A DNA stretch of 47,800 nucleotides from a bacterium (GTDB lineage Bacteria; Elusimicrobiota; Elusimicrobia; Elusimicrobiales; UBA9959). Within the stretch, counting starts at the first letter, position 1, and every line of letters begins with the position of its first letter. A model generated the notes under the pieces. That model was not told the DNA's origin. It saw only the letters and a list, made by a program, of their open reading frames with translations, and searched no databases. Both the position numbers and the translations under genes were made by a program. Positions 1-47,800 of this stretch are shown here, in pieces. The DNA is taken from positions 1 to 47,800 of the forward strand of contig JAJZPL010000024.1 in assembly GCA_021811185.1 (NCBI GenBank), written 5' to 3'.

Positions 1-595
1 TCTCGGGGAAGTTGCGGCGTACGTCCTTTATCTCGCCGGCGGTAACGTGCCGCTCGATAACGGTTATCACGCCCTGCATCACGCGCATGGGGTCCATGCC
101 CTTGGGCAGCTGCTCGGCCACATGGTCCAGGAACTCGTCCAGGTTGCGCATCTTCATGGGCTTGTCCATGGGCGTCCAGCCGCTGTAGTACATGCCGATC
201 ATCAGCATGGGCAGCTGCGAGGCGAACTCCGTGCTCTCCCGCACGGGCAGCCTGTCGCGCACGGCGTGCAGCACGGCCTTGAGCGCGCGGTAGGCGTCGT
301 TGGGGTTGCTGAAGCCGAGCTCCAGCTCTATTTCCTTAAGCCACTGGCGGGTCTTGGCCATCACCTTGTCGAACAGGTGCGCCTCGGAGGCTTCGGTAAT
401 GGTGGCGGGCCATTCGCGGGTGATCTTCTCGGCCTCGTTCCAGTCGTCCGTGGGCGTGCCGGGAGCGTTGCCGCGGCGCAGGTAGTTCTCGTGGGCTACC
501 TGGCGCGTGGCTTCCTGCAAGTTGCCGCTCCGGAGGTAGTGGGTATAGGCCTCCGCGTAGAAATGCTTGGCTATCGAATTAACGTTCTTTGACAT
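1..595 (-). CDS. DUF2934/DUF2267 protein, 3' end outside window
   Basis: The reading frame opens at an ATG at 595 behind an AGGGAGG ribosome site and runs to the window edge without a stop, giving 198 residues of an incomplete protein. Residues about 28-60 resemble the short DUF2934 motif (an H-E-N-Y-L-R-R-G segment followed by P-T-D-D-W-N-E-A-E). Residues from about 75 match DUF2267, with the stretches LKAVLHAVRDRLPVRES and QLPMLMIGMYYSGWTP being characteristic. DUF2267 proteins are small soluble proteins of unknown biochemical role, so no function is assigned. It is transcribed away from the TPR gene at 779-1756, with a 180-bp gap holding a possible promoter and a small hairpin. Family assignment is from memory of the motif. 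Confidence 0.75.
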   Translation of the reverse strand, partial: MSKNVNSIAKHFYAEAYTHYLRSGNLQEATRQVAHENYLRRGNAPGTPTDDWNEAEKITREWPATITEASEAHLFDKVMAKTRQWLKEIELELGFSNPNDAYRALKAVLHAVRDRLPVRESTEFASQLPMLMIGMYYSGWTPMDKPMKMRNLDEFLDHVAEQLPKGMDPMRVMQGVITVIERHVTAGEIKDVRRNFPE

Positions 596-704
596 TTTTC
601 CTCCCTACAAGATGGCGACGAAGCCCCGCTCCGTAAGAGCGAGGTTCGGCTGCCTTAATTATCAGTTTCGGGACGACTTGTCCCCCCAAGGGTGATACTA
701 CAAA

Positions 705-710
705 ATTATA
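705..710 (-). promoter_or_regulatory. possible -10 box (TATAAT) for the DUF2267 gene
   Basis: A perfect TATAAT lies on the minus strand in an AT-rich stretch (about 700-760), about 110 bp upstream of the start at 595. No good -35 hexamer is seen at 16-18 bp. The predicted leader would include a small hairpin near 622-655. Weak support. Confidence 0.35.
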
Positions 711-778
711 AAGGAAAAGCAATAGTGGCCAGCTTTATTTTTTTGGCATGTTGTTTTTATCGACCAGGCAACCCGAGT

Positions 779-1756
779 CTATTTAACCGGGGGCAGGCTT
801 CTGCCCTTCTCCTCGTCCGCCGCCGCCATCTCGGGCTCTCCGAGCTTAGCGTAGACGCCGGCACGGGCTATATAGGTTTTAGCGTTATTCGGTTCCATTA
901 ATATCAGCCTGGAATAATCCTCCAGCGCTTTGTCATAATCGCCTTTTTCGGTATAAACGACCCCGCGGCTGAAATAGGCCGCGCCTGCCTGGGGGTCCAG
1001 CTCTATAACCCTGGACAGATCGGCTATCGCCTTCTCATACTCTTTCAGGGCGTAGTAAGAGACAGCGCGGTGAGAATAGGCGGCAGCATCCTTCGGATCT
1101 ATTTTTATGACCCTGGAAAGATCCTCAGCCGCTCTGCCGTAATCGCCTTTAGCGTAATAAGCGCCTGCACGGGCCGAATAGGCCCCGGCTTCATTCGGAG
1201 CCGCCTCTATTACCCGGGAGAAATCCACGATCGCCTTGTCATACTCCCCCTTCTGATAAGAGGCTGCTCCGCTGGCGGCATATTGCTTGCCGCTCTTAGG
1301 CAGGAACGAAGTTATAGCGCTGACGATAATAAAAAAACAGACTGCCGAAAATACGGAAATAGCGCCGCTTAGCAGGTACTTCTTTAACGTGCCAGCATCG
1401 CTCCGCATTATCCTGGCGCTGCTATAGATCGCGCCGACCCCGATCAAGGCCCCCAGAGCTCCGCCCTGGGAAACGAGAATGATAGGCAGGCCCATCCAGA
1501 CATACTCATACCAGGTTAAGGGCCGGGCCAACTGTATTGATTCGGCCCCTATCTCGATCTTAGGAACAGGATCGATGTAGTGAGCCTTGATACGGATCTC
1601 CACCTCTTTCCCCGCATTATCCTGGACGACCGTGACGCCCTTTGCCGCTTTGACAGGCACACCGTTCAACACTATCTCAGGCCCGGAAAAAAAGCCGGCA
1701 ACACGGAGAGCCAGCGCGCCTCCTTCAAAACCCGGATAATTAATAGGTATTTCCAT
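779..1756 (-). CDS. membrane-anchored TPR-repeat protein
   Basis: The product has 325 residues. The N-terminal ~75 residues look like a beta-rich soluble domain, followed by two hydrophobic segments (about 85-110 and 130-155) that should cross the inner membrane. From about residue 163 there are at least four tandem TPR units of 34 residues, with the usual Y/A/G pattern (for example GEYDKAIVDFSRVIE and KEYEKAIADLSRVIELDP). TPRs are protein-protein docking scaffolds, so the likely role is holding partners at the membrane; the partner is unknown. The ATG at 1756 follows a GGGGGG run with 6-nt spacing. It lies 240 bp downstream of xseB on the same strand and probably has its own promoter. I do not recognise the N-terminal domain. 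Confidence 0.8.
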   Translation of the reverse strand: MEIPINYPGFEGGALALRVAGFFSGPEIVLNGVPVKAAKGVTVVQDNAGKEVEIRIKAHYIDPVPKIEIGAESIQLARPLTWYEYVWMGLPIILVSQGGALGALIGVGAIYSSARIMRSDAGTLKKYLLSGAISVFSAVCFFIIVSAITSFLPKSGKQYAASGAASYQKGEYDKAIVDFSRVIEAAPNEAGAYSARAGAYYAKGDYGRAAEDLSRVIKIDPKDAAAYSHRAVSYYALKEYEKAIADLSRVIELDPQAGAAYFSRGVVYTEKGDYDKALEDYSRLILMEPNNAKTYIARAGVYAKLGEPEMAAADEEKGRSLPPVK

Positions 1757-1994
1757 GTATCGCCCCCCTAAACTTACGCCTTCGCCTTTTCTACGATATT
1801 ACCGCGTACAGGACCAGATCTGTAGAAAACATAAGCACGGTCATCAATTGTTTTCCGGCGAGTCGGTCCCTTTTCCCTTCGCCTGGAATTTTAAAATCTC
1901 CACCCCAATCGTCTGTTTAAGACAGCCACCATTTTAAGTTCCAGGATGCGATTCGCGCGGAAAATACGGAGGAGCGTTGCGGTGGAGACGGCCG

Positions 1995-2246
1995 CTATTT
2001 TTCGTCCTCTTCCTCGTCTTCGAACGGTTCGAGCTTGAGCTTGCCTTCGGCGTCTTTCTTGAGGACTTCGATCTTGCGCTTCACTTCCTCCAGCTTGACC
2101 GAGAGTTCCTTGGAGATGGTCACCCCTTCCTCGAACAGGGCGAGGGATTCCTCTATGGGGGTGTTCTCATCCTCGAGCTTGCCCACTATTTCCTCCAGCT
2201 TCCCCAGCTTTTCCTCGAAACCGCCGGCATTAGTTTTTTTCACCAT
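1995..2246 (-). CDS. xseB: exodeoxyribonuclease VII small subunit
   Basis: This 83-residue protein has the XseB pattern: FEEKLGKLEEIVGKLED, then a short helix with the SLALFEEGV motif, and an acidic C-terminal tail. XseB binds several copies per XseA chain to form exonuclease VII, which degrades single-stranded DNA to oligonucleotides in mismatch repair and damage processing. The length is typical (about 70-90). The start overlaps the end of xseA by 7 bp, which indicates translational coupling and a shared transcript. The tail is unusually acidic (E/D-rich last 12 residues). Confidence 0.92.
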   Translation of the reverse strand: MVKKTNAGGFEEKLGKLEEIVGKLEDENTPIEESLALFEEGVTISKELSVKLEEVKRKIEVLKKDAEGKLKLEPFEDEEEDEK

Positions 2247-3523
2247 AAAGTCTCCTGTTCGGGCGCGTTCCCGCCTTTAGTCTCCGGTTTGGATCTTTTC
2301 CTCTCGGCCGCCGGGGCGGCCCCGCCGCTCTTGCCCAGCACTTCGGCATCCGCCCTGCCTTCCGCGAACTGCAAAGAAAGCCTGTCGCCGGGAGTAAGCG
2401 CGGCCGCGGTCTTGACCGCCTTGCCGCGCGCGTCCTTAACTATGGCGTAGCCCTTCTTTAGCGGGAACAGCGGGCTCAGGGCCTTGAGTTTTTCGGTCTG
2501 CAAAGTAAGCCTTTCCGCGGCGCGGCGGGGCTTGTCCGCGGTGGCCAGGAACAGCGCTTCCAGCGCGTCGTCCAGGCGGCGCATGGGCCGCTCCAGCAGC
2601 GCCAGCGGGTTCACCAGCATGCGGCTGGAAGAAAGCCTGCGGAACTTGCCCTGCAGATTTTCGTAGTAGATGCGCAGGCTCTGCAGCAGCCGCCGCTCCA
2701 GGCCGGCGATGTTCGCCGCCAGCTCCTCTTTGCTCTTCACCACCAGTTCGGCCGCGGCCGAAGGCGTGGGCGCGCGCAGGTCAGCCACGAAGTCCGCTAT
2801 CGTAAAATCCGTCTCGTGCCCCACGCAGGAGATAACCGGTATTTTGGAATTAGCTATCGCGCGGGCCACTATCTCCTCGTTGAAGGACCACAGGTCCTCC
2901 ATGGAGCCGCCGCCGCGGCCCACCAGCATTACGTCGATGTCGGAGAAATTCTCGTTGAGGTCGATGATGGCGTTGGCTATTTCTTCCGCCGAGCCCGCGC
3001 CCTGCACCTTAACGGGCGCTATGATGATGTGCAGGTTGGCGTAGCGCCGCTTTAAAATGGAAAGGATGTCGCGGATGGCCGCGCCGGTGGGCGAGGTGAC
3101 CACGGCGATCTTCTGCGGCAGCGCGGGGATAGGGCGCTTCCTCTGCTGGTCGAAGAGCCCCTCGGAGGCCAGCTTCTTCTTGAGCTGCTCGAAGGCCAGC
3201 TGCAGCGGGCCTATGCCGGCGGGCTCTATAGCCTTGGCCATCAGCTGGTACTTGCTCTGCTTGTCGTAGGTGGTGATATTGCCGCGCACCCGCACCAGCA
3301 GGCCGTTGGCGAGGTCGAACTTTAAATTAGCCGCGAAGCCGCGGAACATCACGCCGGAAATATTGGAAGTGGCGTCCTTCAGGTCGAAGTAGGTATGCCC
3401 CAGCGACGAAATTTTAAGGCCGGAGATCTCCCCCTCCACCCACAGCTCGCGGAACTCGGTCTCCAGCAGGTATTTTATCCCCTGGCTGAGCTCGCTTACG
3501 GTATAGACGCGGGGCTCGCTCAT
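2240..3523 (-). CDS. xseA: exodeoxyribonuclease VII large subunit
   Basis: The 427-residue product carries the N-terminal OB-fold of XseA (about 1-105) for single-stranded DNA binding, then the catalytic core: VVTSPTGAAIRDI (141-153), VGRGGGSMEDLWSFNEE (201-217) and SCVGHETDFTIADFVADLR (232-250), all hallmark motifs. A coiled-coil region follows and then a low-complexity charged tail of about 30 residues. It is the nuclease subunit of exonuclease VII, acting in the cytoplasm on single-stranded DNA. The ATG overlaps the rarA stop by 4 bp and its own 3' end overlaps xseB, so rarA-xseA-xseB is a tightly coupled block. Confidence 0.95.
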   Translation of the reverse strand: MSEPRVYTVSELSQGIKYLLETEFRELWVEGEISGLKISSLGHTYFDLKDATSNISGVMFRGFAANLKFDLANGLLVRVRGNITTYDKQSKYQLMAKAIEPAGIGPLQLAFEQLKKKLASEGLFDQQRKRPIPALPQKIAVVTSPTGAAIRDILSILKRRYANLHIIIAPVKVQGAGSAEEIANAIIDLNENFSDIDVMLVGRGGGSMEDLWSFNEEIVARAIANSKIPVISCVGHETDFTIADFVADLRAPTPSAAAELVVKSKEELAANIAGLERRLLQSLRIYYENLQGKFRRLSSSRMLVNPLALLERPMRRLDDALEALFLATADKPRRAAERLTLQTEKLKALSPLFPLKKGYAIVKDARGKAVKTAAALTPGDRLSLQFAEGRADAEVLGKSGGAAPAAERKRSKPETKGGNAPEQETLW

Positions 3524-4854
3524 TTCTCCCCCCGCAGCCGCTTCAGGCGCTTGCCTATCTCTATCTCGAAGCCCTGGTCGGTGGGACGGTAAAAAGTTTT
3601 ATGGTCGGGCATGTATTCCTGCTTCACGTAATGCCCTTCGAAATCGTGCGGGTACTTGTAGCCCTGGCCGTGGCCCAGTTCTTTGCCGTCCTTGCTGGCG
3701 TCGCGCAGGTGCATGGGCACCGCGCGCTCCACGCCGGAGTTAACCTCGGCCTGCGCCTCGTTCACGGCCAGGTAGGAAGCGTTGGACTTGGGCGAGCAGG
3801 CCACGTAGATGGCCGCCTGCGCGAGGATGATGCGCGCCTCGGGCATACCCAGCACCTGCGCCGCGTTGAAGGCGCTCTGCGCCTGCACCAGCGCCATGGG
3901 GTTGGCGTTCCCGACGTCTTCCGACGCGCAGATCAAAATGCGCCGCGCCACGAAGCGGGGGTCCTCGCCGGCCTCCAGCATCTTGGCCAGCCAGTACACC
4001 GCGGCGTCGGGGTCCGAGCCGCGCATGGACTTGATGAAAGCGGAAATATGGTCGTAGTGCTCGTCGGAGCTGCGGTCGTAGCGGAGGCTCCGGCGCTGGA
4101 TGGACTCTCGGGCCACGGCCTCGTCTATCACGCGCTTGCCGTCGGCGCCGGGCTTGGTGGTGATCACGGCCAGTTCCAGCGCGTTCAGCAGGCGGCGCGC
4201 GTCGCCGGAGGAGTTCTCCACCAGGTAGCGCCTGGCCTCGGGCGTGACCGCCGGGGCCAGGGCCTTAAGCCCGGCTTCGGCGGTGAGCGCCCGGTCGAAA
4301 ATAAGCGAGAGGCTGTCCGGGCTCAGCTGCTTGAACTCCACCACGATAAAGCGGGATAGCAGCGCCTGGTTGATATAGAAAAATGGATTCTCCGTGGTCA
4401 TCCCGATCAGGATGATCTCGCCCTTCTCAACGGAGGGCAGCAGCACGTCCTGCTGCGTGCGGTTGAAATGGTGGATCTCGTCCAGCACCAGCAGCACGCG
4501 CTGGTTCTGCGCTATCCCGCCGCCCAGCCCGCGTGAATACTCTATTATTTTCTTAAGGTCGGCCACGCCCGCCATCACGGCGTTCAGGTCGAAGGTCTTG
4601 GCGTTGGCGCGGGAGGCGATGTAGCGGGCCAGGGCCGTTTTGCCGGCCCCGGGAGGGCCGAAGAACACCGCGGATTTCAAATTGTCGGATTCTATAGCCC
4701 GGCGCAGCAGCTTGCCCTCGCCCAGAATATGCTCCTGCCCGGAGAAATCCTCCAGGTGTTTGGGGGCCAGGCGCGCGGCCAGCGGGGCGTACAGCGGCCC
4801 GCCCTCGGGTTCGGGCGCCTCTTCCGGCTTCTGGTCGAAAAGCGAATCGGACAT
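3520..4854 (-). CDS. rarA: replication-associated recombination protein A (AAA+ ATPase)
   Basis: The product has 444 residues. It shows Walker A GPPGAGKT (66-73), Walker B LLVLDEIHHF (121-130), a sensor segment GMTTENPFF, and the C-terminal MgsA/WRNIP1 region including GSDPDAAVYWLAKMLEAGED and ASEDVGNANP. RarA is a clamp-loader-like ATPase that acts at stalled replication forks. The length is typical. It sits between zapA (23 bp upstream) and xseA (4-bp overlap), giving the order zapB-like, zapA, rarA, xseA, xseB on one transcript. The mix of division and fork-repair genes suggests cotranscription, not a shared pathway. Confidence 0.95.
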   Translation of the reverse strand: MSDSLFDQKPEEAPEPEGGPLYAPLAARLAPKHLEDFSGQEHILGEGKLLRRAIESDNLKSAVFFGPPGAGKTALARYIASRANAKTFDLNAVMAGVADLKKIIEYSRGLGGGIAQNQRVLLVLDEIHHFNRTQQDVLLPSVEKGEIILIGMTTENPFFYINQALLSRFIVVEFKQLSPDSLSLIFDRALTAEAGLKALAPAVTPEARRYLVENSSGDARRLLNALELAVITTKPGADGKRVIDEAVARESIQRRSLRYDRSSDEHYDHISAFIKSMRGSDPDAAVYWLAKMLEAGEDPRFVARRILICASEDVGNANPMALVQAQSAFNAAQVLGMPEARIILAQAAIYVACSPKSNASYLAVNEAQAEVNSGVERAVPMHLRDASKDGKELGHGQGYKYPHDFEGHYVKQEYMPDHKTFYRPTDQGFEIEIGKRLKRLRGEK

Positions 4855-4877
4855 AAATACCGCGGACCGCGGGAACC

Positions 4878-5174
4878 TTACTTTTCTTCTAGCGTGCTTT
4901 CCAGGCGGGCCACCATGTCTTCCAGCTTCTTGGAATCCGCCTCGCGGTTGGTCTCGGACTTCTGGCGCAGGTTGTACAGCTCCACCGCGAAGTCGAAAGC
5001 GGCCAGGATGGCCAGCTTGGAGGTATCCACGATGTTCAGGCTTTCCTCCACCTTCCTGATCTTCTCTTCCACCTGGCCCACGATGGCGCTGAGCTCTATG
5101 TCGGTAAGCCCGTCCACGGCGGGGAACTTGATCAGGCGGCCGCGCACCCTGGCTTCGAACTCGTTATTGCTCAT
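4878..5174 (-). CDS. zapA: cell division protein ZapA
   Basis: This 98-residue protein begins with a short beta region (FEARVRGRLIKFPA) and continues as a long helix with heptad character, including DTSKLAILAAFDFAVELYNL, which matches the ZapA family. ZapA binds FtsZ filaments and cross-links them in the Z-ring at midcell. The start lies inside the end of the upstream coiled-coil gene (overlap 5164-5174), so the two are translationally coupled. The family assignment is firm; the direct link to FtsZ is inferred from homologues. Confidence 0.88.
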   Translation of the reverse strand: MSNNEFEARVRGRLIKFPAVDGLTDIELSAIVGQVEEKIRKVEESLNIVDTSKLAILAAFDFAVELYNLRQKSETNREADSKKLEDMVARLESTLEEK

Positions 5175-5430
5175 CGTCTTCCTCGAACAGCCCCGGCTGC
5201 AGGTCGTTGTACTTCTCTATCTTCAGGCAGATGCGCTCCAGCCTGCGCCGCACCTTGCCCTTGAACTCGGCGAGCTCCCGCGCCGCCGCGGAATTGGAAA
5301 CGGCCTTGTTGCGCGCGGCGCCCAGCAGTTCCACCTGCTTCCTGAGAACCTCGTTCTCCTCTTTCAGGCGGGCTATAAGTTCCGAAGCGCCGTTCACCAG
5401 CTCTTCAAGGCGCTTTATGCGGTTATGCAT
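5164..5430 (-). CDS. small coiled-coil protein, ZapB-like
   Basis: The 88 residues are almost entirely predicted coiled coil (RIKRLEELVNGASELIARLK, EENEVLRKQVELL) with an acidic C-terminus. Overlap with zapA and the similarity in size and composition make a ZapB-like division factor the best guess. Coiled coils are hard to assign by sequence alone, so this could be another small scaffold protein. The start ATG at 5430 is the first gene of the division/repair block; the 117 bp to the divergent lipoprotein gene must hold both promoters. Confidence 0.65.
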   Translation of the reverse strand: MHNRIKRLEELVNGASELIARLKEENEVLRKQVELLGAARNKAVSNSAAARELAEFKGKVRRRLERICLKIEKYNDLQPGLFEEDDEQ

Positions 5431-5547
5431 GCCTAAATTATAGTAAAAACCGGATTCGCTATGTGCCCTTAATTAACCGCGCCTAGCCTTAATAGATCAT
5501 TGCGTTTTAATATAAAAAGTATTAGGCTTTACTTGTCAGGGGGTTAC

Positions 5548-5955
5548 ATGAAAACAATACTGTTGCCGGCCGCTCTCGCGGCCGTGCTGGCGCTTGGCGC
5601 CTGTTCGTCCACGGAACCCGTTAAAAGCGCGGCCGAAAACGGCCTCCGCCGCGAACTGGAAGCCGTAGGCGAAGTGGTAAGCTTCAAAGAGATCAGATCC
5701 GAAGAAAGGGAACTGCCGGGCGGCAAGGCCCTGGTGCTCACCTTCGAGAGCGAGGTGAAGTGGCTTACGCTGGAGGAAGCCCTGGCCAAGGCCGGAAGTT
5801 CCGCCGGCGCCCAGGCCTACCTGGACAAGCTGGACTACGTCTCCAACCGCCTGAGCGGCGCCGCTAAAGCCGGGAACCGGCAGCTAATGACCGGCGCGCT
5901 GCTGCTGGCCAAGAGCGACATCGGCTGGCAGTACAAAGGCCTGGTCTCCGAGTAG
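5548..5955 (+). CDS. small predicted lipoprotein
   Basis: The frame is open from 5500, but the second Met (5548) starts a clear lipoprotein signal: a Lys, a hydrophobic run and the lipobox LALGAC, with Cys at about residue 19. It also follows a GGGGG ribosome site at 5539-5543, so 5548 is chosen (135 residues). The mature part is a soluble, mostly helical and charged domain that I do not recognise, with motifs KEIRSEERELPGGKA and AYLDKLDYVSNRLSG. It should be anchored to the outer or inner membrane on the periplasmic side. It is monocistronic and convergent with the pirin gene, with only 1 bp between stops. Confidence 0.75.
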   Translation: MKTILLPAALAAVLALGACSSTEPVKSAAENGLRRELEAVGEVVSFKEIRSEERELPGGKALVLTFESEVKWLTLEEALAKAGSSAGAQAYLDKLDYVSNRLSGAAKAGNRQLMTGALLLAKSDIGWQYKGLVSE

Positions 5956-5956
5956 G

Positions 5957-6805
5957 CTAAAACTTCTTTATGAACGTGCCGCGGCGGTAATCGTCGAAGG
6001 CGGTTTTGAGCTCGGCCTCGGTGTTCATCACGATGGGGCCGCGCCAGGCTACGGGCTCCTTAAGCGGCTTGCCGGCCATCAGCATGAAGCGCAGGCCCTC
6101 TTTCGAAGCGGCGCAGGCCACAGTTTCGCCGTCCTCCAGCACCGCCACCTGGCCCGGCTCTATCGCCGCGGTCTTTTCCTCGTCGAACCAGCCGCTGCCT
6201 TCGAACACGCAGCACAGCACGTTGTCCCCGGGCCGCACGTTAAGGTCGAAGGAAACGCCGGGATCCACGGTAACGTCGAAGAACCACGGCTTTATAACTA
6301 TGTCTTCGGCCGGGCCCTGCACGCCGCCGTATTCGCCGCAAATTATCTTTATTTTGTAGCCCTTGCCCTCGAACTCCACCATGTCCTTCGCCTTAAGGTC
6401 GCGGTAGCGCGGGCGGGTCATCTTGTCTTTTTTCGGCAGGTTGGCCCAAAGCTGGAAGCCGCGCATCGCGCCGTCGTAAGGCAGCGGCATCTCCTGGTGC
6501 ACTATGCCCGAACCCGCCGTCATCCACTGCACCTGGCCGGAGGAAATGGTGCCGCCGTTGCCCAGCGAGTCGGTATGCTTAACTTCGCCTTCTATCATGT
6601 AGGTGATGGTCTCTATGCCGCGGTGCGGGTGCCAGGGGAAACCGGCGACATAATCTTCCGGGTTCCTGGAACCGAAATTGTCGAGGAGCAGGAAAGGGTC
6701 GGTGAGCGCGGTGTCGCCGAAGCCGAACAGGCGCTTAAGTTTTACGCCGGCGCCTTCCAGCACCATGTTCCCCTTCATAACGGTTTTAAGTTTGCGTGTT
6801 TTCAT
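5957..6805 (-). CDS. pirin family protein
   Basis: The 282-residue product is a bicupin of the pirin family. The metal-binding set of the N-terminal cupin is present: H59 and H61 in FPWHPHRGIETITYM, and H103 and E105 in IVHQEMP. These correspond to the Fe ligands of characterised pirins, some of which have quercetin dioxygenase activity and others of which act as redox-sensing regulators. The substrate cannot be predicted. The C-terminal half carries the second cupin and ends with the usual pirin motif region (GEPV-like KEPVAWRGPIVMN). The ATG at 6805 follows GGCGGAG. It appears to be a single-gene unit. Confidence 0.93.
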   Translation of the reverse strand: MKTRKLKTVMKGNMVLEGAGVKLKRLFGFGDTALTDPFLLLDNFGSRNPEDYVAGFPWHPHRGIETITYMIEGEVKHTDSLGNGGTISSGQVQWMTAGSGIVHQEMPLPYDGAMRGFQLWANLPKKDKMTRPRYRDLKAKDMVEFEGKGYKIKIICGEYGGVQGPAEDIVIKPWFFDVTVDPGVSFDLNVRPGDNVLCCVFEGSGWFDEEKTAAIEPGQVAVLEDGETVACAASKEGLRFMLMAGKPLKEPVAWRGPIVMNTEAELKTAFDDYRRGTFIKKF

Positions 6806-6853
6806 AATTTCTCCGCCTATTTTCTACCATTTGCCCGGCCTATTGGCAATCGA

Positions 6854-8320
6854 TTATTTAGCCTCGTTCCCCCGCCTGGCCTGCCGCTTGGCGCCCGGGG
6901 CGGCGCGGTGGGCGTGCAGGGCGTCCCTTTCCACTACGGCGGCGGTTTCCCCCGCGGGGCGCTTCAGCGCTTCGGTAAGGTAAGCGGCCAGCGCTTCCCG
7001 CAGGCTGGCGCGGGAAAGGGCGTAGGTGCGGCCGGCTCTTGCGTAAAGCCAGTCGCTGAAGGCCATAAAACTATTGAAAGGCGAGGGCCCCGCGCAGATC
7101 AGCGCGGAAGCCTCCGGGAAAAGGCCGCTGTTGGCCACCAGGTCCCAGTACCGGGCGAAGCGGCGCAGGCGCTGCATGGTGAAGAAGTCCAACTGCGCGT
7201 TCTGCCGCAGCTCGTAAGGAGGGGCAGGACTGTAAACCATCTTCCACTCTACGGTATGCCTGGCGATGGGAGCGCCGCGCAGGCGCTTGAGGATCCCCAC
7301 CTGTATTTCCTGGGGCCCCAGCGCGGCCAGGCGGTCGAAGCCGGCGGCGAAAGAGGCCAGGTCCTCGCCGGGCAGGCCCGCTATCAGGTCCGCGTGGATA
7401 TAGGCGCTGGTTTCCTTGCGCAGCCGCAGAATATTCCTTTCCGCGGCGGCGCCGTCCTGCCGGCGGCCTATGCGCGCGGCCGCGGCCTCGTTAAAGGTCT
7501 GCACGCCCACCTCCAGCTGCAGCGAACCCGCCGGGAACTTCTTCAGCGGCGCGAACAGCTCCTCCGGGAAGCGGTCCGGCACCATCTCGAAGTGCAGGAA
7601 CATCCCCGGCTTGTACCTTTCTAAAAAGAAGTTAAGCACGGCGCTTGCGCGGGCTATGTCCAGGTTGAAGCTGCGGTCGGTGAACTTGAACCTGAGCGCG
7701 CCGCGCTCCAGCAGCTTCTCCCAGGCGGCCAGCAGTTTCTCCGCAGGGAAATAACGCACGGCCTTGTCCAGCGAGGAAAGGCAGAACTCGCAGCCGAACG
7801 GGCAGCCGCGCGAAGCCTCGGTATACAGCACGCGGTTGGCGAGGTCGTCTTGGGTGTAAAGGCCGTAAGGCAGTTCAAGCGCGGCCAGGTCCGGCGCGGG
7901 ACCTGAGATAATTTTTCCGGCGGGAGGATTGCCGGCCAGGAGTTCCCCGCATAACTTGGCGAAGGCCAGTTCCCCCTCGCCCTTAATTACATAGTCCGCG
8001 TCCTGAAAAACGGGTTGCGTTTCCGTCTCATGGCTTATCTCGGGACCGCCGAGAACGATAACCGTTCCCGGGCTCAGACGCTTGAGCTCCGCCGCCAGCA
8101 TGGCGCTTTCCCGCGCGTTCCACACGTAAACGCCCAGCCCCACTATGCGCGGCTTCAAGACCAAAATAGCTTCGGCCGCTTCGGGAGTGCGCAGCTCCAG
8201 GTTGAATTCCAGCATGGCGGCGCGCGGGGCCAGCCCTCCCAAATTGGCCATCAGGCAGCGCAGACCTATGGAAGCGTGCTCGTAGCGCGCGTTAAAAGTG
8301 GCCAGTACTATGTCGGGCAT
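6854..8320 (-). CDS. B12-binding-domain radical SAM protein (DUF4080-like)
   Basis: This 488-residue protein has a Rossmann-like N-terminal domain of the cobalamin-binding type (about 1-140, with VIVLGGPEISHE and VIKGEGELAF), then a radical SAM core with the 4Fe-4S cluster motif C173-x3-C177-x2-C180 (RGCPFGCEFC). The C-terminal third resembles DUF4080. Such proteins carry out radical chemistry on unknown substrates, sometimes methylation. The DxHxxG cobalamin lower-ligand motif is not seen (VYVWNARES sits where it would be expected), so B12 binding may be base-off or absent. Its ATG directly follows the TAA of the TSCPD gene, indicating coupling. Upstream in the same operon are the TSCPD protein and an MFS transporter. 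Confidence 0.88.
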   Translation of the reverse strand: MPDIVLATFNARYEHASIGLRCLMANLGGLAPRAAMLEFNLELRTPEAAEAILVLKPRIVGLGVYVWNARESAMLAAELKRLSPGTVIVLGGPEISHETETQPVFQDADYVIKGEGELAFAKLCGELLAGNPPAGKIISGPAPDLAALELPYGLYTQDDLANRVLYTEASRGCPFGCEFCLSSLDKAVRYFPAEKLLAAWEKLLERGALRFKFTDRSFNLDIARASAVLNFFLERYKPGMFLHFEMVPDRFPEELFAPLKKFPAGSLQLEVGVQTFNEAAAARIGRRQDGAAAERNILRLRKETSAYIHADLIAGLPGEDLASFAAGFDRLAALGPQEIQVGILKRLRGAPIARHTVEWKMVYSPAPPYELRQNAQLDFFTMQRLRRFARYWDLVANSGLFPEASALICAGPSPFNSFMAFSDWLYARAGRTYALSRASLREALAAYLTEALKRPAGETAAVVERDALHAHRAAPGAKRQARRGNEAK

Positions 8321-8569
8321 TTATTTCGCTTTCTTATGGACTTTTTCGAGGATCCTGGCGAACTGGTCGGAGCACGACGTGGAATTGGCGCCGCAGGTAA
8401 TGCCTTTCAGCTTGGCTATCACGTCCTCCACCTTCATGCCCTCCAGCAGTTTGCCGAGGGCCTTCAAATTGCCGTCGCAGCCCTTCACGAATTCCACGCC
8501 CCGCACCCTGCCGTCCCTGACGGTGAATTTAACCTCACGGGAACAGACGCCTTCAAGTTGATGTTTCAT
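8321..8569 (-). CDS. TSCPD-domain protein
   Basis: This 82-residue protein has four cysteines (C9, C31, C59, C66) and a GANSTSCSDQF segment matching the TSCPD domain that is also found at the C-terminus of some B12-dependent ribonucleotide reductases. Free-standing TSCPD proteins are uncharacterised; the cysteines suggest metal binding. The ATG at 8569 lies 9 bp after the MFS gene stop with an AGAGG site, and its stop abuts the radical SAM start. The operon position suggests a partner or accessory role for the radical SAM enzyme, which is inference. Confidence 0.85.
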   Translation of the reverse strand: MKHQLEGVCSREVKFTVRDGRVRGVEFVKGCDGNLKALGKLLEGMKVEDVIAKLKGITCGANSTSCSDQFARILEKVHKKAK

Positions 8570-8578
8570 TTTCAGCCT

Positions 8579-9769
8579 CTACTTCTCTATCTTGTCCGCG
8601 TTCAGCAGTTCGGGGAAGAACTTCCTCCACAGGAGCACTACCGCCACCGTGCCCGCCCCGCCCAGCAGGGCCGCCGGCACCAGGCCGAACAGCGCCGCGG
8701 TGGTGCCGCTTTCGAACTCGCCCAGCTGGTTGGAAGTGCCGATGAAAAGGGAATTCACCGCGCTCACCCGGCCGCGCATGTTGTCCGGCGTCTTCAACTG
8801 CACCAGCGAGGACCGCACCACCACGCTTATCACGTCGGCCGCGCCCAGCACTACCAGCGCGGCCATCGAAAGGAAGAAGTTCCGCGACACCGCGAACACC
8901 ATGGTGACCAGGCCGAACACGGCCACGCCCCTGAACATAACGCGCCCGACGTTGCGCTTGAGCGGGCGGAAGGAAAGATAGAGCGAAGTCAGCAAGGCGC
9001 CGGCGGCGGGCGAGGAGCGCAGCAGGCCCAGGCCCCACGGCCCGGTATGCAGGATGTCCCTGGCGTAAGCGGGCAGCAGCGCGGTGGCCCCGCCCAGCAG
9101 CACGGCGAACAGGTCCAGGGAGATGGCCCCCAGCACCTCGGGCTTGTGCCGGATGAAGGAAATCCCCGCGAACACGGACTGGAGCGTAATAGGCTCGCGC
9201 CTGGGCGTGGCGTGCGGGTGGCTGATGAAGAATACCATGACCGCGGCGGCGAACACCAGCAGGCAGACCAGCGAATAGACTATGCCCGCGCCGAAAGCGT
9301 AAAGCAGGCCGCCCAGAGCGGGGCCTATTATAAAAGCGGTCTGCATGGAGGAAGCGGCGATGGCCGCGGCGCGCGGGAACTCCTGCTCGGTCACCAGGCC
9401 GGGGAACAGCGCGTTCATCGTCGGGTTCTCGAAGGAGCGGGCCGCGCCCATGGCCATTACGGTGAGCAGGATGGCTTCCTTGGTAAGCCACCCGTGGAAG
9501 CTGCCGAAAGCCAGGAACAGCGCGCCGGCGCCCTGCAGCGCCTGGCAGGTACAGATGATGAGCCTGCGGTTATAGCGGTCGGCGGTGTGGCCTACCACCA
9601 GCGTCAGCAGGAACATGGGCAGGAACTGCGCCAGCCCCACCAGGCCCAGGTAAAAGACCTGGCCGGTAAGGGCGTAGATCTGCCACCCGACGGCCACGGA
9701 GGTCATCTGGTAGGCTATGCCGGAGAACATCCGGCCCAGCAGGAATAATCTGAACGAAGCGTTTTTCAT
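8579..9769 (-). CDS. MFS transporter (EntS-like)
   Basis: This 396-residue protein has about 12 hydrophobic segments and the layout of the MFS_3/enterobactin-exporter group. The conserved loop between helices 2 and 3 reads GHTADRYNRR, and LKTPDNMRGRVSAVNSLFIG in the second half is typical of this group. It is an inner-membrane secondary transporter, likely an exporter of a small molecule. As first gene of the operon with the TSCPD and radical SAM genes, it may export what they modify, though this is inference. The leader is very short, with a possible -10 box (TAGAAT) at 9785-9790. Confidence 0.88.
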   Translation of the reverse strand: MKNASFRLFLLGRMFSGIAYQMTSVAVGWQIYALTGQVFYLGLVGLAQFLPMFLLTLVVGHTADRYNRRLIICTCQALQGAGALFLAFGSFHGWLTKEAILLTVMAMGAARSFENPTMNALFPGLVTEQEFPRAAAIAASSMQTAFIIGPALGGLLYAFGAGIVYSLVCLLVFAAAVMVFFISHPHATPRREPITLQSVFAGISFIRHKPEVLGAISLDLFAVLLGGATALLPAYARDILHTGPWGLGLLRSSPAAGALLTSLYLSFRPLKRNVGRVMFRGVAVFGLVTMVFAVSRNFFLSMAALVVLGAADVISVVVRSSLVQLKTPDNMRGRVSAVNSLFIGTSNQLGEFESGTTAALFGLVPAALLGGAGTVAVVLLWRKFFPELLNADKIEK

Positions 9770-9784
9770 GCCTTACAGGTGTAT

Positions 9785-9790
9785 ATTCTA
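9785..9790 (-). promoter_or_regulatory. possible -10 box (TAGAAT) for the MFS operon
   Basis: TAGAAT on the minus strand, 16 bp upstream of the MFS start, in the AT-rich gap between two genes on the same strand. The same hexamer precedes several other genes in the window. No convincing -35 was found. Confidence 0.3.
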
Positions 9791-9806
9791 CGAAATACTC
9801 CGGGGG

Positions 9807-10916
9807 TCAGTGGCCGCAGTCGCGGGGGCAGCGGCCCGGGCGGGCGCGCTCGACGGCGTCGCAGATGCCGTCGCCGCAGTAACCCCGCAGCGGGCCGCCG
9901 CGCACCGGGGCCTGTATGATATCGTGCATGCCGGAGGGCACCCTGCTGGCCGAACCGCTCAGGGAAGGGACTTTCTGCAGCCGCGGGATCTCCTGCTTCG
10001 GGGCCCCTGCCGGAGCTTCGGCCTGGGTTACGGCCTGGGGCGGAGTTAAAAGCGGGGGGCCGGCCTTCTTTCCTTTCCCCCGCGCGGCGTTAACGGGCAG
10101 GCGGGCCTTTTCCGGCAGCAGTTTAAGGTCCACGATATTGGCCACCGTACGGCTGCGCAGGCCCTGCGGGTCGCGCCGCCTCAGAAATTCCAGCCAGGCG
10201 TAAAAGGCGCCGAATTCCGACGGCGAGCTTTTGAAAGCCGCCCCGTAAGCCCCCAGCTCCATGGCGGAAAAGGCGTTCTCCGCGGCTTCTATGCCGGCTT
10301 TGTCCGCGGCGTGAAAGGCGTTGAGGCGCCTCTTGTCCTTGCCTGCCGCGATCACGTAATCGTTGGCGCCGCTTTTCTGAGCGCCCAAGCCGTCGCACAC
10401 CTCATAGGGCGGGGCGGCGGCCAGAAATTCCTTATCCGCGCGGTCCATCATGCAGCCGGACTTTATGAACGGGTCGAGCTTCGCCAGCGCCCGCGCGTAG
10501 TCGCGGTGGGTGGGCGTAACTTTGCCGGCGCGGTCCTCTTTCCTCAGGCGGCCCAGGGCTTCGGGGCCCAGGTCTGTATAGCCGTCCCAGGCGCGGGTCT
10601 CCGGGCCCTGGTGGTAGGCGCCTATTTCGTGGCCGCTCTTCTTCCAGCTCTCCAGTTCGGCGGCGCGGGCGGTATCCGTGGCGATGTACAGGGCGTACTG
10701 GGCGGTGAACAGCAGCGTGAGCTTCACGTTCTGCTGGTCGGCCAGTTTTATCATGCCCTTCAGGGCTTTGTAGGATTCTTCCAGCTGTTCGCCGCCGCCT
10801 TTAAAATTGAAGGCGCCGTTCTGTACGGCTATAAAATAATAGGGGCCGGGGCCCGCCGCGTAGGAGGCCGCCGGGAGCAGCAGCGTTAAAGCGAGAACAA
10901 GTTTTCTTAGAACCAT
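9807..10916 (-). CDS. exported polysaccharide-deacetylase-like protein with cysteine-rich tail
   Basis: The frame is open far upstream, but the ATG at 10916 begins a clear signal peptide (about residues 1-21, MVLRKL followed by a hydrophobic run and ASYAAG), so that start is chosen (369 residues). Residues 65-115 resemble the polysaccharide deacetylase fold: KLTLLFTAQYAL, then GHEIGAYHQGPETRAWDG. The usual catalytic TFDD-type motif is not obvious, so activity is uncertain. After about residue 285 there is a Pro/Lys/Ala-rich linker. The C-terminus holds two CxxxxC/CxxxC groups, CGDGICD and CPRDCGH, resembling cysteine-rich surface modules. It is divergent from a receiver-protein gene, with 114 bp shared between them. 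Confidence 0.7.
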   Translation of the reverse strand: MVLRKLVLALTLLLPAASYAAGPGPYYFIAVQNGAFNFKGGGEQLEESYKALKGMIKLADQQNVKLTLLFTAQYALYIATDTARAAELESWKKSGHEIGAYHQGPETRAWDGYTDLGPEALGRLRKEDRAGKVTPTHRDYARALAKLDPFIKSGCMMDRADKEFLAAAPPYEVCDGLGAQKSGANDYVIAAGKDKRRLNAFHAADKAGIEAAENAFSAMELGAYGAAFKSSPSEFGAFYAWLEFLRRRDPQGLRSRTVANIVDLKLLPEKARLPVNAARGKGKKAGPPLLTPPQAVTQAEAPAGAPKQEIPRLQKVPSLSGSASRVPSGMHDIIQAPVRGGPLRGYCGDGICDAVERARPGRCPRDCGH

Positions 10917-11030
10917 AGATCCCGTCACCTGCCATATAATAACAATTCTGGAAAGACGGCGGTATTTTGTATTATTTAGAAAAGCGCCCGGTCCGCTGCT
11001 GCCGGGGCCATTATTTTCAGAGGTAAAGAT

Positions 11031-11477
11031 ATGCCCAAAATACTTGTAGTGGACGATATCCCGGCGATAGTGGATTTTTCCAAGGAATTTTTCGAGGACG
11101 CGGGCTTCGAAGTGCGCACGGCGGATACCGCGCCCACGGCCATAGCCGCGCAGCGGGAATTCCGCGCCGACGCCATCCTGCAGGACCTGAACATTCCCGA
11201 GGGCGGCGGCATCCTGGTGTACGAAACGCTGCGCGCCGAGGGCGACATGGTGCCCATAATTTTCTCCACCGGCAAGCCGGAAACCCTGGGCGACCTGACC
11301 AAGATGGTGAACGTCTCGGCCCTGAGGAAACCCACGGATCCCGAAGTGCTTATGGCCGAGGTGCAAAAACGCATCGCCGCCTCCAAGGCCGCGGCTCCGG
11401 TCCCTCCGCCGGCTCCCGCCGAACGCCCCATGAACATGGTCCCCCCCCCGCCGCCGCCCCCCAGGCGGCCGCAGTAG
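11031..11477 (+). CDS. stand-alone response regulator receiver with proline-rich tail
   Basis: The 148-residue protein is one receiver domain (about 1-122) with the acidic pair D8/D9, phospho-acceptor D52 (ILQDLNIPEGGG), T80 and K100, so phosphorylation should be possible. There is no output domain. The C-terminus (about 125-148) is rich in Pro and Ala and encoded by a repetitive C-run (nine C at 11441-11449). The ATG follows AGAGGTAAAG. The next gene is a close homologue with two receivers, so the pair arose by duplication. Stand-alone receivers usually pass phosphate to or from a kinase, or act by protein contact. Confidence 0.88.
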   Translation: MPKILVVDDIPAIVDFSKEFFEDAGFEVRTADTAPTAIAAQREFRADAILQDLNIPEGGGILVYETLRAEGDMVPIIFSTGKPETLGDLTKMVNVSALRKPTDPEVLMAEVQKRIAASKAAAPVPPPAPAERPMNMVPPPPPPPRRPQ

Positions 11478-11525
11478 GAAGGCGGGTTATCGGGCAGCAG
11501 CTAGGGGGCGGTCCGGGGGAATGGA

Positions 11526-12299
11526 ATGATGAAAATTCTGGCAGTGGAAGACAATCCCGCTATATTGGATTTTTACCGGGATTTCTTTACCGAGGCGGGC
11601 TTCGAGGTAAAGACCGCAGAAGACGCTTTATCCGCCATAAGCGTGCACCAGCAGTTCAAAGCCGACCTGATAGTGCTGGACCTCGGCATCCCGGCCGGCG
11701 GCGGCATGAAAGTTTTCGAGACCCTGCGGGTCAGCCTTCACGACCCGGTGCCCATCTTGTTTTCCACGGGGAAACCCGAACAGCTGCCCGACCTCTCCAA
11801 ACTGTTCAACGTAAGCGTGATCACAAAATCCTCCACGCCCGAGGCGCTGATGGCAGAGGTTAAAAAGCTGCTGGCCGGCGTTATCAGCCGGCCCATGAAC
11901 CCCAATCCCCCGCCCCCGCCAGGCGCCGCGCCCGCGGTAAAGCGGAAGATCCTGGTGGTGGACGACGACCCCAATATCCTGGAACTTTACACGGAGATAC
12001 TCGCCAAGGCCGGCTTCGAGGTGAATACCGCGGAAGACACCCTGGGCGCCGTTACCAAATACCAGGCTTTCAATCCCGCCCTTATCGTGCTCGACGTAGA
12101 CATGCCCGCCGGCGGCGGCAGGAAGGTTTTTGAAAGACTGCGGCTTCAGCTGGCCTCGGCCACCCCCATCCTGTTCTCCACCGCTTCTCCTAACAGCGTG
12201 GCCGACCTGGCGAAGAACCTCAACGTGGCCGTGCTTACCAAGCCCCTCACCCCCGCCGTCCTGCTGGCCGCCGTAAAAAAACTTCTCGGCCTGCCCTGA
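11526..12299 (+). CDS. tandem double-receiver protein
   Basis: Two receiver domains (about 3-120 and 139-257) are joined by a proline-rich linker (NPNPPPPPGAAPAVK). Both keep the phospho-acceptor (D52 and D190) and the conserved Lys (K101, K239). The segment FSTGKPEQLPDLSKL in the first domain is nearly the same as in the upstream receiver, so the set expanded locally. No DNA-binding or enzymatic output domain is present. Two ATGs overlap (11526, 11529); the GGGGG run at 11515-11519 fits 11526. The membrane-protein gene follows after 9 bp. Confidence 0.88.
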   Translation: MMKILAVEDNPAILDFYRDFFTEAGFEVKTAEDALSAISVHQQFKADLIVLDLGIPAGGGMKVFETLRVSLHDPVPILFSTGKPEQLPDLSKLFNVSVITKSSTPEALMAEVKKLLAGVISRPMNPNPPPPPGAAPAVKRKILVVDDDPNILELYTEILAKAGFEVNTAEDTLGAVTKYQAFNPALIVLDVDMPAGGGRKVFERLRLQLASATPILFSTASPNSVADLAKNLNVAVLTKPLTPAVLLAAVKKLLGLP

Positions 12300-12308
12300 A
12301 ACCCGGCT

Positions 12309-12683
12309 ATGAAGATCCGAACAGAAAGCGCCAGGATCGCCGCTATCTTTCTCGGCTCGGCGCTGACCGTTCACCTCGGCTATTTGTGGGAGTTGCTGCT
12401 AAAGGTATTCCGCCTGGACGACAGCGGCTCCGCCTGGGTTATGGTGCTGCTGGCGCAGGCGGCGGCTTTCGGCGTATTCGGTATTGTTGCGGCCTGGACG
12501 CGCTGGGCGCGGGCTGAATGGTACATGCTGGGATCTTTCGTTCTGATAGGACTGGCGTATTACTTCGCCACCAGCTTTCACACTTTCGCCTACATCTCTT
12601 CCGCCCTGTGGTACGGCCTGTTCATCAGCGCCATCTCCAATTGGGCGGCCAAAAAAGAATTTTTAAAAGACCCGCCCCGCTGA
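12309..12683 (+). CDS. small integral membrane protein
   Basis: The 124 residues contain about four hydrophobic segments with short loops and a basic C-terminus (AAKKEFLKDPPR). No family is recognised. It starts 9 bp after the double-receiver gene and likely shares its transcript, so it may be linked to that signalling pair. It ends 4 bp before the convergent aldo/keto reductase. Confidence 0.65.
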   Translation: MKIRTESARIAAIFLGSALTVHLGYLWELLLKVFRLDDSGSAWVMVLLAQAAAFGVFGIVAAWTRWARAEWYMLGSFVLIGLAYYFATSFHTFAYISSALWYGLFISAISNWAAKKEFLKDPPR

Positions 12684-12687
12684 AGGC

Positions 12688-13512
12688 TCAGGCCATCGGC
12701 AGGCCGGCTTTTTTCCCGACCGGAAAGGCTTTATCGATGCGCGCTACGTCGTGCGGAGTGAGTTCCAGCACGGGGGCGGTCACGTTCTCTATCACCCGCT
12801 TGCTGTCGGAAGATTTGGGGATAGCGAAGACCCTTTTGTGGCGGGCCAGGAAGCTCAGGGCAACCTGGGCGGCGGTAACGTTGTGGTTGAACGCTATCTC
12901 TTTCAGGACCGGATCGTTCGCGAGTTCGCCGGTGCCCAGCGGGCTGTAGGCTACCACGGAGATGCCGCGGTCGTGGCACCAGGGCAGCACGTCGGCTTCT
13001 ATGGCGCGCTCTTTCAGGTTGTAGAGCACCTGGTTGCAGGCTATTTTGCCGGGGCCGGCCAGGCGCACGGCTTCCTCCAGGTCGGCCACGTCGAAGTTGC
13101 TTACGCCGTAGGCCCTGATCTTGCCGGCGAGTTTCAGTTTCTCGAAAGCTTTTATGGTTTCTCCCAGGGGAATCTCTTCGCGCCAATGGAGGAGATAGAG
13201 GTCCAGGTGGTCCATGCCCAGGTTCTTCAGGCTGCGCTCGCAGGCGGTGATGGTGCCGGCATACGTGGCGTTGCTGGGCAGCACTTTGGAGGTTACGTGG
13301 ATCTGGCTGCGCTGGCCTTTTACGGCTTTGCCGACGATACGCTCCACTTCGCCGCCGCCGTACATCTCGGCGGTGTCTATGTGGTTGGCGCCGGCCTCGA
13401 TGCCGAGGTGGATGGCGGCGATGGCCGCGTGTTCGTCGGCCTCCATCTTCCACGTGCCCAGCCCTATGGCCGAGAACTTCATCCCGGTATGCCCCAGTTC
13501 GCGTTTGATCAT
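12688..13512 (-). CDS. aldo/keto reductase
   Basis: The frame is open from 13566, but the ATG at 13512 follows a GGGGGGG run at 6-nt spacing and begins the typical MIKRELGHTGMKFSAIGLGTW opening (first 20 residues matching), so it is chosen (274 residues). The AKR active-site set is present: D and Y in HIDTAEMYGGGEVER, K in the HVTSKVLPSN region, and H in LYLLHWRE. C-terminal cofactor residues occur in AIPKSSDSKRVIEN. It should be a cytoplasmic NADPH-dependent oxidoreductase of unknown substrate. The same strand carries menA 78 bp upstream. Confidence 0.92.
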   Translation of the reverse strand: MIKRELGHTGMKFSAIGLGTWKMEADEHAAIAAIHLGIEAGANHIDTAEMYGGGEVERIVGKAVKGQRSQIHVTSKVLPSNATYAGTITACERSLKNLGMDHLDLYLLHWREEIPLGETIKAFEKLKLAGKIRAYGVSNFDVADLEEAVRLAGPGKIACNQVLYNLKERAIEADVLPWCHDRGISVVAYSPLGTGELANDPVLKEIAFNHNVTAAQVALSFLARHKRVFAIPKSSDSKRVIENVTAPVLELTPHDVARIDKAFPVGKKAGLPMA

Positions 13513-13590
13513 AACCGTCCCCCCCAAAGCTACCTTGTAGCATTTGCCGACCTTTTCCCGCAACATGACCCTTGGCTGGTTTAGGTGCGG

Positions 13591-14490
13591 CTAGAGCAGC
13601 AGGCCAAAGCCGAAGGTAAGCGCGAACAACAGGGTGGACAGAGACAATCTCTGCAGTTCCGGGGCCAGGGCCGGCGGCTCGGAATACGTAAGCACGATTT
13701 TGCCGTTGAGCAGCAGCGGCGGGAAAGCCAGCAGGAACAGCCAGCGCCAGGCCGAGCCCGGCGTCAGCGAAGTGTAGGCCAGCGCCGCCGCCGCGGCGCC
13801 CGCCAGCAGGGCTAAATGATAATAGGCGGCCCGGCGCGGCCCCAGTTTTACCGCCAGGGTGCGTTTACCGGCTTTCCTGTCGGCTTCCAAGTCGCGCATG
13901 TTATTTATGTTCAGGACCCCGGCGCTCAAAAAGCCTATGGCCGCGGCCGGCAGCAGCAAATTCCAGCGCAAGGCCAGCGCGTGCAGGTAATAGGTCCCCA
14001 GCACGCCCACAAGGCCGAAGAAGACGAACACGAAAACGTCGCCCCACCCGCTGTACCCGTACGGGTTTTTACCCACGGTGTATTTTACCGCGGCTGCGAT
14101 GGCGGCCAGGCCGAGCAGCCCGAAAACGAGCAGGGGCGCGGCCCCCGCGCCTTTAACGGAGGTATAGATCAGCGCCGCGCCCGACGCTCCGCACAGAACA
14201 GCCGCCGCGCTTACCCCCGCCAGCATCGCGCGCGGTGAAATCTCGCCGGACTGCACCATGCGCCTGGGGCCTATACGCCCGGCGGTATCCTTCCCGTTCA
14301 CAAAATCGCCGTAGTCGTTGGCCAGGTTGGCCAGCACCTGCAGCAGCAGCGTGGTAAGGGCCGCCAGCGCCAGCACCGGCCAGCGGAATTTATTATCCGC
14401 CGCCGCCAGGCAGGAGCCTGCGACCGTGCAGGAAAGCGCCAAAGGCAGCGTGCGCGGCCTGAAAGCCAGTACCCAGGATTTAATGTTCAT
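13591..14490 (-). CDS. menA: 1,4-dihydroxy-2-naphthoate polyprenyltransferase
   Basis: This 299-residue UbiA-family protein has eight to nine hydrophobic segments. The first prenyl-diphosphate Mg motif is NLANDYGDFVNGKD (55-68) followed by GPRRMVQSGEISP, which is characteristic of MenA over UbiA. The second aspartate motif is NNMRDLEADRKAGKRTLAV. The enzyme attaches the polyprenyl chain to 1,4-dihydroxy-2-naphthoate in the inner membrane, a late step of menaquinone synthesis. No other men genes are in the window. The leader has a very stable UUCG-capped hairpin. Confidence 0.93.
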   Translation of the reverse strand: MNIKSWVLAFRPRTLPLALSCTVAGSCLAAADNKFRWPVLALAALTTLLLQVLANLANDYGDFVNGKDTAGRIGPRRMVQSGEISPRAMLAGVSAAAVLCGASGAALIYTSVKGAGAAPLLVFGLLGLAAIAAAVKYTVGKNPYGYSGWGDVFVFVFFGLVGVLGTYYLHALALRWNLLLPAAAIGFLSAGVLNINNMRDLEADRKAGKRTLAVKLGPRRAAYYHLALLAGAAAAALAYTSLTPGSAWRWLFLLAFPPLLLNGKIVLTYSEPPALAPELQRLSLSTLLFALTFGFGLLL

Positions 14491-14512
14491 CAGCGGTCAC
14501 AGGTCCTTTTGC

Positions 14513-14530
14513 CCGGCGCCGAAGCGCCGG
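14513..14530 (-). promoter_or_regulatory. UUCG-tetraloop hairpin in menA leader
   Basis: On the minus strand this is a perfect 7-bp GC stem (CCGGCGC / GCGCCGG) closed by C(UUCG)G, 23 nt upstream of the menA start, just downstream of an AT-rich TAATATAT stretch that could be a -10 region. No T-run follows, so it is not an obvious terminator. It may stabilise the mRNA 5' end. Confidence 0.45.
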
Positions 14531-14661
14531 ACATATATTATGCAACAATGGCGGAGCCCGGACAATAACGGGCCAGGCTGCTTTTCCGGCTACTGCCTGG
14601 TTCGGCAAGTATTGTATTATAGCGGTAAGGGTTTACGATTTTGCGGGAACAAGGAGACGTT

Positions 14662-14970
14662 ATGGCGGACGAGAAACACGTTTTTATCGCGAGCAGGCTT
14701 ACCCACGGGAACTTCCTTTTCCCGGTGCGCATAGAGATCTCCCGCGACCGCGTTACCCGGGTGCAGCCCCGCTTTATCGGCTCCGAGGAAGAAAGCATCG
14801 CCATTTCAAAAGTAGCCTCGGTGAACATCAAGACCGGCCTGTTCTGGTCCGACATCCGCATAGATTCCACCGGGGGCACCAACCCCATCCTAAGCCACGG
14901 CCACGCCAAAGAGGATGCCCTGGCCATCCGCGACCTGGTAGAAAAATGCCAGCAGGACGGACCCGCCTAG
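14662..14970 (+). CDS. small hypothetical protein, possibly PH-like
   Basis: The ATG at 14662 has a strong AAGGAG site, so it is preferred over the in-frame upstream start at 14641 (102 residues). The sequence alternates hydrophobic and polar residues in short strands (EKHVFIASRLTHGNFLFPV, AISKVASVNIKTGLFWSDI) and ends in a helix, the pattern of a bacterial PH-like domain. No signal peptide or membrane segment is seen. I do not recognise a function. It is a single gene between menA (divergent) and the hybrid kinase. Confidence 0.65.
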   Translation: MADEKHVFIASRLTHGNFLFPVRIEISRDRVTRVQPRFIGSEEESIAISKVASVNIKTGLFWSDIRIDSTGGTNPILSHGHAKEDALAIRDLVEKCQQDGPA

Positions 14971-15167
14971 CAGCAGGCGCGCCGGGCTTTTAGGTCCAGG
15001 GCCCGCGTTCCCGGGCCCAATCCCGCAATTAATATTTGACTAAGATTTGGCGGTCCGCTGCGGATTCCCGAAGGCGCGGCTGCTAGACTATAAACAGGAA
15101 AAGCGGCCGGGAGATATGTTATATATACCTGGACGGAACGCTGCGCGCAATTTCCGCGGGGGATGAT

Positions 15168-16736
15168 ATGAGTTTCAAAGGGGAAATACTGGTAGTGGAC
15201 GACGACGCCGACGTGCTGGACCTGGTGACGGGGATCCTGCAGCATGCCGGTTACAAGGCGGCCGGGGCCTCCGACGGGGCCGAGGGCTTGGCCCTAATTA
15301 AGAACGGGAATTTCGACGTGGCCATCCTCGACATGATGATGCCGCGCATGGACGGCATGACCGCCCTGGCCGAGATCAAGAAAACAGCGTCCGACGTGGA
15401 AGTGATCATGTTCACCGCCCACAGTTCCGTGGATACCGCCGTGGAAAGCATGCGGCTGGGGGCTTTCGACTACGTCAAGAAACCTTTCGAAACCGAAGTC
15501 CTGCTGGCCACGGTAGAGAAAGCCATGACCGCGCACCGGGTGGCCGCCCTGGTGCGGGGCGCTTTCCGCGTTTCCGGCAAGGACGCGCTAGCCGAGATCA
15601 TCCTGGATTCCGCCTCCAGGCTGCTGTGCGGCGACGAGACCTTTCTGCTGCTCGCGGAAGAGGGCGAGGAGCCGCGCCTCGCCGGGTCTTCGGGCTTAAT
15701 GGACGAAACGGCCGGGAAGGCCAGGCTGGAATTCTGCGCTCGCTGCCTGCGGCTGCTGGAGGAAAGCAAGGATAAGGCGCTGGCGCTCGCCCCGGCGACG
15801 GACAGCCGCTTCAGGGGCTTGCCCGGCGCGGCGGACACGGCCGCGGCGCTCTGCGTGCCGCTCGAGGGCAACGGCAGGCTGACCGGCGTTTTATGCGCCG
15901 TCCGCCTTACCCCCGGCGCCCAGTTCGGCGAGGCCGAGCTGCGCAAAGCCAAGGATTTCGGCCCCGTAGCCTCCCTGGCCCTGAAGAACGCCCTGCTGGG
16001 CGAGCTGCTGCAGACCACGCGCACGCAGCTGGTCCGGACCCAGAAGATGGAAGCCGTGGGCATGATGGTGAGCCAGGTAACGCATGACTTCAACAACTTG
16101 CTCACGGTGATCATCAACTCGGCCCAGCTGCAGCTGGAGAACCCCGACAGCGATATCGGCCAGAACCTGTCCAGGGAGATCCTCCGCATGGCGCGCGAGG
16201 CCGCCACGTTCATCCAGCAACTGCTGCTGTTCACCCATCACGAGGCCGCCTCCGCCGTCCCGATAGACCTGAACGCCGCCACGGCGGAAATAACCTTTAT
16301 CGTAGAAAAACTTCCCGGCAGGAACATCAAAACCGTTTACATCCCGGCCCCGGACCTGCCGAAAGTAAGGATAAAGCCGGAACATTTCAAACAGGTGGCG
16401 CTCAACCTGGCCATCAACGCCAGGAACGCCATGCCGGAAGGCGGGCAGATGACCATCCGTACGCTGAAGACCGCCGCCGACGTGGAAGCGGCCGGCAGCC
16501 GGCCCGCGGAGTACGCGGTGCTGGAGGTTTCCGACACCGGTCCCGGCATAGACCAGGAGAACCTTAAAAAGATCTTCGAGCCGTTCTTCACCACCAAGCC
16601 CGCCGGCAAAGGCACTGGCCTGGGGCTGCACATAGTGCAGACCATCGTAAACCAGTACGGCGGGAAAATAACCGTGGAAAGCCCCCCTGGCGGAGGGGCC
16701 CTGTTCCGCGTCTACTTCCCCGCGGCTGAGGTGTGA
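15168..16736 (+). CDS. receiver-GAF-histidine kinase
   Basis: This 522-residue soluble protein has an N-terminal receiver domain (D55 in LDMMMPRMDG, T83, K104), a middle GAF-like domain (about 130-280) and a histidine kinase core. H306 lies in QVTHDFNNLLTVI. The ATPase part has NLAINARNAMPEGG, DTGPGID and GKGTGLGLHIVQ. There is no membrane segment, so it senses a cytoplasmic signal or receives phosphate from another kinase. The N-terminal receiver fused to a kinase suggests a relay step. The start follows GGGGGATGAT. The stand-alone receivers at 11031-12299 are plausible targets, but this is unproven. Confidence 0.93.
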   Translation: MSFKGEILVVDDDADVLDLVTGILQHAGYKAAGASDGAEGLALIKNGNFDVAILDMMMPRMDGMTALAEIKKTASDVEVIMFTAHSSVDTAVESMRLGAFDYVKKPFETEVLLATVEKAMTAHRVAALVRGAFRVSGKDALAEIILDSASRLLCGDETFLLLAEEGEEPRLAGSSGLMDETAGKARLEFCARCLRLLEESKDKALALAPATDSRFRGLPGAADTAAALCVPLEGNGRLTGVLCAVRLTPGAQFGEAELRKAKDFGPVASLALKNALLGELLQTTRTQLVRTQKMEAVGMMVSQVTHDFNNLLTVIINSAQLQLENPDSDIGQNLSREILRMAREAATFIQQLLLFTHHEAASAVPIDLNAATAEITFIVEKLPGRNIKTVYIPAPDLPKVRIKPEHFKQVALNLAINARNAMPEGGQMTIRTLKTAADVEAAGSRPAEYAVLEVSDTGPGIDQENLKKIFEPFFTTKPAGKGTGLGLHIVQTIVNQYGGKITVESPPGGGALFRVYFPAAEV

Positions 16737-16750
16737 TTTTTTCCCAGCGG

Positions 16751-17107
16751 TTACGGCCTGGGCGGGAAGATCTTGGTAAACGATAGCGGGCGGGACGGCT
16801 CGCCCATCAAGACGCGCACGGCGTTCTGGGCCAGCTGCAGCAGGATGGCCGCCGCCCAGATGCCGGCGAAGAGGCCGCCCGCGGTCCTGATGCCCGCCAT
16901 AGAAGCGTCCGCCCGCGGGAACAGGCTTATAGCCGCCAGCGCCCCCGCGTAGGCGGAAGAAACCCTGAACACCAGCACGCACAGCGTCAGGAAGACCCCC
17001 AAGGTCAGCGGGACCTGCCTGCCTTTATAACGTTTAGCGTAAACGTACTCGTAAAGCAAGAGCGCCAGGAAAGCGGCGAAGAAGAATATTAGAGTTCTTG
17101 TCATCAT
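16751..17107 (-). CDS. small membrane protein
   Basis: The 118 residues contain about three hydrophobic segments (1-22, 35-62 and 75-98), so it is probably an inner-membrane protein. No family is recognised. The start ATG overlaps the stop of the upstream outer-membrane-protein gene as ATGATGA, so the two are translationally coupled, and a role in the same envelope process is likely. Either of two adjacent ATGs (17107 or 17104) may be used. Confidence 0.65.
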   Translation of the reverse strand: MMTRTLIFFFAAFLALLLYEYVYAKRYKGRQVPLTLGVFLTLCVLVFRVSSAYAGALAAISLFPRADASMAGIRTAGGLFAGIWAAAILLQLAQNAVRVLMGEPSRPLSFTKIFPPRP

Positions 17108-17742
17108 TTATCTGCGGGGGTTTTGCTTTTCGCCTCGCCGTCCTCGTCCTCCGCGTCCCCGCCGAACAGCGCGTAGGTCAGGCCCAGGGTCACTCCGGAA
17201 ATGCGGCGTCCGCCCCCGGCCATGTTCTGCCGGTATTCCGCGTTAAGGCTGGCGTGGTGGTTCAGCTTGAGCTCGGCGCCCACACCCACGGTAGGCGAAA
17301 GGAAATGGGAGGAGAGCGTTTCCCCTTCGTCGCCAGGTTCTTTCAGCCAGGTAAGCTCGGCGCCGGCCAATATGTACGGCTTTATAAGTTTAAGTTCCGT
17401 GCCGCGCCAGCGGGAAAGCAGGATCTTCGCCAGGTCCACGCCCACGGAGTTGGCGTTGGTCACCGCCCCGTCCGAGCGGCTGCGGGAGTAGTCGTAGTAA
17501 AGTTCTAAATTCCAGTCCAGGCCGGTGCGGCCTAACTTCAGCTCCGTGCCGCACTCCAATTCCAGCCCGGCGCGCAGCTCCTCGCTGCCGGAGTCCCCGT
17601 ACCTGTCGGAGGAACCGTCCAGCGAGATCGAAACCGTCCGCGCCTCGGTCTTAAGCGCCGGCGCCGCGGCCGCTGCTGGCTCCGCCGCCGCACCCCGCGC
17701 CGCCAAGCCAAAGAGCAGCACTAAATATATTTTTGCGCGCAT
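17104..17742 (-). CDS. exported protein, predicted outer-membrane beta-barrel
   Basis: The 212-residue protein begins with a signal peptide (about 1-20) and an Ala/Pro-rich stretch. The rest alternates polar and hydrophobic residues in strands (LELYYDYSRSRSD, PYILAGAELTWL, SPTVGVGAELKLNHHASLN), as in small outer-membrane barrels of the OmpW/OprF-like type. The C-terminal part, GVTLGLTYALFG, looks like a last barrel strand, but an acidic tail of about 18 residues follows instead of the usual terminal aromatic residue. The exact fold is inferred. Confidence 0.6.
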   Translation of the reverse strand: MRAKIYLVLLFGLAARGAAAEPAAAAAPALKTEARTVSISLDGSSDRYGDSGSEELRAGLELECGTELKLGRTGLDWNLELYYDYSRSRSDGAVTNANSVGVDLAKILLSRWRGTELKLIKPYILAGAELTWLKEPGDEGETLSSHFLSPTVGVGAELKLNHHASLNAEYRQNMAGGGRRISGVTLGLTYALFGGDAEDEDGEAKSKTPADK

Positions 17743-17830
17743 AACAGTGTGGAAAAACCTTAAAAATTATCAGGCGGTTGTCTTGCCTGTCTGAATATTA
17801 TGCAAAATGCGGACGGCCCGGGAAATGGCG

Positions 17831-18550
17831 TTATTTTTTAACGGGGATGGCGGCGGGGCGCGGGCTTCGCACTGTCCAGCTGCGGGGGCGGCCCGCGTCC
17901 AGGTGGACGAAGCCGGCGTCCGGGTAGTAGCCTACGCCGCCGGCGCCGCCTTTCCGGGCGAACGCTTCGATCTCGGCGGCGGTGTGGCCGGGGATGCGGA
18001 TGTCGGCGGCCCAGCCCAGCATGTGCGTGCTGCGGCGCGCCGCCCCTTTCACCCGGGCGTTCAGTTTAGGCGTGCGGTAGCCGCTTAAAAGGACGAGCCC
18101 TTTCTTCCCGAACTTGTCCTCCACCACGTCCAGGATCTCGAAGAGCCTTACGGACATGGCGGTTTCTTTGCCGGTAAGGCTGCAGCGCATTACCCGGTTC
18201 AGCTTCGCCAGAGCGCGCTTGTCGTAACTGCCGTCTTTCCTGCGGTAGCGCACGCGCACCCGCTCGCCGTTGTCCTTGCGGGTGATCTCCAGGCGGCCGT
18301 CACCCCCGAAGTTCACCGGCACGGGCGGGTGGTCGCGAGCCTCGTTGACGAAGATATAGGTTTCATAATCCCCGTCCTCCAGTTCCACCACCTGGGCCTC
18401 GGTGACTTCCGGCGGCTGGGGCTCCGCCTCGAGCATGTCGGGCAGGCGCTCCATGAATTCCGAAACGCTCACCTCCCCGCCCAGCGCGGGACCGGCCGGG
18501 AAGCAGCAGAGCAGGAAGAGCAGGGGGAGCGTCAAGCCGGGGTAAGCCAT
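17831..18550 (-). CDS. exported YcbK/DUF882-type M15 peptidase-like protein
   Basis: The 239-residue protein has an N-terminal signal peptide. The C-terminal half matches the YcbK/DUF882 branch of M15 peptidases: LLSGYRTPKLNARVKG, then STHMLGWAADIRIPG with the zinc-binding His and Asp, then GGVGYYPDAGFVHLDAG with the final His. Members cleave peptide cross-links in cell-wall precursors or peptidoglycan in the periplasm. The N-terminal ~100 residues are an unrecognised domain (VELEDGDYETYIFVNEARD). It is 7 bp downstream of the next gene on the same strand. Confidence 0.85.
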   Translation of the reverse strand: MAYPGLTLPLLFLLCCFPAGPALGGEVSVSEFMERLPDMLEAEPQPPEVTEAQVVELEDGDYETYIFVNEARDHPPVPVNFGGDGRLEITRKDNGERVRVRYRRKDGSYDKRALAKLNRVMRCSLTGKETAMSVRLFEILDVVEDKFGKKGLVLLSGYRTPKLNARVKGAARRSTHMLGWAADIRIPGHTAAEIEAFARKGGAGGVGYYPDAGFVHLDAGRPRSWTVRSPRPAAIPVKK

Positions 18551-18557
18551 AGCGGTC

Positions 18558-19238
18558 TCAGCGGGACATCAGCAGCGCGAGCTCCTTCGTATAGGCGATA
18601 AATTGCGGGTAGGCCCCCGCCGGCAGCAGCGCCCTGCCCCGGTAAATGGCCAGGTAGCGCCCCCGGGCCAGGATGTGAAGCGGGCCGGCTTCCTCAAGCT
18701 TGGCCACTATGTCCGAGTTGAAAAAATCCCTGAGCGCCCGCTCGTCGGCCCCGTCCAGCTGGTATTTCTTAGAAAAGCCCGGGGCGTTCTCCAGCTTTAC
18801 GTGTTTTGCGCCCAGCAGCTCGTCCAGCCTGGCAAAAAACTCGGACGGCTGCAGGCTGAACTGCGGCAGTTCGCCGGTCTTATACTCGAAAAGCGCCATG
18901 GTAAAGTCGTACCTGGTCGAGTACTTGCCGCTGCCGGTAGAGTAGAAACCGTCGAAATACCTGGCGGCCGCGCCGCCCCAGTCGCCGAAAGCTATCTGGT
19001 TGGAGGTTTTCGTAACTAAGCCGAAATAGCCTATCCCGGTTTTGCCAAGGCCTTCGAGGTCCGGGCCGGCCTTGGTAAAAACCGCCCCGGCCTCGGCCGC
19101 TATCCGCGCCAGGTCCTTTTTTCGCTTATACCACAGGATAGGGGCGAGGATACCCGCCAGCACCAGCAGGCAGGCGCTGGCGGCCAGGATCTTAAGCATC
19201 AGCGCGATAGGGTCCATATTAAGGATATTATGCGTCAC
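18558..19238 (-). CDS. single-pass membrane protein of unknown function
   Basis: One hydrophobic segment near the N-terminus (about 10-36) is followed by basic residues (WYKRKK) and a soluble cytoplasmic domain of about 180 residues. That domain has a beta-rich middle (TGIGYFGLVTKTSNQIAFGD) and a helical end. I do not recognise it. The frame can begin at GTG 19238 or ATG 19217; neither has a strong ribosome site, so the start is uncertain. It probably forms an operon with the YcbK-like gene. Confidence 0.6.
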   Translation of the reverse strand: MTHNILNMDPIALMLKILAASACLLVLAGILAPILWYKRKKDLARIAAEAGAVFTKAGPDLEGLGKTGIGYFGLVTKTSNQIAFGDWGGAAARYFDGFYSTGSGKYSTRYDFTMALFEYKTGELPQFSLQPSEFFARLDELLGAKHVKLENAPGFSKKYQLDGADERALRDFFNSDIVAKLEEAGPLHILARGRYLAIYRGRALLPAGAYPQFIAYTKELALLMSR

Positions 19239-19292
19239 AGACCCGCAAGTGGCAAGGGTTATAATTATGACTTAAAACACCGCGCTTTTTGC

Positions 19293-19298
19293 TAGAAT
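19293..19298 (+). promoter_or_regulatory. possible extended -10 (TGCTAGAAT) for the hydrolase gene
   Basis: TGCTAGAAT lies 37 bp upstream of the GTG start at 19335 in an AT-rich gap. The same nonamer precedes the Sel1 gene. The extended TGn form would lessen the need for a -35, and no good -35 is seen. Confidence 0.4.
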
Positions 19299-19334
19299 TC
19301 AGGTATAAGTAAATTTAGGCATGCAGAGGTAAAC

Positions 19335-20453
19335 GTGATCAAGAGAATAAGTTTATTCCTGTCTATTTTCACTGCTTTTTCCTTTTTCCCCCTCATTACG
19401 CGCGCCAATGACCTCCTGGCCGGCTCCGTCTGCTCGGCAGACAGCCTGAACGTCATAACCGCATCCGACATCTCCGGCCTCTCCGGCGCGTCCATCCCGC
19501 TCCCCAACGCCCCCTTGGCCATCCAGGCCCCCTTGGTAATAACCGTGCCCGGCCTTAGGTTCGATACTATAAACTGGGGCCAGCTGACCTACGATATGTT
19601 CTCCGAACTTGCCTCATATTGGTTCCCCGGCCTTAAGAAAGGCCCCAAAGGCGCGAGAAGCGCCCGGTCCGAAGCTATAATGAGGGCCGCTTACGCGAAG
19701 TACGGCGAACAGTTCGAGCCGCTCAAAGAAGCCGCCGCGCTGATGCCCGCTCCCGCGGCTACCCGCGCCGAACCGGACAACTACCTGGAAGCCAGCCTGG
19801 TCCAGGCGCCCGCCTGCTCCGGCCTGACGGTAGTCCCGTTCGCCTGGAGCCGCAACCCCGCCGACACCGCGGCGACCGTTAAAAGATTTGTGCCTATGCT
19901 GATCCAGGCCTATGACAGCAACCGCGGTTCCGCCCGCCCCGTCTACATCCTTACCCACAGCTGGGGCTCGGTGATCATGCACGAAGTGCTCAACCAGGTA
20001 GCCCTCCAGCGCCCCGACATCAAGGTGGACAAGTTCTTCAGCCTCGGCTCCCCCCTGGTGCCCAGCAATTTCTTCGTAAAGGTCTTCAGCGACGTGCAGT
20101 ATGACCAGGCCGGGCTCAGCAAGGACGTCCGCAAGCCCGTCAACGTGCGCTACTGGCGCAACGTCTGGGCCGGCCACGACTATTTTTCCAACGCCGTCAA
20201 GGCCGCGGACGTGAACGTGCAGGCGGACGCCTCCGTGGGCGCGCCGGAGAACGAACTCGCAAAGCTGATCCTCCATGGCTGGCACATGCTGCAGGCCAAG
20301 ACCGACCTCCTGACCTTGTTCAATCTCCGCAGCTGGCACGCCTGCTACTACCGGGATTACGACGCCTATTTAAAGACCCTGAACCGGCACATCCGCCTGG
20401 TGATCTTCGACCCCGAGGTAGTAGCGCCGCTGGTGTCCCCCGCGGTGAAGTAA
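19335..20453 (+). CDS. exported alpha/beta hydrolase (lipase-like)
   Basis: The 372-residue product has an N-terminal signal sequence (about 1-24). The nucleophile elbow reads VYILTHSWGSVIMHE with S209; the usual G-x-S-x-G becomes T-H-S-W-G. A GSPLVP segment follows, as in many lipases and esterases, and a late His (LILHGW) could complete the triad. It should act in the periplasm or outside the cell, on an unknown ester or lipid. The GTG start at 19335 has an AGAGGT site 4 nt upstream. A palindrome lies just after the gene, before the polymerase gene. Confidence 0.82.
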   Translation: MIKRISLFLSIFTAFSFFPLITRANDLLAGSVCSADSLNVITASDISGLSGASIPLPNAPLAIQAPLVITVPGLRFDTINWGQLTYDMFSELASYWFPGLKKGPKGARSARSEAIMRAAYAKYGEQFEPLKEAAALMPAPAATRAEPDNYLEASLVQAPACSGLTVVPFAWSRNPADTAATVKRFVPMLIQAYDSNRGSARPVYILTHSWGSVIMHEVLNQVALQRPDIKVDKFFSLGSPLVPSNFFVKVFSDVQYDQAGLSKDVRKPVNVRYWRNVWAGHDYFSNAVKAADVNVQADASVGAPENELAKLILHGWHMLQAKTDLLTLFNLRSWHACYYRDYDAYLKTLNRHIRLVIFDPEVVAPLVSPAVK

Positions 20454-20481
20454 GGCCGGAAAGAAAATAACCGCCGTTCAT

Positions 20482-20511
20482 ACGAACCCGACAAGCCCTT
20501 GTCGGGTTCGT
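20482..20511. terminator. near-perfect palindrome, terminator-like or operator
   Basis: A 14-bp arm (ACGAACCCGACAAG) is followed after CC by its exact complement. It lies 29 bp after the hydrolase stop and 21 bp before the polymerase ATG. No T-run follows on either strand, so a classical terminator is not clear. The position before a Y-family polymerase leaves an operator role open. Confidence 0.45.
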
Positions 20512-20531
20512 GTTATACACTACCGCTGACC

Positions 20532-21758
20532 ATGTCTCAACACGACCCCGCACAGCTGGTAAGCTGGCTTTACCTGGACATGAACTCCTTCTTCGCTTCC
20601 GTGGAGCAGGAGCTGGACCCTGCGCTGCGCGGCAAGCCGGTGGCGGTGGTGCCTATCAGGGCGGAGACCACCTGCTGCATAGCCGTCAGCTACGAGGGTA
20701 AGGCCTTCGGCGTTAAGACCGGCACCCTGGTAGGCGAAGCCAGGCAGCTCTGCCCCGGCATCAAGTTCATCGTGGGCGACCACGCCAACTACGTGCGCTA
20801 CCACAACCGGATAGTGGAAGCCGTGGAGTCCTGCGTGCCGGTAGAGGCCGTGTGCTCCATAGACGAAATGGCCTGCCGCCTGACCGGCAGCCAGCGGCAC
20901 CTTGAGAAGGCCGCCGCCCTGGCCGGCAAGATAAAAGCCGTCATCAAAACGAAAGTAGGTTCCTCGCTCAGGTGCTCCATAGGGCTGGCGCCCAACCGCT
21001 ACCTGGCCAAGATCGCCGGCGACATGAAAAAGCCCGACGGCTTCACCGTTATCCGCCCCTGCGACCTGCCGGGGATCCTGCACCAGCTTAAACTGCGGGA
21101 CCTCCCCGGCATAGGCGCCAGGATGGAAGAAAGGCTCAACCAGAAAGACATCCGCACCATGGAGAAGCTGCTCTCTCTCACGCCGGAAGAAATGCGCAAG
21201 GCCTGGGGCAGCGTTTCCGGCGAGGAACTGTGGCATTTGCTGCGGGGCGAGGACATCGCGGTAAAGCTGAGCGAGCAAAAGTCCATCAGCCATTCCCACG
21301 TGCTGCCCCCGGAACTCAGGAACAAGGCGGGCGCGCTGCGGATCCTGAAGAAGCTCACCGACAAGGCCGCGGCGAGGCTGCGCCAGGAAGGCTTCTACGC
21401 CTCGGGCATTTATATTTACGTAAGGTTCCAGGGGCAGGACACTTGGAAGGCCAGCTGCTCGCTTATGGAAACGCAGGACACCGTGGTCTTTATTAACGCC
21501 GTGAGAACTTTATGGGAGGAAGCGCCGGCGGGCCAGGTGTTCGCCGTGGGCATGGCCATGACGGGCCTTGTGCCCGAGGCGTACCACGCCCCGTCCCTGT
21601 TCGAGAACCAGGACAGGAGCCGGCTGATAAAAACCCTGGACCAGCTCAACGAGAAATTCGGCAAGGACGTGCTGCACTACGGCGCCACCCACGAATCCGA
21701 CGGTCTGGTCCCCCTGCGCATCGCCTTCACCCGCATCCCCGACAAAAGCGAACTTTAA
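20532..21758 (+). CDS. dinB: Y-family DNA polymerase (DinB-like)
   Basis: This translesion polymerase has 408 residues from the ATG at 20532; an in-frame upstream extension to 20499 runs through the palindrome and is not used. The catalytic residues are D16 (LYLDMNSFFASVE) and D111/E112 (CSIDEM). The fingers and palm segments SYEGKAFGVKTG and SIGLAPNRYLAKIAGDMKKPDG, and the helix-hairpin-helix LRDLPGIGARME, are typical. After SIDE the usual AYLD is replaced by MACRLTG, so it belongs to a divergent subgroup. A little-finger domain and a C-terminal tail follow. It copies past damaged bases with low fidelity. Confidence 0.9.
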   Translation: MSQHDPAQLVSWLYLDMNSFFASVEQELDPALRGKPVAVVPIRAETTCCIAVSYEGKAFGVKTGTLVGEARQLCPGIKFIVGDHANYVRYHNRIVEAVESCVPVEAVCSIDEMACRLTGSQRHLEKAAALAGKIKAVIKTKVGSSLRCSIGLAPNRYLAKIAGDMKKPDGFTVIRPCDLPGILHQLKLRDLPGIGARMEERLNQKDIRTMEKLLSLTPEEMRKAWGSVSGEELWHLLRGEDIAVKLSEQKSISHSHVLPPELRNKAGALRILKKLTDKAAARLRQEGFYASGIYIYVRFQGQDTWKASCSLMETQDTVVFINAVRTLWEEAPAGQVFAVGMAMTGLVPEAYHAPSLFENQDRSRLIKTLDQLNEKFGKDVLHYGATHESDGLVPLRIAFTRIPDKSEL

Positions 21759-21759
21759 A

Positions 21760-22440
21760 CTATTTACCGCCCGCGGGGGCGGCCTGCTCTTCCCCTTTGG
21801 GATAGCCGACAGGCTGCACCAGGATAACTTTTTGCCAGGGGTGAAGCGCCAGCTCTTTGGAGAGCCGCGCCTTGTCTATGCCGCCCATCACCACGGTCCC
21901 CAAACCCTCCGAGGCGCAGAACAGCGACACGTTCTGGGCGATGGCCCCGGTGTCGGCGGCGGCGTAGAAAGCCTGCTGGTCAGGTTTGGTATCCCGCATC
22001 TTGGCGTAATCGGCTATATACATAAGGAGAACAGGGGCGGCCAGCGCCGCGGGCTGCAGCTTCGCCTGCGGCCGGATCTCGCGCGGAACGAGGAGTTCAA
22101 GGGTGTTGGCTTCGGCGTTGTAGCGGTATACGCCTTTGGGCGTGGCGGCGTACACGCTTACCTCCCGCCAGTCCTTGGCCGAAGGCACGGTACGCTTGCC
22201 CGTGTCCTGCCGGTTAACGCCGGCGGCGGCCCAGAGCAGGTTCGACAGCAGCTGCGCGGGCAGTTCCCTTCCGTCCAGCTCGCGCGTACTTTTTCTTTCC
22301 AGCAGCGCCTGCATCAGCGGCTTGCCGCCGCCGGTCTCCGGCTTCGGCAGCTTTACCGGCTTCGGCGCGTCGGCGGCGTACGCCGCGGCTCCGCAGCAGA
22401 GCAATACCGCGGCAATAAGCGATGTCTTTTTTATCTTCAT
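21760..22440 (-). CDS. exported nitroreductase-like (SagB/ThcOx-type) protein
   Basis: The ATG at 22440 gives a signal peptide (MKIKKTSLIAAV... ending near AAYAA) and 226 residues. The body fits the nitroreductase fold: LLERKSTRELDGRELPAQLLSNLLWAAAGVNR near the start (in part), TGAIAQNVSLFCASEGLGTVV in the middle, and VILVQPVGYPKG at the end. Such enzymes bind FMN and reduce or oxidise small molecules; a signal peptide is less usual for this family. The start is directly preceded by a run of 11 G (22442-22452), which serves as the ribosome site. Confidence 0.82.
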   Translation of the reverse strand: MKIKKTSLIAAVLLCCGAAAYAADAPKPVKLPKPETGGGKPLMQALLERKSTRELDGRELPAQLLSNLLWAAAGVNRQDTGKRTVPSAKDWREVSVYAATPKGVYRYNAEANTLELLVPREIRPQAKLQPAALAAPVLLMYIADYAKMRDTKPDQQAFYAAADTGAIAQNVSLFCASEGLGTVVMGGIDKARLSKELALHPWQKVILVQPVGYPKGEEQAAPAGGK

Positions 22441-22441
22441 T

Positions 22442-22452
22442 CCCCCCCCCCC
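22442..22452 (-). promoter_or_regulatory. G11 homopolymer acting as ribosome-binding site
   Basis: Eleven G on the transcribed strand end one base before the ATG of the nitroreductase-like gene. A G-run can pair with the CCUCC anti-SD with a G-U in the middle. Runs of this length are prone to slippage, so spacing and expression could vary. Confidence 0.5.
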
Positions 22453-22496
22453 GTATCTAAAGAGCATTATACCCGCGCCGGAGCGCCGGGTAAAGC

Positions 22497-23195
22497 TTAT
22501 TTCTCCTTAACCAGGCGCACGGCTTCCAGGCGGAAGCCAAGGTCCTTGAACAACCTGATAGCGCCCGGGTTGGAGGCCGCGGCGTAAGCGTGCACGCGCC
22601 CTTCCGCGTTCACGCCCAGCCACGCCCCCATGGCGGCGTGGATCACCCGGCGCTCGTCGGCGTTCAGCGCCGGCTCCTCCCAGGCCCAGGTAACCAGGTC
22701 CGCGAGCTTGCCCAGGTAATCGCTGTATTCGTTCAGCAGCAGCAGCCCGGCCGGCTTGCCGCTTTTCTCGAAGCAGACGTGGCGGGACTCAGGCAGGAAA
22801 TTCTCCAGGAAATTCTTGTTCTCGGCTATCTGCCGCGGGGTTACCTCGGCGTTGCGCGCCCGGTACCAGCTTTCGCGCGTGTCCAGGTAGGCCTTCCTTA
22901 CGTCGTAAAGCGCCTTGAGCGGGCGCAGCCGGATGGAAGGCAGGAACGGTACGCTCTCGTCCGCCACAAGGTCGGCCTTGTCCGCCGAGTAAAGCCCCCA
23001 AACCGGCGCTGTCCCGGGCAGGGCCGCGAAGATCTTCTCATCCTCGTCCGTCTTGCCGGTGAGGATGAACATCTTGGACCTGACGCCTTCCGGCCATTTC
23101 AGGTTCTTCAGGGTCTTGTCGTTAAGCCTGGAAAGGTCCTCCAGCTTATAAAGTATCGTCTCTTCGCTGCTGGAAATTATTTCAAGGTCATCCAT
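22497..23195 (-). CDS. GNAT-like acetyltransferase
   Basis: The 232-residue product has a C-terminal half with the GNAT layout: PAGLLLLNEYSDYLGKLADL, a helix, then NPGAIRLFKDLGFRLEAVRL, where the last two strands of the fold normally lie. The acetyl-CoA loop is not a clear Q/R-x-x-G-x-G/A (ADERRVIHAAMGAWL is there instead), so the assignment is moderate. The N-terminal 100 residues may be a degenerate second GNAT domain. The substrate is unknown. The ATG at 23195 has GGGAGAAAG upstream. Confidence 0.6.
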   Translation of the reverse strand: MDDLEIISSSEETILYKLEDLSRLNDKTLKNLKWPEGVRSKMFILTGKTDEDEKIFAALPGTAPVWGLYSADKADLVADESVPFLPSIRLRPLKALYDVRKAYLDTRESWYRARNAEVTPRQIAENKNFLENFLPESRHVCFEKSGKPAGLLLLNEYSDYLGKLADLVTWAWEEPALNADERRVIHAAMGAWLGVNAEGRVHAYAAASNPGAIRLFKDLGFRLEAVRLVKEK

Positions 23196-23291
23196 ATTTT
23201 CTTTCTCCCGTGGTTTGTACGGATATTATGCCCCCGATGCCCCCGCTTTGGCAAATCCTCATTGGGACGGCAGAAACCGCGCCGAACTTGC

Positions 23292-23297
23292 TAGAAT
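23292..23297 (+). promoter_or_regulatory. possible extended -10 (TGCTAGAAT) for the Sel1 gene
   Basis: TGCTAGAAT lies 25 bp upstream of the Sel1 ATG and repeats the nonamer before the hydrolase gene at 19335. No -35 is evident. Confidence 0.4.
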
Positions 23298-23321
23298 TAT
23301 ATCCTTAACACAGGGGATACC

Positions 23322-24656
23322 ATGAAAAAAACGATACTGCTTGGATTTATTTTCGCGGCGCTCTGCGCGCCCTCTTTCGCAGCCGGCAAACCCGCGGATT
23401 ATAAAAGCTACCTGGCGCAGAAAAAAGAACTCGAGGCCGCCGTAGCCCTGTACCGCAACGACCAGTTCCCCGAGGCGCTGCTGACCTTCAACAAGCTTAA
23501 GAGCGGCAACCCGCTGGCCGAGTATTATTACGCCTCCTGCCTGGCTTCCGGCAGCGGCATGGCCGCCAACCCCCCGCAGGCCGCCGCGCTCTACAAGAAA
23601 GTGTTCCCGCAGGTGGCAGCTTTCGCCGGGAAAGGCGACGCTTTCGCCCAGAACGTGCTGGCGGTCATGTACGCCGGGGGCAAAGGCGTGAAAAAGAGCG
23701 AGGACGAAGCCCTCAAATGGCTGCGCAAGGCGGCGGCGCAGGGCTACCCCGCCGCGCAGTATAACCTCGGCACCAGGTACGCTTACGGCAAGGGCGTGCT
23801 CAAGAACGAGACCACCGGCGCTAAATTATTCGGCGCCGCCGCCCAGCAGGGCTACGCCCAGGCGCAGAGCGGGCTGGGGATGATGTACGCCAAAGGCCGC
23901 GGCGTCAAACAGAATTACGCGGAAGCCCTGAAGTGGTTCCGGCTGGCGGCCGCGCAGGGCGACGCCGGCGCGCTGAACAATATCGGGCTGATGTACGCCT
24001 ACGGCACCGGGGTGGACCAGGACCTGGAGGAGGCCGTGAAGTGGATGTTCAAAGCCGCCGAGAAAGGCCACGTGCAGGCGCAGTTCAACCTGGGCACCGC
24101 CTACCAGGAAGGCAAAGGCGTTAAGAAGAACGACGCCGAGGCCGCCAAATGGTTCATGAAAGCCGCCGACCAGGGCGACCCGGCCGCGCAGGCCAATCTC
24201 GGCGCCATGTACCAGTACGGCACCGGCTTGAAACTGAGCGAAAGCGAAGCTGCTAAGTGGTACTACAAGGCCGCCATGCAGGGCTACGCGCCCGCCCAGT
24301 CCCTGATGGGCTGGATGTGCCAGTACGGCAGGGGCGTTAAGCTGAACCCCGTTTCGGCCGCCATCTGGTACCGCAAAGCCGCCGAGCAGGGCGACCCCGA
24401 CGCCCAGAACAACCTGGGGCTGATGTACCACAACGGCGAAGGTGTTAAGAAGAACGACGCCGAAGCCGTGAAGTGGTACTCCAGGGCGGCCTCTCAGGGC
24501 AACGCCTCCGCGCAGTTCAATCTGGGCGAGATGTACCAGTTCGGCAGGGGCGTAAAGAAGAACGACGCCGAAGCCGAGAAATGGTTCCGCGAGGCCGCCG
24601 GCCGCGGCCTCCCCGCCGCCCAGGCCAAGTTTGAGACCGTAACGCCGGGCAAATAA
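23322..24656 (+). CDS. exported Sel1-repeat protein
   Basis: The 444-residue protein has a signal peptide (about 1-21) and at least nine consecutive 36-residue Sel1 repeats from about residue 105 to the end, each with the pattern A-x-x-x-L-G-x-M-Y-x-x-G-x-G-V and A-x-K-W-(F/Y)-x-x-A-A. A degenerate tenth may precede them. Sel1 repeats form a superhelical scaffold for protein contacts, so a periplasmic adaptor is likely. The repeats are conserved at protein level, with clear but imperfect DNA repetition. It is single and ends in a strong bidirectional terminator shared with pheT. Confidence 0.93.
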   Translation: MKKTILLGFIFAALCAPSFAAGKPADYKSYLAQKKELEAAVALYRNDQFPEALLTFNKLKSGNPLAEYYYASCLASGSGMAANPPQAAALYKKVFPQVAAFAGKGDAFAQNVLAVMYAGGKGVKKSEDEALKWLRKAAAQGYPAAQYNLGTRYAYGKGVLKNETTGAKLFGAAAQQGYAQAQSGLGMMYAKGRGVKQNYAEALKWFRLAAAQGDAGALNNIGLMYAYGTGVDQDLEEAVKWMFKAAEKGHVQAQFNLGTAYQEGKGVKKNDAEAAKWFMKAADQGDPAAQANLGAMYQYGTGLKLSESEAAKWYYKAAMQGYAPAQSLMGWMCQYGRGVKLNPVSAAIWYRKAAEQGDPDAQNNLGLMYHNGEGVKKNDAEAVKWYSRAASQGNASAQFNLGEMYQFGRGVKKNDAEAEKWFREAAGRGLPAAQAKFETVTPGK

Positions 24657-24668
24657 AAACCGCCGCCG

Positions 24669-24708
24669 AAAAAAAGAAGGCCGGGCGCTTGCCCGGCCTT
24701 TCTTTTTT
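24669..24708. terminator. bidirectional rho-independent terminator (Sel1 gene / pheT)
   Basis: A 10-bp stem (AAGGCCGGGC / GCCCGGCCTT) with loop GCTT is followed on the plus strand by TCTTTTTT and flanked on the other side by an A-run, which gives a T-run on the minus strand. It ends the plus-strand Sel1 gene (stop 24656) and the minus-strand pheT gene (stop 24721). Confidence 0.92.
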
Positions 24709-24720
24709 GGACTGGTCCGC

Positions 24721-27108
24721 TCAGCTGCGCAGCTGGGCGCCGAAGTTCTTGGTGAGCTTGTCCAGCACGGCGGTCATGCGGGCGCCCACGTCGGCGTCGT
24801 TCAGCGTGCCCGTCATGGACGAGAAGATGAACCTGATGGTGAGGCTGCGGTGGCCCTCCGGGATGTTCTTGCCCTTGTACACGTCTATCAGCCGGGCCGA
24901 GGCCAGGTCCTGCACGCCGGAGAAAGCCCTGTCGAGCTCCGCCCATTCGTGCTTTTCCTCCAGCACTATGGAAAGGTCGCGCCAGCTCTGCGGGAAAGCC
25001 GACACGGGCTTTATCTTGGCCACCTTCTGCCAGAATTCGTACTTGCCGGAAGCGGCCACGCAGGTGAGCGGGACCTCGAAGTAGAAAATATTATTATCCT
25101 TTAAGTCGCAGGCGGCCGCTACCGACGCGGCCAATTTCCCGACATACCCCGCGGAACTGCCGCCCAGCTTTATCTCCAGGCAGAGCCCCAACTGGAAATA
25201 GGCCGGGGCCTTTTTAGGCTTTTCGAAGCGGAACCCGCTCTTGCCCGCGAACAGGCGGCAGACCATGCCCTTAAGGTGGAAGAAATCCGCCTTGCCCTGC
25301 CCGCCCTTCCAGAAACCGCCTTCGGGGAAATCGCCGTACATCAGCCCGGCGCAGTACGTTTCTTCGGCCTTGCCGGCTTCCTTCCTGGCGTAAGCCACGC
25401 CCGCCTCGAAGATCAGCACGGAATCGCGCCCGCGGTTCAGGTTGTAGCGCAGCGTCTTAAGCAGCCCCGGCAGCAGGGTCTGGCGCATGAACTGGTAGTC
25501 GGAGGACAGCGGGTTCTTAACTTCCACCGCCGCCGCGGCGTCCAGGCCGCAGGCCTTCACTTCCTTTTCCGAGACGAAATCGTAATTATAGACCTCGCTG
25601 AAGCCGAGGGCGGCCAGCGTATTCTTCATCTCCGTCGCTACCGTCCACAGCGGCGTAATGGTGGAAGGGAGCATGGGCATGCTGGACACGGACGGGATCA
25701 CGTCGTAGCCCGCGTAGCGCGCCACTTCCTCGGCCACGTCCCAAACGTTCTCGATGTCCTGCCGGTAAGACGGCACGGTGAACTTCCAGGGCTTGGCATC
25801 GTTCAGGTCGGGCTGGAAAGCCTTCAGGCAGGCGTACATCTCGGTGGGCGCTATGCCTGTGCCCAGGATGGCGTTAATGCGGCCGGCGGACACTTCGATC
25901 ACGGGCGGCTGGTACTTTACCGGGCAATTGTCGGTGAACTGCTCCACGGCGGCGCCGGGCGCGGCCTTGAGGATAAGCCCGGCCAGGCGGCGGGCCGCCT
26001 TGATGGTAAGCTCGGGGTCGGTGCCGCGCTCGAAACGGTAGGAGGATTCGCTCTTCAGCCCGGAAGCCTTGGAGGCCAGCCGCACGGTGGGCGCGTGGAA
26101 ACGCGCGGACTCTATAAGGATGGCGTCGGTGTCGTCGGAGACGGCCGTGTCAAGGCCGCCCATCACGCCGGCCAGGGCCGCGGGGGCTTTGGCGTCGGCT
26201 ATCACCAGCATGCCGGGATCCAGTTTGAGGGCTTTGTTGTCCAGCGTGGTAAAAGCTTCGCCGGCCACGGCGCGGCGCACCTTTATTTCGGGACCGGTGA
26301 GCTTCGCGATATCGAAGCAGTGCATCGGCTGACCCAGCTCGTACATCACGTAGTTGGCGCCGTCTATAAGGATATTGCCCTTGGGGTTGGAGCCGACGGC
26401 GCGCAGGCGGTCGGCCATCCAGTCCGGGGTCTTGGCGCCGCGCACGCCTTTAATGACGATGGCGGTGTAGCGCGGGCACAGTTCCGGCGCTTCAATGTTC
26501 ACCGGCACTACGGAACCGGCGGCGGAGCCTTCGAAAATTTTAGCTTCTTTCAGTTTGAGCCCGTAAAACAGGCAGAACTCGCGGGCCAGCGCGTAATGCG
26601 AAAGACAATGCCCCTGGTTAGGCAGCATCTCGACTTCTAAAAGGGAATCGGCCTTGGGAAAAAGGGTAACCGCGTCCAGGCCCACCGCGGTATTCTCCGG
26701 CAGCACCAGAATGCCCGAATCGTCGTAGCCTTCAAGCCCCAGCTCGCCGGCCGCGCAGATCATGCCTTCCGATTCCACGCCCCGGATCTTGGCTTTCTTC
26801 AGCTCGCCTTCGGCGAGCATAGCGCCCACCTTCGCAAAAAGTATCTTCTGCCCCACGGCGATGTTCTTGGCGCCGCACACCACGCGCAGCACCCCCGGCC
26901 CGTAGTTCACGTCCACCAGCGCCAGTTTGTCCGCGTTCGGATGCTTGTCTATCTTCAGGATCTGCCCGACGGATACGCCGGAGAAAGAGGCGCCGGTCTT
27001 CTTGATCCCTTCCACCTTAAGCCCCACGCGGCCAAGCTTCGCCGCCATGTCCTCGGGCGTCGGAGGATTCTCGATAAAGTCGGAAAGCCAGGAATAAAGT
27101 ATGTTCAT
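24721..27108 (-). CDS. pheT: phenylalanine--tRNA ligase beta subunit
   Basis: The 795-residue product has the full PheT architecture: N-terminal tRNA-binding OB domain (LKIDKHPNADKLALVDVNYG, about 52-71), B3/B4 editing domain (about 200-400, with KSESSYRFERGTDP near residue 350), B5, the catalytic-like core and the C-terminal anticodon-binding FDX-ACB domain (PVSAFPQSWRDLSIVL). It pairs with PheS as an alpha2-beta2 enzyme charging tRNA-Phe in the cytoplasm. It lies 170 bp after pheS; that gap holds repeat copy A. Confidence 0.97.
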   Translation of the reverse strand: MNILYSWLSDFIENPPTPEDMAAKLGRVGLKVEGIKKTGASFSGVSVGQILKIDKHPNADKLALVDVNYGPGVLRVVCGAKNIAVGQKILFAKVGAMLAEGELKKAKIRGVESEGMICAAGELGLEGYDDSGILVLPENTAVGLDAVTLFPKADSLLEVEMLPNQGHCLSHYALAREFCLFYGLKLKEAKIFEGSAAGSVVPVNIEAPELCPRYTAIVIKGVRGAKTPDWMADRLRAVGSNPKGNILIDGANYVMYELGQPMHCFDIAKLTGPEIKVRRAVAGEAFTTLDNKALKLDPGMLVIADAKAPAALAGVMGGLDTAVSDDTDAILIESARFHAPTVRLASKASGLKSESSYRFERGTDPELTIKAARRLAGLILKAAPGAAVEQFTDNCPVKYQPPVIEVSAGRINAILGTGIAPTEMYACLKAFQPDLNDAKPWKFTVPSYRQDIENVWDVAEEVARYAGYDVIPSVSSMPMLPSTITPLWTVATEMKNTLAALGFSEVYNYDFVSEKEVKACGLDAAAAVEVKNPLSSDYQFMRQTLLPGLLKTLRYNLNRGRDSVLIFEAGVAYARKEAGKAEETYCAGLMYGDFPEGGFWKGGQGKADFFHLKGMVCRLFAGKSGFRFEKPKKAPAYFQLGLCLEIKLGGSSAGYVGKLAASVAAACDLKDNNIFYFEVPLTCVAASGKYEFWQKVAKIKPVSAFPQSWRDLSIVLEEKHEWAELDRAFSGVQDLASARLIDVYKGKNIPEGHRSLTIRFIFSSMTGTLNDADVGARMTAVLDKLTKNFGAQLRS

Positions 27109-27154
27109 TTCGTCTTCTCTTCCAAATTTATTTCACGTACCGCGGTTACGACGA

Positions 27155-27263
27155 GTGGGCCGGGTTAGCAAAACCGTCGTGAGGCTTCGGCTTGCGTAAG
27201 CGCCGAAGCCGAATGTCGAGCGAGGCCACGGTGTGGCCGAGCGCGTTTTGCGTTCCGGCCCAC
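27155..27263. repeat. structured repeat, copy A (between pheS and pheT)
   Basis: This copy has an outer stem GTGGGCCGG/CCGGCCCAC (27155-27163/27255-27263), an internal bulge and GCAAAAC/GTTTTGC (27168-27174/27245-27251). Inside are hairpin P2 (GGCTTCGGC 27183-27191 / GCCGAAGCC 27202-27210) and P3 (GGCCAC 27224-27229 / GTGGCC 27233-27238). The core GTTAGCAAAACCGTCGTGAGG and the segment CGAATGTCGAGCGAG are shared with copies B and C. The fold is a three-way junction. In the pheST transcript it lies in the antisense sense of the orientation given here. The family is unrecognised. Confidence 0.85.
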
Positions 27264-27278
27264 TTGGCGGAACCGCCC

Positions 27279-28337
27279 CTACTGTACTTGCTTTAAGACG
27301 CGCAGATCGTTCTCGTAGAGCATGCGCATGTCGCTGATGCCGTACAGCAGCATGGCGAAACGCTCGATGCCCGCGCCGAAAGCGAAGCCGCTCCACTTCT
27401 CGGGATCGTACTTGGCCGACTTCAGCACGTTGGGGTGCACCAGGCCCGCGCCCATCACCTCAAGCCAGCCCGTGCCCTTGCACACCGGGCAGCGGCCCGC
27501 GGAGTTGTGGCCGCCCTTGCAGAAAACGCAGGACATATCAACTTCGGCGCCAGGTTCCACAAAAGGGAAATACGACGGGTTGAAACGCGTCTTCACTCCG
27601 GAGCCGAACAGGTCCTTCATGAAAGCGTCCACCGTCCACTTCAGGTCCGCCATGCTCACGCCCTTGTCGACGTAGAGCCCCTCTATCTGGTGGAAAGCGA
27701 AAGAATGGCTGGCGTCCACCGCCTCGGACCGGAACACGCGCCCCGTGTGGAACACGCGGATAGGCGGCTCCTGCTTCTCCATGGCGCGGATCTGCACCGG
27801 AGAGGTATGGGTGCGCAGCAGCATGAACTTGCCGGCCTGGTCCTTGGCGTCCACGTAGAAAGTATCCTGCATGTCGCGCGCGGGGTGGAACGGCGGGAAG
27901 TTCAGCGCCTCAAAATTATGGTAGTCGTCCTCGATGAGCGGCCCGTCGGACATAGTGAAGCCCAGCTTCAAAAAGCCCTCGGCCAGGCGGTTCATCGTGT
28001 GGGTGAGCGGGTGCAGGCTGCCCTTGGGATAAGGCCAGCCGGGGAGCGTCAGGTCCAAGTCGGACTTTACGACGGGTCCCGCGGCGCCGGCGGAGCCCTT
28101 CAGCTCGGCCAGCTTGGCTTCCATCTCCTGCTTGGCGGCGTTGCCGAGCGCGCCCAGCGGCTTGCGCTCCTCCAGGGGAATGTCTTTAAGGTCCCGCAGC
28201 AGCAGGGCCAGCTCGCCTTTACGCCCGAGGTAATGCAGCTCCAGGGCCTCGGGGTTCTCGGCGGGCTTCTTCTCTATAGAAACGGAAAAACTGCCCCGTA
28301 TTGCGGACAGTTTTTCCTTCCACTCCGTGGCGTTCAC
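27279..28337 (-). CDS. pheS: phenylalanine--tRNA ligase alpha subunit
   Basis: The 352-residue protein has an N-terminal coiled coil (about 1-90), then the class II catalytic core with HPLTHTMNRLAEGFLKLGF, FHPARDMQDTFYV (motif 2 region), RVFRSEAVDASHSFAFHQIE, and motif 3 GFAFGAGIERFAMLLYGI. A CxxC...CxxC knuckle (CVFCKGG and CPVCKGTGWLEV) is inserted before the EVMGAG segment; this variant is known in several bacterial lineages. It forms the catalytic half of PheRS. The stop is followed by a short GGGGCGG/CCGCC hairpin, then repeat copy A. Confidence 0.97.
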   Translation of the reverse strand: MNATEWKEKLSAIRGSFSVSIEKKPAENPEALELHYLGRKGELALLLRDLKDIPLEERKPLGALGNAAKQEMEAKLAELKGSAGAAGPVVKSDLDLTLPGWPYPKGSLHPLTHTMNRLAEGFLKLGFTMSDGPLIEDDYHNFEALNFPPFHPARDMQDTFYVDAKDQAGKFMLLRTHTSPVQIRAMEKQEPPIRVFHTGRVFRSEAVDASHSFAFHQIEGLYVDKGVSMADLKWTVDAFMKDLFGSGVKTRFNPSYFPFVEPGAEVDMSCVFCKGGHNSAGRCPVCKGTGWLEVMGAGLVHPNVLKSAKYDPEKWSGFAFGAGIERFAMLLYGISDMRMLYENDLRVLKQVQ

Positions 28338-28346
28338 GGCGTGGCC

Positions 28347-28730
28347 TTATTTCTCGGTACCGACAACTTTCTTCACGTTGCCGATAGCTTTCCTGGCGAT
28401 CTCGGCCAGCTGCTTGAAAGACTGAGGGTCGCGGATGGCGATCTCGGACAGCATCTTGCGGTTAAGCATGATGTTGGCCTTGTGGATGCCGTCCATGAAC
28501 CGGCTGTAGGACATGCCTTCCTCGCGGGCGGCGGCGTTCAGGCGGATGATCCAGAGCTGGCGGATATCGCCCTTCTTGTCGCGGCGGTGGATATATGCGG
28601 TGGTCAGCGACTTGTTGACCTGCTGTATAGCCTGGCGGAGGCGGTTGCCCTTGTTGCCGTAATAGCCCTTGGCGAGCTTAAAAATCTTCTTCTTTCTCTT
28701 GGTTCTGGCTACGCTGTATGTTATTCTCAT
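28347..28730 (-). CDS. rplT: 50S ribosomal protein L20
   Basis: The 127-residue protein has the L20 signature: basic N-terminal tail (RTKRKKKIFKLAKGYYGNK), RRDKKGDIRQLWIIRLNAA and NIMLNRKMLSEIAI. L20 is a primary 23S rRNA binder required early in large-subunit assembly. It is about eight residues longer than usual at the C-terminus. It sits in the conserved infC-rpmI-rplT order with pheS starting 9 bp after its stop. In other bacteria L20 represses its own operon through the leader. Confidence 0.97.
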   Translation of the reverse strand: MRITYSVARTKRKKKIFKLAKGYYGNKGNRLRQAIQQVNKSLTTAYIHRRDKKGDIRQLWIIRLNAAAREEGMSYSRFMDGIHKANIMLNRKMLSEIAIRDPQSFKQLAEIARKAIGNVKKVVGTEK

Positions 28731-28755
28731 GATTTTGTCCTGTTAGTCTTCTTTC

Positions 28756-28959
28756 TTATTCGTAGGGCAGGTAGTTCTTAAGCACGCGGCCCTCGGAGGA
28801 ATTCTTTTCCTCAACCTTGGCGGTGCGCAGGGTCCTGCCGCGCTTGGCGGACATGCCGGTGAGCAGGTGGCGCAGGCCGGACTTCCGGTGCAGCCACTTG
28901 CCGGTAGAGGTCTTTCTAAATCTTTTCTTGGCGCCGCTGTGCGATTTCATTTTAGGCAT
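28756..28959 (-). CDS. rpmI: 50S ribosomal protein L35
   Basis: The 67 residues begin MPKMKSHSGAKKRFRKTSTGKW, matching L35 (MPKMKTHSGAKKRF), and include RHLLTGMSAKRGRTLR. It is a small basic large-subunit protein. It lies between infC and rplT in the conserved order; a possible promoter (TATAAT at 29006) lies in the gap upstream. Confidence 0.95.
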   Translation of the reverse strand: MPKMKSHSGAKKRFRKTSTGKWLHRKSGLRHLLTGMSAKRGRTLRTAKVEEKNSSEGRVLKNYLPYE

Positions 28960-29005
28960 ATTGTTTTTTCCGATATTGTAAATTGCCGCTGATTGTTATC
29001 CTATT

Positions 29006-29011
29006 ATTATA
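29006..29011 (-). promoter_or_regulatory. possible internal promoter for rpmI-rplT-pheST
   Basis: TATAAT on the minus strand with TTTCAA (29029-29034) 17 bp upstream, in an AT-rich gap after infC. The -35 matches only three of six consensus bases. It could allow extra L35/L20 expression relative to IF3. Confidence 0.45.
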
Positions 29012-29058
29012 TATTTTTCCTGCCCTCGTTGAAAAGGCAAAAACTTAAAACGCCGCTT

Positions 29059-29757
29059 TTACACTCCGGGAGCCTGCTCCGGCTTGGGGGCGGGCGGGAT
29101 GACCGGCGAGACTACGGGCGCTACGCCGGGAGCGGCGGGCGCGGCGGGTTTTACCGCCGGGGCGGCCTGAACAGCGGGCTTGGCCGCGGCCGGGGCGGCG
29201 GGCTTGGCCGCCGCGGGTTTGGGCGCGCCGGCGGGCTTGCCGTGCTGCATGGGGGCCAGCATGATGCTCATGCGGTTGCCCATCATCTGCGGGCGGCCTT
29301 CGGGCGCGCCTACGGTGGAAAGGTGGTCGCGCACGGCGTTAAGGATCTCTTCGCCGAGGTTCCTGTGCTGGTTCTCGCGGCCGCGGAAGACCACGGTGAC
29401 GCGCACCTTGTTGTGCTCTTTCAGGAAGCCCTCGATGTGCTTGATCTTGGTCTGCAGGTCGTGGCTGGCGATGCGCGGGTTAAGGCGGATCTCTTTGAGC
29501 ACGCCGGCTTTCTGCTTCTTGCGGTTCTCGCGGTCCTCTTTGTCTTTCTCGTAGAGGAACTTGGAAAAATCCATTACTTTGCAGACGGGCGGATTGGCGG
29601 CCGGCGAAATTTCCACCAGGTCAAGCCCGGAACCCTTGGCCATATTCACCGCTTCGATGAGCGGCTTTATGCCAAGCATGGTCCCGTGCATGTCTATAAG
29701 ACGCACCTGCGGGGACGTGATATTGCGGTTAACGCGAACTCTCTTGTCGTTGTACAA
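29059..29757 (-). CDS. infC: translation initiation factor IF-3, with Ala/Pro-rich tail
   Basis: The 232-residue product has both IF3 domains: N-terminal (about 8-75, with LDLVEISPAANPPVCKVMDF) and C-terminal (85-170, KEIRLNPRIASHDLQTKIKH and NRMSIMLAP), joined by a lysine-rich linker. IF3 prevents subunit joining and checks the start codon. The start is UUG, 6 nt after AGGAGG; rare starts in infC are used in other bacteria for self-repression. From about residue 172 the C-terminus is a 60-residue Ala/Pro/Lys tail of low complexity, which is not usual for IF3 (typical length 170-180). Confidence 0.96.
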   Translation of the reverse strand: MYNDKRVRVNRNITSPQVRLIDMHGTMLGIKPLIEAVNMAKGSGLDLVEISPAANPPVCKVMDFSKFLYEKDKEDRENRKKQKAGVLKEIRLNPRIASHDLQTKIKHIEGFLKEHNKVRVTVVFRGRENQHRNLGEEILNAVRDHLSTVGAPEGRPQMMGNRMSIMLAPMQHGKPAGAPKPAAAKPAAPAAAKPAVQAAPAVKPAAPAAPGVAPVVSPVIPPAPKPEQAPGV

Positions 29758-29763
29758 ACTCTG

Positions 29764-29820
29764 CCTCCTGCAGCATCGGGGAAAAAGGCCCCTGGCCGGG
29801 TTAATAACCTGGCCATGCTG
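29764..29820 (-). promoter_or_regulatory. folded infC leader ending at the ribosome site
   Basis: On the minus strand, CAGCAT (29820-29815) pairs with ATGCTG (29776-29771). Inside lie two hairpins: GGCC-n-GGTT-n-AACC-n-GGCC (29814-29794) and GGGG/CCCC (29792-29778). The outer stem ends one base before the AGGAGG site (29769-29764). A leader element with this position suggests autoregulation by IF3 or L20, which is inference. Confidence 0.5.
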
Positions 29821-29829
29821 TGAACATAT

Positions 29830-29835
29830 ATTCTA
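29830..29835 (-). promoter_or_regulatory. possible -10 box (TAGAAT) of the infC operon
   Basis: TAGAAT on the minus strand, 10 bp upstream of the folded leader. It repeats the hexamer seen before other genes. No clear -35. Confidence 0.3.
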
Positions 29836-29883
29836 CCTTTTTTAGCGGCTTTTAACTATGAAAAAACGGCTTTCCCGGCTAAA

Positions 29884-30642
29884 TTACCTATGGGCGAGGT
29901 AATAAAGCATGTAGGTCAGCAGTCCGAAGTACTCGTTAAAGGCCCGTGAAAGGTCCGAGGAGTCCCCGGGGAGGTAGTCGCGCAGGTGCCGCCGCCTGGA
30001 GGCGGGCGCCAGGTGACCGTAAGGGTAAGCCTGCACCGACTCGAACCCGGCCTTTTTGAAAAGGTAGACGGAGCGGGGCATATGGTACCCCGAGGTTACC
30101 AGGATTATCCGCTTATAGCCCTTTTCCTTGCAGATCTTAAGCGTGTAGGCCGCGTTCTCGAAGGTGTCCCGGGAGGCTTCCTCGGTTATGATCTTGTCCG
30201 TTGGCACTCCGAGCTCGGCCAGGTACCGCGCCGCGGCCACGGATTCCGGCGTTTCCGAGAACGGCGCCCCGCCGGAAATTATTACGGGCAGGCCGGTCTT
30301 CTTTTGCAGCCTCGCCACCGCGTAAGTGCGCTGCATGGTGGCCGGATAAAGCGCCGCCGCCGCCGTGATCTCGATAGGCACGTCCCCCGCCCCGCCGCAA
30401 AGCAGCACTATAACGTCCCCCTCCGGTTTGGCCGGCACGCTATAAGCCTGCTCCAGCGGCCGCAACACCGCCTTGGACACAACCCTGGTAGCCCCCGCCC
30501 AGCAAACCAGCGCCAAAGCGGCACACATCACCGCCCCGCTCCGCGACCTCTTCCTTAAATATAAAGCGATCAACACCAGCGCAGTCACCACCGTCCCCGG
30601 CGGCAAAATAAAAGCCTCAAGAATTTTCTTAATGATGAACAT
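29884..30642 (-). CDS. ElyC/YdcF-type DUF218 membrane protein
   Basis: The frame is open to 30756, but that extension reads through repeat copy B. The ATG at 30642 starts MFIIKKILEAFILPPG, typical of ElyC-like proteins (252 residues). Two N-terminal hydrophobic segments are followed by a DUF218 domain: VIVLLCGGAG, PVIISGGAPFSE, TEEASRDTFENA and ILVTSGYHMPRSVYLF. These proteins are linked to envelope biogenesis and undecaprenyl-phosphate use in Escherichia coli. The ribosome site is weak. The upstream gap holds copy B. Confidence 0.87.
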   Translation of the reverse strand: MFIIKKILEAFILPPGTVVTALVLIALYLRKRSRSGAVMCAALALVCWAGATRVVSKAVLRPLEQAYSVPAKPEGDVIVLLCGGAGDVPIEITAAAALYPATMQRTYAVARLQKKTGLPVIISGGAPFSETPESVAAARYLAELGVPTDKIITEEASRDTFENAAYTLKICKEKGYKRIILVTSGYHMPRSVYLFKKAGFESVQAYPYGHLAPASRRRHLRDYLPGDSSDLSRAFNEYFGLLTYMLYYLAHR

Positions 30643-30675
30643 AAAATTTATAACTGCATTACTTTGGGTTCTTGG

Positions 30676-30828
30676 CCGCGAGAAGCCCAGTCGGGCGCGG
30701 CCACGGGGACCGGATCGCAAAACGCGCTCGGGGCACACCGTGCCCTCGCTCGACATTCGGCCCTCGCGCTATGCAAGCTCGGGCCTCACGACGGTTTTGC
30801 TAACCCGGTCCCCGCGTCCACGCCCTCC
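30676..30828. repeat. structured repeat, copy B (inverted relative to A and C)
   Basis: This 153-bp copy lies in the opposite orientation to A and C. It shares with C the flanks GGAGGGCG-GGACGCGGGGACCGG at one end and GTGGCCGCGCCCGACT, then CTTCTCGCGG, at the other. P3 is GGGCAC/GTGCCC, as in copy C. P2 is rebuilt (GGCCC/GGGCC) with both sides changed. It sits just upstream of the ElyC-like gene start. Confidence 0.85.
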
Positions 30829-30882
30829 GTATTAGCAAATGTTTGTTACGTTCTAAACCTGGAACAAAAAACTATCCTCGCT

Positions 30883-31473
30883 TTAATTCCCTGTCTGCGG
30901 TTGCACTGTTACATTTAATTTTTCATCTACACTAATAGTCGCAGATTGCCATTGCCCAGATGTTATGTAACCGAAAAGCACACCTGATTCTGTTTTAGTA
31001 CCGATTGACACGGTATATTTAACACTCCCCTCACCTTTAATATGAATTTTATCGGTTTTCTCTTTTTTAGGCGAAACCATCCCGATATCATGGCGGCTGA
31101 CTGGCCCCTGCAATGAGATATCGCTGATAGCACTGGAAGAATTGTTTTGGATTTTAACAGTTGAAACGCTCATCAAGTCTGAGCCTGCAGACACAAGTAT
31201 TAACGCCACAGGAAAATTTGCCAATAACAAAGCATATGTGCGAATAATTTTTTTCCCGTTTTCCTTAAAGATACTCTTTTTATACAAGTACCCCGCATAA
31301 ATTGTTAGACAAAGTAATCCAACAGCAACTGATATAGTCCCCACTTCAAGATTAAGTATTCCAGCTGAAACCAGCCATGCCGTTTGAAAGAAATAGAAAA
31401 GAATAAATATCGCAATTCCTGCCGCCAACGGCAGCGCCCCGCATAAAATAGCAATGGTCCACAATATTTTCAT
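30883..31473 (-). CDS. AT-rich orphan membrane protein
   Basis: The 196-residue protein has three hydrophobic segments (about 4-28, 32-62 and 80-100) followed by a ~95-residue soluble domain rich in Ser, Ile and Lys with beta character (STVKIQNNSSSAISDISLQG, SVKYTVSIGTKTES). The topology suggests the domain is outside the membrane. No family is recognised. The base composition is about 40% GC by eye against ~62% around it, and codon use favours A/T-ending codons, so recent acquisition is likely. It is bracketed by repeat copies B and C. The ribosome site (GGAA) is weak. Confidence 0.65.
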   Translation of the reverse strand: MKILWTIAILCGALPLAAGIAIFILFYFFQTAWLVSAGILNLEVGTISVAVGLLCLTIYAGYLYKKSIFKENGKKIIRTYALLLANFPVALILVSAGSDLMSVSTVKIQNNSSSAISDISLQGPVSRHDIGMVSPKKEKTDKIHIKGEGSVKYTVSIGTKTESGVLFGYITSGQWQSATISVDEKLNVTVQPQTGN

Positions 31474-31543
31474 ATAGAAGTTCCGGCGTAATTAAGCACA
31501 TTTAGTTTTACCAAATGCCTATACCGTTAGCAATAGAAGGGTT

Positions 31544-31697
31544 GGAGGGCGCGGACGCGGGGACCGGATTAGCAAAACCGTCGTGAGGCTCCGGCTTGCG
31601 CAAGCGCCGGAGCCGAATGTCGAGCGAGGGCACGGTGTGCCCCGAGCGCGTTTTGCGTTCCGGTCACCGTGGCCGCGCCCGACTTCACTTCTCGCGG
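31544..31697. repeat. structured repeat, copy C
   Basis: The orientation is the same as copy A. The outer stem is changed but kept (GGGCGCGG/CCGCGCCC and GGACCGG/CCGGTC). GCAAAAC pairs with GTTTTGC as in A. P2 is GGCTCCGGC/GCCGGAGCC, one base pair swapped relative to A (T-A to C-G). P3 is GGGCAC/GTGCCC (C-G to G-C relative to A). It lies between the AT-rich gene and the hppA terminator. Confidence 0.85.
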
Positions 31698-31710
31698 TTC
31701 TTCTTCCTCC

Positions 31711-31752
31711 ATAAATAAAACTCCCCGCCGGTTGGCGGGGAGTTTCATTTTT
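31711..31752. terminator. rho-independent terminator of hppA
   Basis: A 12-bp stem AAACTCCCCGCC/GGCGGGGAGTTT (31718-31729/31734-31745) with loop GGTT lies 19 bp after the hppA stop. T-rich stretches lie on both sides (TTTATTTAT on the minus strand, CATTTTTT on the plus), so it may act in both directions. Confidence 0.9.
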
Positions 31753-31763
31753 TCGAAACGAAC

Positions 31764-34223
<2,460 letters not shown>

Positions 34224-34248
34224 TATTTCCCCTCCTACTAGGTAGTTT

Positions 34249-34285
34249 AAAAAAAACCCGCCGGTTTGAGCCGGCGGGCTTTTTT
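34249..34285. terminator. strong terminator after rplA
   Basis: An 8-bp stem CCCGCCGG/CCGGCGGG (34257-34264/34271-34278) lies 14 bp after the rplA stop, followed on the minus strand by eight T and on the plus strand by TTTTTT. It closes the rpoB-to-rplA cluster and separates it from hppA. Confidence 0.95.
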
Positions 34286-34292
34286 GAGTTTA

Positions 34293-34976
34293 TTAAGCTT
34301 TCTGGTCGACTATCACCGCGATTCCCGCCCCCATGGTGGAAGCCAGGTACACGGACTCCATATACACGCCCTTGGAGGCCGAAGGCTTCACCTTGAGCAC
34401 GGCGTCGATGACCGCCTGCGCGTTCTCGGCCAGCTTGTCCTCGGAGAAGGACAGCTTGCCCGCTACGGCGTGCACGATGGCCTGGGGATCCGCCTTGAAC
34501 TCGATGCGGCCGGCCTTCAGTTCCTTCACGGTCTTGGCCACTTCGAAAGTGACGGTGCCGCTCTTGGGGTTAGGCATCATGCCTTTGGGCCCGAGCGTCT
34601 TGCCGAGCTTGGCGGCGTCTTTCATCATATCGGGGGTCACGACGAGGATGTCGAAATCCATGAACCCGCCGAAGATCTTCTCGATCAGGTCCGCGCCGCC
34701 CACCACGTCCGCGCCGGCGGCCTGGGCTTCCTTCTCTTTTTCGCCCTTGGCGATCACGGCGATCTTCTTGGTCTTGCCGGTGCCGTGGGGCAGGCTCACG
34801 GTGCTGCGCACCTGCTGGTCGCTCTGCTTCACGTCGATGCCCAGCTTCATGTGCACTTCGAGGGTCTCGTCGAACTTGGCGTTGGCGGACTTCTTCAGCA
34901 TGGCCACGGCTTCCTTAACGGTGTACTTCTTGGTAAGGTCCAGGCCTTTCTTAAGGTTCTCTATTCTTTTTCCCAT
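34293..34976 (-). CDS. rplA: 50S ribosomal protein L1
   Basis: The 227-residue protein has the L1 pattern: AVAMLKKSANAKFDETLEVH, STVSLPHGTGKTKKIAVIAK, and GPKGMMPNPKSGTVTFEVAK, followed by GRIEFKADPQAIVHAVAGK. L1 forms the L1 stalk of the large subunit and in many bacteria represses the rplKA mRNA. The preceding 120-bp gap has several GC hairpins. It is the last gene of the cluster; rplJ and rplL, which usually follow, are not here. Confidence 0.97.
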   Translation of the reverse strand: MGKRIENLKKGLDLTKKYTVKEAVAMLKKSANAKFDETLEVHMKLGIDVKQSDQQVRSTVSLPHGTGKTKKIAVIAKGEKEKEAQAAGADVVGGADLIEKIFGGFMDFDILVVTPDMMKDAAKLGKTLGPKGMMPNPKSGTVTFEVAKTVKELKAGRIEFKADPQAIVHAVAGKLSFSEDKLAENAQAVIDAVLKVKPSASKGVYMESVYLASTMGAGIAVIVDQKA

Positions 34977-34998
34977 TTTGTGTTTCTCCTTGTTATTT

Positions 34999-35084
34999 CC
35001 AGGGCTTATAGCCCCCGAGGTTCATGCGCGGGAAGGTCCCGCTTCCTCGTTATGGAACTGCCGCCGGGGCTTAACGCCCCGGAC
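34999..35084 (-). promoter_or_regulatory. hairpins in the rplK-rplA gap
   Basis: Hairpins CCGGGGC/GCCCCGG (35064-35070/35076-35082), GCGGGA/TCCCGC near 35031-35045 and GGGGGC/GCCC near 35004-35020 lie in a row within a 121-bp gap. No T-run follows. Possible L1 control or mRNA-processing sites. Confidence 0.4.
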
Positions 35085-35097
35085 AGCGGGTCCAAAT

Positions 35098-35529
35098 TTA
35101 TACGATGTCGACGCCCATGGAGCGGGCGGTGCCCTTCACCATCTGCATGGCCTGCTTCACGTCCTTGGTGTTGAGGTCGGGCAGCTTTATCTTGGCCACT
35201 TCCTCGACCTGCTTCAGGGTCATTTTGCCCACTTTGTCCTTGTTGGGGGTACCGGAACCCTTGGCAAGGCCGGCGGCCTTCTTAATGAGGGCCGACATCG
35301 GGGGCATCTTGGTGATGAAAGTGAAGGACCTGTCCTCGAACACCGTGATGACCACGGGTATCGGCACGCCCTGCTCCAGTTTGCGGGTCTTCTCGTTGAA
35401 CTGCTTGCAGAAGTCCATGATGTTGACGCCGTGCTGTCCGAGCGCGGGACCTACGGGGGGCGCGGGGTTGGCGGCGCCGGCCGGGATCTGCAGCTTTATG
35501 AATGTCTTGATCGCTTTTGCTTTAGCCAT
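35098..35529 (-). CDS. rplK: 50S ribosomal protein L11
   Basis: The 143-residue product shows the L11 signature: [20 protein letters not shown] (near the N-terminus), [16 protein letters not shown], and the C-terminal RNA-binding helix region ending [11 protein letters not shown]. It forms the GTPase-centre base with 23S rRNA. The ATG at 35529 has no ribosome site at normal spacing; a 9-bp hairpin lies directly upstream and an AAGGAG lies beyond it. Confidence 0.97.
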
Positions 35530-35538
35530 AGTAATAAT

Positions 35539-35569
35539 TTAAGGAAATACTTTCCTTAACGTTCTCCTT
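35539..35569 (-). promoter_or_regulatory. hairpin between AAGGAG and the rplK start
   Basis: A perfect 9-bp inverted repeat TTAAGGAAA/TTTCCTTAA with a 3-nt loop (35539-35559) separates AAGGAG (35569-35564) from the ATG at 35529. When folded, the AAGGAG-to-ATG distance falls to about 12 nt; when open it is 34 nt. Confidence 0.55.
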
Positions 35570-35610
35570 GAGTTTGGTCCCGGACGCGCCGCGTAACACG
35601 GACATCCTGA

Positions 35611-35656
35611 AGTTGCTGAAGCTTGCAACTCTTACGCCGCCCGGACTTCGGGCGGC
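35611..35656 (-). promoter_or_regulatory. hairpins after nusG / rplK leader
   Basis: GCCGCCCG/CGGGCGGC (35636-35643/35649-35656) lies 11 nt after the nusG stop, then AGTTGC/GCAACT (35611-35616/35625-35630). No T-run is present, so partial termination, processing or L1 binding are all possible. Confidence 0.4.
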
Positions 35657-35667
35657 AAATCTACAGT

Positions 35668-36198
35668 TTAGACCTTTTCTACCTGCAGAAAATCCAGTTC
35701 CACCGGCGTGGGGCGGTCGAACACGGTGACGGTGACGCGGAGCTTGGCTTTCTGCTCGTTGACGTCCTCCACCATGCCCATGAAATGTTTGAACGGCCCT
35801 TCGATGATGCGCACGTTCTCGCCTTTCTCGAACTGCACGGCCGGCTTGGGCTTTTCCTGGCTGGTGGAATTCATCAGTTCCAGGATCTGCTGCACTTCAA
35901 CCTCGTCCATCGCCACGGGCTTGGGGTCGCCCAGGAAACCGCTGACGCCCTGCACGCCGCGGATGCCCCAGTAGGTGTTGCTGTCCAGCTCCATGCTGAC
36001 GAGCACGTAGCCGGGGAAAAATTTGCGCTTGGAAACTTTCTTCTGGTTGTTCTTCACCTGCATCACGTCCTCGGTGGGGATGAGGACCTGCTGGATGCGG
36101 CCGGTGAATTCGTTGGCCTCTATCTTGGCCTGCAGCATCTTGTAAACGCGCTCTTCAAAACCGGTGCGGGTGTGTATCACGTACCATGACTTAGCCAT
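35668..36198 (-). CDS. nusG: transcription termination/antitermination factor NusG
   Basis: The 176-residue protein has the NGN domain (WYVIHTRTGFEERVYKMLQ at the start, KRKFFPGYVLVSMELDSNTY in the middle, GVSGFLGDPKP) and the C-terminal KOW domain (KGENVRIIEGPFKHFMGMVE). It binds RNA polymerase and suppresses pausing, and couples to Rho or ribosomes. Its ATG directly follows the secE TAA (TAAATG), so the two are coupled. Typical length. Confidence 0.97.
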   Translation of the reverse strand: MAKSWYVIHTRTGFEERVYKMLQAKIEANEFTGRIQQVLIPTEDVMQVKNNQKKVSKRKFFPGYVLVSMELDSNTYWGIRGVQGVSGFLGDPKPVAMDEVEVQQILELMNSTSQEKPKPAVQFEKGENVRIIEGPFKHFMGMVEDVNEQKAKLRVTVTVFDRPTPVELDFLQVEKV

Positions 36199-36387
36199 TT
36201 AGCGGCCTCCCAGTATAGCCCGGAGCATCGTATTCAGACCCATGTCCACTACGCTGACGTAGATCGCCACGAGTATGACCACGAAACTGACGGCGATGGT
36301 GGAGCGGATGACGTCCTGTTTGCCCAGCCAGGTCACCTTGGTCAGTTCTTCGTAGACTTCCTTAAGAAAGCTTGTTATTTTATTCAT
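36199..36387 (-). CDS. secE: preprotein translocase subunit SecE
   Basis: The 62-residue protein has the short SecE form: FLKEVYEELTKVTWLGKQDV, then a single hydrophobic segment (about 28-55). SecE clamps SecY in the SecYEG translocon of the inner membrane. Position between tRNA-Trp and nusG is the usual order. Confidence 0.94.
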   Translation of the reverse strand: MNKITSFLKEVYEELTKVTWLGKQDVIRSTIAVSFVVILVAIYVSVVDMGLNTMLRAILGGR

Positions 36388-36434
36388 AATTAAGCCGGCA
36401 CGGCACTTTCCACTAGCTCTGCTACCCTAAAATC

Positions 36435-36508
36435 TGGCGGGAGCGGAAGGAATCGAACCTTCAGTTCCGGTTTTGGAGACCGGTGGTTTACCGTTAACCG
36501 ACGCTCCC
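36435..36508 (-). tRNA. trnW: tRNA-Trp (anticodon CCA)
   Basis: A 74-nt cloverleaf: acceptor GGGAGCG (36508-36502)/CGCTCCC (36445-36439), D arm GGTT...AACC, anticodon stem CCGGT/ACCGG with loop CTCCAAA and anticodon CCA at 36474-36476, T arm with GGTTCGATTCC, discriminator G and an encoded CCA end (36437-36435). It lies between rpmG and secE, the classic position. Confidence 0.96.
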
Positions 36509-36516
36509 CCCGAATA

Positions 36517-36672
36517 TTAAGACTTTACTTCTTTATGCCCGGTCTGCTTGCCGCAGTTCCGGCAGAACTTGCTCAGTTCTATCTTGAATTCCTTCTTCTT
36601 GCCCCGGGCGAAGTGGTAATTCTTGTTCTTGCAGACGGTGCAGCCGAGGGTTACGTGTATTCTATCAGCCAT
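36517..36672 (-). CDS. rpmG: 50S ribosomal protein L33
   Basis: This 51-residue protein begins MADRIHVTLGCTVCKNKNY and ends CRNCGKQTGHKEVKS; the two CxxC pairs mark the zinc-binding form of L33. It is a small large-subunit protein near the E site. The ATG at 36672 is 71 bp after tuf, with a strong hairpin in between, and the stop is 8 bp before tRNA-Trp, so the tRNA is probably processed from the same transcript. Confidence 0.93.
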   Translation of the reverse strand: MADRIHVTLGCTVCKNKNYHFARGKKKEFKIELSKFCRNCGKQTGHKEVKS

Positions 36673-36700
36673 AATGTTTAACTCCAGAGAAAAATCGGCA

Positions 36701-36733
36701 GGCGGCGGCCGGTCAACTTACCGGCGCGCCGCC
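36701..36733 (-). promoter_or_regulatory. strong hairpin between tuf and rpmG
   Basis: GGCGGCG-GCCGGT (36701-36713) pairs with ACCGGC-GCGCCGCC (36720-36733) with one bulged base and a 6-nt loop. On the minus strand it is followed after 6 nt by TTTTT, so partial termination after tuf is possible. Confidence 0.55.
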
Positions 36734-36743
36734 AGCCTTGCGC

Positions 36744-37940
<1,197 letters not shown>

Positions 37941-37975
37941 TTTTTTCTCCTAATGATTTTTTTAGCTTGCTTTAG

Positions 37976-38000
37976 TCCGCCGGCTTTGCCGACCGGCGGA
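37976..38000 (-). promoter_or_regulatory. hairpin between fusA and tuf
   Basis: An 8-bp stem TCCGCCGG/CCGGCGGA (37976-37983/37993-38000) with a 9-nt loop, 6 nt after the fusA stop. There is no immediate T-run. Likely an mRNA processing or stabilising hairpin, or a leaky terminator. Confidence 0.45.
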
Positions 38001-38006
38001 AAAACG

Positions 38007-40106
38007 TTACTTGTTCTCCGCTTCGGCCGCGGCGGTCCGCGTTTCGATCACGGACTTGGCCACGTTGGCCGGCACTTCCTCGTAGTGGCTGGGCTCCATG
38101 GTGAAGGAGGCCCGGCCCTGCGAGATGGAGCGTACGGCGGTGGAGTACCCGAACATTTCGGACAAGGGCACGGTGCCCTTTACGGCGCGCGCGTTGCCGC
38201 GGCTGCCCATCTCGTTGATCTTGGCGCGGCGGCTGGAAAGGTCGCCGATCACGTCGCCCATGTTAACTTCGGGCGTCACCACTTCTATCTTCATGATGGG
38301 TTCCATCAGGTAAGGGGTGGCCTTGCGGCAGGCGTCCTTGAACGCCATGGCGCCGGCTATCTTGAACGCCATTTCGGACGAGTCCACGTCGTGGAACGAG
38401 CCGTCGAACAGCGTTACCTTGATGTCCACCACGGGGAACCCGGCCAGCACGCCGGTATCGAGCGCCTCGCGGACGCCCTTTTCCACGGCGGGGATGAATT
38501 CCTTGGGGATGCGGCCGCCCTTGATGGCGTCCACGAATTCGAAGCCCTTGTTAAGTTCCTGCGGCTCCACGGTGAGCCACACGTGGCCGTACTGGCCGTG
38601 GCCGCCGGACTGGCGGATGAACTTGCCTTCCTGCTCCACTTTCTTCTTGATGGACTCGCGGAAAGCCACCTGCGGGCGGCCGACGTTGGCCTGCACGTTG
38701 AACTCGCGGCGGAGGCGGTCCACGATGATGTCGAGGTGGAGTTCGCCCATGCCGGCGATGATCGTCTGGCCGGTCTCTTCGTCGGTCTTGATGCGGAACG
38801 TCTGGTCCTCTTCGGCCAGGCGGCCCATGGCCAGGCCCATCTTCTGCTCGTCCTCTTTGGACTTGGGCTCGATGGAGATCTGGATGACGGGTTCCGGGAA
38901 GGTGATACCTTCGAGGATGATAGGATGTTCGGGGTCGCTGATGGTCTCGCCCACGGTGGCGTTCTTGATGGCCACGGTGGCGGCGATGTCGCCGGCGGAG
39001 ATTTCCTTGATCTCCTGGCGCTTGTCGGCGTGCATCCTCAGGATACGGCCGATGCGCTCGGTGGTCTTGCGGCGGCCGAAATACACGGTGTCGCCGGGCT
39101 TAAGGGTGCCGGAATACACGCGGAAGAACGTCAGTTTGCCCACGAAGGGGTCGGGCTGGATCTTGAACAGCAGCGCCGCGAAAGGCGCCTTGGGGTCGGC
39201 CGGGCAGGACACTTCCTCGCCGGAGTGCGCGTCCTTGCCGGTGATGGCGGGGACGTCGAGCGGGGAGGGCAGGTAATCGATGACGGCGTCGAGCATGGGC
39301 TGCACGCCCTTGTTCTTGTAGGAAGAGCCGCAAAGCACCGGGAAGAACTTGTTGGCGAGGCAGCCGCGGCGGATAGCGTCCTTGAGCTCCTGCACGCCGA
39401 ACTCGGTCTGGCCGTTCAGGAACTTCTCGGCGATCACGTCGTCGAAGTCCGCGATCTTCTCGATCAGGTTGGTGCGGTACTTGTCGGAGAGCTCCTTCAT
39501 GTCGGCGGGGATCTCCACCTCGTCGAAGTGCGCGCCCAGGTCGTCGCCGACCCAGATCAGGGCCTTCATCTTGATCAGGTCCACGAGGCCCTTGAAGGTC
39601 TCGGTGACGCCGATGGGAAGCTGGATGGGGGCGGCGTTCGCGCCCAGTTTCTCTACGATGGACTCGGCGGACATGTAGAAGTCGGCGCCGATGCGGTCCA
39701 TCTTGTTGACGTAGGCGATCCTGGGCACGTGGTACTTGTCGGCCTGGCGCCACACGGTCTCGCTCTGGGGCTCCACGCCCTGCACGCCGTCGAACACGGT
39801 TACGGCGCCGTCGAGCACGCGGAGGCTGCGCTCCACCTCGGCGGTGAAGTCCACGTGGCCCGGGGTGTCGATGATGTTAACGGTATAGCCCTGCCACTGG
39901 GTGGAGATGGCGGCGGCGGTGATGGTGATGCCGCGCTCGCGCTCCTGGGGCATCCAGTCGGTGGTGGTATTGCCTTCGTGCACCTCGCCTATCTTATGGG
40001 ACTTGCCCGTATAGTAAAGGATACGTTCGGTGGTGGTGGTTTTGCCCGCGTCGATGTGGGCGATGATGCCGGTGTTGCGTACTTTCCTGAGGTCGAAGTC
40101 TGCCAT
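38007..40106 (-). CDS. fusA: elongation factor G
   Basis: The 699-residue translational GTPase catalyses translocation and, with RRF, ribosome recycling. GTP motifs: [19 protein letters not shown] (16-34), DTPGHVDF (about 81-88) and NKMDR (about 135-139). Domains II to V are complete ([28 protein letters not shown]). The length is typical (690-705). It lies between rpsG (97-bp gap with a hairpin) and tuf (66-bp gap with a hairpin) in the standard str order. Confidence 0.98.
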
Positions 40107-40146
40107 GATTTCCTTGAAATTTGTTGTAGATTTAAACTAGTAAGCC

Positions 40147-40184
40147 GGCAGGCTTAAGCGGACGGGTCCGGGTTTAAGCCTGCC
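40147..40184 (-). promoter_or_regulatory. hairpin between rpsG and fusA
   Basis: An 11-bp stem GGCAGGCTTAA/TTAAGCCTGCC (40147-40157/40174-40184) encloses a smaller GGAC/GTCC stem. It lies 19 nt after the rpsG stop. No T-run. In E. coli, S7 feedback acts between rpsL and rpsG, so a shifted control site is possible but unproven. Confidence 0.5.
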
Positions 40185-40202
40185 AGCGTGAACCTGGGTT
40201 CT

Positions 40203-40682
40203 TTACCAGCGGTAGTGGGCGAAAGCCCGGTTGGCTTCCGCCATCCTGTGGGTGTCTTCGCGCTTCTTGAAGGCCGCGCCCTCTTTCTTGTAGGCGAGCA
40301 GCAGTTCTTCGGCCAGGTGCTCGGCCATCGGGCGGCCCTTGCGGTCGCGCGCGGCGCCGAGGATCCACCGCATGGCGAGCGTGGCGCTGCGCTGGGGGCG
40401 GACCTCGATGGGCACCTGGTAGTTGGCGCCGCCGACGCGGCGGGCCTTTACCTCGAGCAGGGGGCGGACGTTCTCGATGGCCTTGGTGAACACCATAAGA
40501 GCGTCTTCTTTGGTCTTCTCGGCTATGATGTCGAGCGCGCCGTAAAGGATGCGCTCGCCCACCAGCTTCTTACCCTGGAAATTGATCCTGTTGACCATCC
40601 GGGAGACCAGCACCGAGTTGTACTTGAAATCGGGCGGCGGAGCGGCCCGTCTTTCGCGAGGTTTTAAACCTTTTCTAGGCAT
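40203..40682 (-). CDS. rpsG: 30S ribosomal protein S7
   Basis: The 159-residue protein has the S7 pattern: [21 protein letters not shown] (first 20 residues), [39 protein letters not shown] and [15 protein letters not shown] at the end. S7 nucleates the 30S head and lines the exit site; in E. coli it represses the str operon. About 78 bp separate it from rpsL. Confidence 0.97.
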
Positions 40683-40707
40683 AGTTTGTTCCTGTCCTTG
40701 TTAGTTG

Positions 40708-40761
40708 CTGCGACCTGTGACCTGCGACCTGTGAGAGTCGAACAGACAGAGGCGGTTCGAC
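40708..40761 (-). repeat. 14-bp tandem repeat and hairpin in the rpsL-rpsG gap
   Basis: CTGCGACCTGTGAC occurs at 40708-40721 and again, without its final C, at 40722-40734. Next to it, GTCGAAC (40737-40743) pairs with GTTCGAC (40755-40761), overlapping the rpsL stop. Non-coding; possibly part of an S7 control site. Confidence 0.45.
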
Positions 40762-41171
40762 TACTTCTTCGACGGGGTCTTGCCGCCGGGCTTCTTAACG
40801 CCCTTCGGGCGCTTGGTGCCGTAGCAGGAGCGGCTCTGCTGCCTGCCTTCCACGCCGGCCGCGTCGAGCGCGCCGCGTATGATGTGGTAGCGCACGCCGG
40901 GAAGGTCCTTCACGCGGCCTCCGCGCACCATCACTATGGAGTGTTCCTGCAGGTTATGGCCCACGCCGGGGATGTAGGCGGTGACCTCCTGCTTGCTGGT
41001 CAGCTTCACGCGGGCCACCTTGCGGAGGGCCGAGTTGGGCTTCTTGGGCGTCGTGGTGTACACGCGGGTGCAGACGCCGCGGCGCTGCGGGCATGACATC
41101 AGGGCGGGTGCCTTGCTGAATTTCCGGTCCTTGGCGCGACCGTGTCTGATAAGTTGGTTGATGGTTGACAT
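40761..41171 (-). CDS. rpsL: 30S ribosomal protein S12
   Basis: The 136-residue product matches S12: [57 protein letters not shown] and [20 protein letters not shown]. The tail, [17 protein letters not shown], is about ten residues longer than usual. S12 sits at the decoding site. The Lys of the [12 protein letters not shown] segment, where streptomycin-resistance changes occur in other bacteria, is the wild-type form. It begins 21 bp after rpoC. Confidence 0.97.
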
Positions 41172-41191
41172 AATTGTAATTGCGGAGCCTC

Positions 41192-45400
<4,209 letters not shown>

Positions 45401-45435
45401 GGGAATCTCCTAAACTTTTTCCGCTCTCGCGTGCC

Positions 45436-45460
45436 GGGGCCGGGCTTGCGCCCGGACCCC
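45436..45460 (-). promoter_or_regulatory. hairpin between rpoB and rpoC
   Basis: GGGG-CCGGGC (45436-45445), loop TTGC, GCCCGG-A-CCCC (45450-45460): a 10-bp stem with one bulge in the 79-bp gap. No T-run. Probably an mRNA processing or stability element. Confidence 0.5.
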
Positions 45461-45479
45461 GTCCGCGTGTGTTAACTTT

Positions 45480-47800
45480 TTACGCCTTGGCCGCCTTCTC
45501 AGACTTCTTCTTGGCCGCGGGCTTCTCAGGCACCTCGTCCGCCTGTCCGGGGACGATGGTGTTGAGGAGGTCCACTTCCAGCGACAGGGCCTGCAATTCC
45601 TTCACCAGCACCTTGAAGGATTCCGGCACGCCGGGCTGCGGAGGGAAGTCGCCTTTGATGATGGCTTCGTACATCTTGGTCCTGCCGGTGAAGTCGTCGG
45701 ACTTCACGGTGAGCATTTCCTGCAGCGTGTACGCGGCGCCGTAACCTTCGAGCGCCCACACTTCCATTTCGCCGAAGCGCTGGCCGCCGAACAGGGCCTT
45801 GCCGCCCAGGGGCTGCCGGGTGATGAGGGAGTACGGTCCCGTGCTGCGGGCGTGTACTTTGTCTTCCACCAGGTGGATCAGCTTAAGGATGTACAGGTAG
45901 CCGATGGTGACTTTTTCGTGGAACTTCTCTCCGGTGCGGCCGTCGTACAGCTGGATGCGGCAGTAATCGTCCGGGAGGTATTCCTCGGGCACGCCCTTGG
46001 CCTTAAGGTGGTCCTTGGCGAGCTGCACCATCTGGATGACGCCGGGCTTTTCGGCGCCGGGGTTCTTGTCGATATCCTTCAGCACTTCCTCTATGGTTAT
46101 TTCGCCGCGCTTCTTGCCGTGGGTCTTTTTCCAGTAGTCCCAGTAAGCCTTGTTGTCCTCGGCCGCGCTGTCGAACACCGGGCAGTACATCTGGGTGTCC
46201 AGCTGCTTGCCGGCCCAGCCGAGCATGGTCTCGAGGATCTGGCCGATGTTCATGCGGGAGGGCACGCCCAGCGGGGACAGCACTACGTCCACCGGGGTAC
46301 CGTCGGGCATATAGGGCATGTCTTCGCGCGGCAGGATGCGGGCGACGACGCCCTTGTTGCCGTGGCGGCCGGAGAGTTTGTCGCCCACCTGCAGGCGGCG
46401 CTTAAGGGCTATGTGCACCTTCACCACTTTGTTGACGGTGACGGGCAGTTCGCCGGAGCTCTTGAGGAGTTCCTTTTCGCGGGCGAACTTGTCCTTGATC
46501 TTCTTTTCCATCTGCTTGCAGAACTCTTCGGTGTCGGTGCCTTTCTTGGAGGTTTCCTTGCGGAACTCCTTGAGGGCGTCGAGGTTGTAATTCATTTCCG
46601 CGTCTATCTCTTTCTTGCGGCGGTCTTCCTCGGGCTTGGAGAGCTTCTCGCGGCGCACGAAGACCTGCGTGCCGATGATCTTGCCGTACACGCCGGGGGG
46701 CACGCGCATGGAAGTATCGGTGACGTCCTCGGCCTTCTTGCCGAAGATCACCTTCAGCAGGCGCTCTTCGGGGGAGAGCTGCTGCTCGCCCTTGGGGGAG
46801 ACCTTGCAGACCAGGATGTCGCCGGGGCGCACCATGGTGCTGGGGATCACGACGCCGTCGGAGTCGATGTGCTCCAGCGCGTCGGTGCCGACGTTGGGGA
46901 TGTCGCGGGTGATCTCTTCGGGCCCGAGCTTGGTGTCGCGGGCTTCCACTTCGAACTCCTCGATGAAGACCGAGGTGAGCTCGTCGTTCTCGACGACCTT
47001 TTCCGAGACCAGGATGGCGTCTTCGTAGTTATAGCCTTCCCAGCTCATGAAGGCCACCAGCAGGTTCTTGCCCAGGGCAAGCTGGCCTTTGGAGGTCGCG
47101 GGGCCGTCGGCTATGATGTCCCCCTTCTTCACGTCCATGCCGCTCTCCACGGTGGGCACCTGGTTCACGCAGGTGTCCTGGTTGGAGCGGCGGTACTTGA
47201 TGAGGTGGTAAATGTCCGGTTCCTTGCTGTGCTCCGGCTTTATGGCGATCATGTCCGCGGAGGCGTAAATGACCTTGCCCGAAGTGCGGGCTGCCACGCA
47301 GGCGCGGGAGTCGCGGGCCACGGCGGGCTCCATGCCGGTGCCCACGAGGGGCGCCTCGGTAACGAGCAGCGGGACGGCCTGCCTCATCATGTTGGAACCC
47401 ATCAGGGCGCGGTTGGCGTCGTCGTGCTCTAGGAACGGGACGAGCGCGGCGGAAATGGACACTACCTGCATCGGGGACACGTCCATGTACTCGACCTTGT
47501 CGGAGTCCATGAAAACATAGTCGTCTTTCAGGCGGCCGTACACCTGGTCGGTGGAGAGCTTGGCGCCCTCTATCGGGGTGTTGGCCTGCCCCACGAAGAT
47601 GTCGTCTTCGATGTAGGCGGTGACGTAGTCGGCCTGGTCGGTGACCTTCTTGTTGGTCACTTTGCGGTACGGGGTCTCGATGAGGCCGTACTGGTTGACC
47701 TTGGCGTAGGCGGCCAGCGAAACGATAAGACCGATGTTCGGGCCTTCGGGCGTTTCGATGGGGCAGACGCGGCCGTAATGCGTGTAGTGCACGTCGCGGA
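45480..47800 (-). CDS. rpoB: RNA polymerase beta subunit, 5' part outside window
   Basis: The frame is open at the window edge; the visible 772 residues are the C-terminal two thirds, starting inside [20 protein letters not shown]. Visible core motifs include [34 protein letters not shown] and [18 protein letters not shown], and [20 protein letters not shown] near the end. A Lys/Ala-rich tail ends the protein. The main rifampicin-binding clusters I and II are upstream of the window. It forms the catalytic cleft with RpoC. Confidence 0.98.

Follow-up and report, generated by a model that had tools for sequence, protein, structure and literature searches.

The structured repeat found in three copies in the window, the whole 47,800-nucleotide stretch of an Elusimicrobiales contig that was analysed, belongs to a repeat family of one Elusimicrobia family that we regard, with a probability of about 60%, as a non-autonomous foldback DNA repeat working in the manner of a branched REP dimer of unusual size (REPIN-like). 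The first-pass annotation of the window had left the choice between a non-coding RNA, a palindromic mobile repeat, and a DNA cruciform element; among these options the palindromic mobile repeat fits best and the RNA gene is disfavored by orientation data, and an element rather than an RNA gene is the best reading overall.

Copy A (27142..27276, plus strand, with its core starting at 27164) is a single element lying between pheT (24721-27108, minus strand) and pheS (27279-28337, minus strand), both named by Pfam, and is antisense to both genes; its arms are site-specific and about 22 nt long. Copy B (30676..30828, minus strand) and copy C (31544..31697, plus strand) are the left and right halves of a head-to-head pair, with full-type outer ends (CCGCGAGAAG... 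and ...CTTCTCGCGG, respectively), and the insert between them carries an ORF of 196 aa (30883..31473, minus strand) that looks like a membrane protein by eye. The whole cassette, composed of copy B, the insert, and copy C, occupies 30676..31697 and is flanked by a DUF218 gene (29884-30642), which we take to be ydcF-like, and an H+-pyrophosphatase gene (31764-34223). The positions and orientations originally assigned to the three copies were confirmed, and the mean column identity of their alignment is 80%. RNA folds of the three copies lie far below those of dinucleotide shuffles (z of -7.39 for A, -4.85 for B, and -5.23 for C, with 0/200 shuffles as low in each case), and the paired changes that had been read from the sequence, T-A to C-G in hairpin P2 (A versus C), C-G to G-C in hairpin P3 (A versus B/C), and changes on both sides of the outer stem, are all present. 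As DNA, both strands also fold far better than shuffles (z of -5.78/-4.95 for A and -6.69/-4.70 for C), so that the choice of a preferred strand rests on mismatch counts. Rfam agrees with the annotation in recognizing no family over the element: the whole window yielded tRNA only, five element loci gave no match at E 0.1, and positions 27000-31800 gave two sub-threshold matches only, at 31701-31790, outside the copies.

The three copies are real, but three is too low a number. A 21-nt core word has 28 matches at three or fewer mismatches in the 3.09 Mb genome that is the source of the window (G000), whereas the reversed control had 0. Those 28 copies represent one subfamily and supplied the covariance model used for the search of the genome and its relatives that the first-pass annotation had proposed; it gave 91 matches in the window's own genome, of which 66 were accepted as copies, the remainder being 3 fragments close to contig ends and 22 matches that read an accepted copy on the opposite strand. 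In this assembly, the ends of contigs C8, C31, C39, C61, and C75 have element copies or fragments at or near them, and the repeats probably break assemblies, leaving copies under-counted. The accepted copies include other core sequences, with a layout that is alike by eye. The fold common to them is branched and about 130-200 nt long, consisting of an outer stem whose long arms measure about 20-23 bp and are interrupted by a mismatch midway, an inner stem (GCAAAAC/GTTTTGC, or GGTTCGGCGGGCC-type in a subfamily), and the two hairpins P2 and P3, which have tandem G.A mismatches at their bases and, in P3, a GGT loop. Extra nested hairpins are present in some copies, for example GTGGAGCGnAGCGACAC, a word with 14 genome matches at one or fewer mismatches.

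The repeat was found in 32/32 same-genus genomes, where scoring was limited to no more than 51 candidates in each. With stricter filters, a broader set of 294 phylum genomes contained 36 positives, namely 23/23 of the genus, 12/24 from other genera of the taxonomic family, and a single genome of another family, G290. One copy in G290 (L370:1501-1645) is structurally similar and lies in frame within a CobB/CobQ-type gene, in a linker that holds a different palindrome in G304. In the gap before the pyrophosphatase gene, G012 (L228) and G031 (L236) have structured elements of another kind, whose GGAG...CGACTTCGC ends are similar and whose cores are unrelated, which suggests a wider superfamily.

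Paired changes are not confined to the three window copies. Among the 28 copies from the window's genome, both sides change in 23 of 44 pairs, and 97.6% of cells pair, compared with 85.9% in shuffles (0/500 as high), while slid controls did not exceed 47.2%. Both-sided changes recur in 18 of the 38 predicted pairs when the 11 orthologs from the pheS-pheT gap are compared, and in 41 of 44 pairs among 32 copies from outside the genus (30 from the family and 2 from G290), where 93.3% of cells are paired versus 67.1% in shuffles in an alignment that was fitted to the model. The compensatory changes on which the first-pass annotation relied are thus true, but its conclusion that the fold is kept does not follow from covariation alone, because template switching can produce both paired changes and inversions. 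Template switching can create paired stem changes without selection (PMC8794818), and between the arms of inverted repeats in yeast it homogenizes the arms and inverts the spacers (PMC8604942). We weighed a reading in which the fold is functionless: template switching during replication would yield the paired changes as a side effect wherever inverted repeats lie, and the elements themselves would be neutral debris. Its appeal lies in this literature and in the excess of double over single-sided changes (126 vs 18 cells), but features that template switching should wipe out recur. Arm position 13 is a G.A mismatch in 55 of 97 copies, many of them sharing arms by descent, and a Watson-Crick pair in 31, and 31 different 6-nt outer arms occur among all 99 copies, two of which were left out of the arm mismatch counts for poor pairing beside the core. 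By eye, nearly all of the 28 copies retain the GA/GA sites that adjoin P2 and P3, and in G018 a mid-stem internal loop recurs with a different sequence.

The mismatches also differ between strands: in the arms of the 97 copies, G.T exceeds A.C (71 vs 21) and G.A exceeds T.C (41 vs 13), so that the fold of the plus strand (the sense of copy A in the window) seems favored. Since 37 of the 71 G.T cells fall at one position and the copies are related, this constitutes moderate evidence, and it suggests that the plus-strand fold is the one that matters. A bias toward one strand, like the strong covariation, would also be expected if selection maintained an RNA fold, be it that of a non-coding RNA gene or of an mRNA element acting in cis on stability, processing, or termination. 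GNRA-like P2 loops, seen by eye in part of the copies, and the location of copy A between two phe synthetase genes are in keeping with such an RNA, which we nevertheless find quite improbable given the lack of an Rfam match and how the copies lie relative to their genes. Rough ORF calls place 61 copies between two neighbors, 38 of them in tandem, 15 in convergent, and 8 in divergent contexts, and the tandem copies reveal no strand preference, with 19 oriented with the genes and 19 against them, while copy A itself is antisense to its neighbors. Copies within operons, such as copy A, can be transcribed, and an RNA role at some sites is thus possible.

The occupancy of individual sites likewise favors a DNA element over an RNA. 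The pheS-pheT gap, surveyed in 30 of the 32 genus genomes (without G006 and G017), contains an element in 13, is reduced to -1 to 4 bp in 12, and holds other sequence of 22-90 bp in 5. Twelve of the occupied sites are oriented like copy A and that of G029 is opposite, with unrelated arms, and is possibly a separate insertion. At ten further sites, compared in up to four relatives each, at least one relative is without the element in 6/10. Opposite orientations, together with different arms, were also seen in G005 at C15:112151 and C79:40739, where separate insertion is again possible. No consistent target site duplication was apparent by eye at the 6 empty-site comparisons. Two potential sources of the arms were considered and rejected. 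Insertion into pre-existing hairpins is contradicted by the element-free gaps, most of which hold neither arm nor hairpin by eye; some do contain other short sequence, in part hairpin-like (G014 and G025 at C78:34351, G025 at C55:9892, and G016 and G010 at pheS-pheT), where this route may still apply. Inverted duplication of the target is contradicted at C15:112151, where neither arm is present in the empty site of G014.

When elements lie close together, their arrangement follows a rule. Neighbors less than 1.3 kb apart are head-to-head in 16/16 cases in the window's own genome, 9/9 in G014, and 14/14 in G018 (39/39 together, the G014 and G018 counts being drawn from 150 of 167 matches). In ten further genomes, judged by eye, 7 of 10 close neighbors are head-to-head and 3 are in the same direction. 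All three exceptions belong to one tandem array, G233:C66:6676-9379, in which four same-direction copies are spaced about 850 bp apart. The dimers of G014 and G018 are exclusively compact, with gaps of -19 to 80 bp; by eye, many spacers of the compact G018 dimers (L331-L344) have a near-constant length and several contain a TTAACGGAAAACG-like word. Of the 16 pairs in the window's own genome, 5 are compact and 11 enclose 424-1081 bp.

The enclosed inserts have a GC content of 0.39-0.48, compared with 0.61 for the window, and usually contain one small ORF (two in C8:128624), with the longest ORF per insert ranging from 61 to 302 aa. Copies B and C form one of these 11 gene-enclosing cassettes, with an insert GC of 0.39, and their cargo ORF had no Pfam match and no relative in a search of a genome contig collection. 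The domain search took a single protein per cassette and covered 10 of the 11 long cassettes, C15:123675 (longest ORF 61 aa) being left aside. The cargo of C8:110251 is an Mrr_cat endonuclease (Pfam, E 8.7e-25), those of C8:128624 and C66:1460 gave nucleotidyltransferase and zinc-ribbon matches, respectively, below the cut-off, and the remaining 7 of the 10 proteins gave no Pfam family. Contents also vary at a single location, the gap between the DUF218 and pyrophosphatase genes, for which both flanking genes lay within the compared sequence at 9 of 20 loci. This gap is without an element in G018 (97 bp) and G005 (125 bp), encloses an ORF6N gene in G026 (E 3.1e-31) and a very similar ORF, by eye, in G027, and has one small ORF common to G014 and G016. 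The small cysteine/histidine-rich cargo ORF of G014 is HNH-like by eye, with no family match, and the cargo protein of G013 likewise matched no family. Such observations raise the speculative idea, to which we assign a low likelihood, that head-to-head fold pairs constitute a gene-capture system without a linked integrase, in which the arms mark the site, the core overwrites, flips, and spreads like a small gene drive, and enclosed genes are swapped as cassettes at hotspots such as the DUF218-pyrophosphatase gap.

Within each element, the outer arms follow the site and the core follows the genome. Among 27 orthologous elements from 6 sites and 10 genomes (a pattern-based collection without G003 at C77:13168 and without G015, G001, and G019 at pheS-pheT), core identity is 0.807 between different sites of the same genome, 0.733 at the same site, and 0.738 when neither is shared, while the corresponding arm identities are 0.634, 0.730, and 0.646; 0/2000 label shuffles reach either contrast. 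Individual elements illustrate this dissociation: at C27:87883 the arms of G000 and G014 are each 0.955 identical and the cores 0.708, and in G014 only three of five cores are alike at 0.95-0.97 with arms at 0.68-0.73, the other two cores being at 0.64-0.80. In the distant genome G290, the copies at L361:838-984 and L370:1501-1645 have a common core and differing arms (about 28-32 bp), by eye the same arm/core dissociation. Sharing of cores within a genome is most simply explained by recombination or by repeated re-insertion, and may reflect recent bursts rather than conversion.

One site provides a clear inversion. At C77:13168 the arms look homologous in five genomes and the core is inverted in G005, and by eye it is inverted as a mosaic in G003, an outcome at odds with a conserved RNA and anticipated by template switching. 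At pheS-pheT in G019 (L185), the right arm reproduces the reverse complement of the left arm exactly and then runs into the tail of a different element version, which could be a template-switch event or, the match being at a contig start, an assembly error. Template switching can account for the paired arm changes and for core inversion, but not for the recurrent mismatches, and we judge a wholly functionless fold to be rather unlikely.

How the elements move was approached through the Y1 transposases. A true REP/REPIN family whose mobilization depends on a RAYT-type Y1 transposase at another genomic location would share with these elements the head-to-head dimers, the intergenic placing, and a candidate 5' tag, GGAG in full-type copies, resembling tagged REPs (PMC3733652), and Y1 genes are present in 27 of the 32 genus genomes, with 86 matches. 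The covariance model nonetheless detects the element at none of the 27 Y1 loci scanned out of these 86, the five genus genomes without a Y1 match have 26-46 element matches, and the elements, at about 130-200 nt and branched, exceed the 20-40 bp described for REPs (PMC3733652). RAYT mobilization was rejected on the first two of these grounds, and membership in a RAYT-driven family is, in our estimation, improbable. In an inverted-repeat scan of 8 Y1 loci, 4 (L153, L156, L129, L140) were accompanied by palindromes of a different type, with GGGGACAGGCTAC arms, and this separate repeat is the better candidate for a RAYT link. The search for a mobilizing enzyme, which covered the Y1 family, identified none, and no copy was seen in the act of moving. 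A phage carrier was also rejected, the sole exact-pattern IMG/VR match reading as coding sequence by eye and not being matched by the covariance model, and a 161-base query from copy C gave no blastn match in plasmids or phages.

Under the preferred reading of a foldback DNA repeat, a single strand would fold into an outer stem, an inner stem, and two hairpins, and the element sits between genes singly or as a head-to-head dimer, some dimers enclosing an accessory gene. Once inserted, it would keep its arms, which undergo paired changes at their site, and its core would be replaced by sequence from copies elsewhere in the genome and sometimes inverted. The folded form may be single-stranded DNA exposed at replication, with template switching keeping the arms paired and flipping the core, recombination between copies homogenizing the cores, and an unlinked enzyme moving the unit. 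Within one repeat the family separates site-inherited arms from a genome-following core, offering a natural, testable case of how much RNA-like covariation arises from template switching versus selection, a question raised for rRNA hairpins (PMC8794818). If the pairs do move accessory genes, they would allow uncultured Elusimicrobia to exchange genes. No description of such a repeat or exchange route was found among the matches listed in open-licence PMC literature on Elusimicrobia/Elusimicrobiota, nested palindromes, and cassettes.

Several known systems share part of this organization. Like MITEs, the elements described here are short, non-autonomous, and intergenic with inverted repeats, but their ends are complex folds rather than simple terminal repeats, and neither a parent transposon (in a search for Y1 only) nor a clear target duplication was found. 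Rickettsia palindromic elements are brought to mind by the G290 copy lying in frame within a CobB/CobQ-type gene, whereas copies in the window's own genome are mostly intergenic. Integron gene cassettes resemble this family in having folded sites (attC) beside small accessory genes, but here each gene has two inverted sites, the units are dispersed, and no attC boxes were recognized by eye. The closest comparison is with REPs, which fall into GTAG and CGTC superfamilies of 20-40 bp palindromes, the CGTC superfamily being without a linked transposase (Di Nocera, 2013, PMC3733652). Like REP dimers and REPINs, the elements are palindromic, intergenic, and numerous, pair unlike halves head-to-head with short spacers, and revealed no linked transposase, and the unpaired 5' tetranucleotide of REPs may have a counterpart in the GGAG at the ends of full-type copies, which by eye can pair at the base with CGAC through G.A pairs. 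Unlike REPs, they are several times longer and branched, with nested extra hairpins; their arms are specific to the site and their cores to the genome, the core can be inverted, and dimers can enclose a gene. With a size outside 20-40 bp, no link to a RAYT gene at the 27 Y1 loci tested, and frequent inverted dimers, the family is a dispersed palindromic repeat set apart from REP by its size and transposase relationship, with an arrangement that is REP-dimer-like.
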